DNA from: Komagataeibacter xylinus NBRC 15237
GTDB lineage: Bacteria > Pseudomonadota > Alphaproteobacteria > Acetobacterales > Acetobacteraceae
Length of the DNA: 64,000 nt
NCBI RefSeq assembly: GCF_001571345.1
Contig: NZ_BCTP01000004.1
Span: 62,001 to 126,000 of the forward strand
Direction: 5' to 3'
The position numbers and the translations under genes are program-made. Positions within the stretch are counted from its first letter, which is position 1. Each line of letters starts with the position of its first letter. The notes under the pieces were generated by a model. That model was given only the letters and a program-made list of their open reading frames with translations. It made no database searches and had not been told where the DNA came from. Below are positions 1 to 64,000 of this stretch, one piece after another.

Positions 1-594
1 AGCCACGGGCTTGAATGGGCGGTCGAGCGCGGTGACGTGCGTGATGTGGAAACCCTGTGCGCGTGGGTTGGCGCGTTGCTGCGCCATGGCAGTCTTGGCA
101 ATGACCTCATCATCATGCATGCGGCATGGCAGGCGGGGGAGGATGATGGCCGCCTGCGCGAGATTGCCCGCTTCGCCTGTGCATCCGCTTCCTCGCGCGA
201 GCGGTATGAGGAGACGGTATATCAGGGCGAGGCCTTTTTGCGGGCGGCGGCGGTGTGGCACGTCGTGCCGCCCAAGGCCATGCTGGCGGGCACGCGCTGG
301 CCGCTGCCGGTAGTGCAGGGGCTGGTGTTCCGCCGTGGGGGCGTGGCTGCCCCGCAGGCTGTGCTGTCGGGCGGGTATGCGGCGGTGGCGGCCCTTGTAT
401 CGGCTGCCGTGCGGCTGGTGCCGCTGGGCCAGACAGACGGGCTGCGCGCGCTGGCCCGGCTTGAATCCGTGCTGGCGCAGGCCGCAACGCAGGCTGCGCG
501 CCAGACGCTGGATGATGTGGGCGGGGCCTGTTTTGCCGCCGACCTCGCCGCCATGCATCACGAAACCCAGGAAACGAGGTTGTTCAGAACATGA
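1..594 (+). CDS. ureF: Urease accessory protein UreF (5' truncated by window edge)
   Basis: The reading frame is open from base 1 and the first residues SHGLEWAVE match the N-terminal part of UreF, so roughly the first 25-30 residues and the start codon lie outside the window. UreF is the helical component of the UreD-UreF-UreG complex that controls GTP-dependent nickel delivery to apo-urease in the cytoplasm. The segment ending RLFRT resembles the family C-terminus. The stop overlaps the ureG start by 4 bp (ATGA), as is usual for ureFG. A GTG at base 37 could be mistaken for the start, but the homology clearly begins upstream of it. The structural genes ureABC are expected just to the left and are not visible. 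Confidence 0.93.
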
Positions 595-1205
595 CAAAAG
601 CCAAGCACGGCCCGCTGCGTGTGGGCATTGGCGGCCCGGTGGGCACGGGCAAGACAGCATTGATGGATGCGCTGTGCCGCCGCTTTCGCAATGATTACAA
701 TATCGCCGCCATCACCAATGACATCTATACGCGTGAGGATGCGGAGTTCCTGACCCGCGCGGGTTCGCTCCCGCCCGAGCGCATCATGGGCATCGAGACC
801 GGTGGCTGCCCGCACACCGCCATACGCGAGGATGCCAGCATCAACCTTGCGGGCATTGCGGAACTGACGGAGCGCTTTGCCGGGCTGGACCTTGTGCTGG
901 TGGAAAGCGGGGGCGACAACCTTGCCGCCACCTTCAGCCCCGAACTGGCTGACCTGACCATCTATGTCATTGATGTCTCGGCAGGTGACAAGATCCCCCG
1001 CAAGGGCGGCCCCGGCATTACGCGCAGCGACCTGCTGGTCATCAACAAGATCGACCTTGCCCCGCATGTGGGCGCTGATCTTGGGGTGATGGAGCGTGAC
1101 AGCAGGCGCATGCGCGGGCAGCGGCCCTTTGTGTTCGCCAATATCCGTGCGGGCGATGGGGTGGAGGACATTGCCCGCTTCATTATCGAACAGGGCGGCC
1201 TGTAA
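591..1205 (+). CDS. ureG: Urease accessory GTPase UreG
   Basis: This 204-residue SIMIBI-class GTPase hydrolyses GTP to drive insertion of Ni2+ into urease. A Walker A motif GGPVGTGKT lies near residues 13-21. The hallmark segment [15 protein letters not shown], with the invariant Cys-Pro-His that binds nickel at the dimer interface, is near residues 69-83. A VESGGDNL Walker-B-like stretch and the base-recognition motif [13 protein letters not shown] follow. Length is typical of the family. It overlaps ureF by 4 bp, implying translational coupling, and is followed directly by a hairpin terminator, so it is the last gene of the urease operon. Confidence 0.97.
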
Positions 1206-1226
1206 CAACTATTGCTTTGAAATAAT

Positions 1227-1270
1227 AAAAGTTTCCGGGTGCCGCCTTTTTTCAAAAAGGCGGCTTTTTT
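1227..1270 (+). terminator. Hairpin terminator after ureG (member of the repeated hairpin family)
   Basis: The perfect inverted repeat GCCGCCTTT / AAAGGCGGC at 1241-1264 is followed by a run of six T. It is preceded by AAAAGTTTCCGGGT, the outer flank shared with the other hairpins of this window. This is a good intrinsic terminator for the urease operon. Confidence 0.8.
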
Positions 1271-1442
1271 ATATCCATGTGCCTGGAACACCCATCGGGT
1301 GCGTGCGCCCGGGCCTCCCGTGGTGGCATGAATAAGCACATAAACGACCATTATAAGTAATTTCACGCATCCCGCCCTGATGGTGCAATTGCGTAATGTT
1401 TCCCTGTCGCCGGTCGGTGACCGCAGCCACAAGGGGATGTTC

Positions 1443-2639
1443 ATGATTGCGCTTGTGTCCCGGTTCAGGATGAGCCGGAAGAAGAAGCTGCTGCGTTGCG
1501 GCAGTATCCTGTCGGCCTGCGTGGCGCTTGGCGCCAGCATGCCCCATGCCCGCGCGGCCACCACGGTCAATTTTGGCAAGGACCAGTTCTTTACGCTCGG
1601 CCTGGGCGTGCGCGCGCAGTATCTGAGCCATGACACCACCATGCCCGGCAACAAGGATGCGGCAAGCGCCAGCGACCTGCGTATCTACATGGGCGCGCAG
1701 TTCCATAAATACGTCAAGTCAACGCTCAACCTCGAGCGCCTGCGTGATGGCAACTGGAACGTGCTTGATGGCGTGCTGCAGGTCGAGCGGTGGAAGGCGT
1801 TCAATATCTGGGGCGGGCGCATGCTCACGCCAAGTGACCGCTCGAACCTTGATGGGCCTTACTTCCTCAGCACCTATGCCTTTCCGATGGTGTCACAGTA
1901 TCCGGGTGCCTGGTCGGGCCGTGATGATGGCATCTCGGTGTGGGGCAGGCTGTTCAAGGATCGCTTCCGCTACGTGGCGGGTGTCTATCGGGGGCATAAC
2001 TGGGTGCGTGGCGGCTCCAATTATGGCGAGCACCCGCTCTTTGCCGCGCGCATGGAATACAACTTCCTCGATCCCGAGCCGTCGCCCGCCTACTACACGG
2101 CCAGCACCTATTACGGCAAGGCCGACATCCTGGCCATTGGCCTTGCGGGCCAGTACGAAACCGATGGCGTGGGCACGGCGCAGGACAAGGGTGACTACAA
2201 GGCGTGGAATGTTGATGGCCTGTTTGAAAAGCGCATCGGCGAGGGCGCGAAATACGGCGTCTATACGCTCGAAGGCGCGTATTACCAGTATTATACCGGT
2301 GGCGTGAAGGACATCGCGGCAGGTTACGGGCAGCGCTCGGCTGATTATGGCAATGTAGGTGGCGTGAATGATGGCACGGCCTTCCTGGCCAGCACGGCGT
2401 ATCTCATTCCCTACCGGCTGGGCTGGGGGCGGCTCCAGCCGCTGGTGCGTTACCAGCAGTTCCGCTTCAGGAAGGACATGTACGGCCCCGGCCACCCCAA
2501 GACCACCCAGCTTGATCTGGGCGGCAATTATGTAATGGATGGCCACAACCTGCGCTTTACGTTCGATTACGTGCGCTACAAGCCCATGGGCACGCGCGCG
2601 GTGGGGGCTTTTTTGCTGGGCATGCAGTTCCAGTACTGA
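1443..2639 (+). CDS. Outer-membrane beta-barrel porin
   Basis: I read this as a porin-like outer-membrane protein. A signal peptide (basic MSRKKKLLR, hydrophobic stretch, cleavage after ARA near residue 39) leads into a protein rich in alternating aromatic/Gly strands (YYTASTYYGKAD, YYQYYTGG, YQQFRFRKDMY). It ends in a C-terminal aromatic residue (FQY), the usual BAM-recognition signal. It resembles phosphate-selective-porin/OprP-like proteins of acetic acid bacteria. I chose the ATG at 1443 because AAGGGG lies about 6 bases upstream; starts at 1380 or 1470 are also possible. Sitting between urease and the urea transport genes, it could be an entry pore for urea or another small solute, but that is only positional inference. 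Confidence 0.75.
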   Translation: MIALVSRFRMSRKKKLLRCGSILSACVALGASMPHARAATTVNFGKDQFFTLGLGVRAQYLSHDTTMPGNKDAASASDLRIYMGAQFHKYVKSTLNLERLRDGNWNVLDGVLQVERWKAFNIWGGRMLTPSDRSNLDGPYFLSTYAFPMVSQYPGAWSGRDDGISVWGRLFKDRFRYVAGVYRGHNWVRGGSNYGEHPLFAARMEYNFLDPEPSPAYYTASTYYGKADILAIGLAGQYETDGVGTAQDKGDYKAWNVDGLFEKRIGEGAKYGVYTLEGAYYQYYTGGVKDIAAGYGQRSADYGNVGGVNDGTAFLASTAYLIPYRLGWGRLQPLVRYQQFRFRKDMYGPGHPKTTQLDLGGNYVMDGHNLRFTFDYVRYKPMGTRAVGAFLLGMQFQY

Positions 2640-2706
2640 AAACGGCTGGCCTGTTCATGTCATTTTATCAGGCGGCAGGGCTGACCCACCGCCAGGAGAG
2701 ATCGGA

Positions 2707-3147
2707 ATGCTGACCCTCAAGCGAAACGCCACGTATGGCTTCGCCCTGCTGGCAGGGATCATGGGCGCGGGCCTGGCACAGGCCGCCCCCGCGCCTGAAA
2801 AAATGGATTGCCGCCACCTGCTGGCCGAGGATGTGCGCCTGTCGGACCGGCTCGCCACCCTAAGCCACAGCGAAGCCCGGGCCGAGGCGCAGGACAAGGC
2901 CCCGGCGGAGAAGGGCTTTTTTGTCAAATTCGATCCCGTGCCGGGTTTTGGCATCATGAAAGGGGCGACGCTGACGCCTGCGGGCCACCCGATCAAGGAG
3001 GATGCCACCGAGCGCAGCCTTGACCAGGTACGCCAGAAACTGGCGGTCATACGTGGCCATGAGCAGCGCAGGATGTGCCCTGAAATCGGCGCGCCGGACA
3101 TGCAGCAGGACCGCCTTTCGGATGAGGCGGCAAGGGCCGTGCCCTAA
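2707..3147 (+). CDS. Small exported protein of unknown function
   Basis: The 146-residue protein starts with a clear signal peptide (MLTLKRNATYGFALLAGIMG, cleavage after AQA). The mature part is hydrophilic with two cysteines (MDCRHL and RRMCPE) that could form one disulfide. AGGAGA lies 7-8 bases before the ATG at 2707, which decides this start over upstream in-frame codons inside the porin tail. I do not recognise a domain. It follows the porin by 67 bp on the same strand and is closed by a double hairpin, so it may be co-transcribed with the porin. Confidence 0.7.
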   Translation: MLTLKRNATYGFALLAGIMGAGLAQAAPAPEKMDCRHLLAEDVRLSDRLATLSHSEARAEAQDKAPAEKGFFVKFDPVPGFGIMKGATLTPAGHPIKEDATERSLDQVRQKLAVIRGHEQRRMCPEIGAPDMQQDRLSDEAARAVP

Positions 3148-3150
3148 AAT

Positions 3151-3222
3151 ATAAAAGTTTTTGGTGAAGCTTTTTTCAAAAAGCTTCAGAAAACATCGCC
3201 TTTTTGAAAAAAGCGGCACCTT
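3151..3222. terminator. Composite double-hairpin repeat between convergent genes
   Basis: AAAAGTTTTTGG is followed by a perfect hairpin (GAAGCTTTT / AAAAGCTTC, 3166-3187), a short spacer, and a second, imperfect GCC(T)5 / GAAAAAAGCGGC hairpin (3196-3217). It lies between the convergent 2707-3147 and 3229-4134 genes and can act as a terminator in both directions. Confidence 0.7.
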
Positions 3223-3228
3223 TCGCGC

Positions 3229-4134
3229 CTAGCGCTCCTGCAGCAGGCGCGATGCGGTAGCCGCCGCGGCGGCCCGCGTGCTCAGCCCGGTCTTGTTGTA
3301 GATCTGCTCGATATGCTTGTCGATCGTGCGCGGGCTGACCTGCAGGATATCGGCAATGTCGCGGCTGGTCTTGCCGCGTGATATCCACAGCAGCACCTCC
3401 GCCTCGCGCGCGCTCAGGCCCAGCCTGTCTTGCAATATGCGCTGGGGAACAAGTGGCTGCCGGCTGATGCGCAGCAGCAGTTCATCCGGGCCGCTCACGC
3501 CCACAAGGCTCAGCACAAGTTCGTTTTCACCGACATTATGGCGCATGAGCACGCCGCCGGGCGCGGGCAGGGGCGCGGGCAGGGGCGCGGGCAGGGGCAG
3601 GATCGCACCCGCGTCATTCGCGCCTGAAAGTTCGCGCAGTACAAGTCCCGCCTGCGGCGTGGCCCACAGCACATCGCCCGCATGGCTGGTGGCCAGCAGG
3701 AAGCGGCCCGCATGATCAAGCGCCCCATGGGCCGCGCGGATGCGTGCGGCGGATTCCATGCGTACGCCAATGCGGGCCATGACTTCCTCCAGCCGCAGGG
3801 GCTTGGTTACGTAATCGGCGGCACCCGCCTCAAAGGCGCGGATTACATGCTCGGTCTCGGTCAGGCCGGTCATGAAGATGATGGGCACAAGGCTCAGGCG
3901 CGGGTCATCATGCAGGGCCGCGCAGACTTCCCATCCGTTCATGCCGGGCATGAGGGCATCGACCATGATCAGGTCGGGCACGGTGCGCGCCGTGACCGCA
4001 AGTGCTGCCATGCCGGACTGCGCCAGCAGCACCGTATAGCCGCCATCAGTCAGTTTCTCGTCCATCAGGCCCAGAACGGCCGGGTCATCATCAATGACAA
4101 GAACGGATTTGCGGGAGGGATCGGGCACGGTCAT
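3229..4134 (-). CDS. Two-component response regulator, REC + LuxR/NarL-type HTH
   Basis: The protein has 301 residues. Residues about 9-125 form a receiver domain: acidic pocket DDD near 15-17, phospho-acceptor Asp59 in MVDALMPG, switch Thr in FMTG and conserved Lys in TKPLR. After a roughly 100-residue middle region with a Pro-Ala-Pro-Leu repeat, residues about 235-290 form a LuxR-type HTH (LSAREAEVLLWISRGKTSRDIADIL, then SPRTIDKHIEQIYNK). It overlaps the hybrid kinase gene by 4 bp, so the two are translationally coupled and should be cognate partners. The likely target is the divergent urtABCDE-nickel permease operon; this is inferred from gene order. Confidence 0.92.
   Translation of the reverse strand: MTVPDPSRKSVLVIDDDPAVLGLMDEKLTDGGYTVLLAQSGMAALAVTARTVPDLIMVDALMPGMNGWEVCAALHDDPRLSLVPIIFMTGLTETEHVIRAFEAGAADYVTKPLRLEEVMARIGVRMESAARIRAAHGALDHAGRFLLATSHAGDVLWATPQAGLVLRELSGANDAGAILPLPAPLPAPLPAPGGVLMRHNVGENELVLSLVGVSGPDELLLRISRQPLVPQRILQDRLGLSAREAEVLLWISRGKTSRDIADILQVSPRTIDKHIEQIYNKTGLSTRAAAAATASRLLQER
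3561..3596. repeat. 12-bp tandem repeat, three copies, inside the response-regulator linker
   Basis: Three perfect copies of GCGCGGGCAGGG (plus-strand reading), with a partial fourth, encode a PAPL repeat in the linker between the middle region and the C-terminal half of the response regulator. The 12-bp period keeps the frame, so copy-number change by slippage would alter linker length without breaking the gene. Confidence 0.9.
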
Positions 4135-7100
4135 GGCGTGGGTCGCTCCAGGTGGTGGCGCAGGGCTTCAAGCTGGTAGGACGCGGCAAGGGCCAGCAGC
4201 GGTTCGATCGCATCGCCCAGGGCCGGATGCTGCGCGCGCAGGGTGGTCAGGTGGGCGCGCAGGTTGCGCAGGTTGCCGCCATCAAGCAGGGCAAGCAGGG
4301 CCACGCGTTCCGCCTCGGGCACGGTGGCGGGTGTGTCGGGCGGGGCAGGTGGCGTGCTGTCAGCCTCGGGGGCGGGAAAGACCCATTCAAGGCCAAGCAT
4401 CTGGCCCATTTTGGTGATCAGGACCGACAGGTTCACCGGCTTGCCCAGCACGGGGCAGTCCTCAAGCGAGGGGACATGGCGGTTGGCACTTTCAACGAGG
4501 TTGCCGGTCAGGAACATGATCGGCACGCGGGCATAAGGGGACTGGCGGATGCGCAGGGCGAGGTCACGCCCATCCATGCCCGGCATGGACAGGTCGAGCA
4601 GCAGCAGGTCAGGCTGCACCAGCGCCAGGCGGTCGAGGCATTCCGCCCCGCTTTCCGCCCCTTCAAAGGCAAAGCCGCAGCGTTCAAGGATTTCGCGCAT
4701 GATGAGGCGGTGCTCGGCATTGTCATCCACCACCAGCACCGTGCGGCGTGGCCCTTCATACCCGGTGGGGAAGGCGGGCAGGCGCGGGGGAAGTTCCACC
4801 TGCCGGTCAGACAGCAAAAGCCGCACCCTGAAGCGCGATCCCTTGCCCGGCGTGCTGGTGAAGGTCAGTTCACCGCCCAGGATCTCGGTCAGCAGCCGGG
4901 TGATGGTCAGCCCCAGCCCGGTGCCCGGCACGCCCGTGCTGGCACTCCCGCGCTCAAAGGGTTCGAAAATGCGGGCATGATCTTCCGCCGCAATGCCGGG
5001 GCCGGTATCTTCTATGATGAATTCGGCAATCTGCCCCTGCCAGCGTGCCGAGAACGTGACCGTGCCCTGCCGGGTGAACTTGACCGCGTTTGACAGCAGG
5101 TTGAGCAGGATCTGGCGCAGGCGGTGCTCATCGCACGTGACCACGGCGGGCAGGTAGCCCGGCCGCCATACCAGCTCCAGCCCGCGCGCCTGTGCCTGCG
5201 GGCGGATCATCTGGGCCACGGATTCCACAAAGGCGGGCAGGGCGATGGTATCGGCATGCAGTTCGATCCGCCCCGCCTCGATGCGCGAGATGTCAAGCAG
5301 GCCGGACAGGATGCTGGTTATGTGCTCGCCACTTTCGCGCATGATGCCCAGCGCCTGGTGGCGCTCGGGCGGCAGGCGCGTATCGTGTTGCAGGAGCTGG
5401 ATATAGCCCATGATGGCGTTGAGCGGCGAGCGGATCTCGTGGCTGATGCCGCTGATGTAGCGGGTCTTGGCCAGGCTTGCCGCCTCCGCCTTTTCGCGTG
5501 CCAGCTTCAGCGCGTGGTCGGTGCGGCGGCGGGCACGGATCTCGTTCATGAGCTGGCGGGTCTGGTGCAGGGTCTCGCGCGTGGCGGTGCGCCGCCCCTG
5601 CTGCGCCATGACCAGCAGCCACGCCCCCACCGTGCCCGCCAGGAAGACCGGCACCATGATGCCACTCCACGCATGGCCCGTTGTCCATGCCAGCAGCCCC
5701 ATGCCCAGCATCATGCCCGCCAGCATGAGCGTAAAGCGTCCCGCAGGCGCTACGAGCCAGCGGCGCAGGCGGGGTGGCAGGGTGCGGAGCGGGGCGGCAA
5801 GCTGGCTGCCCATGCGGGTCGAGACCGGCTTGCAGCGGTCGCGGCAGCGGCCATCAAGCGAGCAGCACAGTGAGCAGATCGTGCCGCCATAGGCCGGGCA
5901 GGGCGCCATGTCCCGCGCCTCGAAGGTGTGTTCACAGATGACGCAGGTCATGGCGGGCCGGTCGTTCCAGCCAGCGGGCTGGGGGCGGGCCAGATAGGTG
6001 CGCCCCCCGGTCAGCCACGCCAGAACCGGTGCCGTGGCAAAGGCTACCCCCAGCGTCAGGAAAGGCGCATAGGCCGCGGCTATCGGGCCGAGATAGCCCG
6101 CAAAGGCCGTAACGCCCGTGGCGGCGGCAATGCCCCATGCCCCCAGTCCCACGATGTTGAAGTCCGGTAGCAGCGCGCGCTTGAACTCGACCAGGGCCGG
6201 GCTGAGGCCAAGCGGCTTGCACAGCGCCACATCCCCCAGTATCGCGCCGATCCACGCACAGGCCAGCACGCCATACAGCGTGATGCCGGTCTGGATGGTG
6301 CTGACCAGGCCTGCCTCCATCAGCAGGAGTGCGATCATGACATTGAAGATAACATAGAACACCCGCCCCGGATGGGTGTGGGTCAGGCGCGAGAAGAAGT
6401 TCGACCATGCCAGTGAGCCGGCATAGGCATTGGTGATGTTGACCTTGACCTGCGCCAGCGCCACCAGCGCCACCGTCAGCACGGTCGCGACCGGGGCGGG
6501 GGTGAAACTGCCCCAGGCAAAACGGTACATTACGCCGGGCTGCACCGCCTGCAGCGGTGAAAAGCCCGCCCGCAGCACCAACCATGCCAGAAACGAGCCT
6601 GCCAGCAGCTTGAAGGCATCAAGCACGATCCAGCCAGGGCCGCCCAGCACCAGCGCTGCCCACCATTGCCGCCGGTTGCAACGCGTGGGGTCAGGCAGGA
6701 AGCGCAGGAAGTCGATCTGCTCGGCACTCTGGCACACCAGCACGATCATGAGCGATGCGCCGGTGCCTACGGCAAGGGGGTCGATATGCCCCGGTGGCCC
6801 GTAGGGCGCACTGAAATGGGTCCACTGCCCCAGCAGTTCGGGGTGCAGGCCCGCCAGCACCACGAGGGGGACGAGATTGAGCGCCAGCCACACCGGCTGT
6901 GTCGCGATCTGGAAACGGGCGATGAACGTGATGCCCCATGTCACCAGCGGAATGATGAGCGCCGCGCACAGCAGGTACGCCAGCCACAGCTTCATGCCCA
7001 GCAGCCCGTGCAGCGTGCCCGCCAGGATCGCCGCCTCGAGCCCGAAGAAGATGAAGGTGAAAATGGCGTAGAGCAGCGAGGTGATGGTCGAGCCGATATA

Positions 7101-7448
7101 GCCAAAGCCGGTGCCGCGCGTAAGCAGGTCGATATCGAGCCCCGCGCGCGCGGCCGTGGCGCATAGCGGCAGGGTGATGGCGAAGATGACCGCCGTGACA
7201 AGGGCTATGGCGGCTGCCGTGTTGGCAAAGCCGAAGGCCAGCGTGAGCGTGCCGCCCATGGCCTCGAGGGCCAGGAACGAGATGGAGCCCAGCGCCGTGC
7301 GTGCCGCCCGCATGGGCGTGGCCATGCGCGCGCTGCGCGCGGTAAAGCGCAGCGCGTAATCCTCGAATGTCTGGTCGGCGGCCCAGCGGCTGTAGGCCCG
7401 GCGGGGGCGCACGATGCGCAGGCGGCTGGTCGGGTGCGGCAAGATCAC
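4131..7448 (-). CDS. NCS1 permease-hybrid histidine kinase fusion (putative urea/purine-type sensor)
   Basis: This 1105-residue inner-membrane protein joins four modules. Residues about 15-490 look like an NCS1 (nucleobase-cation-symport-1) permease with about 12 membrane segments. Residues about 500-545 hold a Cys-rich patch (CVICEHTF, CPAYGGTICSLCC, CRDRC) that could bind zinc. One or two further membrane segments follow (about 575-625). Next is a HisKA domain with phospho-acceptor His near residue 670 (ISHEIRSPLNAIMGY) and HATPase boxes (LLNLLSNAVKF, DTGPGIA, GTGLGL). A receiver domain then has its Asp near 952 (LLLDLSMPGMDG). A Pro-rich tail ends in a helical segment. It is divergent from urtA and coupled to a response regulator. 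I infer that it senses or transports urea or a related N-compound; the ligand is not shown by sequence. Confidence 0.9.
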   Translation of the reverse strand: MILPHPTSRLRIVRPRRAYSRWAADQTFEDYALRFTARSARMATPMRAARTALGSISFLALEAMGGTLTLAFGFANTAAAIALVTAVIFAITLPLCATAARAGLDIDLLTRGTGFGYIGSTITSLLYAIFTFIFFGLEAAILAGTLHGLLGMKLWLAYLLCAALIIPLVTWGITFIARFQIATQPVWLALNLVPLVVLAGLHPELLGQWTHFSAPYGPPGHIDPLAVGTGASLMIVLVCQSAEQIDFLRFLPDPTRCNRRQWWAALVLGGPGWIVLDAFKLLAGSFLAWLVLRAGFSPLQAVQPGVMYRFAWGSFTPAPVATVLTVALVALAQVKVNITNAYAGSLAWSNFFSRLTHTHPGRVFYVIFNVMIALLLMEAGLVSTIQTGITLYGVLACAWIGAILGDVALCKPLGLSPALVEFKRALLPDFNIVGLGAWGIAAATGVTAFAGYLGPIAAAYAPFLTLGVAFATAPVLAWLTGGRTYLARPQPAGWNDRPAMTCVICEHTFEARDMAPCPAYGGTICSLCCSLDGRCRDRCKPVSTRMGSQLAAPLRTLPPRLRRWLVAPAGRFTLMLAGMMLGMGLLAWTTGHAWSGIMVPVFLAGTVGAWLLVMAQQGRRTATRETLHQTRQLMNEIRARRRTDHALKLAREKAEAASLAKTRYISGISHEIRSPLNAIMGYIQLLQHDTRLPPERHQALGIMRESGEHITSILSGLLDISRIEAGRIELHADTIALPAFVESVAQMIRPQAQARGLELVWRPGYLPAVVTCDEHRLRQILLNLLSNAVKFTRQGTVTFSARWQGQIAEFIIEDTGPGIAAEDHARIFEPFERGSASTGVPGTGLGLTITRLLTEILGGELTFTSTPGKGSRFRVRLLLSDRQVELPPRLPAFPTGYEGPRRTVLVVDDNAEHRLIMREILERCGFAFEGAESGAECLDRLALVQPDLLLLDLSMPGMDGRDLALRIRQSPYARVPIMFLTGNLVESANRHVPSLEDCPVLGKPVNLSVLITKMGQMLGLEWVFPAPEADSTPPAPPDTPATVPEAERVALLALLDGGNLRNLRAHLTTLRAQHPALGDAIEPLLALAASYQLEALRHHLERPTP

Positions 7449-7506
7449 GGCTTTCGGGCGTTATGGGTGGCAGCGTGCATGATCGTAACGGAATGCCCAT
7501 GGGGGA

Positions 7507-7526
7507 CATACGCAGGAATGCGTATG
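7507..7526. promoter_or_regulatory. Perfect palindrome in the kinase/urtA divergent promoter region
   Basis: Arms CATACGCA and TGCGTATG are perfect inverted repeats of 8 bases around a GGAA spacer. The site lies 59 bp upstream of the kinase start and about 55 bp upstream of the urtA start. Position and symmetry fit a dimeric regulator site; the adjacent NarL-type response regulator is the obvious candidate. No experimental motif is known to me for this regulator. Confidence 0.55.
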
Positions 7527-7581
7527 GGAAGCGCTTTTATGTGCGCCGACAATGCAGGCAGCAGCAAAAGGACCATTCATC

Positions 7582-8922
7582 ATGCCCGTCACACTGCCTC
7601 ACCTTTCCCGTCGCGCGTTCGGACGTCTTGCCCTTGCCTCATCGGCGGCTGCTGTGGGGGGCATGTGGCGCGCGGCGCCAGCGCGGGCGGCGGCGCCGAC
7701 TGGCGAGCCGATCCGGGTTGGCATCCTGCATTCGCTGTCCGGCACGATGGCCATCAGCGAGACCACGCTCAAGGATGCCATGCTGATGCTCATTGCCGAG
7801 CAGAACCGCAAGGGCGGGCTGCTTGGCCGCCCGCTTGAAGCCGTGGTGGTGGACCCTGCCTCGAACTGGCCGCTCTTTGCCGAGAAGGCGCGCCAGCTCC
7901 TGTCGGTGGACAAGGCATCGGCGGTGTTTGGCTGCTGGACCAGCGTCTCGCGCAAGTCGGTGCTGCCGGTGTTCGAGGAACTCAACGGCATCCTGTTCTA
8001 TCCCGTGCAGTATGAAGGCCAGGAGTGCAGCCGCAACATCTTCTACACGGGTGCGGCCCCCAACCAGCAGGCCATCCCGGCGGTGGACTACCTGCTGAGC
8101 GAGGATGGCGGGGGGGCGAAGCGTTTCGCGCTGGTGGGCACGGATTACGTCTATCCGCGCACGACCAACCAGATACTGGTCAATTACCTCAAGGCCAAGG
8201 GCATCGCGGAAGCCGACATCATGGTCAACTACACGCCGTTCGGGCAGTCGGACTGGCAGACCATCGTCTCGCAGATCAAGGCCTTCGGCTCGGCGGGCAG
8301 GAAAACTGCCGTGGTCTCGACCATCAATGGCGACGCCAACGTGCCGTTCTACAAGGAACTGGGCAATCAGGGCATCTCCGCCACCGACATCCCGGTTATG
8401 GCCTTCAGCGTGGGCGAAGAGGAACTGGCCGGCATGGATACCGCCCCGCTGGTGGGCCAGCTTGCCGCATGGAACTACTTCGAGAGCATCGACACCCCGG
8501 CCAATACCGCCTTCATCAGGCAGTGGCACGAATTCACCAAGAATCCCAAGCGCACCACCAACGACCCGATGGAGGCGCATTACATCGGCTTCAACATGTG
8601 GGTGCAGGCGGTTACCAAGGCGGGCACCACCGATCATGACAGGGTGATTGATGCCATGATCGGCATCCGCCAGCCCAACCTGACCGGCGGCGTGGCCGAG
8701 ATGCTGCCCGACCACCACCTGACCAAGCCGGTCTATATTGGCGAGATACAGGATGACGGGCAGTTCTCGGTCGTGTGGAAGACCCCGGCGCTCGTGCCCG
8801 GGCAGGCCTGGTCGCCTTGGGTGCCGGAAACGAAAAATCTGATTGGCGACTGGAGCAAGCCCATTGCGTGTGGCAACTACAACACCGCCACCAAGACCTG
8901 CCTTGGGCACAGGCATGCGTAG
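7582..8922 (+). CDS. urtA: Urea ABC transporter substrate-binding protein UrtA
   Basis: UrtA is the periplasmic binding protein of the high-affinity urea importer, family of branched-chain amino acid-type receptors. The 446-residue product begins with a Tat-like signal (SRRAFGRLALASSAAAVGG, ARAAA cleavage region). The mature protein starts with IRVGILHSLSGTMAISE, matching UrtA, followed by typical segments VFGCWTSVSRKSVLPVFEELNGILFYPVQYEG and NDPMEAHYIGFNMW. The start at 7582 is favoured by AAAAGGA about 9 bases upstream; an in-frame ATG at 7552 is less well placed. It is the first gene of urtABCDE and overlaps urtB by 8 bp. Confidence 0.96.
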   Translation: MPVTLPHLSRRAFGRLALASSAAAVGGMWRAAPARAAAPTGEPIRVGILHSLSGTMAISETTLKDAMLMLIAEQNRKGGLLGRPLEAVVVDPASNWPLFAEKARQLLSVDKASAVFGCWTSVSRKSVLPVFEELNGILFYPVQYEGQECSRNIFYTGAAPNQQAIPAVDYLLSEDGGGAKRFALVGTDYVYPRTTNQILVNYLKAKGIAEADIMVNYTPFGQSDWQTIVSQIKAFGSAGRKTAVVSTINGDANVPFYKELGNQGISATDIPVMAFSVGEEELAGMDTAPLVGQLAAWNYFESIDTPANTAFIRQWHEFTKNPKRTTNDPMEAHYIGFNMWVQAVTKAGTTDHDRVIDAMIGIRQPNLTGGVAEMLPDHHLTKPVYIGEIQDDGQFSVVWKTPALVPGQAWSPWVPETKNLIGDWSKPIACGNYNTATKTCLGHRHA

Positions 8923-10519
8923 GGTCCGCACCACCTGCCTGCTGGCGGCGCTATGGCTCGGGGCCATGGTGCTGCCGGGCCACGGCGCGCGGGCGGATGC
9001 CTTTGCTGATCTGGCCAGCCCGCAGCTCGGGGCGGTCACGGCGGCGATTTCAACCCTTGCCGCATCGCCTGACCCGCAGGCAGAAGCCGCGTTGCAGGCG
9101 CTGGGCGAGCGCAGCCTGTTCGCCGCCCCCGATGGCAGCGTGTATATCCGCCACGGCGAAAGCTACGTGGAGGCCCGCACGGGCCAGCCCCCGGCTACCG
9201 TGCCGGAGGGGCTGAAGCCGATCCGCCTGAACAACCGCATCCGCACGGCGCTTGCGGGCGTGCAGGCGGGCAGGGACCTGCTGGCGCCCCAGCCCGCAAC
9301 GCGGCTCAGGGCCGCCGATGCGCTTTACGCCCGCCACGACCCGGCCATGCTGCCGGTGGTGGAGCATGCCCTTGCGGTGGAAAAGGATGCCGCCGTGCGC
9401 ACCCGGCTGACCGAGGTGCGGGCCGCGACCATTCTCGGCCAGCCGCCCGCCCCCGATGCGCTTGCCTCCCGGCTTGAGGCCGTGCGCACGCTTGGCGCGG
9501 TTGGTGGCGCGCAGGCGCGTGGCATCCTCGCCGGTGTGGCCGGGTCGGATGCGGAAGCGCCGGCGCTGCGCCGTGAGGCGCAGGCCGCCGTATCGCGCAT
9601 CGACTGGCACCTGCGCGCCTGGGGCGTGGCGCAGAATGCCTTTTATGGCCTGAGCTACGGCTCGGTGCTGCTGCTTGCGGCCACGGGGCTGGCCATCACC
9701 TTTGGCGTGATGGGCGTGATCAACATGGCCCATGGCGAGATGATGATGATCGGCGCCTATGTGACGTGGATGGTGCAGCAGGCCATCCGCGCAACCGTGC
9801 CTGCGCTGGAGCCGGTGGCCATCCTTGTGGCCATTCCAGTGGCGTTCGTGGTGTGCGGGGCGCTTGGCATCGTGATCGAGCGTGGGCTGATCCGCTTCCT
9901 CTATGGCCGCCCGCTCGAAACGCTTCTGGCCACATGGGGGCTGTCGCTCATCTTGCAGCAGGCGGTGCGTTCCATTTTCGGGCCGACCAACATCGCGGTG
10001 CAGACACCGGGCTGGCTTTCTGGTTCGGTTGCGGTGGGCGGCATGGACATCACGCTCAACCGGCTGGCCATTCTTGTCTTTGCAGGCCTGGTGCTGGGCG
10101 GGCTGATGCTGGTGCTGCGCCGCACGCCGCTTGGGCTGCAGATGCGCGCGGTCACCCAGAACCGCCGCATGGCGGCGCTGATGGGCATCCGCACGCCACG
10201 GGTCGATGCGCTGGCCTTCGGGCTTGGCGCTGGCCTTGCGGGGCTTGCGGGCGTTGCGGTCAGCCAGATTGACAATGTCAGCCCCAACCTCGGGCAGTCC
10301 TACATCATCGACAGCTTCATGGTGGTGGTGTTTGGCGGGGTCGGCAACCTGTGGGGCACGCTGGCGGCGGCCCTGGCGCTGGGCATGGGCGGCAAGGTGC
10401 TGGAGCCGACCATTGGCGCGGTCTCGGCCAAGATCGCCATTCTCGTGCTGGTCATCCTTTACATCCAGCGCCATCCGCGCGGCATGTTTCCCGTGCGCGG
10501 GCGGGGAGTTGAATCATGA
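8915..10519 (+). CDS. urtB: Urea ABC transporter permease UrtB
   Basis: UrtB (534 residues) has the family's long periplasmic N-terminal extension after a signal sequence (residues about 1-245, ending near AVSRIDWHLRAWG). A LivH-type permease domain with about 8-9 membrane segments follows, including GVINMAHGEMMMIGAY and the coupling-loop-like stretch RRTPLGLQMRAVTQNRRMAALMGI. The chosen ATG at 8915 overlaps the urtA stop (ATGCGTAG); upstream in-frame codons lie inside urtA. It pairs with UrtC to form the channel and overlaps urtC by ATGA. Confidence 0.95.
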   Translation: MRRVRTTCLLAALWLGAMVLPGHGARADAFADLASPQLGAVTAAISTLAASPDPQAEAALQALGERSLFAAPDGSVYIRHGESYVEARTGQPPATVPEGLKPIRLNNRIRTALAGVQAGRDLLAPQPATRLRAADALYARHDPAMLPVVEHALAVEKDAAVRTRLTEVRAATILGQPPAPDALASRLEAVRTLGAVGGAQARGILAGVAGSDAEAPALRREAQAAVSRIDWHLRAWGVAQNAFYGLSYGSVLLLAATGLAITFGVMGVINMAHGEMMMIGAYVTWMVQQAIRATVPALEPVAILVAIPVAFVVCGALGIVIERGLIRFLYGRPLETLLATWGLSLILQQAVRSIFGPTNIAVQTPGWLSGSVAVGGMDITLNRLAILVFAGLVLGGLMLVLRRTPLGLQMRAVTQNRRMAALMGIRTPRVDALAFGLGAGLAGLAGVAVSQIDNVSPNLGQSYIIDSFMVVVFGGVGNLWGTLAAALALGMGGKVLEPTIGAVSAKIAILVLVILYIQRHPRGMFPVRGRGVES

Positions 10520-11655
10520 ACCCGTTTTCAACCCGTGCCCCGCGCTCCCTGCGCGGCGTGATCTGGATGGCGGCGGCCGTGGTGGCGGCGGCAGGCGGGC
10601 TTGCCGCAGCCAGCCTGCTGCCCGAGGGCAATCCGCTGCATGCCTCCGTCTTCGTGGTGTCGCTGGCGGGGAAATACCTGTCCTATGCCATGCTGGCGCT
10701 GGCGGTGGATCTGGTGTGGGGCTTTGCTGGCATCCTTACGCTGGGGCATGCCGCGTTCTTCGCGCTGGGGGGGTATGCCATGGGCATGTACCTCATGCGC
10801 GAGATCGGGGCGCGGGGCGTTTATGGCAACGCCAGCCTGCCGGATTTCATGATCTTCCTCTCATGGAAGAGCCTGCCGTGGTACTGGTGGGGTTCAGAGC
10901 ATTTTGCGTGGGCCGCCGTGCTGGTGGTGGCGGTGCCGGGGCTGCTGGCTAGCGTGTTTGGCTGGCTTGCCTTCCGTTCGCGCGTATCCGGGGTGTATCT
11001 GTCCATCATCACGCAGGCGCTGACCTACGCGCTCATGCTGGCGTTTTTCCAGAACGGGCTGGGCTTTGGCGGCAATAACGGCCTGACCGACTTCAAGGAC
11101 ATCCTTGGTGCCGACCTGCATGCGCCCCTGACCCGCGCCGTGCTGCTGGTGGCGACCGGTGTGCTGCTGGCCACAAGCCTGCTGGCCGCGCGTTTTGTGG
11201 TGGGCAGCCGTTTTGGCAGCCTGCTGGTGGCCGTGCGCGATGCCGAAAGCCGCACCCGCTTCCTGGGTTACCGCCCCGAGCAGGCCAAGCTGCTGGTGTG
11301 GGTGTTCTCGGCCATGATCGCAGGCTTGGGTGGTGCGCTTTATGTCACGCAGGTTGGCATCATCAACCCCGGTGAGTTCGCGCCCGCCAATTCCATTGAA
11401 TCCGTGATCTGGGTGGCGGTGGGCGGTCGTGGCACACTGTGCGGGGCGGTGCTGGGGGCCATACTGGTCAATCTGGGCAAGACGCTGTTCACGGCGTGGC
11501 TGCCGGAGTTCTGGCTGTATGGGCTGGGGCTGCTGTTCATCTGCACCACTTTGTTCCTGCCCAACGGACTCATGGGGCTGTGGCGGCATGTCCGTAAACC
11601 GCCGCCGGAGGAAGTCACCCCCGAAGTGGCGGACACGCAGGGAGACGAGGCATGA
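10516..11655 (+). CDS. urtC: Urea ABC transporter permease UrtC
   Basis: This is a LivM-type permease of 379 residues, the second membrane subunit of the urea importer. About ten hydrophobic segments are visible, with family motifs WGFAGILTLGHAAFFALGGYAMGMY and the cytoplasmic loop VAVRDAESRTRFLGYRPEQAKL. The QVGIINPGEFAPANSIESVIWVAVGGRGTL region is characteristic of UrtC. The start overlaps the urtB stop and the stop overlaps the urtD start, both by 4 bp. Confidence 0.95.
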   Translation: MNPFSTRAPRSLRGVIWMAAAVVAAAGGLAAASLLPEGNPLHASVFVVSLAGKYLSYAMLALAVDLVWGFAGILTLGHAAFFALGGYAMGMYLMREIGARGVYGNASLPDFMIFLSWKSLPWYWWGSEHFAWAAVLVVAVPGLLASVFGWLAFRSRVSGVYLSIITQALTYALMLAFFQNGLGFGGNNGLTDFKDILGADLHAPLTRAVLLVATGVLLATSLLAARFVVGSRFGSLLVAVRDAESRTRFLGYRPEQAKLLVWVFSAMIAGLGGALYVTQVGIINPGEFAPANSIESVIWVAVGGRGTLCGAVLGAILVNLGKTLFTAWLPEFWLYGLGLLFICTTLFLPNGLMGLWRHVRKPPPEEVTPEVADTQGDEA

Positions 11656-12392
11656 CCGATGACCTGCTGCTCGACATGCGCGATGTGAGCGTGACGTTTG
11701 ACGGTTTTCGCGCCATCAACAATCTCAGCCTTGCGCTGCGCCCGGGCGAGATGCGCGCCATCGTCGGCCCCAATGGCGCGGGCAAGACGACGATGATGGA
11801 CATCATCACCGGCAAGACCCGGCCTGATACCGGCACCGTGCGCTTTCAGGGCCGCGACCTGACCCGGCTTGATGAACCCGCCATCGCCCGGCTGGGCATT
11901 GGCCGCAAGTTCCAGAAGCCCACCGTGTTCGAGGCGCTGAGCGTGACCGAGAACCTGCTGCTGTCGCTCAAGGGCGTGCGCGCGCCCTTTGCCGTGCTCA
12001 TGGCGCGCCGCAGCGCGGGCGAGCGCGAACGGATCGACCGCCTCCTGCACCTGACCCGGCTGGAAGCCGTGGCCGACCAGCCCGCGGGCGGCATGAGCCA
12101 CGGGCAGAAGCAGTGGCTCGAGATCGGCATGCTCATGGGCCAGGAGCCTGAACTGCTTTTGGTGGATGAACCCGTGGCGGGCATGACCGATGCCGAGACC
12201 ATGGCCACCGCCGACCTGCTGCGCGAGATCAACCGCACCCGTAGCGTGGTGGTGGTGGAGCATGACATGGATTTCGTGCGCGCTCTCGGCGTGGATGTGA
12301 CGGTGCTGCACGAAGGCAGCGTGCTGGCTGAAGGCACGCTGGATGCGGTCAGCGCCGACCCGCGCGTGATCGAGGTTTATCTTGGGCGCTGA
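11652..12392 (+). CDS. urtD: Urea ABC transporter ATP-binding protein UrtD
   Basis: This is a LivG-type ATPase of 246 residues that energises urea import. Walker A GPNGAGKTT lies near residues 38-46. The signature is degenerate (MSHGQKQWLEIGM) as is normal in UrtD. Walker B LLLVDEPVAGMTD and the switch His in VEHDMDFV follow. It is coupled by ATGA to urtC. Confidence 0.95.
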   Translation: MTDDLLLDMRDVSVTFDGFRAINNLSLALRPGEMRAIVGPNGAGKTTMMDIITGKTRPDTGTVRFQGRDLTRLDEPAIARLGIGRKFQKPTVFEALSVTENLLLSLKGVRAPFAVLMARRSAGERERIDRLLHLTRLEAVADQPAGGMSHGQKQWLEIGMLMGQEPELLLVDEPVAGMTDAETMATADLLREINRTRSVVVVEHDMDFVRALGVDVTVLHEGSVLAEGTLDAVSADPRVIEVYLGR

Positions 12393-12427
12393 GGGGCGCC
12401 GCACTGGCGTAAAGGGAGACTACGCGC

Positions 12428-13123
12428 ATGCTCGAGATTAACGACGTGCACCTGCATTATGGCGCGGCGATTGCCCTGCGTGGGGTCTCGCTTGCAGCAA
12501 GGGCAGGGGCCGTGACCTGCGTGCTGGGCCGCAATGGCGTGGGCAAGACCAGCCTGATCCGCGCCATTACCGGCATGCATGCCACAAGTGCTGGAACGAT
12601 CATGTGGGAGGGCGAGGATATTACCAGACTCGCAGCCTATGACCGCGCCCGGCGCGGCATCGCTACCGTGCCGCAGGGGCGCGACATCTTTCCGCTGCTC
12701 AGCGTGCGCGAAAACCTTGAGACCGGCTTCGGCCTGCTGCCACGCGGCCAGCGCCGGGTGCCTGATGAAATATTCGACCTGTTTCCCGTGCTGGCCAGAA
12801 TGCGCGACCGGCGCGGCGGCGACCTGTCGGGCGGCCAGCAGCAGCAGCTTGCCACTGCGCGCGCGCTCGTCATCCGTCCGCGCCTGCTGGTGCTTGATGA
12901 ACCGACCGAGGGCATCCAGCCCAGCATCATCAAGGATATCGGCACCATCATCGGCATGCTGCGCGACCGGGGCGACATGGCCATCGTGCTCGTGGAGCAG
13001 TATTTCGATTTTGCCTATGAACTGGCCGACACGATTGCAGTGCTCGACCGGGGCAAGGTGGTGCTGGCAGGCCAGGCCCGCGACCTCGTGGCGGAGGATG
13101 TGCGCGCCTACATCACCATCTGA
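12428..13123 (+). CDS. urtE: Urea ABC transporter ATP-binding protein UrtE
   Basis: This is a LivF-type ATPase (231 residues), partner of UrtD. Walker A GRNGVGKTS is near residue 36, the signature LSGGQQQQLATARAL near 137, Walker B LLVLDEPTEGIQP and switch region LVEQYFDFA follow. A strong AAAGGGAG precedes the ATG by about 12 bases in the 35-bp gap after urtD. It completes urtABCDE. Confidence 0.95.
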   Translation: MLEINDVHLHYGAAIALRGVSLAARAGAVTCVLGRNGVGKTSLIRAITGMHATSAGTIMWEGEDITRLAAYDRARRGIATVPQGRDIFPLLSVRENLETGFGLLPRGQRRVPDEIFDLFPVLARMRDRRGGDLSGGQQQQLATARALVIRPRLLVLDEPTEGIQPSIIKDIGTIIGMLRDRGDMAIVLVEQYFDFAYELADTIAVLDRGKVVLAGQARDLVAEDVRAYITI

Positions 13124-13146
13124 CCAGCAGGCGGAAAGGGATCGAT

Positions 13147-14118
13147 ATGTTCATGGCTGCCCGGCATGGACCATACGCCATTGCATGCGCCCTGCTGCTG
13201 GCCAACCTTGTGGCATGGGCGTGGGCCATGACTACGCTGGGGTGCGCGCCCGTCCTGCTGGGCGCAGCCGGGCTGGCATGGACATTTGGCCTGCGACACG
13301 GGCTTGACGCCGATCATATCGTAGCGATCGACGTGGTGACGCGCAGGCTCATGCAGGCGGGACGCGCGCCTTCGCTGGTGGGGCTGTTCTTCTCGCTCGG
13401 GCATTCCACCGTGGTCGTTCTCGCTACCCTTGCGCTGGTTGCACTACCCGTGCAGGGCTGGCTGGAGCAGTGGCATCTGGTGGGTGGTGGCTTCGGCACG
13501 CTGGTCTCGGCGGTGTTCATGCTTGCGGCCGTCATGGCCAATGCCCGCATGGCCCTGGGCCAGTGGCGGGCGTTGCGCCAGCCTGCCCGGTTGCCTCCGC
13601 CTCCCGCAGGCTTTGTGTTTGGGTGGGCAGGGCGGTGGATTGGCCGGAGCTGGCAGATGTACCCGCTCGGTTTCCTGTTCGGGCTGGGTTTTGATACCGC
13701 AAGTGAAATCGGCCTGCTGGGCATGGCGGCGGTTCAGGCCCATCATGGGCTGGGTCTTGCGGGGGTCATGACGTTCCCGCTGCTTTTTACGACGGGCATG
13801 GCGCTGGTTGATACGCTTGATACCCTGCTCATGTGCCGGGCCTACGGCTGGGGCATGCGCTCGGGCCGCAGGCGCGTGGCTTATGACCTGGGCATCAGCC
13901 TTGTCTCCCTTGTCGCGGCGGCAGGCATTGGCGCGATCGAACTGGGGCAGAAGCTGCCGGGCAATGCGGCGCAGGGCAACCTGCTCATGCGGAGCCTGAT
14001 GGCGGCTGGCGACCATCTGGCCGGGGTGGGTGCGGGTATCGTACTGGTTTTTCTGGCCCTGTGGGGCGGTGCCGTTGTGATCAGCCGCAGGCAGGCCAAT
14101 CGTATCTCCCCGACCTGA
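13147..14118 (+). CDS. NiCoT-family nickel/cobalt permease (HoxN/NixA type)
   Basis: This inner-membrane secondary transporter for Ni2+ (323 residues, about eight membrane segments) has the family signatures: RHGLDADHI in the second helix (the metal-selectivity HX4DH motif), LFFSLGHSTVV, LGFDTASEI and GMALVDTLDTLLM. It starts 23 bp after urtE with GAAAGGG as ribosome site, so it belongs to the urt operon. Nickel is the urease cofactor, so co-expression with urea import and proximity to ureFG argue for nickel rather than cobalt. Confidence 0.93.
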   Translation: MFMAARHGPYAIACALLLANLVAWAWAMTTLGCAPVLLGAAGLAWTFGLRHGLDADHIVAIDVVTRRLMQAGRAPSLVGLFFSLGHSTVVVLATLALVALPVQGWLEQWHLVGGGFGTLVSAVFMLAAVMANARMALGQWRALRQPARLPPPPAGFVFGWAGRWIGRSWQMYPLGFLFGLGFDTASEIGLLGMAAVQAHHGLGLAGVMTFPLLFTTGMALVDTLDTLLMCRAYGWGMRSGRRRVAYDLGISLVSLVAAAGIGAIELGQKLPGNAAQGNLLMRSLMAAGDHLAGVGAGIVLVFLALWGGAVVISRRQANRISPT

Positions 14119-14409
14119 TGCAGGGCTGGATCAAGGTGCGTGTTTCCAGAAAAGTGGCGGTTCCTGATGCACCGGAAAGCCTTGAGGGCCAGCGGTGGTG
14201 CCGGTCTGTCCCGTTCGTGCCTGTCGGGCGACATGGCTGGTGCCTATGATGCACTTTATGCAATGAAGGCATTGTTAAACGCAAAAAACGCATAATTTGT
14301 CTTGATCTGTACGGAAGGAATTTTTAGGTTTGCCACCAGCATCATTGGCCCTCTCCGCCATGGCCTGACGCCCGGCCCGGCCAGCGTAGCGTTTTAGGAA
14401 TCACGATCA

Positions 14410-15885
14410 ATGACGTTTTCTCAGCCACCCGAAATTCCCGGCGGTCTTGCAGGGCTGGAAAGCCGCGTGCGGCAGGATCTGGCATGGCTGGACCTGCCCA
14501 CCTGCTCGTGGGTGCCCGAACGGAGCATGGACGGGCGGCATGTGCTCGACGTGGTCGTGGTCGGTGGCGGCATGGCGGGGCTGACGGCATCGGGTTATCT
14601 CAGGCGCTACGGGCTGCTCAATCATGTCGTGCTTGACCAGGCGCCCGCAGGGCAGGAAGGGCCATGGGTCACCTATGCGCGCATGACCACGCTGCGCTCG
14701 CCCAAGACACTGTCCGGCCCGTGCATGGGGCTGCCGGGCCTGACCTTCCGCGCCTGGTACGAAGCGCGTTTCGGCACGGTCGCGTGGGATGGGCTGGACA
14801 AGATCCCCCGCCAGACATGGATGGTCTACCTGGAGTGGCTGCGCCATGTGCTCGACCTGCCGGTGCGCAATGGCGTTACCCTGACCAATGTGGCCCGCGC
14901 GGCTGATGGCGTGCTGGCGTTGACAGTGGTGCAGGATGGCGTAACCGAGACCCTTCTATGCCGCCATCTGGTGCTGGCCACGGGGCGCGACGGGCTGGGC
15001 GGCAGCTACGTGCCGCCGGTCATTGCCGGCCTGCCGCGTGATTACTGGCGCCATTCAGCCGACCCCATTGATTTTGCAGCCCTGAAGAACCGCCGCGTGG
15101 TGGTGGTGGGCGCGGGCGCTTCCGCCATGGATAACGCCGCCACGGCGCTCGAGGCGGGGGCTGCGCGGGTGGACATGGTCATACGGCGTGCAACCCTGCC
15201 TGCCGTGAACAAATTCACCGGCATTGGCAGCATGGGCGTGGTGCAGGGCTTTGTCGGCCTGCCTGACGGGTGGAAATGGCGCTTCATGGATACGGTGCTC
15301 GATGCCCAGACCCCGCCGCCACGGCCAAGCGTGCTGCGGGTGTCCAGCCACCCCAATGCCTTCTTCCATCTGTCCTGCCCCATTGACCGGCTTGAAATGG
15401 CAGGCAATGCCGTGCGCCTTCATACCCCGCGCGGGGTGATGGAAACCGATTTCATCATCGCCGCCACCGGCTTTTGTGCGGATATGTCCCGCCGGCCTGA
15501 ACTTGCGGCCATGGCACCGCATATCCGGTTGTGGAAAGACCGCTTCACGCCTGCGGCGCAGGACATGCCATCGGGCCATGTCAGCGCGGAACTGGCAACC
15601 TCGCCCGACCTCGGGCCGGGGTTCGAGTTTTTGGAAAAAGTGCCCGGCTCGTGCCCGTGGCTGAAATACGTGCACTGCTTCTGCTTCCCCGCCACGCTGT
15701 CACACGGCAAGGTCAGCGGCGATATTCCCGCCATAAGCGATGGGGCCGAGCGCCTTGCCCGCCACATCACCCGCGCCCTGTTCGTTGAGGACCGCGAAAC
15801 CCATTACGCCAACCTCGTGGCGTTCGACACGCCCGAACTCAGGGGCGATGAATGGCGTGACACTCCGCTCCCTGCGATAGGATGA
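14410..15885 (+). CDS. FAD/NAD(P)-dependent oxidoreductase, flavin-monooxygenase-like
   Basis: The protein has 491 residues with two dinucleotide-binding folds: VVVVGGGMAGLTASGYL near residues 47-63 (FAD) and VVVVGAGASAMDNAATAL near 230 (NAD(P)H). IIAATGF near 350 is the usual ATG motif before the C-terminal part. The arrangement is that of class B flavin monooxygenases and related NAD(P)/FAD oxidoreductases, but no clear FxGxxxHxxxW motif is seen, so the reaction is unknown. It is followed by a LysR regulator on the same strand and, beyond a hairpin, by a minus-strand uptake cluster; all may serve one unknown substrate. Confidence 0.8.
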   Translation: MTFSQPPEIPGGLAGLESRVRQDLAWLDLPTCSWVPERSMDGRHVLDVVVVGGGMAGLTASGYLRRYGLLNHVVLDQAPAGQEGPWVTYARMTTLRSPKTLSGPCMGLPGLTFRAWYEARFGTVAWDGLDKIPRQTWMVYLEWLRHVLDLPVRNGVTLTNVARAADGVLALTVVQDGVTETLLCRHLVLATGRDGLGGSYVPPVIAGLPRDYWRHSADPIDFAALKNRRVVVVGAGASAMDNAATALEAGAARVDMVIRRATLPAVNKFTGIGSMGVVQGFVGLPDGWKWRFMDTVLDAQTPPPRPSVLRVSSHPNAFFHLSCPIDRLEMAGNAVRLHTPRGVMETDFIIAATGFCADMSRRPELAAMAPHIRLWKDRFTPAAQDMPSGHVSAELATSPDLGPGFEFLEKVPGSCPWLKYVHCFCFPATLSHGKVSGDIPAISDGAERLARHITRALFVEDRETHYANLVAFDTPELRGDEWRDTPLPAIG

Positions 15886-15935
15886 GGGGAGGCCTGCCGC
15901 GTTTGCGTTTGCTGGCATGACCGTTGGTGACTAGC

Positions 15936-16928
15936 ATGGGTGACATGGATGCAGCCCTTCCCGATCTGAGACAGCTTGAGGCCTTCTGCGCCGTCATGGC
16001 CACGGGCAGCATGACGGGGGGCGCGCGCCTTGTGGGCAGGTCGCAATCCATGGTCACGCGCATGATGCAGGACCTTGAGGCCGGGCTGGGGTTTACGCTG
16101 TTCCACCGCAACGGGCCGCGCATTACCCCCACCGAGCAGGCGCTGCGTTTCCAGCCCGAGGCGCTGGCCCTGCTCGGCGGCGTGCAGCGCCTGCGCGAGA
16201 ATGTGCATGCCATTGCCCATGATGTGGAAAATTCCCTGCATATCTGCGCCATCCCGGCACTTGCGGCGGGCCTGCTGCCCCTGGCGCTGGGCAGCCTGAA
16301 GCAGGGCACCCTCCCGCGTGAGGTGCATGTGCGCAGCGTCCCGGCGGATGAGGTGGTGCGTGCCGTAGGCCGCCGGGATGCGGCATTCGGGCTGGTCAGT
16401 TTTCCATTCAACCACCCCGGCGTGACCCTGCAATGGATCGGCATGGCGCCCTGTGTCGCGGTCATGCGGGCGGATGACAGGCTGGCTGCCAATGAGTGTG
16501 TCAGCCTGCATGACCTGGCCGAAAGCAGGCTGCTGACACTGGCCAACCCGTTCAGGATACGCAACACGATCGAACGCGCCTTTGCGCAGATGGGCTGGAC
16601 GCCCGCCACCATCATGGATTCCAACATGGCTGTGGTGCTGATGGGGCTGGCACGCGCCGGGCTGGGTGTTGGCATTGTCGACCCCGTAACGGCAGGCGCG
16701 TTCCACCAGCCTGATCTGGCCATACGCCCGCTGGATGTAAACCTGCCCTTCTTTTTTGGCGTGGTGACACCGGCAGGCCTGACCCCATCACCCGCGCTCG
16801 AGGCCCTGTCGCGCGCGGTGGAGGATGCCGCCCGCGCCCTCATGCCAGACCTCAGGCGCTACAGCCACGAAAGTGCGGACCTGATTGAAAGCGCGCTTTA
16901 CGGCACGGAGCCTGTTGAGGACGCCTGA
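15936..16928 (+). CDS. LysR-family transcriptional regulator
   Basis: The product has about 330 residues. The N-terminal winged HTH spans about residues 8-70 (LRQLEAFCAVMATGSMTGGARLVGRSQSMVTRMMQDLE), followed by a periplasmic-binding-type effector domain (LHICAIPALAAGLLPLAL onward). The start is uncertain: TTG at 15924, GTG at 15927, ATG at 15936 and ATG at 15945 are all in frame; I took the ATG at 15936, with GGTGA just upstream. It may regulate the upstream oxidoreductase and/or the convergent ABC/TonB cluster. Confidence 0.85.
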   Translation: MGDMDAALPDLRQLEAFCAVMATGSMTGGARLVGRSQSMVTRMMQDLEAGLGFTLFHRNGPRITPTEQALRFQPEALALLGGVQRLRENVHAIAHDVENSLHICAIPALAAGLLPLALGSLKQGTLPREVHVRSVPADEVVRAVGRRDAAFGLVSFPFNHPGVTLQWIGMAPCVAVMRADDRLAANECVSLHDLAESRLLTLANPFRIRNTIERAFAQMGWTPATIMDSNMAVVLMGLARAGLGVGIVDPVTAGAFHQPDLAIRPLDVNLPFFFGVVTPAGLTPSPALEALSRAVEDAARALMPDLRRYSHESADLIESALYGTEPVEDA

Positions 16929-16965
16929 TAAGACACTGTTTGAAAACAACGCATTGATAAAAAAT

Positions 16966-17050
16966 GATAAAGGTTTTTGGGTGCCGCCTTTTTTCAAAAA
17001 GGCGGCGTTCTTCGAAGCTTTTTGAAAAAAGCTTCGCCAAAAACGTTTAT
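16966..17050. terminator. Composite double-hairpin repeat between convergent genes
   Basis: There are two perfect hairpins: GCCGCCTTT / AAAGGCGGC at 16983-17006 and GAAGCTTT / AAAGCTTC at 17014-17035. They are flanked by AAAGGTTTTTGGGTG and CCAAAAACG. It is the same element as at 3151 and 42868 but with the two hairpins in the opposite order, as expected for an inverted copy. It separates the LysR gene from the convergent ABC cluster. Confidence 0.75.
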
Positions 17051-17060
17051 CTGCCTTCTT

Positions 17061-18689
17061 TCAGGCCAGCACGGCCGGGCGCATCAGGTCGCGGCCGGGT
17101 ATCGCGGCGAGCAGGTGCTTTGTGTAGTCATCATGCGGGGTGGAGAATACGGTCTCGGTCGGGCCATGTTCGACCTGCGTGCCCGCGCGGATGATCGAGA
17201 CGGTATCGGCAATGCGCCGCACCACCGCTAGATCGTGCGATACGAACACATAGGTCAGGTCAAGCTGGCGTTGCAGTGTTTCAAGCAGGGTCAGGATTTC
17301 GGCCTGCACCGATACGTCAAGCGCGGAGACCACTTCATCCAGAATAAGGATTTTGGGGTCGCACAGGAGCGCGCGCGCTATGGCCAGCCTCTGGCTCTGC
17401 CCGCCAGACATGTTGGCCGCCCTGCGCTCCAGCACGGCAGGCGGTAGCTGCACCCGCTCCAGCATGGCCCGGATCCGTTCTGTGCGCGCGCCGCGGTCAT
17501 GCAGGCCCGCATTGATCAGGGGCTCGGCCAGAATATCCGCAGCACGGCAGCGGGGGTCGAACGAGACATGCGGGTTCTGGTAGACAAACTGCACGGCCCG
17601 GCGTAGCGCGCGTTGGGCGGTGCCTTCGACCTGGGCCGGGTTCTCACCCAGAATATGCACCGACCCGGAATCAGGCGTAATCAGGCCCAGCAGGCAGCGC
17701 AGCAGCGTGGTCTTGCCCGAGCCGGACTCACCTACGATGCCATGGGTCTGCCCGGCCATCACGTTAAAGGAAATATCGCGTACAGCCTTGTGCCCCGGCC
17801 TGCCGCCAGCACCCTTGTAGGCATAGGTCAGGTGCGAGACGACAATCGCATCCTCACGCGGGCCTTCCGCGCGGCGGGGGGCGCGGGCTTCATGGAACAG
17901 GGGCAGGTCGGCCAGCAGGCGGCGGGTATAGGGTGTGCGCGGGTTGGCGAACAGGGCTTTTGTTTCGCCGGTTTCGCACAGCGTGCCATGTTGCAGCACG
18001 GCCACGCGGTCGGCCTGCTCGCTGGCCAGGCCCAGGTCGTGGGTGATGAACAGCATGGCGGTGCCCATCTCGTGGCGCAGTTCGGCCAGCAGCGCCATGA
18101 TCTGCACCTGCACCGATACATCGAGCGCGCTGGTGGGCTCATCAGCCACGATCAGGGCGGGGCGTTGGGCAATGGCGGCGGCAATCAGCACGCGCTGGCG
18201 CATGCCACCCGAGAGTTCGTGCGGGTACTGGCGCAGCCGCCGCTCCGGCTCCTTTATGCCTACGCGGTCGAGCAGGCCCACCAGCATGCGCCGCGTTGTG
18301 GCGGTATTGCTGTGGGGTTCATGCAGGTGCACCGCCTCGACAAGCTGGGCGCCGATGGTGCGTACGGGGTCGAGCGAATGGGCCGGGTCCTGCGGAATGA
18401 GCGCCACCCGCGCGCCACGGATGCGGCGCAGCGCGCGCTCGGGCAGCCCCACAATTTCGGTGCCATCCACCGTGATCGAGCCGCGCTGTATGCGCGCGCT
18501 TTCAGGCAGCAGGCCCAGTATGGCGCGGCCCAGCGTTGACTTGCCCGATCCGGACTCCCCCACCAGCGCCAGCATCTCGCCCGCGCGGACCTCCAGCGAC
18601 ACACCCTTGAGCGCATGGTGCGCGCTGCCCCGGCTTTCATACACCACATCAAGGTCACGGATGTTGAGTTGGGGGGAGGCAGCGTTCAT
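17061..18689 (-). CDS. Dipeptide/oligopeptide-type ABC transporter, fused double ATPase
   Basis: This 542-residue cytoplasmic protein carries two complete ATPase domains, equal to DppD-DppF in one chain. Domain 1 has Walker A GESGSGKST near residue 40, signature LSGGMRQRV, Walker B LIVADEPTSALD. Domain 2 has GESGSGKTT, signature MSGGQSQRL and LILDEVVSALDVS (Val replaces the usual Pro after Glu). An in-frame extension upstream exists, but the ATG at 18689 overlaps the permease stop (ATGA) and matches family starts. It is the last gene of the minus-strand uptake operon. Confidence 0.92.
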   Translation of the reverse strand: MNAASPQLNIRDLDVVYESRGSAHHALKGVSLEVRAGEMLALVGESGSGKSTLGRAILGLLPESARIQRGSITVDGTEIVGLPERALRRIRGARVALIPQDPAHSLDPVRTIGAQLVEAVHLHEPHSNTATTRRMLVGLLDRVGIKEPERRLRQYPHELSGGMRQRVLIAAAIAQRPALIVADEPTSALDVSVQVQIMALLAELRHEMGTAMLFITHDLGLASEQADRVAVLQHGTLCETGETKALFANPRTPYTRRLLADLPLFHEARAPRRAEGPREDAIVVSHLTYAYKGAGGRPGHKAVRDISFNVMAGQTHGIVGESGSGKTTLLRCLLGLITPDSGSVHILGENPAQVEGTAQRALRRAVQFVYQNPHVSFDPRCRAADILAEPLINAGLHDRGARTERIRAMLERVQLPPAVLERRAANMSGGQSQRLAIARALLCDPKILILDEVVSALDVSVQAEILTLLETLQRQLDLTYVFVSHDLAVVRRIADTVSIIRAGTQVEHGPTETVFSTPHDDYTKHLLAAIPGRDLMRPAVLA

Positions 18690-19510
18690 GGGTCCATCCT
18701 TATGGCGCGTGAAAGCAGCGTTGCCGCCCACGCGGAGAAGATGATGGCAAGGCCGGGGAAGGTGGTCAGCCACCAGGCGGTTGCAAGGTAGTTGCGGCCT
18801 TCGGTAATCATCAGGCCCCATTCCGGCGTGGGGGGTGAGGGCCCGTAGCCCAGAAAGCAGATGGTCGATATGGCCAGGATGGCCGTGCCCAGCCGCAATG
18901 TTGCCAGCGACAGCGCAGGCGCAAGGCTGTTGGGCACGATATGGCGCCACACCACCTGCCAGAAGGTGGAGCCAATGCCAAAGGCCGCCTCCACATATTC
19001 GGTCGCGCGCACGCGCACCACTTCCGTGCGGATCATGCGCGTAAAGCCCGCCACCTGGCTTATGCCCACGGCAAAGGCCACATGCGTGGCCCCCGGCCCG
19101 ATCAGGGTGATGATGCTGAGCGAGAGGAAAAGCTCGGGAATGGCCAGCACCATGTCCGCTCCCGCAAGGATGGCGCCCGACAGCCTGCGCCCGCCCAGCC
19201 CCGCCGCAAGCCCGAGCGGGATGGCCACCAGCAGGCTGATCGCCACGGCCAGCATGGCGGCGGAAAGGGTGGAGAAACTGCCATGCATGATGCGCGAGAA
19301 CACATCGCGCCCGAACTGGTCGGTGCCAAACCAGTGCGTGGCGGATGGGGCCATGAGCCGCTCATCCGTCTGGCCCGCCAGCGGGTCAAGCGGGGTGAAC
19401 AGGCCGGGGCAAAGCGCCACGAGCACCAGCACAAGCACGGGCAGCACGCCAAGCAGGCGCGGCAGGGTCACGTCATGGCGCTGACGCCATTGTGCCAGGG
19501 CCGTGTTCAT
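18686..19510 (-). CDS. ABC transporter permease, DppC type
   Basis: This is an inner-membrane permease of 274 residues with about six membrane segments. HWFGTDQFGRDVFSRI is the DppC/OppC N-terminal hallmark, and the coupling-helix EAA-like loop is VVRVRATEYVEAAFGIGSTFWQVVWRHIVPN. It overlaps both neighbours by 4 bp. Confidence 0.93.
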   Translation of the reverse strand: MNTALAQWRQRHDVTLPRLLGVLPVLVLVLVALCPGLFTPLDPLAGQTDERLMAPSATHWFGTDQFGRDVFSRIMHGSFSTLSAAMLAVAISLLVAIPLGLAAGLGGRRLSGAILAGADMVLAIPELFLSLSIITLIGPGATHVAFAVGISQVAGFTRMIRTEVVRVRATEYVEAAFGIGSTFWQVVWRHIVPNSLAPALSLATLRLGTAILAISTICFLGYGPSPPTPEWGLMITEGRNYLATAWWLTTFPGLAIIFSAWAATLLSRAIRMDP

Positions 19511-20454
19511 GCCGCCCCTCCTGCCTGCGTGCGGCGGATGCGCGGGTCGATCAGCGGATGGAGTGCATCAACGGTGAAGTTGATGACCACGAACCCCGCC
19601 ACCGAAATGAGGATGATGGCCTGCAGCACCGCCACATCCTGATTGGCCACGGCCTGCTGGGCCAGTTGCCCCAGCCCGTCAAGGCCGAACACGGTTTCGG
19701 TCACCACGGCGCCGGCCAGGATCTCGCCAAACACCAGCCCGCTTATGGTGAGCGTGGGCGGCAGGGCGTTGGGCAGCACATGGGCGTAGAGAATGCGCAG
19801 CGGAGAGGCGCCACGCGCGCGCAGCACGTCAATAAAAGGTTGGGCCATGACCCGTTCCGCCGCGCTCAGGAACACCTGCGTCAGCGGCGCCGAGATGGGA
19901 ATGGCCAGCGCCAGCCCCGGCAACACCGCTGCCGCCCAGCCTGAAACGCCAACCACGGGCACCAGCTTCCAGTGAAACGAGACAAGCTGGATTGCCACGA
20001 TCTCGAGCCAGAAGACGGGAATGCCGCTCGCCAGTCCCGGCACCAGCCGCAGGGCCGCGCGTAGCGGGCGCAGGGGGGCCAGCAGGGCGGCGGTGGCAAA
20101 ACTGGCTGCCAGCATGATCGCGCCGCCAAAGCTCACCACCGCAAGACGCAGCGTGGTGGGGTAGGCGGCGTGCAGCATGCGGCTGACCGGCACCCCGGTC
20201 TCGATGGAATAGCCAAGCTGGCCCGCCAGCGTGCGGCCCAGCACATGGGCATATTGCACGAAGGCGGATTCATCAGCGCCATAGCTTGCGCGGATATCGC
20301 TGATCTGCTGCGGGCTGAGGCCGAGTTCGGGGTCCTGGAACTTGATCAGCACGGCATCGCCCGGCATGACCTGCAATAGCACGAACGAGAGCGTGAACGC
20401 CCCCCACAGCACCAGCAGCGCCTGGGCCGCGCGGGAGAGAATATAACGTGTCAT
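19507..20454 (-). CDS. ABC transporter permease, DppB type
   Basis: This is a permease of 315 residues. The N-terminal YILSRAAQALLVLWGAFTLSF and the motif MPGDAV are typical of DppB/OppB; an EAA-like loop FIDVLRARGASPLRILYAHVLPNAL lies near residue 205. It starts 15 bp after the binding-protein gene and overlaps dppC-like 18686-19510. Confidence 0.93.
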   Translation of the reverse strand: MTRYILSRAAQALLVLWGAFTLSFVLLQVMPGDAVLIKFQDPELGLSPQQISDIRASYGADESAFVQYAHVLGRTLAGQLGYSIETGVPVSRMLHAAYPTTLRLAVVSFGGAIMLAASFATAALLAPLRPLRAALRLVPGLASGIPVFWLEIVAIQLVSFHWKLVPVVGVSGWAAAVLPGLALAIPISAPLTQVFLSAAERVMAQPFIDVLRARGASPLRILYAHVLPNALPPTLTISGLVFGEILAGAVVTETVFGLDGLGQLAQQAVANQDVAVLQAIILISVAGFVVINFTVDALHPLIDPRIRRTQAGGAA

Positions 20455-20469
20455 GGGTGGCGCCTCATC

Positions 20470-22119
20470 CTACGGCCTTGCCAGCCAGGTGCGGTAGAAA
20501 ACAGGCCGCCCCACGGCCTCGAAACGCATGTCATGCACGCGCGCCGATCCCGCATAGACCTGCGGCTCCTCGAATATGGGAATGCTGTAGCCCTTGGCCA
20601 GAATATCGGCCTGCACGCGGGCAAGGTCCGCAAGGCGGGTGGCGGGATCGGTGTCGGAGGCGACCTGGTCAAGCAACCCGTTGAGTTCGGGGTCGACAAA
20701 GTGCTCCACATGGCGGCTCTGCCCGCCTTTTTGCAGCAGCACGTTGCGGTTGGTGGGGTAGAACGCGCTCTTGATCACATCGGGGTCCGCGCGGCCCACC
20801 TCGGCATGGAACAGCGGGGTTACGGCAGGGTTGAGGTTGTCGAGCACCGTCATGGCCGGGCTGCCTGACAGGATGGTCAGTCGCACGCCCACCCTGCGCC
20901 ATTGCTGGGCCAGCAGCACCAGCATGCTCCGGCTCTGCGGCTGGGGCAGGGCTTCATGCACGGCCAGCGCAAGGGCCACGCCATTGCGCCGCCGCCAGCC
21001 ATCGGGGGCCATCGTCCATCCGGCCTCATCAAGCAGGCGGCCGGCAAGGGCGGGATCATAGGTCAGGTCGGCAGCATGGTCGACAAAACCCTGCGCATCG
21101 GCGGCGATGACGGAGCGCGCCAGCGGGTAGTTGGGGGAATACAGCGTGCGCAGGATGTCGGGCCGGTCGGTGGCGTGCAGCAGGGCCAGGCGCACGCGCG
21201 GGTCGGCCACCAGCGGGTTGTCGGGGCGGAAGACCACGCTGTTGTTCACCCCACGGGTGGAGGCGGCGTAGATCGTATCGCCATGGCGGATGATCTGCTC
21301 TTCATCATAGGCCTCGACCGCACGGGCGAAATCGGCCTGGCCTGCAATGAAGGCGCCGATGCGGATGCTGTCCTCGGGCACCACGATGATGCGCACGCCC
21401 GCCAGCCGGCTCGGCCCCTGCGGGGCAAGCTGCTCAGGCCCCCAGGCGTAATCGGGGCGCGTGACCAGATCGACCGACTTGCCCGGCACCTCGTCGCGCA
21501 CCACGAACGGGCCGGAGCCGATGACATGCCGCGCGTCGCCCCATTCATCAAGCGGGCGGCGCAGGCTTGCGGGCGAGACCAGCCCCGAGCCAATGACCGA
21601 CGTGCCCTGCAGGAACCCGGGCGAGGGTTTGCTGAAGTAAAAGCGCACTGTCAGCGGATCGATGACCTCGCTGCGCTCGTAATTGTTGATGACCTCGGAG
21701 GGCGGCAGGTGCAGCGCCCGGTTGCCCTTGCCGAAGGTATCGTAATTGAGGGCTACGGCCGCCGCATCAACCGGCGTGCCATCGGAGAAGGTAACGCCGG
21801 GGCGCAGCGTGAAGGTAAAGACGGTGCTGTCTGCATTCACGCTCCATCCGGTTGCGATCCACGGCTCGATTTTAAGCGTGTCGGTGTTCTGCCATGTCAG
21901 CCGGTCCGTGATCTGGGCCAGGATGCCACCATTGGGGTAGAAGCCGCCAGCGGGGGGGTAGAGGTTTTTATGCGGCTGCTTTTCCAAGTAGAGCAGCGTG
22001 CCGCCGGGGCTGGCGGCATCGGTTGCCCGCGCGGGGGCAGGGGCATGAAAAGCCATGCACGCGGCCAGCGCAAGCACCGGCCGCGATGAGGACAGGACGG
22101 CACGGAACGGATGAAGCAT
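20470..22119 (-). CDS. Extracellular solute-binding protein family 5 (peptide/nickel/opine type)
   Basis: This 549-residue periplasmic receptor has a signal peptide ending near APARA. The mature start GGTLLYLEKQPHKNLYPPAGG and the segment FTLRPGVTFSDGTPVDAAAVALNYD are classic for SBP_bac_5. The sequence around LYPPAGGFYPNGGILAQITDRL is reminiscent of the KPN_01854 subfamily (TIGR04028), which travels with flavin-dependent monooxygenases; I recall this from memory and could not check it. The cargo is unknown. Confidence 0.88.
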   Translation of the reverse strand: MLHPFRAVLSSSRPVLALAACMAFHAPAPARATDAASPGGTLLYLEKQPHKNLYPPAGGFYPNGGILAQITDRLTWQNTDTLKIEPWIATGWSVNADSTVFTFTLRPGVTFSDGTPVDAAAVALNYDTFGKGNRALHLPPSEVINNYERSEVIDPLTVRFYFSKPSPGFLQGTSVIGSGLVSPASLRRPLDEWGDARHVIGSGPFVVRDEVPGKSVDLVTRPDYAWGPEQLAPQGPSRLAGVRIIVVPEDSIRIGAFIAGQADFARAVEAYDEEQIIRHGDTIYAASTRGVNNSVVFRPDNPLVADPRVRLALLHATDRPDILRTLYSPNYPLARSVIAADAQGFVDHAADLTYDPALAGRLLDEAGWTMAPDGWRRRNGVALALAVHEALPQPQSRSMLVLLAQQWRRVGVRLTILSGSPAMTVLDNLNPAVTPLFHAEVGRADPDVIKSAFYPTNRNVLLQKGGQSRHVEHFVDPELNGLLDQVASDTDPATRLADLARVQADILAKGYSIPIFEEPQVYAGSARVHDMRFEAVGRPVFYRTWLARP

Positions 22120-22133
22120 GCGGTGCGGGCCGG

Positions 22134-24536
22134 TCAGAACGTGTATCCAAGGCGGGCGTAGTAATAACCGCCTTCATACCCGCCGGGCGCGGTCATGGGG
22201 TAGGCGAACACGCCACTGCTTTCCTTGAGCGCCTGCTTGTTGGTGCGGGTCGGGTATTTGTTGAACAGGTTGTTGGCCCCCAGCGTGATGACAAAACCAT
22301 GGCCCACCCGCGCCGAGGCTTCAAGGTTCGTTATCACCTGCGGGCGCACATGGGTCCAGTAGGCGCCCGGATCGCTCTGGTAAACCAGCCACGCCACCCC
22401 GGCATAGCGCTGCTCCTGCACAAACACGCTGTAGCGGCCCTTGCTCCAGTTGAGCGAGAAGGATTCCTTGTTCTTGGGCGATGAGCGCAGCAGTTCCGTC
22501 TCGGCCGCCTTGGAGAAGTAGGTCTGCCCCAGCGTGGTCAGGATGCCCGGCGTGGAGGCGTAATGGGTCATTTCCGTATCGGCCGCATTGGCCTGCACGG
22601 AGCCGATCAGCACGCCGTATGAGGGCTTGATGGGGAATTTGTAGCTGATCTTGGCCGTGAAGCCATTGGTGGTGGTGTTGCCGATATTGGTCATGTAGCT
22701 GGCATAGGTGATGTTGTCGCCCACGCCATGGGCCGAGAGGTAGTTGGCCATGACCGTGCCGGAAAAGGCGCTGGTGCTCTCGATTCGGTCATTGATGTCG
22801 ATGCGGTAGCCATCAACCGAAAGCTGAAGGTCGCGTACCGGCTTCCAATCCAGCCCGATGCTGTAGCTGCGCGAGTATTCGCCCTTGGGGTTGTGCGAGC
22901 CGAGCAGGCGCGCGACATCGTTGGTCTGTGACAGGTTGACGGTAGTGTAGCCCGGCCCCGAACTCGTGGCATCGTAATGGATCGCGCCCAGCGTGGGCGG
23001 GCGGTAGCCGGTATTGACGTTGGCATGGATCGAGAAGTTCTTGGTAAAGTTGTAGCGCGTGCCGATCGAGCCGGTGGGGGCCGTGGTGGTGTCGGAATAG
23101 TTCACCACATGGCCGCCGATCGTCCATTCCCATTTTGGGGTGACGAATATGTCCAGCCCCACATGGCCATCGAAAATGTCACGCGACCAGTTGCCCGCAT
23201 TGCTGGGCTGAAAGCCGTTATACCCGGTCGCGCCTGGCGAGTTGCTGCCGGTATAATCCGGCCCCGTGGCCCATGACTGATAGTCGCCCGCGCCGATCTG
23301 GTAGGTATCGTGCCGGTATTCCAGCCCCCAGTCGAGCACGGCGGGCTTTGGCAGCGCGCGGCTTGAAAAGCGCTTGGAGAACTTGGCGCCCCCAATCAGT
23401 TCGGCATTGACGATCTTGCCCTGGTTGAAACTGGTCTGGCTCAGCGCGCCAAAGGTGGGGTTGTTGTCGTCATACACGCCCTCATTGACCTGCTCGCGCC
23501 CGAACGAGGCATAGGTGTTCCACGCAACGCCCGCGGGCATGGTACCGCGCAGGCCGCCATTGACCTGAAAATCCATTTCATCGAACGTTTCGATCGGCTC
23601 GAACCCGTTGGGGTGGAGCGATGGTACGTTGTTGATGTTGGTCGCCCCGCGAATGAAGCCGATGCGGTCGGTGCTGCGATGGGCGAGGGTGGCGGTGCCA
23701 TAGGCCTCGACCGAGCGGCTGATGGGCATGTGAGCGTTGAAGCTGAACAGCTCGGCCAGCGAGCGGCTCAAGCCCTCGATGCGGTTGACATCGCCAAGCG
23801 TGGGGTTGATGCCATCGCGGTGGGTCGGGAGCTGGTTCTGCACCTGCCAGGCCAGGTCCATGCCGCCACCCTTGCTGCCAAGCTGGCGCTCAAGGTCGCC
23901 ATAGGCGGTAATGTCCTGGCCATCGCCCTTGTAATAGCCGCTGTTCTGGATGTTGGCGGTGCCGCCATTGCGGTTGCCCGCCTTGAGCACGATGTTGATC
24001 GCGCCGCCAATGGCATCCTGCCCATAAAGCGCGGTGGCGCCCTCGGTCACGATTTCCACGTGGTCGATCGCGCTGAGCGGGATCAGGCTCAGGTCAGCCG
24101 GTTCCGTGCCCTGGGCGGGGCCATAGTTCCAGTTGCCAATCGCGCTGGCATGGCGGCGCACGCCATTGACGAGCACGAGCGTTTCATCCGCGTTGAGGTT
24201 GCGCAGGATGACGGTCTGGGTAGGGGTGGTGGAATAGCCGCCGCCGCCGCCGCCCGGTGGGGCGTTGATCTCGGGCGAGGACTGCTGGAGTGCCGCGATC
24301 ACGTTTGTCTGCCCGGTCTTGAGCAGGTCGGCCCCCGTCACAATCGCCACCCGCGTGGTGCTGTGGCGCGGGGTGGAGGTGCGGAAGGCGGGCGAGACAT
24401 CGCCCACATCCTTGGTGGTGGTGATGCGTTCGACCGCCGGATCGGCCCAGGCCCAGACAGGGGAGCAGGACACGGATACCACACCCGTCAGAAGGACAAT
24501 TTTCGAGAGCCGTGCCGGCCTGGTGTGCGTGTTCAT
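22134..24536 (-). CDS. TonB-dependent outer-membrane receptor
   Basis: The 800-residue receptor has a signal peptide (cleavage near AWA), then a plug domain (TRVAIVTGADLLKTGQTNVIAALQQ, VLVNGVRRHASAIG, IDHVEIVTEGATALYGQDAIGGAINIVLK). A long beta-barrel ends in the aromatic YARLGYTF. A Gly-rich loop (GGGGGG) inside the plug is unusual. AGGAAAGACGCAGG precedes the ATG. It is the first gene of the minus-strand operon with the binding protein only 14 bp downstream, so import across both membranes is encoded as one unit. The substrate is unknown; no Fur box is obvious upstream. Confidence 0.92.
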   Translation of the reverse strand: MNTHTRPARLSKIVLLTGVVSVSCSPVWAWADPAVERITTTKDVGDVSPAFRTSTPRHSTTRVAIVTGADLLKTGQTNVIAALQQSSPEINAPPGGGGGGYSTTPTQTVILRNLNADETLVLVNGVRRHASAIGNWNYGPAQGTEPADLSLIPLSAIDHVEIVTEGATALYGQDAIGGAINIVLKAGNRNGGTANIQNSGYYKGDGQDITAYGDLERQLGSKGGGMDLAWQVQNQLPTHRDGINPTLGDVNRIEGLSRSLAELFSFNAHMPISRSVEAYGTATLAHRSTDRIGFIRGATNINNVPSLHPNGFEPIETFDEMDFQVNGGLRGTMPAGVAWNTYASFGREQVNEGVYDDNNPTFGALSQTSFNQGKIVNAELIGGAKFSKRFSSRALPKPAVLDWGLEYRHDTYQIGAGDYQSWATGPDYTGSNSPGATGYNGFQPSNAGNWSRDIFDGHVGLDIFVTPKWEWTIGGHVVNYSDTTTAPTGSIGTRYNFTKNFSIHANVNTGYRPPTLGAIHYDATSSGPGYTTVNLSQTNDVARLLGSHNPKGEYSRSYSIGLDWKPVRDLQLSVDGYRIDINDRIESTSAFSGTVMANYLSAHGVGDNITYASYMTNIGNTTTNGFTAKISYKFPIKPSYGVLIGSVQANAADTEMTHYASTPGILTTLGQTYFSKAAETELLRSSPKNKESFSLNWSKGRYSVFVQEQRYAGVAWLVYQSDPGAYWTHVRPQVITNLEASARVGHGFVITLGANNLFNKYPTRTNKQALKESSGVFAYPMTAPGGYEGGYYYARLGYTF

Positions 24537-25283
24537 CCTGCGTCTTTCCTAGACTGAAGCCCGATTGCGGGCCTGATGCAGAGTCCTGTTCCCTGTCGTG
24601 CTATATTAATTCCACAACATTGATGTGTGTATAATTCATGAAAAATAACCTGGTCAACGGGCAAATATGTTTTTGCCGTGTCGTTACGTTATTTATGATG
24701 CCTGTTGTGCATAATAGACACACCCGCCCCGGCAACCATGGCGCCCTGCGCCCGCGCCAGATTGCTGCAATAAAAAAGCCCGGCAGCCAGAAAACGAGGC
24801 GGGATGACACGGCGGCCCGGATCATCACCAGCCATAAAATGTATTGTAAAGGTGCATGATGGCTGTGTGGCCATGATGGCGCCCTATACCGCCTCAGCCT
24901 GTATCCTTCTTAACGGGCAAGAGGTGATTGCGTTCGCTTGTTTCGTTTTTGAATCAGCTTTCCATGGTGGCCATGAGCATGGATCAGAAGATGGAACAAT
25001 TTTACTATTGAAATCGTTAATTATGTAGCAAGGCCGTAAATGGGGCGCGCGCTTACCGGCCAGGGTCAGCGGAAAGCTTCGGCTCCCCGCCTGCCTTTGT
25101 GTTGAGGGGGGAGTGTGCGAGGGTAAGCGTGGCAGATGGTCGTGCGGCGTAACACGGCGGGGGGGGGCATGCAGGTGCGGCATGCCTGCACCCGGCCCTT
25201 GGCGGAGTACTGATACAGGACTGTGACAATCCGCCATTGTTTTGTCGTGTCGGGCCAGCACGATGGCAACATAAGGAGTAAGG
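24537..25283. other. Long intergenic region, no convincing gene
   Basis: These 747 bases separate the divergent TonB receptor and the Gly-rich protein. The part 24590-25020 is clearly richer in A+T than the surroundings and probably holds promoters. A small hairpin (GCCCG / CGGGC) lies at 24559-24572 in the receptor leader. Short open frames on both strands lack ribosome sites and family resemblance, so I do not call them. Confidence 0.5.
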
Positions 25284-25676
25284 ATGATGACTCATACAAA
25301 ATCATGGACCGTGGCCTTTGTTGCGATGGCGCTTGCGCTTGCGCCCGTAGCGGGGGTCTCCATTGCGCATGCCCAGCACGGCCCCGGCGGCGGTGGGCCA
25401 GGTGGTGGCGGCCATGGCGGCGGACCCGGTTTTGGTGGCCCCGGTGGCGGTGGTTTTCACGGTGGGCCGTATGGCGGTCCCGGCGGCCCGGGTGGCGGTC
25501 CACGCGGTGGTGGCTGGGATCGCGGCGGCTGGGGCGGTGGCGGTTGGGATCGTGGCCCCGGCTGGTACGGACCGCCGCCCTATCCGTATGAGGGGTACGG
25601 GTATGGATATGGTTATCCCGGCTATTACTATCCTTACGGCGGCTATGTCGGCGGCTGGGGTTGGGGCGGCTGGTAA
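25284..25676 (+). CDS. Gly-rich exported protein
   Basis: This 130-residue protein has a signal peptide (VAFVAMALALAPVAGVSIAHA). The mature chain is almost wholly Gly/Pro/His, then Gly/Trp/Arg, then Gly/Tyr (YGYGYGYPGYYYPYGGY), ending in GWGW repeats. AAGGAG sits about 9 bases before the ATG. Such low-complexity proteins are common cell-surface or periplasmic proteins of unknown role in acetic acid bacteria. Confidence 0.75.
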   Translation: MMTHTKSWTVAFVAMALALAPVAGVSIAHAQHGPGGGGPGGGGHGGGPGFGGPGGGGFHGGPYGGPGGPGGGPRGGGWDRGGWGGGGWDRGPGWYGPPPYPYEGYGYGYGYPGYYYPYGGYVGGWGWGGW

Positions 25677-25736
25677 AACCGGCTGAAGCTTGCTGAAAAA
25701 AAGCTGTATCCAAAACGTCTGCCGTTTTTTCGCTTT

Positions 25737-26012
25737 TTAAGGGCGGTTGGCCAACCTGCGTCCCACGGCAAGGAGGCTGGCCGCCAGCAGACCGGCGAAT
25801 GACAGGGCGGCAAACCATGAAAGCAGCCCCATGACAGGCCCCTGAATGCTCACGGCCAGCCCCAGCCCCCCGGTGGGCAGCCCCAGCCGCATCATGCGGG
25901 CAAGGCGCTGGCCTGTGGGGCCGGGAGTGGGCAGGCCGTAGCGTGCGGACCACAGGGCGGCATGGCACATGAAGGTTGCCAGCCACAGCGCGAGAAGCAG
26001 CACGAAGGTCAT
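25737..26012 (-). CDS. Small inner-membrane protein, DUF3325-like
   Basis: This is a 91-residue protein with about three hydrophobic segments (FVLLLALWLATFMCHAALW; LGLAVSIQ..GLLSWF; LSFAGLLAASLLAVG). The ATG at 26012 overlaps the stop of the PepSY gene by 4 bp. Position as third member after DUF3649-like and PepSY-type genes matches the conserved trio found near iron-siderophore receptor genes in Proteobacteria, where the small protein is DUF3325. Confidence 0.75.
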   Translation of the reverse strand: MTFVLLLALWLATFMCHAALWSARYGLPTPGPTGQRLARMMRLGLPTGGLGLAVSIQGPVMGLLSWFAALSFAGLLAASLLAVGRRLANRP

Positions 26013-27466
26013 GCGCCCCGTCGCCCCAGCCTGTGGCGGGCGTAAAGTGCCATGATCGCGGCCCCTGACCCCAGGCCATCCACCGCCATGTGCAGCCCCG
26101 GCAGCGCATGGAACGCAGCGGGGCAGCAAAGCAGGTCAATTACCGGCAGGCTTGTGCCCAGCAGCCCGACAAGGCCCAGCTGTGCCCGCCATGCGTGGTG
26201 TGCCTGTCCCCGCAGGGTATTAAAAAGGGCATGCGACGCACATAGCGCCCATACCGTAAAGAAAATCCCCGTTTCCCAGTCCTCACGCCCGGTCAGGCTG
26301 GCGGGTACAAGCCGGTTGCCCGCTAAAAACGCCAGCATGGCGGCGGGTAGCCCGGCAATAACCGTTACGTTCAGCCCATCTGCCAGCCGGTAGGCCCATC
26401 TGTGGCCCGCATGGCGGCGGCGCTTCATCACGAACAGGACCAGCCCGCTGGCCATGACGGCGGTGCCACACAGGCCGGACAGGAAATACAACCACCGCAA
26501 ACCCGGCGGGGCAAAACGGGCATAATGCAACCCGTGCATCAACTGCATGGTGCGGGCAATGGGGGTGGCGGTTGTATCAACCGGGAGGGGACGGCCTTCG
26601 GGCAGGCTGAAATCGGCATGATCACGGGTCAGGAACGCGCTGCTGGCATCGCCTGCAAAAATGGATACGCGCTGCGGGGCAAAAAGGATGAAACCCGGTT
26701 CCTGCCCCGCCAGGCTGGCGCGCGCCTGGGCCAGCAGGGGGGCTAGTTGCACCCGCGCCATTTCCGGCATCGGGGCAGGGGGCGGCGCAGGCACCTGCAC
26801 AGACCGCGCTGCGGGGCGTGGGGTCACGGGCACGATCATGTCCGCCTTAACCAGCACGCCCGTATAGGCCATCATGACCATGAAGGGCAGGAACAGCACG
26901 CCCATCAGCAGATGCGCATCAAGCCACGCCCGCAGTCGGGCCGTGGACAGGCGCAGCAGGATGATATCAGGCACCAGCGCGTGAAGATGAATGACAACAC
27001 CGGATATAATGGCAACCAGAAGGATCATTCCGGCAATATTGACAATAATCGTGCCTACCTGCGGGCCAAGGAACAGCGTGTGGTGGAAATTATAGAACAG
27101 CCCGCCCCCCGCTGTAATCCGCGCCGGTATCACCGCGCCCGTGGCCGGGTCGAGCCGCGCGCCAACAAATTCATGGCCGTTGTAATGCAGCACGTCCAGC
27201 GTGGGCGAGCGGGCCGAGGGCAGGGCGATAAAGGCCGATACGCCACGGGCCTGCCCGGCTGCGACCAGATGTGCCGCCGCATCCAGCGCCGGAGCACCGG
27301 GTTGCACAGGGGCGGTCAGCCGCAGTTCTGGCTGCATCCAGCGCGTGATTTCCATATTGAACACCGCCACGCTGCCAGTGGCGAAGATGCAGGTCAGCAC
27401 CAGCCCGGCCCCATAGCCAAACCAGCCGTGCAGCCAGCCAAGGCGGGTACGCAGGGTTTCGCGCAT
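26009..27466 (-). CDS. PepSY-associated transmembrane protein
   Basis: The product has 485 residues. It begins RETLRTRLGWLHGWFGYGAGLVLTCIFATGSVAVF, the first helix of the PepSY_TM family. A periplasmic segment follows, then FHHTLFLGPQVGTIIVNIAGMILLVAIISGVVIHLH, a large loop and several C-terminal helices. The conserved His in HHTL and the HLHAL motif suggest electron transfer or iron reduction, as proposed for homologues such as FoxB/PiuB (an inference). The start at 27466 shares one base with the stop of the upstream gene. Confidence 0.87.
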   Translation of the reverse strand: MRETLRTRLGWLHGWFGYGAGLVLTCIFATGSVAVFNMEITRWMQPELRLTAPVQPGAPALDAAAHLVAAGQARGVSAFIALPSARSPTLDVLHYNGHEFVGARLDPATGAVIPARITAGGGLFYNFHHTLFLGPQVGTIIVNIAGMILLVAIISGVVIHLHALVPDIILLRLSTARLRAWLDAHLLMGVLFLPFMVMMAYTGVLVKADMIVPVTPRPAARSVQVPAPPPAPMPEMARVQLAPLLAQARASLAGQEPGFILFAPQRVSIFAGDASSAFLTRDHADFSLPEGRPLPVDTTATPIARTMQLMHGLHYARFAPPGLRWLYFLSGLCGTAVMASGLVLFVMKRRRHAGHRWAYRLADGLNVTVIAGLPAAMLAFLAGNRLVPASLTGREDWETGIFFTVWALCASHALFNTLRGQAHHAWRAQLGLVGLLGTSLPVIDLLCCPAAFHALPGLHMAVDGLGSGAAIMALYARHRLGRRGA

Positions 27467-27807
27467 CAGGCTGCAAACAGGATCAGGCCCGCGGCAAGGC
27501 AGCCACAGGCCCCCACCATCAGCAACCCCGCATGCCGTTTCCATGCGCCAAAGCCGACCACCACCATGACCGGCAGACCCAAAAGCGCGATCATCTGGCC
27601 CAGATGGACGCGGTCGGTCCCACCAGCGCCTGCGGCAATACCCGCCACCAGCAGGCGGGCAACGCCATAGGCCAGCAGGCAGGCGACTACGGCGCAGGCC
27701 ACCCTGTTGCGGTTGAGGCGTGCGGTGTGCGCGCGCCGGTCAGAGGGTCTTGTGCGAGGAGCAGGTTCATTAATGCGACGCATTTGCATCGTATGCTTAT
27801 GCCACAT
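27466..27807 (-). CDS. Small membrane protein, DUF3649-like
   Basis: The 113-residue protein has a basic N-terminus followed by three hydrophobic segments (VACAVVACLLAYGVARLLVAGIA; MIALLGLPVMVVVGFGAW; LLMVGACGCLAAGLILFAA). It is the first gene of the PepSY trio. The start is uncertain; ATG at 27807 has AGGGCGGG nearby, but ATGs at 27789 and 27783 are in frame. Confidence 0.7.
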   Translation of the reverse strand: MWHKHTMQMRRINEPAPRTRPSDRRAHTARLNRNRVACAVVACLLAYGVARLLVAGIAAGAGGTDRVHLGQMIALLGLPVMVVVGFGAWKRHAGLLMVGACGCLAAGLILFAA

Positions 27808-27907
27808 AATATCCCGCCCTGCGAAGCCCCGGAAACGATATTATTCTGTTCCAGACCTGTTCAGCATGCAGGTACACAGGGCCGTGCAGTTGCCCCGATC
27901 GAATTAA

Positions 27908-27955
27908 AGATAAAAATTTCTGGGTGCCCCCCTTTTTTCAAAAAGGCGGCGTCTG
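27908..27955. terminator. Degenerate single copy of the hairpin repeat
   Basis: GATAAAAATTTCTGGGTG is followed by GCCCCCCTTTTTT-C-AAAAAGGCGGC (27926-27950), a GCCGCC hairpin with one mismatch. It lies between the start of the PepSY trio and the end of the 27991-28761 gene on the same strand and probably terminates the latter. Confidence 0.5.
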
Positions 27956-27990
27956 GCGAAACATTATGGAGAAAAATTCCCCATTGTATT

Positions 27991-28761
27991 TTATGCTGAC
28001 TGACCCACCGGAGGAGTGAGGCGACCGGGATTGGCTTTCCAATCGCGCAGGGCTTCCTCGCAATAGGGTAGCACTTCAAACACGGCCATGGCCCCGAGTG
28101 CGCCCAGAGCGTAGCGCAGGCCCAGCGGCACGTGCTTGGGGCGGATGGGGTGGGAGCGGATCACCTTGCGCCCCAGCAGCGCCTGAAGCTGCGGCCAGTG
28201 CAGCACGGCTATCAGCGCAACAGCCAGCAGCGGCACCATTTCCAGGAAGCTGTGCACGTGCTGCTCGACGGGCTGTACCTCGCGCCGGGTTACGGCGTAG
28301 CTGACATCCCACATCGCCGTGGCTTCATGCACGAAAAACGAGGCGATCATCAGTGACAGCACGGGCGCGTCAATTTCCAGGAACAGGCCCGCCAGCACGG
28401 GGAAGGCGGCCTCGCCCAGCATAAGCAGATGGATGCCGGTTTCCTTCAGTCCGGTCGTGTGCTCGATATCCGTGCGGCGGTGGCACCACCAGTCTGTCAG
28501 GCCCGCTGTCAGCCACAGCGGAATCACAAAATACTGGATCACCTTGCGCGCGACCTGCCGTGTCGTGTCGGTCTCGGCGGGTGCACGCTCATGCGGTTCG
28601 GGGTGGGAGGCTGGCGGGGATGCATGCGCCGTGGCCACGGGTGCATCGGCTGCAACCTTGCGCCCGCGCCACCAGGCCACAAAACCGGCCCCCAGCGTGG
28701 CGGCGCCCGCGCAGAGCATGGTGGTTGCGTAATAGCGCAGAAAAGTCGGGTTCTTCATCAT
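27991..28761 (-). CDS. Multi-pass membrane protein of unknown function
   Basis: The 256-residue product has an N-terminal membrane segment (YYATTMLCAGAATLGAGFVAWW), a Pro/His-rich linker, then about four further hydrophobic segments. Conspicuous charged/aromatic patches are present (LTDWWCHRRTDIEHTTGLKETGIHLLMLGE, FFVHEATAMWDVSYAV, EQHVHSFLEM). The His/Glu clusters near membrane helices could bind metal, but I do not recognise the family. AAAGGAAGGG precedes the start. Its neighbour upstream is a DJ-1-type gene only 15 bp away, so they may form one operon. Confidence 0.75.
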   Translation of the reverse strand: MMKNPTFLRYYATTMLCAGAATLGAGFVAWWRGRKVAADAPVATAHASPPASHPEPHERAPAETDTTRQVARKVIQYFVIPLWLTAGLTDWWCHRRTDIEHTTGLKETGIHLLMLGEAAFPVLAGLFLEIDAPVLSLMIASFFVHEATAMWDVSYAVTRREVQPVEQHVHSFLEMVPLLAVALIAVLHWPQLQALLGRKVIRSHPIRPKHVPLGLRYALGALGAMAVFEVLPYCEEALRDWKANPGRLTPPVGQSA

Positions 28762-28776
28762 CGGGCTGCCCTTCCT

Positions 28777-29409
28777 TTACTGCGCCGCGCGGTGAGGGGC
28801 TTTGGCAAACAGGGCGATGATGGCCGGACAGAACACCTTGAGGTCATGCGGGTTGCGCGATGTGACCAGCATGCCATCGCGCACCACGTCGCGGTCCACC
28901 CAGTGCGCGCCTGCATTGGTCAGGTCCACGCGCAGCGAGGGCCATGAGGTGAGCGTATGCCCGCGCACGCCCTCGGCGTTGATCAGCGTCCATGCGCCGT
29001 GACAGATGGCGGCAATGGGCTTGTCCGCCTGCACGAATGCCCGCACAAAGCTTACGGCCTGTGGGTCCATGCGCAGGTGGTCGGGGCTGGTCGTGCCGCC
29101 GGGCAGGACAAGGCCGTCAAAATCATCGGCATTGGCTTCGTTGACCGGCATGTCCACACGCAGCCGCCGCGTGGGGTTTACATCGGCCTTCATGGCCTGG
29201 ATTTCACCCGCTTCAGGCGCAACAAGCACCGTATGGGCGCCTGCTGCGCGCAGGGCGGCCGCCGGTTCGCCCAGTTCCACCTCTTCCACGCCATTGGTGG
29301 CCAGAAAGGCAATGCGGCGCCCCGCCAGCGTGCCGTGGGCGGCAGGGGCCTGCGGATCGGGATTGTGGGTGGATGAGGCTGACATCGCGCCGGATGCATG
29401 GATGGCCAT
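28777..29409 (-). CDS. DJ-1/PfpI family protein (type 1 glutamine amidotransferase fold)
   Basis: This is a 210-residue cytoplasmic protein. FLATNGVEEVELGEPAAALRAAG, DGLVLPGGTTSPDHLRMD and the nucleophile elbow AICHGAWTLINA (Cys followed by His) are hallmarks of PfpI-type proteins, which act as deglycases/proteases or stress chaperones. The ATG at 29409 has GGAG upstream; a longer frame to 29565 would run into the hairpin repeat and is rejected. Context with small stress-type proteins fits a general stress role. Confidence 0.9.
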   Translation of the reverse strand: MAIHASGAMSASSTHNPDPQAPAAHGTLAGRRIAFLATNGVEEVELGEPAAALRAAGAHTVLVAPEAGEIQAMKADVNPTRRLRVDMPVNEANADDFDGLVLPGGTTSPDHLRMDPQAVSFVRAFVQADKPIAAICHGAWTLINAEGVRGHTLTSWPSLRVDLTNAGAHWVDRDVVRDGMLVTSRNPHDLKVFCPAIIALFAKAPHRAAQ

Positions 29410-29501
29410 GGCTGTTCTCCGTGTGCTGTAAAATAAGATATTGCTGCGGGCCAGGGCCTGCACGGGCATGAACTGCGCTCGCAAAGGACGATGGCCTGCC
29501 G

Positions 29502-29572
29502 TAAAAAAGCTTTGAAAGAACGCCGCCTTTTTGGGAAAAGGCGGCACCCAAAAAACTTTTATCATTTTAAAG
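29502..29572. terminator. Hairpin repeat upstream of the DJ-1 gene
   Basis: AAAAAAGCTTTGAAAGAACG is followed by the hairpin GCCGCCTTTTT / AAAAGGCGGC (29522-29545) and the outer flank CACCCAAAAAACTTTTAT. The GAAGC hairpin is reduced to a half. It would terminate the small genes transcribed leftwards from 29948. Confidence 0.65.
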
Positions 29573-29634
29573 GAATGATTTTACGTTCTGGCAGCCTGTT
29601 AAAGGCCCCCGTCATCCCGAATAAGCATGATGGC

Positions 29635-29805
29635 CTACTTCGTATTATGCGGCTGCGAGCGTGGTCCGGTGGTGCGCCCCTGCGATGGCGGATCGCTGGC
29701 CGGAAAGCTCTCGTCAAGCGCTTCGTCGCGGCCCTCGTCTTCATGTTGCTCGGCGGGGGTGGGCTTTTTTTCTTCCTTGGGGTCGGGGCTGCTGGACATG
29801 ATCAT
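29635..29805 (-). CDS. Small acidic protein with DEALDESFPASDPPS motif
   Basis: This 56-residue hydrophilic protein starts MIMSSSPDPKEEKK and carries DEALDESFPASDPPS near residues 28-42, a motif I recognise as widespread in small uncharacterised proteobacterial proteins. AAGGA lies about 5 bases before the ATG at 29805 and the start overlaps the stop of the next upstream small frame (ATGA). Its function is unknown. Confidence 0.75.
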   Translation of the reverse strand: MIMSSSPDPKEEKKPTPAEQHEDEGRDEALDESFPASDPPSQGRTTGPRSQPHNTK

Positions 29806-29948
29806 GCATCCTTGCGCTGAAGTGGCGTTGGTGGGGGCGGCGGGTCATCAAACGGGTCTGGACCGTCTGGCCCTGGTGGCGGTGGGTCACGCAATGGCAG
29901 GGGCGGACCTGGTGGGGGCATGGGGGGCTGACCACAGGGGATGTACAT
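29802..29948 (-). CDS. Pro-rich 48-residue protein
   Basis: The open frame starts MYIPCGQPPMPPPGPP and is nearly half proline, with an Asp/Pro stretch (PDGPDPFDDPPPPP). Its TGA overlaps the ATG of the DEALDESF protein by 4 bp, the same coupling style as genuine operons in this window, which is the main reason to call it. The ribosome site is weak (GAGAACAGG). No family is recognised. Confidence 0.5.
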   Translation of the reverse strand: MYIPCGQPPMPPPGPPLPLRDPPPPGPDGPDPFDDPPPPPTPLQRKDA

Positions 29949-30013
29949 GCCTGTTCTCACATAAGGCACGGAACCGCGCGGTATCGGGCGCAGGTTCCGT
30001 GCGGCTGCATGGC

Positions 30014-30376
30014 TTACTGTTCGCTGCTATCGGCGGGCGAGGGGGTCTTGTCGCCACCGCGGCTGCTGCGCCCTTCCGATCCGGGATGGGTATGGCTGTG
30101 GCCATGCGGGGTGGCGCTGCCAGAGGGATCATTATTGTCCGGTGGCTGTGTGCCGGGCTGTTCGCCCACGGTGCGCGGGTTGTTCCACAGCTTGTCCGAC
30201 GGTTCAACGCGCTGGCCGTTTGTTGAGGTGGCCGAGGGCGGGTTGCGCCCCACCTGCGAAGCCGCTGAATTGGCTGTTGGTGCCGGCGCGCCGCCCATGT
30301 CGGACTGGGCTATGGCAAGGGCGGGTACACTTGCCACGACGCCTGCAAGCAAGGTGAACTGCAGAATCTTTTTCAT
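30014..30376 (-). CDS. Small exported hydrophilic protein
   Basis: The 120-residue product has a signal peptide (MKKILQFTLLAGVVASVPALA, cleavage after IAQ or nearby). The mature part is disordered-looking and rich in Ser/Pro/Gly/Asn/His (PHGHSHTHPGSEG). GAAGA upstream supports the ATG at 30376. Its function is unknown. Confidence 0.65.
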   Translation of the reverse strand: MKKILQFTLLAGVVASVPALAIAQSDMGGAPAPTANSAASQVGRNPPSATSTNGQRVEPSDKLWNNPRTVGEQPGTQPPDNNDPSGSATPHGHSHTHPGSEGRSSRGGDKTPSPADSSEQ

Positions 30377-30523
30377 GGTTGTGTCTTCTTTCATTATGGG
30401 TGCGAACCACGCATTAAAGGCAGGATTCCAGTAAAATGTTCCAGTATGCGTCTTCCTGCCGTGTGAATACTTTTTCATGACCCCAATTTGAGCATGAATA
30501 CTTCAGGTATTACCCGGTCGCCG

Positions 30524-30769
30524 TCAGGGCTTCCTGGCGGGTGTCGCGTCGGGCTGGTCTTTGGCGCGACCGTGTTCGGCGCAGTGCTGCTGCGCGCCCT
30601 TGTGGCTGGTGGCTTCGACCCGCTCGTCATTGTCGAGGCTGGATTCCGGCTCGTCCTCGCCCTTGCGGGGCTTGCCGTGCCCTTCAGCCTTGGGGGCGGC
30701 ATGGCCTTCATCCACGGGGTTTGAAGGAACAGCGCCGCCACGCGCGCGCCGGTGCGTAAGGTAAGACAT
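30524..30769 (-). CDS. Small highly charged protein, unknown function
   Basis: This 81-residue protein has no hydrophobic segment and many charged residues (KAEGHGKPRKGEDEPESSLDNDERVEATSHKG). AAAGGACAGGG precedes the ATG by a few bases, which favours this frame over overlapping frames on both strands. Possibly a stress-related disordered protein like its neighbours; this is inference. Confidence 0.55.
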   Translation of the reverse strand: MSYLTHRRARGGAVPSNPVDEGHAAPKAEGHGKPRKGEDEPESSLDNDERVEATSHKGAQQHCAEHGRAKDQPDATPARKP

Positions 30770-30924
30770 GATCCCTGTCCTTTAATGAAAAAGGCAGCAG
30801 TCACAACTGCGTCTTGTCCTGCTGTCAGTCAGTCAACGGCACATGGGCGGGATGGTTCGGGCCTTTTGCATGGCGGATGGTAAATTAATAAGTGATGCCG
30901 CTGCGCCTGCAACCGGCCCCTCCG

Positions 30925-33900
30925 TCACGTTGCTGCCTGCGGTGGTGGCCCGAGTGTCACGGCCACGATATGGGTCGCGCCATCATCGAGCATCGTGATC
31001 GGGTCGGTGGCGGGCAGGTCCACCCCATCCAGCACGACATGGCGCACGCCCGTGCTGACATGCGCGGGGTTGCTGACCGTTATGGCATAGGTTGCGGTGC
31101 GCCAGCGCAGCCGCGCCGTGAATTCGGGCCACCCGGGCGGAATGCACGGGTCAACGACCAGCGTCGTGCCCAGCACGCGCAGGCCAAGCAGGGTTTCCAC
31201 GCCCACGCGCTGCATCCATCCGGCCGATCCGGTGTACCACGACCAGCCACCGCGCCCCACATGTGGCGGGCGGGAATAGACGTCGGCTGCGACAACATAG
31301 GGCTCCAGCCGGTAACGCCCGGCGGCCTCGGGGGTCAGGCTGTGGTTGATGGGGTTGATGATGTGCAGCAGGGCATGCGCCTGCGCCCCGTCGCCCAGGG
31401 CAGCGAAGGCCATGACAGTCCACAGGGCGGCATGGGTGTACTGGCCGCCATTTTCGCGTATGCCGGGCGGGTAGCCACGGATATAGCCCGGATCCGGGCC
31501 AATGGTGTCAAACGGCGGGGCAAGCACCAGTACCAGTCCTTCATCGGCGCGTACCAGCCGTGCGCGCACCGAGCGCATGGCGTGGGCCACCCGGTCAGGC
31601 GCGCCGACGCCAGACAGCACCGACCATGACTGCGATATGGCATCAATCTGGCATTCCGCGCTGGTATGTGACCCCAGTGGCGTGCCGTCATCAAAATAGG
31701 CGCGCAGGTACCAGTCACCATCCCACGTGGCCTCGAGTGCCGTGGCGAGGGCCTGCCTGTGTGCCTCCCATGCCTGCGCGCGGGTGTCCTCACCCCGGCT
31801 GCGCGCCAGCGGAATGAAGGTGCCCAGGGCTACGTGCAGGAACCAGCCCAGCCACACGCTCTCGCCCCGGCCATGCTCGCCCACGCGGTTCATGCCATCG
31901 TTCCAGTCACCCGTGCCCATCAGCGGCAGGCCGTGCGCGCCGGTGGCCAGCGCATGATCGAGCGCGCGGGCACAGTGCTCGAACAGGGTGCCGGTTTGCG
32001 ATGAGACCGTCGGGACCATGAAGCGGTCATGTTCCTCCAGCGCCAGGGGCGGCGCCTCGAGGAAGGGGATGATCTCGTCAAGCACCCCGCCGTCGCCCGT
32101 CGTGCTGACATAATGCGCCACCGTATAGGCCAGCCATGCCCGGTCATCGGAAATATGGGTGCGCACGCCAGCACCTGTCTGCGGCAGCCACCAGTGCTGC
32201 ACGTCGCCCTCCACGAACTGGCGGCTGGCCGCGCGCAGCAGGTGGGCGCGCACGGCTGCGGGGCGGCATAGCGCCAGCGCCATGCCATCTTGCAACTGGT
32301 CGCGAAAGCCATAGGCCCCGCTGGCCTGGTAGAAGCCCGCGCGCGCCCAGACCCGGCTGGCCAGGGTCTGGTAAAGCAGCCAGCCATTGAGCATGATGTC
32401 GAGCGCGCGGTCGGGCGTGCTGACCTGTATGGAGCCGGTCACCTGCTCCCACTCGCTGGTTGCGGCTTCAAGCACGGCATCAAGGTTGGCAGTGCGGTAG
32501 TGGGTGATGAGGCGGCGGGCATCGGCCTCGTTTTCGCCTTCACCGAGCAGGAAGACGATCTCCACACGGCCTCCCGGTGGCACGGTGGCCATGGTCTGCA
32601 CCACGCCACACGGGTCCAGCCCCGCGCCGGTGCGACCCTGCACGCCGTTGGGGCGGGTGAAGGCGGCAGGATTTTCCACGCTGCCGTTGCGCCCGATGAA
32701 TGCCGTGCGATCGCCTGAACTGGCACTGAGGTAGCCGCCCATATCGGCAAACGCGACCCGACCGGCATATTCCGCCTGCCAGCGGTTGCGCGCGAACAGC
32801 GCACCCGTCTCGCCATCGCGTTCGGTCAGGATGAAGGGCGCGGCCTTGCTGCGCGCGGGGCCAAGCACCCATTCCACATAGGCCGTAACCGACAGGGTGC
32901 GCGGCTGGGCAGAGAGGTTGCGCAACTGTATGCGCGTGATCTTGACCGGGTCAGTAGGCGGCACGTACTGCAAGAGCGTGCTGGCAATGCCGTGGGCCAC
33001 GCGGTCCTGACGTGTGTAGCCGCGCCCGTGGCGGGTGACGTAGGTTGCCGCCGCGTCGCGCCGTGTCGCGGCACTCGGGCACCACAGCGTGCCGCTGTTC
33101 TCGTCGCGCAGGTAGATGATCTCGCCGCAATGGTCGCTGACCGGGTCGTTCGACCATGGCGTGAGCTGGTGCTCGCGGCTGTTGCCTGACCACGTATGGC
33201 CGCTGCCTTCCGCCGTGACCTGAAAGCCGAATGTCTCGTTGGTGATGATGTTGACCCACGGCGCGGGCGTGGCCTGGCCGGGGCCAAGCACGATCACGTA
33301 TTCGCGCCCGTCCTGTGCAAATCCGCCATGCCCGTTGAAGAATTCAAGCGCGGGCACGGGCGGCACGGCAAAGGCGGTGGCGGGCTGGCGTGGCATGGGG
33401 CGCGCAGGGAGGCCGGAGCGTGCCAGCGGACCATCGGCGCGGTCAAGCTGTTCGGCCAGCCCCTGGCCTGCCACCAGCACCACGCGCGCGACCGACAGGA
33501 TCAGGTCCAGCACCACGGGTGTGACGAGATCGGCGCGCAGCACGCGCACCGACCCTGCCGTGCTGGCCGTGCGCGGGGTGGCATGCACCATCTGGTCGAG
33601 CGCCACCTGCAGGTCCTGCATGTAGGAGGATGGATGTTCGTTGAGAATGACAAGATCCACCGCGACCTGCTTGAGGCACAGATATTCCTGCGCCACAAGC
33701 ACGAGGCGCACCAGGGCCGTGTCATCGGCGGCCCTGATACGCAGCACGAGCAGCGGCAGATCGCCTGAAATGCCCTGCCCCCAGAGCAGTGGCTGCGGCC
33801 CGGCACCGCGGGCAATGGTCGTGGCATCGGTCCGCAGGGCCGGCCCTGCGTAAAGGATGTGGGCCGCGAGGCGCTGGAACAGGTCCGCCGTGGCGGGGCT

Positions 33901-35329
33901 GATGTCGAGATGGCGCAACTGCACCTGTGCCTGCGTCCACGCCAGCGTGCGCACGCGCGTGAAGGCCGTGGTGTCCTGATGGGTGTCGATCATGTCCAGC
34001 AGGGCGGCGCGGGTGGGGGCGGCCATGGTCCACACCGTGAGGCGGGCCACGGCACCGGGGCGGATGGAGAGCGTGGTGCGGATGGCAAAGGCCGGGTCGA
34101 GCACCGTGCCGGTCGCACCCGACAGGCGCGCATGCGCATTCAGGGCCGCGGGGTCATGCATATCATGGCGGCGGCCGATAAAGCGGGCGCGGTCGGTTTC
34201 CACCTCAACCGCGCTGTCACACACCGCCATCTGCGCCACCCATATCCCGGCCTCATCGGGAGCGCGCCTGCGGCGGGTGGCGATCAGCGCGCGGGATTCA
34301 GGCAGGTATTCGGTCTGCACGAACAATTTGGTGAAGGCCGGGTGCGCCAGATCCGCATCCTGCCCCAGCAGGGCCAGTTCGCTGTAGCTGGTGACCTCGA
34401 TCTCCATCGTCTCGCTGCCCGCGTTGTAGAGCGAAAGCTGGCGGGCCTCGGCGTCATCCTCGGCGGAGACCAGTATTTCCAGCGTCGTGGTCAGGTTGCC
34501 ATCGCGGCGGGCGAACTCGGCGCGATCTTCATGAAAGGCCACGCCATATTCATCCGGCTGTGCGGCGCAGGGCTGTGCCGTGGCCGACCATACCCGGCCC
34601 GTGCCCCGGTCGCGCAGGTAGATGTACTGGCCGTATTCATCACATGTCATGTCCTCGCGCCAGCGGCTGTAGCCTGACCCCGCCGCCGTGAGCATGACCG
34701 TGTACCGCCCGTTGGAAAGCAGGTGGGTGACCGGCTGCACCGTGTCGGCCCGGTCAAGGTAACGGCCCGCGGGCGTTGTAACGGGTGGGGCGGGGGCCTT
34801 GCTGTCATCTTCGAGTGGCAGGGGGCGGGCTACGGCCCCCCTGCGTGGCGCGCGTTCCTGCAGCAGCAGTTCGGCCGAGGCCATGAGCGGATCATCATGA
34901 AAGCGCGTGCGCATGATGCCGCCCATGAGCGTATCGGCCACCGCAAGGATCGTCATGCCCTGATGGTGCGCCATGTAGGCCCGGATGATGGCGACAGGGC
35001 TGCGGTCCGGCACGCGGCCGGGCGTGTAGTCGAGGGATTCATAAAACCCGTACCGGCCCAGCGCGCCGGTTTTTTCCAGCACGTACAGATTGGCCACCGC
35101 CTTTTGCGGGTCGACCATGGCGGCAAGTGCCGTGGCGTAGGGGGCCACGACCCGGTCCAGCCCCAGCCCGCGCTTGAGCCCCAGCCCCGGCACGCCAAAG
35201 TTGGAATACTGGTAGGTATATTCCAGGTCGCGCACGTTATAGGCGGATTCCGATATGCCCCACGGCAGGCCGCGCGCCTGCCCGTAGGCGATCTGGCGCT
35301 GCACGATCAGCGTATTGGTCTGCTCGAGC
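30925..35329 (-). pseudogene. ndvB: Cyclic beta-1,2-glucan synthase, C-terminal part (separated by frameshift)
   Basis: About 1468 codons continue the upstream fragment in another frame. They start at LLEQTNTLIVQRQIAYGQARGLPWG, finishing the glycoamylase-like domain (AYNVRDLEYTYQYSNFGVPGLG; YMAHHQGMT). Two carbohydrate-binding/beta-sandwich regions then lead to the GH94 phosphorylase domain (WLPQTGAGVRTHISDDRAWL, GDWNDGMNRVGEHGRGESVWLGWFL, GYPPGIRENGGQYTH). In NdvB/ChvB the GH94 part controls chain length of the periplasmic cyclic glucan. The frame is intact to its stop. Whether it can be translated from an internal start is unknown; alone it lacks the synthase domain. Confidence 0.85.
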
Positions 35330-38300
35330 AAGCAGGCTGCCCATGGGTGCGCGCATGACCAGCGAGGGCATGAGATATTCAAACATCGACCCCGACCACG
35401 ACACCAGCGCCGCCCCGTTGCCCACCGGGGTGATGGAGCGGCCAAGGCGGAACCAGTCCTGGGCAGGCATGTCGCCCTTGGCGATGGCGAAAAATACCGC
35501 CAGCCGCGCCTCCGATGCCAGGAGGTCGTAGCAGTTCCCGTCCTGCGTGTTCTCCGCCACGAGGTAGCCGATCGAGAGCAGCTTGCGGGCGGGGTCGCAC
35601 ATGAACCTGAAATCCATCTCCTGCGCCATGTGCCGCGCCGCCTGCGCCAGGGCTGTAAGGCGCGGGCCAAGGGTTGCGTGCAGGTTCGGGTCAAGGTCGC
35701 GCGCGTGGCTCTCCAGCGTGCGCAGGGGGGCCGCGATCCAGAACAGCGGGTCGGTTGCGATGTCAGGCGCGGTGTCGGGCAGGTTGCTGTACAGCACGGC
35801 GGCGTGATCGACCGTGGCCTGCGCCTGGCGGCGCAGGCGGGCGAGTTCGGCTGCCGAGCGGGGAGTAGTGTCGGACAGGACCGCGTTTTTCAGCCCCGTG
35901 AGCAGGCGCAGCAACTGCCGCTCGGGGGCGCTATGGTTGCGGCGCGCGCCATTGCTGAAGGTGAGGTCGGCCATGGCGATGTTGAGCGCATCGGTCATGC
36001 CCGCGCGCCACGGATCGGTTTCCGGCCCGCGTTCAGCCCAGCGCTGGCACGCGCTGGCCAGCGCGATGAGATGACCGGCCATGTTGCCGCTATCCACGCT
36101 CGACACATAGGCGGGATCAAGCGGGCGCAGGTCATCGGTTGCGTACCAGTTGTAAAAATGCCCCCGGTAGCGCGGCATGCGGGCCAGGGTGGCGAAGGTC
36201 GCCTCCAGCCGGGCCACGGTATCGGCCAGTCCGGTCCAGCCAAAATCACGCGCGCTGATGGTGCACAGCAGGTAGAGGCCGATATTGGTGGGCGAGGTGC
36301 GGCGCGCCAGCAGGGGGGCAGGGTCTTCCTGAAAATTGTCAGGGGGCAGCATGCTGTCGGCGGGGGTGACGTAGGTCTCGAAAAAGCGCCATGTGCGCCG
36401 CGCGGTCATGCGCAGGGCGCGGATATCGGTGCGCGAGGGGCGCGAGCGCGCGGCAATGACCGGCGTGCGGCTGGCCCACATGGCAATGGCGGGCGAAAGC
36501 CCCCACAGCACCGCCACCGGCACGCACAGGAACAGGCTCCACGACGCCCACAGGCAGGTGGCAAGCGTGATGCCACCTGCCAGAACCGGCCCGGACAGCA
36601 TATGCCCGTAATACCCCGCAATTCCGGGGCGCATGCGGTCGGTCAACTGGTCGGCCGGCACCCATTGCAGCATGTGCCGCCTAGTTATGAACACGCGCAC
36701 CATCGTGCGCCCGATCGCATCGGCCATGAACCATGCCTGGTGGGCAAGGAAGGTGATGTTGAGGAAGGTCATCACCCCTGCCTCGGCGCTGGCAGCGCCG
36801 AGCACGCTGAAATAGCTGCGCAGGGTGATCCATTCCCGCCGGGGCACGAAATCGGCCAGTACGGGCAGGAAGGCGGGCAGGGCGATGGCCAGCAGCATGA
36901 AGGCGGTCCAGGCAAGGGCGACCTGAAAAGGCAGGAACCATGCCCCCACCAGTGCGGCAGTTGCCAGCGGCATGCTGAGCGTGCGGCGCAGGTTGTCGAG
37001 CATCTTCCACCGTGCGATGCCTGATACGTGGCTGCGTGGCGTGCGGCCCGCGCCCGACATGACCCATGGCAGAAGCTGCCAGTCGCCGCGTGTCCAGCGA
37101 TGCAGGCGCTGGGCGGCGACAAGGTAGTCGGTGGGAAAATCCTCCACCACCTCGATGTCGGATACCAGCCCCGCGCGGGCGAAAATGCCCTCGAACAGGT
37201 CATGGCTGAGCAGTGTCGAGTCCGGCACGCGCCGGGCAAGGGCCGCCTCGAAGGCATCGATGTCGTATATGCCCTTGCCGGCGTATGACCCTTCGCCAAA
37301 CATGTCCTGGTAGAGATCGGACACGGCGGCGGAATAGGCGTCTATGCCGCTGGCGCTGGCATAGATGCGTTGGAACAGCGTGCTGTGGTGGCCGACCGGC
37401 AGGGCAGGTGTTACCCGTGGCTGGAGGATGGCATAGCCTTCATGCACCCGGCCCGATACGGGGTCGAAGCGCGGGGCATTGAGCGGGTGGGCGATCTTGC
37501 CGATCAGGCGGCGCACGGTTTCAAGCGGCAGGCGCGTGTCGGCATCAAGCGTGATGACGTATTGTATGGCCTGTGGCAGGGGGTGCGCCGCTGGCATGAA
37601 GGTGGTGTCGGTCGCGCCGCGCAGCAGGCGGTTGAGTTCGTGCAGCTTGCCGCGCTTGCGCTCCCAGCCCATCCACACCTGTTCGCTCTCCACCCAGACC
37701 CGCCTGCGGTGCAGCACGAAAAAGCGCGTGCCGCCGGGGGCGGGGCCATATTTGTGGTTGAGTTTCGCCACGCCTGCGAGTGCTGCCGCCAGCAGGGGCT
37801 GGTCATCGGGCGCGTCCGGGGCGGGGGTGTCGGGCCAGTCGGTCAGGAGGGCGAAATGCACTTCGTCATCACGCGTGGCAAGGTAGTGCACCTCAAGGCG
37901 GGCCAGCAGGGCGGCTACGGTGGCGGACGTGGTGAGCAGGGCGGGCACCACCACCATGCTGCGTCGCGTGGGTGGAATCCCCTCCTTGAACTCAAGCCCC
38001 GGCAGGGCGGTGGCCTGTATGACCTCGAGCGCCAGGCGGTTCACGCACGCGACCGCCGCCTCGGATGCGGGCACGAAGGCAAGGGCTGCCAGCAGCCATG
38101 AAGCGCCCCCCATGGCGGCATCGCACAACCACAGCGGCAGGGCGAGGAAAAGGAGCGTCAGCGTGGTAACGACTGCGCTGTAGGCCATGATGCCGCGTGC
38201 GCAGAACGCCCGCACCAGCGTGAGCCTTGCAGTGGGGCGGAAACCGATGGCGCTCTCAAGCTGCGTCCGCCCCGCCATGAGCAGGTAATAGCCGGGGTCG

Positions 38301-39517
38301 GCACGGCGGGGGTCATCGGGGGTTGCGGCCTCGGCCTGCCGGGCCAGAGCTACCGCGTGTTCGGCTATGGCGATTTCGCTCAGTCCGCAGCCGCGCGCGA
38401 GTTCCTCTATGGCCTTGCGATACAGGTCGCGACTGGCAAAATCAGCCGTGGTGAAGCTGTCATAGGCCCCGAACACCCGGTTGACGAGGCAGACCCGCTC
38501 GAAAGCCTCGGTCCAGTCAAACCCCGCGATCAGGCGCAGGCTGGTAATGATGTTGCGGATGGTGGCGTTGAACGCGCCCTGTTCAAGCAGGTCGTCGCGC
38601 ACCGCGTTGTCCATGGTGGTGCCCCGGTCGGCCAGGCGCTGCGCCAGCCAGATCAGGGCGGGATCCTTTTCCGGGTCCAGCCCGCGCGAGCGGTGGACAA
38701 GCTGGGCGGTAAAGGCGTGGGTAAGCGTGTGTGGCGCCACCGAGGCAAGCAGGGCGGACAGGGTGGCGGGCGTATCCTTGCGGCAGGCGGCAAGCTGGTC
38801 GGCCAGGGCGTCGGCTTCGCGCCTGCTGGCATTGTTGGCCATGATGGCGCTCGTAACCCTGCGCAGGTTCTCGATCAGCACGATGCGCAGCGTGATGGAT
38901 ACGGCCCACAGTTCGCCAATGTTCAGTGGCGTGACACTCAGGTAGGCCAGCAGGTAGGCGTAGAGCATGGCGGGCTGGATATTGCTGTCAGTGTGCGCCA
39001 CGAGCGCCCATGTAACGCCAAACACGCGCGGCAGGCCCGCAAACGGTCCGCTCGCCAGCTTGGGCAGGCGCGCGTAGTAGCCCGGCGGCAGGTCAAGGTC
39101 CGTCTCGCGGATCTGCATGTCGATCAGGGCATAGTTATCGGCCAGCCACTGGGCGGCGGGGGTCAGTTGCCTGCCCGCCTGCATGGCCTCGGCAATGCGG
39201 GCATCCGCCGCGCGCAGGAAGGCGCCGTTCTGCGCCAGCCTGCGTGACAGGGGCTGCCCGTACCCGCGTGGGTCAGGGGTGATGGTCTGGGCGGCGGCCA
39301 GGCTTCTGGCATGGACTTCGAGCCGTTCGGGGCCAAAAATCTCGCTTCTGACGGGGGCGGCATCCTCCTGCCATGCCGGCTGGGCGGTCCATCGGGGCAG
39401 GCGCGCCAGCCAGGAGCGCGACGCACCACCGGGTCGAGAGGGGCGTGTGGTGGCGTTCATGTCATGCTCCAGCCGGAGCGCGTGGGGTCGAACCGCCACG
39501 CGCTCGTGTGTTTTCAT
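35237..39517 (-). pseudogene. ndvB: Cyclic beta-1,2-glucan synthase, N-terminal part (frameshifted)
   Basis: This 1426-codon fragment makes about 1395 residues in the native frame and then some 30 foreign residues. It has an N-terminal cytoplasmic region, several membrane segments (near residues 445-490 and 825-985), and a GT84 glycosyltransferase core (YVITLDADTRLPLETVRRLIGKI; DLYQDMFGEGSYAGKGIYDIDAF; RLHRWTRGDWQLLPW). The beginning of the glycoamylase-like domain ends at MPSLVMRAPMGSLL. The family protein is about 2800-2900 residues and makes cyclic beta-1,2-glucan in the inner membrane for osmotic adaptation. The ATG at 39517 overlaps the stop of a 63-codon frame; ATG at 39460 with GGAGC upstream is an equally good start. 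Confidence 0.85.
35327..35334. repeat. 4-bp tandem duplication causing the ndvB frameshift
   Basis: The plus strand reads AGCAAGCA, two copies of AGCA. Read on the coding strand, residues MGSLL are followed by TGCT-TGCT; removing one copy joins GSLL to EQTNTLIVQR, the expected family sequence, and turns the two fragments into one frame of 2863 codons from 39517 to 30925. Confidence 0.85.
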
Positions 39518-39705
39518 TTACGGAAAAGGCTTTTCCTTGGCTGTTGTGCCGGGGGCTGTTGCGCCGGGTTGGCAAGACGGTGCGACAGGCAGGGCCGGGC
39601 CTGCGCCGGTGGCGTATCGGGCCGCGTGGGCGCCAGTATGAGGGATGGGGGCCTGACTGCGGGCTTGTCCGGGCTTTGTGCCAGGCGGGTGCGGGGTACA
39701 TCCAT
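39514..39705 (-). CDS. Small Pro/Arg-rich protein ahead of ndvB
   Basis: This 63-residue frame starts MDVPRTRLAQSPDKPAV and ends QQPRKSLFRK. It is preceded by an excellent ribosome site (AAAGGAGG, 7 bases spacing) and its stop overlaps the ATG of the glucan synthase (ATGA), suggesting it is a leader cistron coupled to ndvB. No domain is recognised. Confidence 0.5.
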   Translation of the reverse strand: MDVPRTRLAQSPDKPAVRPPSLILAPTRPDTPPAQARPCLSHRLANPAQQPPAQQPRKSLFRK

Positions 39706-39981
39706 CGGCTGTCCTCCTTTGTCTGGAGCGGGTGGCTACATGTAAAGGGTGGTGCAGGGGTGCCGCGCGCAAGGGCGGCCTGCATGGCATGAACGGGCAC
39801 CATGCGGCACCGTTTCATGGCGGTGTCGGTATTTTATTTCATTCATGCGGTCATGACTGATTGAATGGTGGGACAAGACACCAAAAAGACATGAATTATT
39901 TTCGTTCATGGGTATGAATATTTTGTCAGATACCGATGGCCTGCCCTGTGCGTTAAAGGGGCAGGCCCGGCTGAGACAGGT

Positions 39982-41580
39982 ATGACCTTCATGTCCAATG
40001 TAGCGCGCTTTGAGTATATTCTGCTGCTGATCGTGCTCATCGTCGGGCTGGAACTTGCCGCGCGCAAGATGCGCCTGCCACCGGCTGCGGCCCTTGTGCT
40101 GGGCGGCATTGCCATAGCACTCGCCCCCGGCCTGCCGGTGCTTGAAATCGATCCTGACCTGGTGCTGATCGTGTTCCTGCCGCCGCTTTTGCTGGCGGGG
40201 GCATATTTTTCGGTCTGGCATGCGTTTCGCGTGCACCTGTTTGGCATCCTGCAGCTTGCGGTGGGGGGCGTTGCGTTCACCACGTTTGCCGTGGGGCTGG
40301 CCGCGCACTGGCTTATTCCCTCCATGCCGTGGGCGGGGTGTTTCGTGCTGGGCGCCATTGTCGCCCCGCCCGATGCGGTAGCGGCCAAGGCCGTGCTCAA
40401 GCACGTGGTCCTGCCCGAGCGGATCACGACGCTGCTGGAAGGCGAAAGCCTGCTGGATGATGCGGCGAGCCTCGTCATCTACCGCTTTGCCACCGTTGCG
40501 GTGCTGACCGGCTCGTTCAGCCTTGTCCATGCCACCGTCACCTTTGCGTGGCTGGCCATGGGCGGGCTGGTGCTGGGGGGCGGGCTGGGGTGGCTGTGGA
40601 TCAAACTGCTGCGCCGGGTGCGCGACCGGATCCTGAGCATTACCATGACGCTGCTGCTGCCCTGGGTGGCCTATATCGGCGGGGAGTGGCTTGGGGCGTC
40701 GGGGGTCATTACCACGGTCGTGGCGGGGCTGGTGCTGGGGTGGCGGCAGCATGACGTGTTCAGCGCCGATGAACGCCTGCGCTGGGCGGCGGTGTGGGAG
40801 GTGCTGGTGTTCCTGCTCGAATCCCTCGTTTTCGTGCTGATCGGCATGGCGCTGCACGCCATCGTGCTGCGCCACAGGGGCACGGGCTGGGTGGCGCAGG
40901 ATGTGTTTGCTCCCGTCATGGGCATTGTGCTGGCGGTCATGATCTCGCGCTTTGTGTGGATGGCCTTGACCGAGGGGCTGCGCATCGCCTGCGTGCCGCC
41001 ATCACGGCGGCCGGGCGTGCGGGGGTTCATGACCTATGTTGCGGTCATGGGGTGGTGCGGCATGCGTGGCGTGGTCAGCCTGGCCATCGTGCTGGCGCTG
41101 CCCGAGGGCATGCCCGAGCGCGACATCATGCAGATCGCGACCTTCGTGGTCATTCTGGCTACCGTGCTGGGTCAGGGCACCACAATTGGCTGGCTGATCC
41201 GCATGACGGAGGGCGCGCGCGGGCAGGTGGCAGGGCAGCGGCACTACCTGTCGGTATCGCAGGCGCGTGCGCAGATCGCCCGCGTGCAAGAGCGCATCAT
41301 GCAGCATCTGGCCTATGATGCGGATGGGCAACTGGTGCATGATCGCCTGCTTGAGCAATATGCCTACCGCGCGGAACTGGCCGAGCGTTTCAGCCATGAG
41401 CAGGAGGCGCTGCAGGGGCGGCAGGATGCCCATTACCGCGCCCTGCTGGCCACCATAAAGGCAGGCCGCGCCGAATTGCTGCGCCTGCACCGCAGTGGCG
41501 AGATCCATGACGCCGTGCTGCACCAGCTTGAACATGAACTCGACCTGCAGCAGATGACGGCGGAAGGGGCTCTGATCTGA
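39982..41580 (+). CDS. CPA1-family Na+/H+ antiporter
   Basis: This is an inner-membrane exchanger of 532 residues with about 12 hydrophobic segments. The ion-binding motif GAIVAPPDAVAAKAVL near residue 125 and EGESLLDDAASLVIY near 153 are diagnostic of NhaP/YjcE-type CPA1 antiporters. GWCGMRGVVSLAIVLALP near 354 carries the conserved Arg. A roughly 100-residue cytoplasmic helical tail follows, as in YjcE-type members. The gene stands alone between the ndvB region and a hairpin repeat. Confidence 0.93.
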   Translation: MTFMSNVARFEYILLLIVLIVGLELAARKMRLPPAAALVLGGIAIALAPGLPVLEIDPDLVLIVFLPPLLLAGAYFSVWHAFRVHLFGILQLAVGGVAFTTFAVGLAAHWLIPSMPWAGCFVLGAIVAPPDAVAAKAVLKHVVLPERITTLLEGESLLDDAASLVIYRFATVAVLTGSFSLVHATVTFAWLAMGGLVLGGGLGWLWIKLLRRVRDRILSITMTLLLPWVAYIGGEWLGASGVITTVVAGLVLGWRQHDVFSADERLRWAAVWEVLVFLLESLVFVLIGMALHAIVLRHRGTGWVAQDVFAPVMGIVLAVMISRFVWMALTEGLRIACVPPSRRPGVRGFMTYVAVMGWCGMRGVVSLAIVLALPEGMPERDIMQIATFVVILATVLGQGTTIGWLIRMTEGARGQVAGQRHYLSVSQARAQIARVQERIMQHLAYDADGQLVHDRLLEQYAYRAELAERFSHEQEALQGRQDAHYRALLATIKAGRAELLRLHRSGEIHDAVLHQLEHELDLQQMTAEGALI

Positions 41581-41607
41581 GCAGGTTTCAATCAGCTTCG
41601 GCAGTTT

Positions 41608-41640
41608 TCGAAGCTTTTTGAAAAAAGCTTCACCAAAAAC
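41608..41640 (+). terminator. Single GAAGC hairpin of the repeat family
   Basis: GAAGCTTTTTGAAAAAAGCTTC at 41610-41631 is followed by ACCAAAAACTTC. It follows the antiporter gene by 30 bp and is a likely terminator, though without a clean T-run on the plus strand. Confidence 0.55.
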
Positions 41641-41719
41641 TTCTGAGTGGTTTGCGCCAGCAGGTGCGCGCTGTGCAGCTTATTGCAATGCGGCAGCATT
41701 CGGGTGCAATGACAGCCAG

Positions 41720-42868
41720 ATGACCGTTCCGACCACTTTCCTGCCACAGCGCCTGCGGGCTTTCTCATGTTCCCCCGCAGGCGGGGCCTGCGCGTTGCTG
41801 CTGGCCTCCGTTCTGGGCTTCGGGCTGGCCAATTCGCCATGGGCCGCAACTTACGGGGCGGTGGCGCACTGGCCGCTCAGCCTTGCTGTTCTGGGTGCAC
41901 AGGGGCCGCGCACCTTGATTGCCTGGGTGTCCGATGGGCTGATGGCGCTGTTTTTCCTGACCATCATCCTCGAAATCCGGCACGAAATCAGCGATGGCCA
42001 TCTTTCCTCACCCCGCAAGGTCGCCCTGCCGCTGATCGGGGCGCTGGGCGGCATGGTGGTTCCGGCACTCATTTACGCTGTCTTAACCCATGGCGCGGCG
42101 GAGGCTGCGCGCGGATGGGCCATACCGATTGCAACCGACGCCGCCTTTACCCTGCCCATCATCCTGCTGCTGGGCGCGCGCGTGGCCCCTGCGGCACGGG
42201 TGTGGCTCATGGCGCTGGCGGTTTTTGATGACCTGCTGGGCATCGGGGTGATTGCGATCTTTTACGGCTCCGCGCCATGCTGGCCCGCGCTGGCGGGTGC
42301 TGGCATGGTACTGGCAGGGTTGGTAGTCGCCCGGTACTGCAAGGTGGTCAATGCGGGCGCATACGGGCTGGGTGGCGTGCTGTTATGGGGCCTGTGCGTG
42401 CGCGCGGGCGTGCAGCCAACGCTGGCAGGCGTGGCGATCGGGGCGTGCTTGCCCGCCCCGCTGGCGCGACCGGGCCTGAACGCGGTTGTGACATGGGGGG
42501 TGCTGCCGCTGTTTGGTTTCCTCAATGCAGGCGTATCGCTTGCGGGGGCGCATATGGGCATGTTGCTGGCGCCCGTGTCGCTTGGGGTCATGCTGGGGCT
42601 GGTGGTGGGCAAGCCCGTGGGCGTTTTTGGCGCGAGCGTGCTGGCGGGCAGGGTGGGGTTGGCAAGCCTGCCGGAGGCAACCTCGCTGCACATGCTGTTC
42701 GGGCTTTCGCTCTTATGTGGCATTGGCTTTACCATCAGCCTGTTCATTGCCAGCCTTGCCTTTACGGACCCCGTCCTGGTGGGGGCGGCGAAGCTGGGCA
42801 TATTTGCAGGCTCCCTTGTTGCTGCGCTGTCGGGCTGGCTGTGGCTGCGGTTTGGGGGCAGGCCATAG
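41720..42868 (+). CDS. nhaA: NhaA-family Na+/H+ antiporter
   Basis: This 382-residue membrane protein has the NhaA core. The IPIATDAAFTLPIILLLGARV segment carries the aspartate matching E. coli Asp133, and MALAVFDDLLGIGVIAIFY carries the Asp-Asp pair matching Asp163/Asp164 that binds Na+ and protons. The C-terminal LCGIGFTISLFIASLAF is also typical. ATG at 41720 has only a weak ribosome site; the longer frame from 41618 would start inside the hairpin repeat. It probably exports Na+ at alkaline pH together with the CPA1 antiporter next to it. Confidence 0.92.
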   Translation: MTVPTTFLPQRLRAFSCSPAGGACALLLASVLGFGLANSPWAATYGAVAHWPLSLAVLGAQGPRTLIAWVSDGLMALFFLTIILEIRHEISDGHLSSPRKVALPLIGALGGMVVPALIYAVLTHGAAEAARGWAIPIATDAAFTLPIILLLGARVAPAARVWLMALAVFDDLLGIGVIAIFYGSAPCWPALAGAGMVLAGLVVARYCKVVNAGAYGLGGVLLWGLCVRAGVQPTLAGVAIGACLPAPLARPGLNAVVTWGVLPLFGFLNAGVSLAGAHMGMLLAPVSLGVMLGLVVGKPVGVFGASVLAGRVGLASLPEATSLHMLFGLSLLCGIGFTISLFIASLAFTDPVLVGAAKLGIFAGSLVAALSGWLWLRFGGRP

Positions 42869-42949
42869 AAGTTTTGGGTAAAGCTTTTTCAAAAAGCTTT
42901 GAAAGCACGCCGCCTTTTTGAAAAAAGGCGGCACCCAAAAACTTTTACT
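42868..42949. terminator. Full-length composite double-hairpin repeat between convergent genes
   Basis: AGAAGTTTTGGGTA, hairpin AAAGCTTTTT / AAAAGCTTT (42880-42900), spacer GAAAGCAC, hairpin GCCGCCTTT / AAAGGCGGC (42909-42932), then CACCCAAAAACTTTTA. The outer flanks are inverted repeats of each other. It terminates nhaA and the convergent LysR gene. Confidence 0.75.
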
Positions 42950-43891
42950 TTATCCATTCTCCTCGTCGGAGCGTCCTTCCATTGTCGTCGCAAGCAGCGT
43001 TGCAAGCCAGTCGGCAAACACCTGCACCCGGCGCGACAGATGGCGGCGATGCGGGTAGAGCAGCGCCATGGGCATGGGTTCGGGCCGCCAGTCGGGCATG
43101 ACGTCAATGAGTTCGCCCGCTGCAATATGGTGGCGCACGTCATAGGCGGGCACCTGTATCAGCCCCAGCCCGGCCAGGGCGCAGGCCACGAGGGCTTCGG
43201 CGCTGTTGACCGTAACCCGGCCCGGCATCTGCAAACTGTGCACCGTGTCGCCCGCCATCCATTCCCATGCCTCCACCCGGCCAGTAGCGGGCGAGGCATA
43301 GCGCACGGCCTCGTGGTGCGGCAGGTCGGCAGGCGTGCGGGGCGTGCCGCTGCGGGCCAGGTAGGCGGGGCTGGCCACGTTGACCAGCGGCAGTTCGCCC
43401 AACTGCCGCGCAATCAGCGCTGAATCCGCCAACGGGCCGACACGCAGCACGCAGTCGATGCCATCCTCGATAAGGTTCACGGTGCGGTCGCTGACGCCAA
43501 GCTCGATGTCGATATCGGGGTAGTCGTGCAAAAAAACGGGCAGGGCGGGGGCCACGATCAGCCGCCCGATGCGCCCGGGCAGGTTCACGCGCAGCAGGCC
43601 ACGCGGCGCGGTGCGGTCCTTGCGGAACAGGGTTTCGGCTTCCTCCACATCCGTGACCAGCCGCACGCAGTGCTCATAGAACGCGGTGCCATCGGGGGTT
43701 GGGGTCACGGAGCGGGTGGTGCGGGCGAGCAGCCTTGTGCCCAGCCGGTTCTCGAGTTCCTGTATGGCGGCCGAGACCGAGGAGCGCGGCATGTTGAGCG
43801 TATCGGCAGCACGGGTGAAGCTGGTGGTCTCCACCACGCGGGTGAAGATACGGAACAGGTCGATACGGTCCACGGCAACCCCGGAATGCAT
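42950..43891 (-). CDS. LysR-family transcriptional regulator
   Basis: The product has about 313 residues. The winged HTH DLFRIFTRVVETTSFTRAADTLNMPRSSVSAAIQELENRLGTRLL is near the N-terminus, followed by an effector domain (LLRVNLPGRIGRLIVAPALP onward) of the CrgA-like group. In-frame starts are TTG 43909, ATG 43891 and GTG 43873; the last gives the family-typical start DRIDLFRIF and has GGGG upstream. It is divergent from an SDR gene with a palindrome between, so it most likely controls that gene and itself. Confidence 0.88.
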   Translation of the reverse strand: MHSGVAVDRIDLFRIFTRVVETTSFTRAADTLNMPRSSVSAAIQELENRLGTRLLARTTRSVTPTPDGTAFYEHCVRLVTDVEEAETLFRKDRTAPRGLLRVNLPGRIGRLIVAPALPVFLHDYPDIDIELGVSDRTVNLIEDGIDCVLRVGPLADSALIARQLGELPLVNVASPAYLARSGTPRTPADLPHHEAVRYASPATGRVEAWEWMAGDTVHSLQMPGRVTVNSAEALVACALAGLGLIQVPAYDVRHHIAAGELIDVMPDWRPEPMPMALLYPHRRHLSRRVQVFADWLATLLATTMEGRSDEENG

Positions 43892-43909
43892 TGGGTGTTT
43901 GTTCGTCAA

Positions 43910-43930
43910 TCCTGACAGGTGTTGTCAGGA
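43910..43930. promoter_or_regulatory. Perfect palindrome between divergent LysR and SDR genes
   Basis: Arms TCCTGACA and TGTCAGGA are perfect 8-base inverted repeats around GGTGT. The site sits immediately upstream of the LysR start region and about 90 bp before the SDR start, with a TATAGT -10-like hexamer downstream at about 43941. It has the symmetry of a LysR recognition site. Confidence 0.6.
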
Positions 43931-44018
43931 ATGGGAACTTTATAGTCTGATCCTAGCTGATACTGTGCGCGGAGCAAAAGCGCCACCCGCGCTTGCCACG
44001 CATGAACGGAGGCTCGAC

Positions 44019-44792
44019 ATGGTAGATCACACGATCAAGGGTAAGACGGTTCTCATTACAGGTGGGGCCAAGAACCTTGGCGCGCTCGTGGCGCATGACC
44101 TTGCGGCCCATGGCGCAAAGGCCATTGCCATTCACTACCACAGCGCCGCCACGAAACCCGAGGCCGACAGGACGCTGGCGGCACTCAAGGCTGCTGGCGT
44201 GCACGCCGTTGCCTTTCAGGCTGACCTGACCGCAAACGGCGCGGTGGCCAAGCTGTTTGCCGATACGGTGGCCGCCATCGGCCGCCCCGACATTGCCATC
44301 AACACCGTGGGCCAGGTGCTCAAGAAGCCGATTGCCGAGACGACGGAGGCCGAGTTCGATGCCATGTTCGCGGTCAATACAAGGGTTGCGTATTTCTTCA
44401 TCAAGGAAGCGGGCATTCACCTCAACGATAACGGCAAGCTGCTCACCCTCGTGACCTCGCTGCTCGGGGCGTACACGCCGTTCTATTCCACCTATGCGGG
44501 CTCGAAAGCGGCGGTCGAGCACTTTACCCGCGCGGCATCGAAGGAATATGGCGCGCGTGGCATTTCGGTCAACGCGATCGGGCCAGGCCCGATGGATACG
44601 CCTTTCTTTTACGGGCAGGAAGCGCCCGAGGCCGTGGCCTACCACAAGTCCGCCGCAGCGCTTTCCCCCTTCAGCCGGACCGGCCTGACCGAGATCGAGG
44701 ATATAGCCCCCTATATCCGTTTCATCGTATCGGAAGGGTGGTGGATGACCGGCCAGACCATTCTGGTCAATGGCGGTTACACCACCAAGTAG
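44019..44792 (+). CDS. Short-chain dehydrogenase/reductase
   Basis: This is a 257-residue NAD(P)-dependent oxidoreductase. The cofactor motif TGGAKNLG lies near residues 14-21, the catalytic Tyr and Lys are in YSTYAGSKAAVEH, and VNAIGPGPMDTPFF and the C-terminal TGQTILVNGGYT are typical of classical SDRs. CGGAGG lies 7-8 bases before the ATG. The substrate is unknown. It is probably controlled by the divergent LysR protein. Confidence 0.92.
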   Translation: MVDHTIKGKTVLITGGAKNLGALVAHDLAAHGAKAIAIHYHSAATKPEADRTLAALKAAGVHAVAFQADLTANGAVAKLFADTVAAIGRPDIAINTVGQVLKKPIAETTEAEFDAMFAVNTRVAYFFIKEAGIHLNDNGKLLTLVTSLLGAYTPFYSTYAGSKAAVEHFTRAASKEYGARGISVNAIGPGPMDTPFFYGQEAPEAVAYHKSAAALSPFSRTGLTEIEDIAPYIRFIVSEGWWMTGQTILVNGGYTTK

Positions 44793-44810
44793 GCCGCGGG
44801 CAGCGGGGGC

Positions 44811-46706
44811 CTACTGGTACCCCGCCGCCTGTAATTCAAACAGCTCCGCATAGCGCCCGCCATGGGCCAGGAGCTGTTCATGCGTGCCCGCTTCGAGCAC
44901 ACGCCCATGTTCGAGCACCACGATGCGGTCCGCCGTGCGCACGGTAGAGAAACGGTGCGAAATGACCAGCGCCGCCTTGCCTTGGCGCAGGGCGCGCAGG
45001 CGTTCGAACACATCGGTCTCGGCCCGGGCATCGAGGGCGGAGGTCGGCTCATCAAGGATCAGCAGGTCGGCATCGCGCATATAGGCGCGTGATATGGCGA
45101 TTTTCTGCCACTCACCGCCCGAAAGTTCGCGCCCCTTGGCCACCCGCTTGCCCAATGGCTGGTCAAGGCCCATGGGCAGCTTGGCCACGACATCATCGGC
45201 CAGCCCCTCATGGGCGGCGGCGGTGATGCGCGCGGTGTCATCAAGCGCCTCGATCCGGCCCACGGCAATGTTTTCCGATGCGGTGAGGCTGTAGCGGATG
45301 AAATCCTGAAAAATCACGCCGATATGGGCGCGCAGGTCAGCAAGGTCCATGTCGCGCAGGTCTACGCCATCGACCGTAATCCGCCCCTCATCAGGCTCGT
45401 AAAGCCGGGTGAGCAGCTTGACGATGGTGGTCTTGCCAGCGCCGTTCTCGCCCACCAGCGCCACCGTCTCGCCTGCGCCGATATGCAGGTCGAGGCCGCG
45501 AATGGCCCACCTGTCCGTGCCGGGGTAGCGGAAGCCGACATTTTCGAAGCGGACGGCGTGGCGGATGGGCGAGGGGAAGGGTATTGTCACGGGCGGGGAG
45601 AGAATGGCCGGGCGCAGGTCGAGAAAGGTGAAGAAATCATCGAGATACTGCGCCTGGCTGGCGGTCTGCGTCACGCCCAGCAGCAGGCTTGACAGCAGCC
45701 CGTGCAGCCGCAGGAACGAGCCTGACAGAAAGGTCAGGTCCCCCACCGAGAAACGCCCGCGCACCGTATCCCACACAATCACGATATAGACGCTGTAATA
45801 CGCCACCGAGCCGATGGCGGCGAACGCTCCGCTCCACGCAAACCGCCGCAGCGCCAGCCTGCGGTTCTGTTCCAGCACGGTTGCCGCAGCCGCGCTGAAG
45901 CGCCCGACCAGAAAGCCGCCAAGGCCAAACAGCTTGAGTTCCTTGGCATGTTCCGCGCTGGAGCCGACGTGGCGCAGGTATTCCATCTCGCGGCGCTCGG
46001 CGGTCTTGGCGCGGATCAGGCGGTAGCCCTCGGCATTGAAATGCGCTTCCCCCGCAGCGGCGGGCAGCAGGGCGATGAGCAGCACCACCACCAGCCACGG
46101 CGCGAATGTCATGACACCCGCTGCCAGCACCAGCGCCGTAACCGTGGTCTGGGCGATGTTGAACAGTTGCACCAGCAGGTTGTTGCGCCCCGAGGCCTGG
46201 CGGCGCGCGCGCTCGAGCAGGTCCTGCAATGCGCTTGATTCGAACTGCTGCAGGTCGAGTGTTGCCGAATGTTCCATCAGCGCCAGGCTGACGGCATTGA
46301 TGTAGCGCTCATTGAGCAGCCCATCGACCAGCGAGATGGCGCGCGATGTCAGGTCTGACAGGATGATGAGTGCGAATTCCAGCGCGATCCAGAGTTCCAG
46401 CAGCGTGGCCGGGCCATGCAGCGCCCAGTCGGCCAGTGAGCCTGTGGGCATGGCATGGCCGCCAAGGCGGATGACCTCATCAACAATGAGCTTGCCCAGA
46501 TACAGCGCCAGCGGCGGCTGGACGGCCTGCACCAGCCGCAGGCAGATGCTGGCCACCGTCAGCGCCGGGCTGCACCGCCATATCTGGCGGAACATGCGCG
46601 GCACATGGGCATACACGCCAAAGCGCCGCCTGAGCCGCGTGGACCACGGCCTGCGCGGCGGGGGCGGAGGGGAAGACGGGCGTGAGGGTTCGGTCTCAGC
46701 GTTCAA
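44811..46706 (-). CDS. ABC exporter, fused permease-ATPase
   Basis: This 631-residue half-transporter has an N-terminal Pro-rich cytoplasmic tail and about six membrane segments (residues about 45-350). Its ATPase domain has Walker A GENGAGKTT near 420, Q-loop FQDFIRYSLTASENIAVG, signature LSGGEWQK, Walker B LLILDEPTSALD and His in ISHRFSTVR. It would act as a homodimer exporting lipid, peptide or drug-like substrates. It ends 18 bp from the convergent SDR gene without a hairpin repeat between. Confidence 0.92.
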   Translation of the reverse strand: MNAETEPSRPSSPPPPPRRPWSTRLRRRFGVYAHVPRMFRQIWRCSPALTVASICLRLVQAVQPPLALYLGKLIVDEVIRLGGHAMPTGSLADWALHGPATLLELWIALEFALIILSDLTSRAISLVDGLLNERYINAVSLALMEHSATLDLQQFESSALQDLLERARRQASGRNNLLVQLFNIAQTTVTALVLAAGVMTFAPWLVVVLLIALLPAAAGEAHFNAEGYRLIRAKTAERREMEYLRHVGSSAEHAKELKLFGLGGFLVGRFSAAAATVLEQNRRLALRRFAWSGAFAAIGSVAYYSVYIVIVWDTVRGRFSVGDLTFLSGSFLRLHGLLSSLLLGVTQTASQAQYLDDFFTFLDLRPAILSPPVTIPFPSPIRHAVRFENVGFRYPGTDRWAIRGLDLHIGAGETVALVGENGAGKTTIVKLLTRLYEPDEGRITVDGVDLRDMDLADLRAHIGVIFQDFIRYSLTASENIAVGRIEALDDTARITAAAHEGLADDVVAKLPMGLDQPLGKRVAKGRELSGGEWQKIAISRAYMRDADLLILDEPTSALDARAETDVFERLRALRQGKAALVISHRFSTVRTADRIVVLEHGRVLEAGTHEQLLAHGGRYAELFELQAAGYQ

Positions 46707-46884
46707 TCAGTCTGTGCTCCGGACAAAAAGCTGTTTGAAAGCAACTTATTGGATAAAAAAATTTTCGCACATCGTCTGTTTTTTTTAAAGCGGCGTGGCT
46801 TGCAAAACACCAGCCCGGTGAACGTTATGCAATGCGGGACATGGACATGCAATTTACGCGCGGATGCTCAAGAGTCTGTATTTT

Positions 46885-47463
46885 TTATCCACGTATCTTG
46901 TTCAGGATTTGCCCGAGAATATTCCAGGAAACATCAATATCTTCTACGTATAAATTATCGATCTCATCCTTTCCGCTCAGGAACGGGGGTATTTTATAGG
47001 AAACGCATTCATTGTATTTCAATGATAAACCAGTTGCTGCCTGCCATTCTGTGAAGAAACCTTCTGCCAGAGTAACATCACCATATCTGACCAATTCGTT
47101 ATTGTGGAATGAAATAATATCGCCTTCAATCTGGAATACATCGCCCGTTTCCAATTCAAACAGCAATATATGATCGCCTTTTTCTGGATTTTCGGTCGCA
47201 AATGCCCTGCCGAGCCAATCATATCCAAAGTATACCATTGTTTTTTCGTAACGGGGGAAGGCCTGGCAAACACGTTCTGACCATGCCTTGATGTCATCCG
47301 GTTTTACAGTTTTATACAAGCCACCATTAAACGAGTCTCCACCATAATTTTTAAACAGATGGCATAGACTTTTCGCCATGTCTGCAGGGTATGGATAAGC
47401 ATTATTTTTTTCACCGCATGAATGGGAATCTTTTTTGAATTTATCATCAAAATATTCAAACAT
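46885..47463 (-). CDS. Tdi1-like T6SS immunity protein (DUF1851 type), orphan
   Basis: This 192-residue protein is noticeably AT-rich compared with its neighbours. The central GYDWLGRAFA, LLFELETGDVFQIEGDIISFHNNELVRYGDVTLAEGFFTEW and C-terminal YNECVSYKIPPFLSGKDEIDNLYVEDIDVSWNILGQIL match what I know of the Tdi1/DUF1851 C-terminal immunity domain (antidote to Tde1-type DNase effectors). AGAGAG supports the ATG at 47463. No effector or secretion gene is adjacent, so it looks like an acquired orphan immunity gene. Confidence 0.8.
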   Translation of the reverse strand: MFEYFDDKFKKDSHSCGEKNNAYPYPADMAKSLCHLFKNYGGDSFNGGLYKTVKPDDIKAWSERVCQAFPRYEKTMVYFGYDWLGRAFATENPEKGDHILLFELETGDVFQIEGDIISFHNNELVRYGDVTLAEGFFTEWQAATGLSLKYNECVSYKIPPFLSGKDEIDNLYVEDIDVSWNILGQILNKIRG

Positions 47464-47539
47464 GATCTCTCTTTTATTTTTCTGTATGTATTGACTCACC
47501 TGCTCGCCAGAAAGACAGGATCAATAATACCCTTAAATA

Positions 47540-47622
47540 ATAAAAGTTTTTGGTGAAGCTTTTTTCACAAAGCTTCAGAAGACGCCGCCTTCGTGAAAAA
47601 AAGGCGACACCCGGAAACTTTC
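47540..47622. terminator. Composite double-hairpin repeat, slightly degenerate
   Basis: AAAAGTTTTTGGTGAAGC is followed by a one-mismatch GAAGC hairpin, then a GCCGCC / GGCGAC imperfect hairpin and the flank CACCCGGAAACTTT. It follows trhO on the minus strand and precedes the AT-rich immunity gene, marking the edge of that segment. Confidence 0.6.
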
Positions 47623-47690
47623 CCTGTTTTTAAAATAATCTCTTGAAAATGTTGTAAGCCTCCCGTGCCTTGCCGCCTTATGGCGGGGCA

Positions 47691-48740
47691 TTATTTTAAA
47701 ACGACCTTCTGCTCCCGCGCAGGGGGAGCAACTTCTTTCGGCGCCTCTGCGCCATCCGCTGCGCCAACCGGCAGGGGCAGGCCGATATGGTGCGCGCCGC
47801 GGCTTCTGGCCAACTGGATCTGGCGTTCGCGTTCGGCATAGCGCTGGCGCTGTGCCTTGGTGCGTTCTGTCGTGCAATGCGGGCAGCGCACGCCTTCCTC
47901 ATAGTCGGGCGACTGGCGGTCAGCCGCGCTGAGGGGCGTGCGGCAGGCGTGGCATATGTCGAACGTGCTCGGCGCCAGCCCGTGGCCTACGCTCACGCGC
48001 TGGTCAAACACAAAGCATTCGCCCTCCCACAGGCTCTGGGCCTCGGGCACGGTTTCAAGGTATTTCAGGATGCCGCCCTGCAGGTGAAACACGTCCTCCA
48101 CCCCTTCGGCGCGGACAAAGGCGGTGGCTTTTTCGCAACGGATGCCGCCGGTGCAGAACATCGCGATTTTGGGCGTGCGGCCTTCGTGCTCCAGCGCGGC
48201 CCTGCGTTCGCGGAACCATTGCGGAAACTCACGGAAGGTTTTCGTGCCCGGGTCAATCGCGCCGCGAAAGGTGCCAATCGCCACCTCATAATCATTGCGG
48301 GTGTCGATCACGATGGTGTCGGGGTCGGCAATCAGAGCGTTCCAGTCCTCGGGCGGCACGTAGTGGCCCACGTCGCGCCGTGGGTCGAGATTGTCGATGC
48401 CCATGGTCACGATCTCGCGCTTGATGCGCACCTTCATGCGGTGAAACGGCAGCGCAGGCGCGCGCGAGAACTTGACCTCAAGCCCGGCGCAGCCGGGCAG
48501 GGCGCGGATGATGGCCAGCATGGCGTCAATCGCCGCATCCGTTCCGGCAATGGTGCCATTGATCCCTTCATGCGCCACCAGCAATATGCCGCGTATGCCC
48601 AGCTCGTGGCAGGCGGCAAGTAGTTGCTCGCGCACGGCGGCAACATCCGCAAACGGGGTGAAATGATAAAGCGCCGCGACACGGATGGGCAGATCCGCCT
48701 GCGGCGCGGAAGATGCGGAAGAAAGGGATGGATCTGTCAC
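47691..48740 (-). CDS. trhO: tRNA uridine(34) hydroxylase TrhO (rhodanese family)
   Basis: TrhO (YceA) hydroxylates U34 in tRNA using O2, a step of 5-methoxyuridine-type modification. The 349-residue product has the N-terminal acylphosphatase-like part ([27 protein letters not shown]), a rhodanese domain ([15 protein letters not shown]) with the active-site loop [15 protein letters not shown], and a Cys-rich C-terminus ([17 protein letters not shown]) that could bind zinc. Length is normal. Confidence 0.92.
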
Positions 48741-48889
48741 ACTGGCAACCCTGTGCTAGAAACGGCCACATGCAGGCATGCGGATACATGAAGCCATGAT
48801 ATAGCCGAACCCCGGCCTGAATGCACCCTCCGCGCGACGGTGCGCGGGCGCATGGCAGGCGGCCCCGTGCCGCGTCAGGATGAGGAAGC

Positions 48890-49567
48890 ATGACGGACGA
48901 TCTGACAGGGAATATCTTCTACCGGCGTGATGACTGGGAGCATTTCCTGCTGGAAATGGTCTCGGGGAGCGATTTCTCCGCTATCAGCGCGTTTGTGGAT
49001 CAGGTCTATCCGCCTGGCGCTGCCGAGGATTTTGACCTCCTCCTTTACAAGGGCCGGAAGCTGGCCCTGCGTGGTGGGGCCCTTATTGCGTTCGAAAAGG
49101 ATGGATGCATCATCTTCCCGTCTTCCGGCATCGAGGTCCGGGCGCATGTCGCGCCGATGCGGACCCTGATTGCCCACCACATCACCTACATGCAGGCCAT
49201 CAGGGCAGCATGGGTGGGCTTTGCGCAGGAGATGGCGCATGTCCGCGCGGCCACCTGCAAGGCCGTGCGCGGCGTGGATGCCGGTCTGAACGTAAGCTTT
49301 GACAGCCAGTATAATGCTTACGTGCTCAAGGGCCTGCATGTCATCGCAACGGCAAATATCATCAATGACACGCAAATTCCGTTTGTGGCTGACATGGTCA
49401 GGGAGAACCTCAAAGCAGGTCTTGTCCTGCCCGTTGACGTGCCGGAAGATGAAGCTTCAGTGCCGCCACCGCTGCGGCAGTTTCACTTCCCGCGTGATGC
49501 AGCCATCATCGATGCCTGCAGCATTGCACTGCAAATACAGATCGACCCGGATGAAATTCCCTTCTGA
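48890..49567 (+). CDS. Conserved hypothetical protein
   Basis: This 225-residue soluble protein starts MTDDLTGNIFYRRDDWEHFL. It has no signal peptide or membrane segment and contains a hydrophobic-charged alternation of an alpha/beta fold. GAGGAAGC precedes the ATG closely. I do not recognise the family. It stands between the divergent trhO and the arsC gene, separated from arsC by about 96 bp. Confidence 0.7.
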   Translation: MTDDLTGNIFYRRDDWEHFLLEMVSGSDFSAISAFVDQVYPPGAAEDFDLLLYKGRKLALRGGALIAFEKDGCIIFPSSGIEVRAHVAPMRTLIAHHITYMQAIRAAWVGFAQEMAHVRAATCKAVRGVDAGLNVSFDSQYNAYVLKGLHVIATANIINDTQIPFVADMVRENLKAGLVLPVDVPEDEASVPPPLRQFHFPRDAAIIDACSIALQIQIDPDEIPF

Positions 49568-49663
49568 ACAGCAGGCCCTTTACGTCCGCGCGGAAATGGG
49601 GGACGACCAGAGAAGGCCGCAAGGCCCATCATATTGTTCCTCTTGCGCCATGTGGGGCATGCC

Positions 49664-50035
49664 ATGACCGTAACCCTTTACCATAACCGTGCCTGTGGCA
49701 CGTCACGCAACGTGCTTGCCCTGATCCGGGCCGCCGGGATCGAGCCGGTGGTGGTGGAATACCTCAGGACACCGCCCAAGCGGGCCGAACTCGACGTGCT
49801 GGCCAGCAGGCTGGTCGTGCCGGTGCGCGACCTGCTGCGCGAACGCGGCACGCCCTATGCCGAACTCGGGCTTGATAATCCCGCGCTGAGCGATGGGCAG
49901 ATCCTTGACGCCATCGCCACCCACCCCATCCTGCTCAACCGCCCCGTGGTCATGACCGACACGCAGGCCCGCCCGTGCCGCCCGAAGGAGATTCTGTTCG
50001 AGATTCTGCCACAGGCCCGCCCTGCGTCAGCGTGA
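49664..50035 (+). CDS. arsC: Arsenate reductase (glutaredoxin-dependent), ArsC type
   Basis: The 123-residue protein has the thioredoxin-fold ArsC signature: LYHNRACGTSRNVLALIR with the catalytic Cys near residue 11, VEYLRTPP, and the arginines in HPILLNRPVVM and RPCRPKE that bind arsenate. It reduces As(V) to As(III) using glutathione/glutaredoxin. The ATG at 49664 gives the family-typical start (MTVTLYHN). No arsR or arsB is adjacent, so it is a stand-alone copy. It ends 2 bp from the convergent permease gene. Confidence 0.9.
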   Translation: MTVTLYHNRACGTSRNVLALIRAAGIEPVVVEYLRTPPKRAELDVLASRLVVPVRDLLRERGTPYAELGLDNPALSDGQILDAIATHPILLNRPVVMTDTQARPCRPKEILFEILPQARPASA

Positions 50036-50037
50036 AA

Positions 50038-51396
50038 TCACGCCTGCTTTTTGCGGCGCAGGGCGTGGATCAACACGAAAAATACTGTGGTGCCCAGGCT
50101 GGCCAGCGCAGTCATGCGCTGCGACGGGTTGAGCAGCATTGCCCCGAAAATGACCAGCACGCCCCCCAGCGTTGCCATGTTGATGACGGGAAAGAACGGC
50201 AGCCGGAAATATGCCTGCCGCATGGCGGGCGTGGCCGCGCGGCGCGTGACCACATAGGCCGTGACGATGAGCGAATAGACCAGCAGGATCACGCCCCCGC
50301 TGCAACTGAGCAGGAAGGAGAACACCGTGTCCGGCGCCAGGATGGAGGAAAACGCCACCACGCCGCCGGCCAGTGAATTGGCCATGATGGCATTGACCGG
50401 CGTGTTCTGGCTGTTGCGGCGTTGCAGGAGCGCGGGCGCATCGCCATGGCGGGAAAGCTCGGCCAGAATGCGCGAGGTGATGTAAAGGCTGGAGTTCATG
50501 CACGACAGCACTGCCGTCAGCACCACCACCCGCATGCACGCCGCAGCCCCCGGAATGCCCATGACCTGCATGGCTGCAACAAAGGGCGAATGGCCGGGCT
50601 CGATGGTCCACCACGGCACGATCATCAGGATCAACGCGATGGACAGGCTGTAGAACAGCATGATGCGCGTGCCGAGGCTGCGGGTTACATACGCCACGTT
50701 CTTGGCCGGTTCGGCGGATTCACCCGCGGCAACGGTCGCGATTTCCGAGCCGATCATGGTGAACAGAAGGGTGGGGATGATGGCCAGCACCCCCATCCCG
50801 CCATGGGGAAAAATTCCGCCATGACCCGTTACATTATGCACGACCGGCACGCCGGGGCCAAAAACATGCGCCACGTACAGGCCACCCGCCACCACAAAGG
50901 CCACGATGCTGGCAACCTTGATGAGCGAGAGCCAGAACTCGCATTCGCCAAAAATATGCACGGCCATGCGGTTGACCAGGTTCAGCGCCACGATCAGCGC
51001 CGTGGCCAGCACCCACACTGGCAGCCTGATCCAGTCATGCAATAATATCGCGCCCGCAATCGCCTCGCTGCCCAGCGCCACCAGCCAGAAGAACCAGTAC
51101 AGCCACCCGGTGGTAAACGCAGCGCCATTGCCATGCGCCGTGCGGATATATTCCACAAACGATCCCTTGCCGGGGCTTGCGGTCACCATTTCCCCCAGCA
51201 TGCGCATGACGAGCATGACCAGTATGCCCACCGCGACAAAGCCGAGCAGCACCGCAGGCCCCACCGCGGCAATGGCCGCACTGCTGCCCACGAACAGCCC
51301 GGCGCCGATGGCACCCCCCAATGCAATCATGATGATGTGGCGCTGCCGGAGCACGGAGGCAGGCCGGGCGGGGCAGGGCGGCGTGACTTCAGTCAT
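50038..51396 (-). CDS. APC-family amino-acid permease
   Basis: This inner-membrane amino-acid:proton symporter of about 452 residues has 12 membrane segments. RHIIMIALGGAIGAGLFVGSSAAI is the family hallmark in helix 1. GEMVTASPGKGSFVEYIRTAHG and FTMIGSEIATVAAGESAEPAKNV are like GabP/AnsP/CycA members. Starts at 51426, 51408 and 51396 are possible; the last has GGCAGG upstream and is closest to the conserved start. Confidence 0.9.
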   Translation of the reverse strand: MTEVTPPCPARPASVLRQRHIIMIALGGAIGAGLFVGSSAAIAAVGPAVLLGFVAVGILVMLVMRMLGEMVTASPGKGSFVEYIRTAHGNGAAFTTGWLYWFFWLVALGSEAIAGAILLHDWIRLPVWVLATALIVALNLVNRMAVHIFGECEFWLSLIKVASIVAFVVAGGLYVAHVFGPGVPVVHNVTGHGGIFPHGGMGVLAIIPTLLFTMIGSEIATVAAGESAEPAKNVAYVTRSLGTRIMLFYSLSIALILMIVPWWTIEPGHSPFVAAMQVMGIPGAAACMRVVVLTAVLSCMNSSLYITSRILAELSRHGDAPALLQRRNSQNTPVNAIMANSLAGGVVAFSSILAPDTVFSFLLSCSGGVILLVYSLIVTAYVVTRRAATPAMRQAYFRLPFFPVINMATLGGVLVIFGAMLLNPSQRMTALASLGTTVFFVLIHALRRKKQA

Positions 51397-51710
51397 GGTG
51401 CCTGCCATCGTGCCCGCGCCATGCACGAAACGGGCAGGTCGCGCACGGGGAAAAACCTGCCCCGCCTGGGCGGGCCCATGTCAATGCCAGACAGCCATGG
51501 TGCTGCCTGTGCCTCTGTAATCGTTTCACTTTCATCCCGACCATTAGGACAGGAAGCCGCACCGTCTGTAAAGGGGAGCGGGGTCGGGGCATGAAGTCAT
51601 AACGCGCTGGTTTTGCAGCACAACGGCAGGGGGGTCGTGCAGCGTCACCCCGGGGGCATGGCCCGCTGAAGCAGCCCGGTAGCCAGTTCGCGCAGGGTGT
51701 TTTACACGCT

Positions 51711-53579
51711 ATGGCCATGAATACGTCACGATCCGTTACCATGATCGTCAATCCCACCGCAGGATGGCGGCGTTCAGGCCACGCCACCCGTCTTGCCGTG
51801 GCCCTGCGCCGCGCGGGTGTTGCGGTGCAGGCTGCCTATACGCGCGACCGGGGTCATGCCACCGAACTGGCGCGTCATGCGGTGCGCCACGGCGGGTGCA
51901 GTCATGTCGTGGCCATTGGCGGCGATGGTACCGTAGCCGAAGTGGCACGCGGGCTTGCGGGGTCGGATGTCGTGCTCGCGGTGCTGCCCGTTGGCACGGC
52001 CAACGTGCTGGCGCGTGAACTTGATCTGCCGTTTGATGAAAGCCTGCTTGCGCGCGGCATCATCGCGGGTACGAGCGCGACCGTGTGGCCGGGCGTGCTG
52101 CATACGGCGCGGGGCGCGTCGCTTTTCGTGCAGATGGCGGGTGTGGGGTTTGACGCCCATGTGGTCCATACCGTCTCGCCACGGCTGAAGAAGGCGGTGG
52201 GGCGCGCGGCCTATGTGGTGTCCGTGCTGCGGGCGCTGTGGGGCTACCGCTACCCCGTGCTGCGCGTGGAGGTGGATGGCGTTGTGCATGAAGCTTCATC
52301 CGTCATCATTTCCAAAGGCGCGCTGTATGCGGGCCAGCATGTGCTCGCACCTGTTTCCATGCAGGCGGAAAAGGCGTTCTCCGTCGTGCTGTTTGGCAGT
52401 GCCGGGCCGTGGGCAACCCTGCGCTACGGGCTGGCCCTGCTGCGTGGCACGCTGCCCCGCCACAAGGATGTGACGATACTGCGGGCCAGCACCGTCGCCA
52501 TCCCCGCCCCCACCGGCCTGCCCGTGCAGAGCGATGGCGATGCGCATGGCCAGACCGCCATCCGCGCAGAGATCAGCGCCCGGCCCATCCGCATCGCCAT
52601 TTGCCCGCGCGCGCGGGGGCAGGCCAGGAAAATCCCTCCCCAAACCGGGCCGGAGCGTGATAGGTTCCTGCCCGCCATGACAACCCATATGATGATCGAG
52701 CTGATCGCTGTCCTGACGGCCGTGCGGGGGGATGTTCCCCAGGTCATGACCATCGACCATGGGCGGCAGTTGCCCTCCGGCCCGCTGGAAAGCACGCATC
52801 GCTCGTTGCAGGCAGGCGTCAGGGCGTGGGTCGAGCGCCAGACCGGCCACCCCATCGGGCATGTCGAGCAACTCTACACCTTTGCCGATCATGACCGCAT
52901 CCTTGCCACCACGCAGGGGCGGATGATCGCCATCTCCTACCTGGCCCTCACGCGCAGCCACGCGGGCGAGACGGGGTGGCGCGACTGGTACGACTACTTC
53001 CCGTGGGAGAACTGCAAGGGCGATGAGGGCCGGACCAGCCTGGCCCTGATCGAGCGCCTGCTGTGCCACTGGGTGGCGGGCATGGGCCACCCCGCCGAGC
53101 GCGTGCGGCAGTGGCAGCGCTGTGTCAGCCTGTTCGCCATTGGCGACATGGTGGCCTGGAATGACGAACTGGTGCTCCAGCGCTACGAACTGCTGTATGA
53201 GGCCGGGCTGGTGGCCGAGGCAGGCTGCCCGCCCGATCGCGCCGTGCCGGGGCAGTCCATGCACCATGACCACCGTCGCATTCTGGCAACGGCCATGGCG
53301 CGGTTGCGTGCAAGAATACGTTATCGCCCGGTTGTGTTTGAACTGATGCCAGAGTCTTTCACCCTGCTTCATCTCCAGCGCGTGATGGAAAGCCTGTCGG
53401 GCGTGCATGTGCACAAGCAGAATTTCCGCCGCCTGATCATGCAGCAGCAACTGGTTGAAGAAACTGGCGAAATCGAGGAAAATACCGGCGGTCGCCCCGC
53501 CCGCCTGTTCCGCTTCTGTGGGGAAGTGCGGCAGGCGCGGCAGTTCGTTGGCACCAAGATCCCGCTGGTGCAGCCCTGA
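51711..53579 (+). CDS. Diacylglycerol-kinase-like domain fused to NadQ/NrtR-like Nudix-wHTH regulator
   Basis: This is one open frame of 622 codons. Residues 8-305 are a lipid/diacylglycerol kinase catalytic domain (MIVNPTAGW, GGDGT at 70-74, LPVGTANVLARELDLP). Residues about 323-622 resemble COG4111/NrtR-type regulators: a Nudix-like domain without a normal Nudix box (SGPLESTHRSLQAGVRAWVERQTGHPIGHVEQLYTF) and a C-terminal winged helix (VHVHKQNFRRLIMQQQLVEETGEI, GRPARLFRF). The regulator half next to nadABC is expected to repress NAD synthesis, as known for NadQ. An ATG at 52677 could start the regulator separately; the adjacent frame has TGA-TAG just before it, so a natural fusion, a recent indel, or a sequencing error are all possible. 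Confidence 0.75.
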   Translation: MAMNTSRSVTMIVNPTAGWRRSGHATRLAVALRRAGVAVQAAYTRDRGHATELARHAVRHGGCSHVVAIGGDGTVAEVARGLAGSDVVLAVLPVGTANVLARELDLPFDESLLARGIIAGTSATVWPGVLHTARGASLFVQMAGVGFDAHVVHTVSPRLKKAVGRAAYVVSVLRALWGYRYPVLRVEVDGVVHEASSVIISKGALYAGQHVLAPVSMQAEKAFSVVLFGSAGPWATLRYGLALLRGTLPRHKDVTILRASTVAIPAPTGLPVQSDGDAHGQTAIRAEISARPIRIAICPRARGQARKIPPQTGPERDRFLPAMTTHMMIELIAVLTAVRGDVPQVMTIDHGRQLPSGPLESTHRSLQAGVRAWVERQTGHPIGHVEQLYTFADHDRILATTQGRMIAISYLALTRSHAGETGWRDWYDYFPWENCKGDEGRTSLALIERLLCHWVAGMGHPAERVRQWQRCVSLFAIGDMVAWNDELVLQRYELLYEAGLVAEAGCPPDRAVPGQSMHHDHRRILATAMARLRARIRYRPVVFELMPESFTLLHLQRVMESLSGVHVHKQNFRRLIMQQQLVEETGEIEENTGGRPARLFRFCGEVRQARQFVGTKIPLVQP

Positions 53580-53665
53580 GCGGGCGAAGCACACCTCACG
53601 AAAATCCTGATTGACAAGCGGGCGGTTTCCCTCTGGAAGTGTGGGGCCGGTCCCTGCGGCCTGAC

Positions 53666-53686
53666 TTATACTCAATATGAGCATAA
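53666..53686. promoter_or_regulatory. Near-perfect 21-bp palindrome upstream of nadA (putative NadQ-type operator)
   Basis: Arms TTATACTCA and TGAGCATAA are inverted repeats with one mismatch around ATA. The left arm contains TATACT, a good -10 hexamer, so a bound regulator would block RNA polymerase. It lies 32 bp before the nadA start. The neighbouring Nudix-winged-helix protein is the natural candidate binder. Confidence 0.65.
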
Positions 53687-53718
53687 ATGGCATGCGGGAA
53701 TGGGAAGGGAGAACAGGC

Positions 53719-54699
53719 ATGAACCAGATTGCGCCACGTGGCAAAACGGACGGGCTGTATGACCGGGTGCGTCATCTGGTCCCTGAAATGGAATGGGAGA
53801 CCTTTGTCGAGGACATCCGCGCGATCGAGACCCTCAAGCGCGAGCGCAACGCCGTCATTCTGGCGCATAACTACCAGACGCCGGAAATCTTCCATTGCGT
53901 GTCCGACATCCGTGGCGACAGCCTCGCCCTTGCGCGCGAGGCGCAGAATACGGATGCCGATGTGATCGTGATGGCGGGCGTGCATTTCATGGCCGAGACC
54001 GCCAAGATGCTCAACCCGCGCAGCACCGTGCTGATCCCTGACCTCAAGGCAGGCTGCTCGCTCGCCGATTCCATCACGGGGGCCGATGTGCGCCTGCTGC
54101 GCCAGCGCTACCCCGGCGTGCCGGTGGTGACCTACGTGAACACCTCAGCCGAGGTGAAGGCCGAGAGCGATATCTGCTGCACCTCGGGCAATGCGAAGCG
54201 CGTGGTGGAAAGCCTGGGCACGGACCGGGTCATCATGATCCCCGATGAATACCTTGCCCGCAACATCGAGGCCGAGACCGGCATCAAGATGATCACCTGG
54301 GCCGGCCACTGCGAGGTGCATGAGCGCTTTACGCCCGGCGAGATCGAGCGCATGCGCGCCGACCATCCCGGCCTCGTGGTGCTCGCCCACCCCGAATGCC
54401 CGCCCGAGGTCGTGGCGGTATCGGATTTCAGCGGCTCCACCGCCATGATGGATGATTACGTGCGCGACCATAAGGGCGGCCGCATCCTGCTCGTGACCGA
54501 GTGCTCCATGAGCGACAACCTGGCCGTGCGCTATCCGCAGACCCAGTTCATCCGCCCATGCAACATGTGCCCGCACATGAAGCGCATCACGCTGGCCAAT
54601 ATCCGCCAGTCGCTCGAAAACATGACGCATGAGGTCACGCTCGACCCGGCAATGGCCAGCCGTGCCCGCCGTGCCGTCGAGCGCATGCTGGCGATATGA
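53719..54699 (+). CDS. nadA: Quinolinate synthase NadA
   Basis: NadA condenses iminoaspartate with dihydroxyacetone phosphate to quinolinate with a [4Fe-4S] cluster. The 326-residue product shows [13 protein letters not shown], the three cluster cysteines (GCSLAD Cys113, GHCEVHE Cys198, CNMCPHM Cys281 or 284) and [21 protein letters not shown] precedes the ATG at 53719. It is the first gene of nadABC, coupled by ATGA to nadB. Confidence 0.97.
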
Positions 54700-56234
54700 C
54701 CGCCCGCCCGGCCCTGCCGTCACTCGTGGGGCAGCCGCTCATCGTGGGGGCGGGGCTGGCGGGGGTCATGACCGCGCTCTCCACCACGCGGCCATGCGTG
54801 CTGCTATGCGCGGGCCGGCTGGATGAAATACGCCCGCCCCATGCCGCAAGCTGGCTGGCGCAGGGCGGTCTGGCGGCTGCCGTTGGCGTGGATGACACGC
54901 CCGCCCTGCACGCGGCTGACACGCTGGCGGCAGGGGCAGGCCTGTGCGACCCCGACATCGTCAGGCGGGTGACTGATGATGGCCCCGCCGTGGTCGGGCG
55001 TCTTGCTGGCCTGGGCGTGGCATGGGATCGCAACCCCGATGGCAGCCTGCAACGCGGGCTGGAGGCCGCCCATGCGCGCCGCCGCATCGTGCATGCGGGC
55101 GAGGACGCCACGGGGGCGGTCATCATGCGCGCGCTCGCCGCCCGCGTGCGGCGCACCCCACGCATTACGGTCATCGAGCACGCCCATGCGCGTGACCTTG
55201 TGCTGCATGATGGCGCGGTGGCAGGGTTGCGGGCGGTCATTGCAGGCACGCAGGTGACCATGCCCGCCACCGCCATCGTGCTGGCCACGGGCGGCGTGGG
55301 CGGCCTGTTTGCCGATACCACCAACCCGGCGGGCGCCACGGGCAGCGGGCTGGCCATTGCCGCGCGCGCGGGCGCCGTGCTGGGCAACATGGAGTTCGTG
55401 CAGTTTCACCCCACCGCCCTTTCCGCCGGGGCGGATGGCCAGCGCCTGTGCCTTGTCAGCGAAGCCGTGCGGGGCGAAGGCGCCACGCTGATTGACGAGA
55501 CCGGCGCCCGCTTTACCGAGGAACTCGCCACGCGTGATACCGTATCGCGCGCGGTGTGGCGGCACATGATGGCGGGCCACACGGTCTATCTTGATGCCCG
55601 CAAGGCCATCGGGGCCGCCTTTACGCAGCATTTTCCCGCCATTTCGGCGCTGTGCGCGGCGCATGGCATTGATCCGCTCACGCAGCCCATACCCGTGCGG
55701 CCCGCAGCCCACTACCATATGGGCGGCGTGGTAGTTGACCCCGCCGGGCGCACCGGCGTGCCGGGCCTGTGGGCTTCGGGCGAGGTCGCCTGCACCGGCC
55801 TGCACGGCGCCAACCGACTGGCCAGCAATTCACTGCTTGAGGCCGTGTCGTTCGGCACATGGATCGGGCAGGCGCTTGATGGCCATGACCGCCCGGTCCG
55901 GCCCGTGCCCGGTCTGGCCGCTCCGGGTCTACAATGGACGCAGCCCCCGGTCGGCCTGCGGCGGCTCATGAGCCGTTATGCCGGTGTCATCCGCAGCGGG
56001 GCGGAGCTTGAGGCCGGGCTGGCGCAGGTTCTGGCCCAGCCTGAAAGCGATGCCCGGCTGGTCTGTGCCGCCATCATGCATGCCGCCCTGCTGCGCACCG
56101 AGAGCCGGGGCGGGCATTTTCGCAGCGATTATCCGCACGTAGCGCCCACGGCCCATGCCTCGCGCCTGACACTGGCAGATATTGCCCACCTGAGCGCGCA
56201 GATGGACACGCCCGTGGCCACCACGCCCCCATGA
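54696..56234 (+). CDS. nadB: L-aspartate oxidase NadB
   Basis: This FAD enzyme (512 residues) oxidises L-aspartate to iminoaspartate for NadA. The dinucleotide motif [14 protein letters not shown] is at the N-terminus; [86 protein letters not shown] follow in the order typical of NadB, then the C-terminal helical domain ([18 protein letters not shown]). It overlaps nadA and nadC by 4 bp each. Confidence 0.97.
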
Positions 56235-57106
56235 AGGAAAGAAACGCCCCCATGCTCCATCCCTTGCCCGACATCATGCTCGAACCCCTCGTGCGCGCGG
56301 GCCTGCTCGAGGATCTGGGCCGCGCGGGCGATCTCACCACCGATGCCGTGATCGGGGAGGGTGATACGATTGTCCGTGCCGCCTTCGTGGCGCGGCAGCA
56401 AGGCGTGATCGCGGGGCTGGACATGGCACGCCTGTCCTTTGCCCTGATGGACCGGCGCATTACGTTTACCCCAAAGCTGCGCGATGGCGGCAGGGTCGCG
56501 CCGGGTGACGTGCTGGCCACGGTGGAAGGCCCGGCACGCGGCATCCTGTCGGGCGAGCGGGTGGGCCTGAACTTCCTGTCGCATCTGAGTGGCATCGCCA
56601 CCGCCACGGCTGCGGTGGTTGATCTTGTGCGGCCTTACCGCGCCCGCATCACCTGCACGCGCAAGACCATGCCCGGCCTGCGCGCCATCCAGAAATACGC
56701 CGTGCGGGCAGGGGGCGGCAGCAACCACCGTTTCGGCCTTGATGATGCGATCCTGATCAAGGACAACCACCTCGCCTTTGCCGGTGGCGTCAGGCCTGCG
56801 GTTGAACGCGCGCGGGCGGCGGCGGGCCATCTGGTGCGCATCGAACTTGAGGTGGACACGCTGGACCAGTTGCGTGAAGGGCTGGAAACCGGCGGCGTGG
56901 ATGTATTCCTGCTCGACAACATGCCGCCCGACACGCTGCGCGAAGCCGTGAAACTGGTGGATGGCCGCGCCATAACCGAGGCCTCGGGCGGGATTACGCC
57001 CGATACGGTCACCGCCGTGGCAAAGGCCGGGGTGGACCTGATCTCGCTGGGCTGGCTCACGCATACCGTGCGCGTCATGGATATCGGGCTGGATTACCAG
57101 CCCTGA
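56231..57106 (+). CDS. nadC: Nicotinate-nucleotide pyrophosphorylase (carboxylating) NadC
   Basis: NadC converts quinolinate and PRPP to nicotinate mononucleotide. The 291-residue product shows [67 protein letters not shown] (active-site Arg/Lys/His), ELEVDTLDQ and [10 protein letters not shown] took the ATG overlapping the nadB stop; an ATG at 56252 is an alternative start. Confidence 0.96.
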
Positions 57107-57147
57107 TCCTGTAGGAAGGAAGGGGTTTGTAACAGAAGGAAACCGTC

Positions 57148-57651
57148 ATGGCCCGTCTTTCCGTCCGATATCCCCACCGCTTTGCGGCATCTGCTTTCGC
57201 AGCCTGCCTGATGGGCGCAGGCATGGCCCATGCCCAGCCCGACATGCAGCAGCGCATGCAACGTGAGCAGCAGAACGAGCAGATGTACATGCAGCGCGAC
57301 CAGCAGCGCCAGCAGATGGACCAGCAGTTCCGCCAGCAGCAGATGCAGCTTGACCAGCAGCACGAGCAGATGCGCATGCAGCGTGACCAGCAGCGCCAGC
57401 AGATGGATCAGCAGTTCCGCCAGCAGAACATGCAGCTTGACCACCAGGCCCGACAGATGGGCAACCAGCCCGGCGGGCGTGAGCAGATCGAGCGCCAGCG
57501 CGAGCAGATCCGCCAGCAGCGCGACCAGCAGGGGCAGCAGATGGACCAGCAGTTCCGCCAGCAGGAGGATCAGCTTGGCCAGCAGCGCCAGCAGATGCAG
57601 ATGCAACAGCAGCAGCAGATGCAGCAGTTCGGTCAGGGATGGGGCCGATAA
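57148..57651 (+). CDS. Exported Gln-rich repeat protein
   Basis: The 167-residue product has a signal peptide (residues 1-29, ending GMAHA). The mature chain is about 40% Gln with Met, Arg and Asp at regular spacing, two near-identical 29-residue repeats beginning MQRDQQRQQMDQQFRQQ (DNA period 87 bp, from 57289 and 57376) and a third diverged copy beginning QQRDQQGQQM. It should form a helical, possibly coiled-coil, rod in the periplasm or on the cell surface. GAAGGAAACC precedes the ATG. Its function is unknown. It follows nadC by 41 bp. Confidence 0.75.
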   Translation: MARLSVRYPHRFAASAFAACLMGAGMAHAQPDMQQRMQREQQNEQMYMQRDQQRQQMDQQFRQQQMQLDQQHEQMRMQRDQQRQQMDQQFRQQNMQLDHQARQMGNQPGGREQIERQREQIRQQRDQQGQQMDQQFRQQEDQLGQQRQQMQMQQQQQMQQFGQGWGR

Positions 57652-57757
57652 ACACGGCCCGGGCCGTGGCGTAAAGCCGGGGTCTTTATCGCGGCGCCTC
57701 GCCCGCGGCCCTGGAGGCTGCTGGAAAAGTTAGCCCAGAAAACATCCAGCACTCATA

Positions 57758-57843
57758 AGGAAGTTTTTGGCGAAGCTTTTTTCAAAAAGCTTCGAAGAAT
57801 GCTGTCTCTTTGAAAAAAGGCGGCACCCAGAATTTTTTATCAA
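57758..57843. terminator. Composite double-hairpin repeat between convergent genes
   Basis: AAGTTTTTGGC, perfect hairpin GAAGCTTTT / AAAAGCTTC (57772-57793), then a decayed second hairpin (GTCTCTTTGAAAAAAGGCGGC) and the flank CACCCAGAATTTTTTAT. It lies between the Gln-rich gene and the convergent LysR gene. Confidence 0.65.
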
Positions 57844-57865
57844 CGGGTTGTTTTCAAACACTCTC

Positions 57866-58768
57866 TTACCCAAGAGCGAAGATGTCGCGCATGTCCATGT
57901 TTGCCGCGATCTCCCACACCCGCACGGTCAGTGCGGTGGGCAGGGACTGCGTCAGCCGCGCCAGCCCCACTTCGGGGGTTGCGCATGGCCCCAGCGGGCG
58001 CACCTGCAGGCGCCCATGCCCCGTATGGGTGGGCAGGGCCGCAACAGGCAGGATGCTGGCCAGCCGCCCGGCCAGCAACTCGGCATACAGCACTTCGAGC
58101 GAATTGGTTTCCATGACAATGGCAGGCGTCACGCCCGCCCCGCGAAAGGCCGCATCCACGATCTGCCGGGTGCGCATTTCCGTGCTGAGCAGGCACAGCG
58201 GCAGGTCGGCCAGCGTGTGCCATTCGCGCCGGCCCGCGGGCAGCACGAACGGCTCGGCGGCTACCAGCACATGCTGCTCGGTATAGAGCGGCAGGACTTC
58301 AAAGGGGCCATCGGGGGGGATCTGGTCAAGATAGACCAGCCCCAGGTCAAGCTGCTGCTGGCGCAGGCGGTGGATGGTATCGGCACAGGGACCAAGGCGC
58401 ACCTGCAGGTGCAGGCCGGGAATGGCGGTGCGGAAGCTTTCCAGCAGCACGGGTGATGCCTGGAGCGCTGGCGGCATGACGCCAATCGACAGCGAGCCGC
58501 CTGCCACCGCCTGCGCGAAGGCGGCTTCCTGCCGCAGGCCATCAAGGGCTGCCAGTGTCTGGCGTGCCCAGTCGAGCACGCGCTGCCCCTCATCGGTCAG
58601 GCCATTGAAGCGGCGGGTGCGGCGAATGATGGTAATGCCCAGTTCGGTCTCGAGCTGGCGTATGGCCGAGGAGAGCGCAGGCTGCGACACGCCGCAGCTT
58701 TCCGCGGCGCGGGAGAAATGCCGGTAGCGATCAAGCGCTATGAGATAGGTCAACTGCCGCAGAAACAC
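57866..58768 (-). CDS. LysR-family transcriptional regulator (CynR-like)
   Basis: The 300-residue product starts MFLRQLTYLIALDRYRHFSRAAESCGVSQPALSSAIRQLETELG, a standard LysR winged HTH, and has the effector domain after residue 90. It is divergent from the succinate-semialdehyde dehydrogenase gene across 306 bp and may regulate it. Confidence 0.88.
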   Translation of the reverse strand: MFLRQLTYLIALDRYRHFSRAAESCGVSQPALSSAIRQLETELGITIIRRTRRFNGLTDEGQRVLDWARQTLAALDGLRQEAAFAQAVAGGSLSIGVMPPALQASPVLLESFRTAIPGLHLQVRLGPCADTIHRLRQQQLDLGLVYLDQIPPDGPFEVLPLYTEQHVLVAAEPFVLPAGRREWHTLADLPLCLLSTEMRTRQIVDAAFRGAGVTPAIVMETNSLEVLYAELLAGRLASILPVAALPTHTGHGRLQVRPLGPCATPEVGLARLTQSLPTALTVRVWEIAANMDMRDIFALG

Positions 58769-59074
58769 GCCACATCCATCCTGATAAAAACGGCCTCATC
58801 CTTATCTGACAATAACGTCGCGCACCACTGCCCGCGCCCATGCGCCCTGTGCACCGGCCTGCGGGTGGTTGGCGGAAAGGGTATTCGTGGTGTGCATGGC
58901 ACGCCTGTTATGGCGGCATGGTCGCCACGATCCGCGCCCGTGCGGGCGAAACGGGTGCACAACCACAGGCTGTTTCTCGTTCCGGCCCCATGCGGCATTG
59001 ACGATATCGGATATGATCCTTGATGAAGGCATAAGCATTATTTAACCCGCCACCGCGCCCGATCGGAGCCTGAC
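58769..59074. other. Divergent intergenic region, no gene seen
   Basis: These 306 bases lie between the LysR gene and gabD. Loose half-sites GATAA (58782 region) and TTATC (58801 region) are present but no strong palindrome. No convincing open frame was found. Confidence 0.4.
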
Positions 59075-60544
59075 ATGACCGTGCCTCTCGCCAATACATC
59101 GCTTTTTCGCAAGGATGCGTTCATCCATGGCGAATGGACCCCCGCCCTCAATGGCGCGCGCCGGGCAGTACACAACCCGGCCACCGGCGCGGAAGTGGCG
59201 GAAGTGGCGGAATGCGGGGCGGATGATGTGGCGCGCGCCATCGAGGCAGCCGTGGCGGCGCAGGCACAGTGGCGCAACCGCACCGGCGCCCAGCGGCAGG
59301 TGATCCTGGCGCGCTGGCATGATCTGGTCATGGACAACCTTGATGACCTCGCCACGCTGATCGTGACCGAGCAGGGCAAGCCCCGCGCGGAAGCGGCGGG
59401 CGAGATCCGTTACGCCGCAAGCTTCCTGCTGTGGTTTGCAGCCGAGGCCATGCGTGGCTACGGCGATGTGATCCCTCCCACCAACCCCGCCACCCGGCTG
59501 AGCGTAATCCGCCAGCCCGTGGGGGTGTGTGCTGCCATCACGCCGTGGAATTTTCCCGCCGCCATGATCACCCGCAAGGCCGCCCCGGCGCTTGCCGCGG
59601 GTTGCGCCATGATCATCAAGCCATCGGAACTGACCCCGCTCACCGCCCTGGCGCTGGCCGAACTCGCCCATCAGGCAGGCGTGCCCGCAGGGCTGGTGCA
59701 GGTGCTGCCCGGTGATGGCGTGCGGCTGGGCAAGGCGCTGTGCGCAAGCCCCGCCATCCGCAAGCTGTCCTTTACCGGCTCGACGCAGGTCGGGCGCATT
59801 CTCATGGCGCAGTCGGCCCCCACGCTCAAGCGCCTGTCGCTTGAACTGGGCGGCAATGCGCCCTTCATCGTGTTCGAGGATGCGCATATCGAACAGGCCA
59901 TCAAAAGCGCTGTCGCCGCCAAATTCCGCAACGCCGGCCAGACCTGCGTGTGCGCCAACCGCTTTCTGGTGCATGACAGCATCTATGATGATTTCGCCAC
60001 CCGCTTCGCCCGCGTGGTGGACAGGCTGCATGTGGGGCCGGGCAACGCGCCCAATTCCGTCATCGGCCCGCTGATCAGTGCTGGCGCGCGCGACAAGGTG
60101 GAAACCCTCGTGCGTGATGCCGTGACCAAGGGGGCGGGCGTGCTGTGCGGGGGCACGCGCGACAGGGCGGGCGCGCTGTTCTACCGCCCCACCGTGCTGC
60201 GCGAGGTAACACCCGCCATGCGCATTGCCCATGAGGAAATCTTCGGCCCCGTGGCCCCGCTCATGCGCTTTGGCACCGAGGCGGAAGCCATCGCCATGGC
60301 CAATGACACGGAATATGGCCTTGCCGCCTATTTCTTCACCCGCGACCACGCCCGCGCCTGCCGCGTGGCGGAAGAGCTGGAATACGGCATGGTGGGCCAT
60401 AACACCGGCCTGATCTCCAACGAGGTTGCCCCCTTTGGCGGCATCAAGCAGTCGGGCATGGGGCGCGAGGGGTCGCGCTATGGCATGGATGAATACCAGG
60501 AGATGAAATACGTCTGCACCGACATCACCGATCCCGGCGCCTGA
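59075..60544 (+). CDS. gabD: NAD(P)-dependent succinate-semialdehyde dehydrogenase
   Basis: This aldehyde dehydrogenase of 489 residues oxidises succinate semialdehyde to succinate. TPWNFPAAMITRKAAPALAAGC (cofactor site), KPSELTP, the catalytic Glu in LELGGNAPFIVFEDA and the catalytic Cys in NAGQTCVCANRF are all present. FGGIKQSGMGREGS near the C-terminus is typical of GabD. The GabT partner is not adjacent; a role in 4-aminobutyrate breakdown or the alpha-ketoglutarate decarboxylase bypass is inferred from the family. Confidence 0.93.
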   Translation: MTVPLANTSLFRKDAFIHGEWTPALNGARRAVHNPATGAEVAEVAECGADDVARAIEAAVAAQAQWRNRTGAQRQVILARWHDLVMDNLDDLATLIVTEQGKPRAEAAGEIRYAASFLLWFAAEAMRGYGDVIPPTNPATRLSVIRQPVGVCAAITPWNFPAAMITRKAAPALAAGCAMIIKPSELTPLTALALAELAHQAGVPAGLVQVLPGDGVRLGKALCASPAIRKLSFTGSTQVGRILMAQSAPTLKRLSLELGGNAPFIVFEDAHIEQAIKSAVAAKFRNAGQTCVCANRFLVHDSIYDDFATRFARVVDRLHVGPGNAPNSVIGPLISAGARDKVETLVRDAVTKGAGVLCGGTRDRAGALFYRPTVLREVTPAMRIAHEEIFGPVAPLMRFGTEAEAIAMANDTEYGLAAYFFTRDHARACRVAEELEYGMVGHNTGLISNEVAPFGGIKQSGMGREGSRYGMDEYQEMKYVCTDITDPGA

Positions 60545-60583
60545 TTACATTTACATCCGCTTTCAATGGAGTACGATGGCGGC

Positions 60584-61843
60584 ATGAACGAATTCCGCTT
60601 TCTTCATGCCGCCGACCTGCATCTCGACAGCCCGCTACGCGGCCTGGGCGCGCGGTCGGATGACTATGCCCGCCTGATTGCCGATGCCTCGCGCCGGGCC
60701 TTTACGGACATGATCGACCGTGCCATCAGCAGTGAATGCCGTTTCGTGGTGCTGGCGGGCGACGTGTTTGATGGCGACCTGCGTGATGCGCAGTGCGGGC
60801 TGTTTTTTGTCAACGGCATGGCGCGGCTGAAGCAGGCGGGCATCCGCGTGTTCATGATTCTGGGCAATCATGATGCCGAAAACCGCTTTGTCCGTCACCT
60901 GCACGTAACCGACAACGTACACCTGTTCGATACCCGCAAGGCCGACACACAGGTGATGCAGGATCTGGGGGTTGCCGTGCATGGCCGCAGCTTCGGCCGC
61001 CGCGACGTGACCGACAATATTGCCCGGCACTACCCGCCCCCCATGCCCGGCCTGTTCAATATCGGCATCCTGCACACCGCCTGCCAGGGGCGCGAGGGGC
61101 ATGAGCCTTACGCGCCCTGCACGGTCGAGCAACTGGTCAATCATGGCTACCAGTACTGGGCGCTGGGCCACGTGCATACCCGCGAGATCCTGCATCGCGA
61201 CCCCTATGTGGTCTATGCGGGCAACCTGCAGGGCCGCCACGCGCGCGAGGCCGGGCCGAAGGGGGCCTCGCTGGTGAGCGTGCGCGCGGGTAGTGTGGTG
61301 GATGTAGCCCCGCAGGTGCTCGACGTGGTGCGCTGGGCCAGCGTGCGGGTTGACCTGTCCACCGCCACCACGCGCGGCGCGATGAGCAGCCTGATCCGCC
61401 ACGCGGTCGAGGGCGTGGTGCGCGAGGCGGATGGCCGCCCCATCGCCCTGCGGCTGGAACTGGCGGGGGCAACCGGGCTGCATGCCGAGCTGATCCGCAA
61501 TGCCCGTGACCTGACGCTTGAAGTCGAGACCGTTCTGGCCAGCATCTCCGATGAAATCTGGCTCGAACGCCTCAAGGTCCAGACCCGCGCACCCCAGCGC
61601 GCGCCCGTGCTTGATACGTCCACCGGCGGGCGTATTGCCGCCGATATCCGCGCCAGCGCAACGCCGGAGGCCCTGCGTGCGGAACTCGATGCCATCCTCG
61701 CCGCCGTGATCGACCGCATGCCCGCCCACACCCGCACCGATGCCCTGCGCGCGGGCCTTGCCGCCGACATACCCGCCCGCGCGGTGGACCTTGCCCTGTC
61801 ATTGGTGGAAAACCCAGAAGAAAGCCGCGATGCACATTCGTAA
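60584..61843 (+). CDS. SbcD/YhaO-like metallophosphoesterase (DNA exonuclease)
   Basis: The 419-residue product carries the calcineurin-like phosphoesterase metal motifs in order: FLHAADLHLDSPL, VLAGDVFDG, MILGNHDAEN, ILHTAC and ALGHVHTRE. This matches the YhaO/SbcD nuclease subunit of a Mre11-Rad50-type complex. The C-terminal part is helical. I took ATG 60584 (NEFRFLHAADLHLDS); ATG 60566 is also in frame. It overlaps the ATPase gene by 14 bp, so the two subunits are co-translated. Confidence 0.88.
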   Translation: MNEFRFLHAADLHLDSPLRGLGARSDDYARLIADASRRAFTDMIDRAISSECRFVVLAGDVFDGDLRDAQCGLFFVNGMARLKQAGIRVFMILGNHDAENRFVRHLHVTDNVHLFDTRKADTQVMQDLGVAVHGRSFGRRDVTDNIARHYPPPMPGLFNIGILHTACQGREGHEPYAPCTVEQLVNHGYQYWALGHVHTREILHRDPYVVYAGNLQGRHAREAGPKGASLVSVRAGSVVDVAPQVLDVVRWASVRVDLSTATTRGAMSSLIRHAVEGVVREADGRPIALRLELAGATGLHAELIRNARDLTLEVETVLASISDEIWLERLKVQTRAPQRAPVLDTSTGGRIAADIRASATPEALRAELDAILAAVIDRMPAHTRTDALRAGLAADIPARAVDLALSLVENPEESRDAHS

Positions 61844-64000
61844 CCTGCGCATCATCCGCTATGGCGCCATTGCGGATATGGAACTGGATTTTGGCGCGGT
61901 CCCCGGCCTGCATGTCATTCATGGCCCGAACGAGGCGGGCAAAAGCACTACGCTTTCCGCCATGACCGATTTTCTGTTTGGCATTCCCAACCAGTCCGAT
62001 GCGGGTGCGGTGTTCGGTAATGACCAGATCCGGCTCGAGGCCAGCCTCATGCTGGCCAACGGCACCATGCTCGACCTGCGCCGCCGCAAGGGCCGCACCC
62101 GCACGCTGGCCAGCCTCGATGGCCAGCCGGTCAGCGATGACGTGCTGGCCCCGGCCCTTGGCGGCATGACGCGCGAGCGCTTTACCGCCCTGTTCGGCCT
62201 CAATGACGAAACCCTGCGCAGCGGGGGGGCGGCCCTGCTCAGGGCGAATGGCGATATCGGGCGACTGATCGTGGAGGCAGGTGGCGGCCTGCGTGCCCTC
62301 ATGACACGCCTGGCCGAGATTGATGAACGGCGCGCGGCCCTGTTTGCGCCCCGTCGTGCGGCGGAGCGGGCTTTCTACAAGGCATCCGATGCCTTCCGCG
62401 CGGCACAGGATAGCCTGAGGGAGGCCTCGCTGACACATGAGGCCTATACCAGCCATTGCCAGCAGCGTGACGAATCCCGCCAGCACCGGGCCGATTTTGA
62501 CCGTGAACAGGCTGATCTGCGCCGCCTGCATGCACGGCTCGAACAACTGGCAAAGGCCTTGCCCCAGCTTCATGCCCTGACCCGGCTGGAGGCCGAACGC
62601 GCAACCCTGGCCGACCTCGCCCCATTGCCCACCGGCATGGGGGCGGAGATTACCGCAGCCCTTGAGGCCAGTGCTGCCGCCCAGGCCCGCCATGAAACGG
62701 CCCGCGCGCAGGCGCAGCGCCTGCAACGCCAGACAGACGTGCCCCCCGCGCAGGCCCGGCTCATGGCACAGGGCGCGCGCGTGGCGCATGTGATCGCGCT
62801 GGGGCAGGTGGTCCGTCGCGATCGCGCGGCCCAGCCCGAACGCGACGCCAAACGCCAGCAGATCAACCTCAGCCTGGCCAGCCTGCGCCAGTGGCTCAAT
62901 AAGGGGCCGGATGCGGATCTGCGCCAGTTCATGCCCGCGCGCGTGGTGCTTGAAGAAATACGCCAGATGGCCGATGCCCAGATGCAGTGGCGCAACACGG
63001 TTGCGGCGCTCGAGCAGCAGATAGCCCAGACCGATCTTGCCCTTGCCCGCAAGGCGGCCCGCCTCGACACCCTGCGGGCGCAGGGATACGACCGGCCCGT
63101 GGATGCGGATGCCTCCGTCTTTGCCGCCCTGCCTGCCGAGATCAAGCGCCTTGAGGTGCGCAGGAACAGCCTTGCCGCATTCGAGGAAAAGCTTGATGCG
63201 CGGCTCGGGGCGCTGGGGGTGGCCACGGCGGCAGCCCTGCAGGCCCTGCCGTGCCCTGATGCGCAGGCCGTGCGCGCGGCAGGCGAGGGGCAGCAGCGGC
63301 TGCACATCCACAATGAGCGCATTACCCAGGCCCTTGCCACCGAGCGCGAACGGCTGGCCAGCCTGCGCCCGGCCCTTGCGCGGCTCGAACATGCGGGCAA
63401 CACCATTACGCCCGACATGCTGCACGCCGCCCGCGCGCAGCGCGATAGCGCCTGGCATGAAATCCGCGACGCCTATCTGGGTGCCGACACCACGACGCCA
63501 CCCTCCACGCGCCAGCACAATGCCACGATGCTGGAGCGTGCCATAGCGCAGGCGGATAGCCTGTCACGCCAGTTGCTCGCACAGGCTGACCGGCTTGCCC
63601 GCATCGAGGCGCTGCGCCATGACATGGCCCAGTGTACCGACAAAATTGCCTGCCACGAGCGTAACCTGACTGATACGGCACAGCAGATTGCCCGGCAGTG
63701 GCAGGAATTCATTACGCCGTTTTCCGCCATCATGGCCCATGCGGCCACGCCAGCAGCACTCGGGGCATTCGTGCAGCAGCGCGGCGACGTGCTGGCCGAG
63801 GCCGAACAGGTCGCCACCGAGCGCGCGGCCCTTGAACACGAGCGCATCAGGCTGGCCGTGCAGCGTGACGGGCTTGCGCATCTGGCCCGCATGATGGGCG
63901 TGGACCCTGACCTGCCGCCCGCCGCCTGCGTGGAGGGCGTGACCCGCGCCCTGCGCCTGCATGCCAGCGCATATGAGGAATATGACCGCCTGCGGCGTGA
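61830..64000 (+). CDS. YhaN/SbcC-like AAA ATPase, 3' truncated by window edge
   Basis: The frame opens at the ATG inside the end of the nuclease gene (MHIRNLRIIRYGAIADMELD) and stays open to the last base, 723 codons plus two bases. Walker A HGPNEAGKSTTL is near residues 34-45, and an AAA_27/YhaN-type N-terminal domain (FGLNDETLRSGG) follows. The rest is long Ala/Gln/Arg/Leu-rich coiled coil, as in Rad50/SbcC proteins; the Walker B lobe must lie beyond the window. With the upstream phosphoesterase it forms a Mre11-Rad50-like DNA-end-processing pair. Confidence 0.88.
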   Translation, partial: MHIRNLRIIRYGAIADMELDFGAVPGLHVIHGPNEAGKSTTLSAMTDFLFGIPNQSDAGAVFGNDQIRLEASLMLANGTMLDLRRRKGRTRTLASLDGQPVSDDVLAPALGGMTRERFTALFGLNDETLRSGGAALLRANGDIGRLIVEAGGGLRALMTRLAEIDERRAALFAPRRAAERAFYKASDAFRAAQDSLREASLTHEAYTSHCQQRDESRQHRADFDREQADLRRLHARLEQLAKALPQLHALTRLEAERATLADLAPLPTGMGAEITAALEASAAAQARHETARAQAQRLQRQTDVPPAQARLMAQGARVAHVIALGQVVRRDRAAQPERDAKRQQINLSLASLRQWLNKGPDADLRQFMPARVVLEEIRQMADAQMQWRNTVAALEQQIAQTDLALARKAARLDTLRAQGYDRPVDADASVFAALPAEIKRLEVRRNSLAAFEEKLDARLGALGVATAAALQALPCPDAQAVRAAGEGQQRLHIHNERITQALATERERLASLRPALARLEHAGNTITPDMLHAARAQRDSAWHEIRDAYLGADTTTPPSTRQHNATMLERAIAQADSLSRQLLAQADRLARIEALRHDMAQCTDKIACHERNLTDTAQQIARQWQEFITPFSAIMAHAATPAALGAFVQQRGDVLAEAEQVATERAALEHERIRLAVQRDGLAHLARMMGVDPDLPPAACVEGVTRALRLHASAYEEYDRLRR

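Follow-up and report, generated by a model that had tools for sequence, protein, structure and literature searches.

A family of NCS1-type carrier-histidine kinase fusions as candidate receptors for urea and short amides

Introduction

Transporter-kinase transceptors are an already known kind of protein, and the family that we describe here would be a new variant of it. The ammonium sensor kinase to which we compare it, presumably Ks-Amt5, differs in having the Amt fold and in handling ammonium. What it shares with the present family is the fusion of a nitrogen-compound carrier to a kinase (PMC5764959). In the SLC5-STAC kinases a LeuT-fold carrier is joined to the histidine kinase by a small linker domain, an arrangement described for CbrA (PMC13022988) and for CrbS and RpuS (PMC5715377, PMC9100948). 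Our family follows the same plan, but its carrier is of the NCS1 rather than the SLC5 type, STAC is replaced as the linker by an eight-cysteine domain with a hydrophobic hairpin, and its partners are urea and amide genes.

In the environment, urea and formamide serve as sources of nitrogen. FmdCABDEF of Methylophilus methylotrophus, which comprises genes for a formamidase and for the uptake of short amides and urea, is induced by formamide and urea, and the accessible part of that report names a putative positive regulator and no sensor kinase (PMC10781810). In listings from searches of the open-access literature, no paper turned up that names a bacterial kinase acting as a direct receptor for urea. 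Here we analyze a 64,000-nucleotide stretch of DNA from Komagataeibacter xylinus NBRC 15237 (the window), together with relatives of its fusion gene in other genomes; the family offers a candidate direct receptor with a predicted operator.

Results and Discussion

The fusion gene lies on the minus strand at 4131..7448 and encodes, from a GTG start, a protein of 1105 residues in a single open reading frame, as a sequence-only reading of this DNA had maintained when it described a permease, a cysteine-rich part, a histidine kinase and a receiver in one protein. That reading had placed the gene at 4131-7526; the 4131 end stands, whereas the true upper limit is 7448, because the 78 extra bases up to 7526 are promoter sequence and contain an in-frame stop. 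Drawing on Pfam, profile-profile comparison, hydropathy and conserved residues, we obtained the order NCS1 module, eight-cysteine domain, hydrophobic hairpin, HisKA, HATPase_c and receiver, all on the minus strand. The NCS1-type module (residues 1-490; 5979..7448) has the roughly 12 transmembrane helices proposed before: hydropathy averaged over 70 relatives gave twelve hydrophobic stretches from residue 55 to 475, a count in which small fragments were merged and the long stretch 124-173 was taken as two. It is followed by the eight-cysteine domain (residues 502-539; 5832..5945) and by an additional hydrophobic stretch absent from the earlier reading (residues 574-610; 5619..5729), which is long enough for two helices and probably forms a two-helix hairpin. 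HisKA (residues 660-726), HATPase_c (773-879) and the receiver (904-1012) all exceed their Pfam cut-offs and carry the features of a hybrid sensor histidine kinase, namely the phospho-acceptor H670 in HisKA (5271..5471), N787, D814 and G846 of HATPase_c (4812..5132), its N box included, and the phospho-acceptor D952, with K1003, in the receiver (4413..4739).

The coupling to a NarL-type response regulator was also borne out, as a gene with REC and GerE domains by Pfam (3229..4134, minus strand) overlaps the kinase stop codon; a regulator gene follows 155 of 159 distinct fusions. On the opposite strand, the divergent urea importer genes are urtA, for the ABC substrate-binding protein (7552..8922), urtB (8843..10519, start codon uncertain, its frame overlapping urtA), urtC (10516..11655), urtD (11652..12392) and urtE (12428..13123), followed by a NicO nickel permease gene (13147..14118); UrtA-E exceed their NCBIfam cut-offs and NicO that of Pfam.

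Was the membrane module correctly called an NCS1 permease? Profile-profile comparison (hhalign) with 22 NCS1 sequences gave 98.8% (E 7e-17) over 429 colinear columns and 12 transmembrane segments, in keeping with the Mhp1/NCS1 carriers (PF02133), against 0.5% for AA_permease_2 and 2.2% (A1) or 0.4% (A2) for SSF; the SSF values speak against an SLC5/SSF module of the kind found in the SLC5-STAC kinases. The kinship rests on such profiles and upholds the earlier assignment, although the Pfam model itself misses the module: residues 1-628 had no NCS1 match at E up to 10, none of 24 family members matched PF02133 at E up to 1, and a PDB sequence search of the module returned no meaningful match. 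Only a remoter stand-alone relative (L216), an intermediate that scored 188 bits with the family profile, passed the PF02133 cut-off. The fused kinase further sets the family apart from the Mhp1/NCS1 carriers.

Conservation was counted in 164 full-length frames (160 distinct). E138, Q240, E243, Q244, D246, R249, Q333, N337 and N340 are invariant in the NCS1 module, and E138 and N340 are kept in 164/164 alongside H670, N787, D952, K1003 and all eight cysteines, while position 335 is K in 162 and R in 2. N340 aligns with Mhp1 N318, which we take to be the substrate-cavity Asn of TM8, so that the cavity Asn is retained; the hydroxyls of Mhp1 S312/T313, presumably the Na2 residues, are not, and a K or R at 335 is found instead in all 164, a placement that hinges on a one-residue gap in TM8. 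Relative to Mhp1, Q121 is replaced by E, W117 by F or L, and W220 by A in 156/164. E138 and K/R335 do not mark a sensor, since both also occur in ordinary NCS1 relatives.

We found 164 distinct fusions in Alpha-, Beta- and Gammaproteobacteria. Widespread as the fusion is, in 153 of the 164 the fetched stretch holds genes for urea or short amides, 100 of the amide and 53 of the urea type. Both findings that the earlier reading had named as refuting it, a non-NCS1 module and a wide occurrence away from urea genes, thus turned out in its favor. The earlier expectation of urt neighbors thus holds for the urt/urease kind in 53, but the amide kind is commoner, and the ligand range of the family is therefore likely to be urea plus short amides. 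Four of the other 11 fusions had no upstream sequence, leaving 7 of 160 with usable upstream sequence and no urea or amide gene in the stretch; around a second fusion in genome G179 (L068), none was seen in the part read. Such genes lie within 1.5 kb in 144/164 distinct fusions, and a common 1.5 kb measure gave 138/156 fusions versus 0/64 ordinary carrier loci, all of the latter from Acetobacteraceae. The nearest gene is a divergent one of UrtA or FmdD type in 136/164. The two kinds of operon separate cleanly: where an FmdD-type gene is nearest (98 distinct fusions, a likeness to FmdCABDEF; PMC10781810), FmdA or amidase genes occur in 89/98 and urease in 0/98, and UrtA-type loci have urease genes in 25/43 and FmdA or amidase in 1/43. 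One representative each of FmdA and amidase exceeds the NCBIfam equivalog cut-off.

Between the kinase gene and urtA lies a perfect palindrome, ATACGCA-N4-TGCGTAT (7508..7525), the predicted operator of the regulator. Its core TACG-N8-CGTA, picked after earlier palindrome results had been seen, occurs upstream of 107/179 modules (shuffled, 0.6) and never inside the gene, and other core spacings gave 0 or 1 upstream match; among 91 fusions less than 80% alike, 43 lack the exact core. With up to 1 mismatch allowed, the 18-bp site has no second copy in its genome, and 2 mismatches yielded six further places versus 2 for the reversed control, a weak difference. Within the window, 2 matches at up to 3 mismatches compare with a chance mean of 2.2, and the perfect palindrome is the only match under 3 mismatches.

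The gene context would look the same whether urea, a product or nitrogen starvation were sensed. We favor, at a probability of about 0.6, the reading that the fusion serves as a urea receptor kinase derived from a transporter and that fmd-linked members respond to formamide or other short amides. The binding site for urea would be the NCS1 module's central cavity, where the counterpart of Mhp1 N318 is still Asn and Q121 has given way to an invariant Glu; the Lys that sits in or next to the Na2 site would probably stand in for the sodium ion. Binding would shift the inward/outward state of the module, and the kinase would receive this change by way of the eight-cysteine domain and the hairpin. 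From H670, phosphate would then reach the NarL-type regulator that partners the fusion, at a rate adjusted by the fused receiver, and the regulator would bind the palindrome and switch on its own gene together with urtABCDE (elsewhere the fmd or urease genes).

The cysteine-rich part, taken earlier for a possible zinc knuckle, consists of C502, C505, C517, C525, C528, C529, C535 and C539; its cysteines proved invariant, and the domain is probably cytoplasmic and probably binds two zinc ions. In a 200-genome sample, 28/28 matches to this domain belong to the fusion's family. This confinement, the invariance of the cysteines and the nickel genes nearby in the window would suit a metal or redox sensor for which the NCS1 module is a mere membrane anchor or state reporter, but we think this unlikely, given that the cavity residues are just as invariant and that kinase-free relatives in Acetobacteraceae keep four of the eight cysteines together with the cavity residues, with urease within 4 kb in 5/6 genomes. 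Moreover, the enzymes that go with the fmd-linked members are formamidase and aliphatic amidase, neither of which, to our knowledge, requires nickel.

The same kinase-free relatives bear on whether the module might chiefly be a working urea or amide carrier whose flux the kinase reports. In those six Acetobacteraceae genomes, a check for UrtA, UT (over cut-off) and UreI/AmiS as urea carriers found none of the three; two further kinase-free relatives, L069 and L216, lie near amidase genes. Flux reporting has been proposed for CbrA, which transports histidine and has Lys K196 in or near its Na2 site, comparable to K335 (PMC13022988). A second carrier would be redundant, however, where the fusion is divergent from a dedicated ABC importer, as it usually is (136/164), and we consider the carrier role improbable as the main one. 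On a tree rooted on NCS1 relatives, the stand-alones fall near the root; since long branches meet there, we claim no order of origin.

A general nitrogen-status sensor co-inherited with its operon would also explain why the two usually occur together, and well-supported branches provide just 4 pairs of independent context switches. Mapped on the module tree, the fmd context label changes 9 times (shuffled mean 30.3, 0/500 as low), a clustering equally expected from plain joint inheritance of sensor and operon. Against such a sensor, which we regard as very unlikely, the best module tree has about eight context switches, the two strong copies of a genome divide between an fmd and a ure/urt setting in 4 of the five genomes that have such a pair, and the operator candidate is unique in its genome, all of which points to a circuit that is local and dedicated. 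A signal heralding urea, such as a nucleobase, hydantoin or allantoin, as in characterized NCS1 carriers, has NCS1 kinship and the hydantoin transporter Mhp1 in its favor but is scarcely credible, since a search aimed at urea and amide genes shows urt, urease, formamidase and amidase as its neighbors and the Mhp1 W117 and W220 equivalents are F/L and nearly always A; of the urea or purine-derived ligand once suggested, the urea part fits the context in 153/164, and the purine-derived part found no support in searches aimed at urea and amide genes.

Taking the receptor reading further, we tentatively suggest, as a possibility that we hold to be rather doubtful as a whole, that the NCS1 modules of this family form a new carrier class for urea and short amides, which with a kinase would act as urea/formamide transceptors through an eight-cysteine zinc domain in the role of STAC, and without one would serve urease-bearing acetic acid bacteria as their urea permeases, with TM3 positions 134/136 helping to set urea versus amide specificity. 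These positions are F/A in 101/102 fmd-linked versus 12/53 ure-linked members, and when specificity residues were sought through independent pairs, well-supported branches supplied 4 of these, too few for significance. If true, a second LeuT-type carrier family would have reached the CbrA design with an unrelated linker. Genomes with one copy on each side are a natural urea/amide specificity experiment, and the kinase-free relatives give material for transport assays.

The window further contains ureF (1..594, cut by the window edge), ureG (591..1205, NCBIfam) and an outer-membrane porin gene (1380..2639, with an ExtI porin match below cut-off), all on the plus strand and, like the perfect palindrome, absent from the earlier reading. 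In other loci, genes resembling this porin gene adjoin urtA.

A carrier-kinase fusion divergent from urea import genes

The fusion gene occupies 4131-7448 on the minus strand and, by ORF reading, encodes 1105 residues from a GTG start; the sequence-only reading had extended it to 7526, but the region beyond the start is promoter and contains a stop in frame. HisKA, HATPase_c and receiver domains are Pfam matches in the product. Hydropathy averaged over 70 relatives places twelve hydrophobic stretches at residues 55-475 (fragments merged, one long stretch taken as two) and a further one at 574-610 that could accommodate a two-helix hairpin, with the eight cysteines (residues 502-539) in between. 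A regulator with REC and GerE domains (3229-4134) overlaps the kinase stop, urtABCDE is divergent from the kinase gene and followed by nicO, and ureF and ureG lie at the left edge of the window. The closest named relatives belong to Komagataeibacter and Acetobacter (K. nataicola, 94%). Between the regulator and a porin, a hypothetical protein (2539-3147) is kept in close relatives and has no Pfam match. Porins resembling that of the window (1380-2639) recur beside urtA at distant loci (L062, L131, L168, L172, L286, L288, L293, L296, L297 and L331), and by analogy this porin may be an outer-membrane urea pore, parallel to FmdC for amides.

Neither a search of the module against Pfam, which gave no NCS1 match, nor sequence comparison with the PDB detected NCS1 kinship. 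Profile-profile comparison with 22 NCS1 proteins bore out the NCS1 identity first proposed from the sequence (98.8% probability, E 7e-17, 429 colinear columns), while control profiles reached 2.2% (SSF) and 0.5% (AA_permease_2). L216, a remote stand-alone relative, scores 188 bits with the family profile and itself exceeds the PF02133 cut-off. Mhp1 positions were assigned to the module by way of ordinary NCS1 proteins. N318 is retained as N340, whereas Q121 is replaced by an invariant glutamate (E138), W117 by F or L, and W220 by A in 156 of 164 full-length frames; K335 (Arg in 2/164) lies at or beside the Na2 residues. Glu138 and Lys/Arg335 are also present in several ordinary NCS1 relatives. 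Across 164 full-length frames, representing 160 distinct modules, there is zero variation in E138, Q240, E243, Q244, D246, R249, Q333, N337 and N340, nor in the eight cysteines, H670, E671, N787, D814, G846, D952 and K1003; position 908 is D in 163 with a single gap, and position 909 is D in 156. The accessible text of PMC13022988 places a lysine (K196) in the Na2 site of the SLC5-type carrier-kinase CbrA, a likeness to K335 of the fusion.

The fusion usually accompanies urea or amide genes across the phylum

When genomes are sampled evenly, 27 of 385 from the class match the module profile at E 1e-10 (one partially, G522, and one, G336, through an ordinary NCS1 protein), as do 58 of 398 from the phylum at E 0.001, 52 of them above 650 bits and six weakly or partially. 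Named genomes hold at least 573 confirmed stretches, the best 80 of which were retained and span Acetobacter, Bradyrhizobium, Pseudomonas, Alcanivorax, Marinobacter and Thauera. Of the four family-sample genomes that belong to the genus of the window, its own genome counted, two are without a match at the 1e-60 threshold.

The survey of gene context took in 179 loci, made up of the window itself, 38 loci of its family, 80 from named genomes and 60 from the class and phylum samples, the last hand-picked while their context was still unseen. They contain 181 modules, 168 with a kinase attached. Among 164 distinct fusions, the closest relevant gene belongs to the amide kind in 100 and to the urea kind in 53. 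The other 11 show none, but for four of these the upstream sequence is shorter than 1.5 kb, so that seven count as true exceptions. The closest gene lies within 1.5 kb in 144 of the 153 fusions that have one, a divergent UrtA/FmdD-type gene is the nearest in 136 of the 164, and a regulator follows the fusion in 155 of 159. The 60-locus sample alone has a urea or amide gene at 56 loci; with all loci trimmed to 1.5 kb flanks, such a gene occurs at 138 of 156 fusions versus none of 64 control loci (ordinary NCS1, SSF and amino-acid permeases). In one relative (L039, 6742-9880), the gene is interrupted, with other sequence of about 2 kb lying between kinase and receiver.

Operons of fmd type and urt type separate cleanly: where an FmdD-type gene is the closest (98 distinct fusions), formamidase or amidase occurs at 89 loci and urease genes at none, and where a UrtA-type gene is the closest (43), urease genes occur at 25 and formamidase or amidase at one. 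For FmdA, aliphatic amidase and FmdB, a single representative each scores above its NCBIfam cut-off. The representative binding protein of FmdD type clears the UrtA cut-off as well, so this database model by itself cannot split the two.

Five genomes of the phylum sample carry two strong module copies. In four (G919, G800, G779, G715) one copy adjoins fmd genes and its counterpart adjoins urease or urt genes; in G655 both lie near fmd genes, the second on a different kinase. One family-sample genome, G179, carries an additional fusion (L068), read in part, whose stretch holds no urea or amide gene. On a tree of 99 modules less than 80% alike, the fmd label changes 9 times (shuffled mean 30.3) and the ure label 11 times (27.2), and none of 500 shuffles gave so few changes for either; joint inheritance of sensor and operon would likewise produce clustering. 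F/A occupies TM3 residues 134/136, at and next to the position of Mhp1 W117, in 101 of 102 full-length fusions linked to fmd and in 12 of 53 linked to ure, a sequence difference that, with only four independent pairs, is a lead.

A candidate operator and a proposed mechanism

A perfect palindrome (7508-7525), within the 103 bases separating kinase and urtA, is predicted from position and symmetry to be the regulator's site. It is retained in six named relatives, one arm base being changed in one of them, and the 18-bp site occurs once in its own genome at up to one mismatch. Its core, TACG-N8-CGTA, picked after the palindrome and the relatives' copies had been seen, lies upstream of 107 of 179 modules versus 0.6 in shuffles and never inside the gene; in the later spacing control, spacings of 4-7 and 9-12 occurred 0 or 1 times. 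The core precedes 100 of 162 distinct fusions (48 of 91 less than 80% alike), both fmd-linked and ure-linked. It is also kept upstream of L299, L300 and L301, three fusions of one genus whose fetched stretches hold neither urea nor amide genes, a placement consistent with autoregulation.

On the best account, the fusion is a receptor kinase for urea or short amides that would switch on its own uptake operon. The fusion, NCS1 kinship, invariances, gene context and palindrome are features of the sequence itself; ligand, zinc, topology of the Cys domain, direction of the signal and use of the operator are parts that we infer. In its proposed mode of action the fusion resembles CbrA and the ammonium sensor kinase of Amt type, but it belongs to neither family, its carrier, linker and partners being different. 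In the accessible text of PMC2907700, a 1131-residue 'histidine kinase', probably a member of the fusion family, and a 308-residue receiver are listed beside UrtA of Dechloromonas aromatica; in that of PMC13209695, urtABCDE occurs with formamidase and amidase in Pseudomonas veronii, and formamide uptake is proposed. Those portions of both papers yielded no mention of the carrier module, and listings drawn from an open-access library showed no description of the family.

Kinase-free and differently fused modules

The permease and Cys domain also exist without a kinase. In Acidiphilium, such a protein adjoins the fusion and has all eight cysteines; the stand-alones of six Acetobacteraceae genomes (four genera) retain only C502, C505, C525 and C528, which suggests that the eight-Cys domain comprises two separate metal sites. 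Urease genes lie within 4 kb of the stand-alone in five of these six genomes; UrtA, UT over the cut-off and UreI/AmiS are absent from all six, SSF-type urea carriers being outside this comparison. Another stand-alone (L069) is 62 bases from an amidase (7681-8844) that is two ORFs in its contig. At L216 (7949-12373) the remote stand-alone lacks a Cys domain; behind it come genes for a CN-hydrolase amidase and a binding protein of UrtA/FmdD type, and its type is possibly a further amide carrier group.

At L067 (4694-9242) and L327 (8502-11183) the permease and eight-Cys module is joined to a different histidine kinase without a receiver, with a formamidase nearby; in L067 the adjacent gene encodes, in place of a NarL regulator, a second hybrid kinase that has two receiver stretches. 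Across 200 phylum genomes, all 28 matches to the Cys domain (26 genomes) fall inside genes of this module family.
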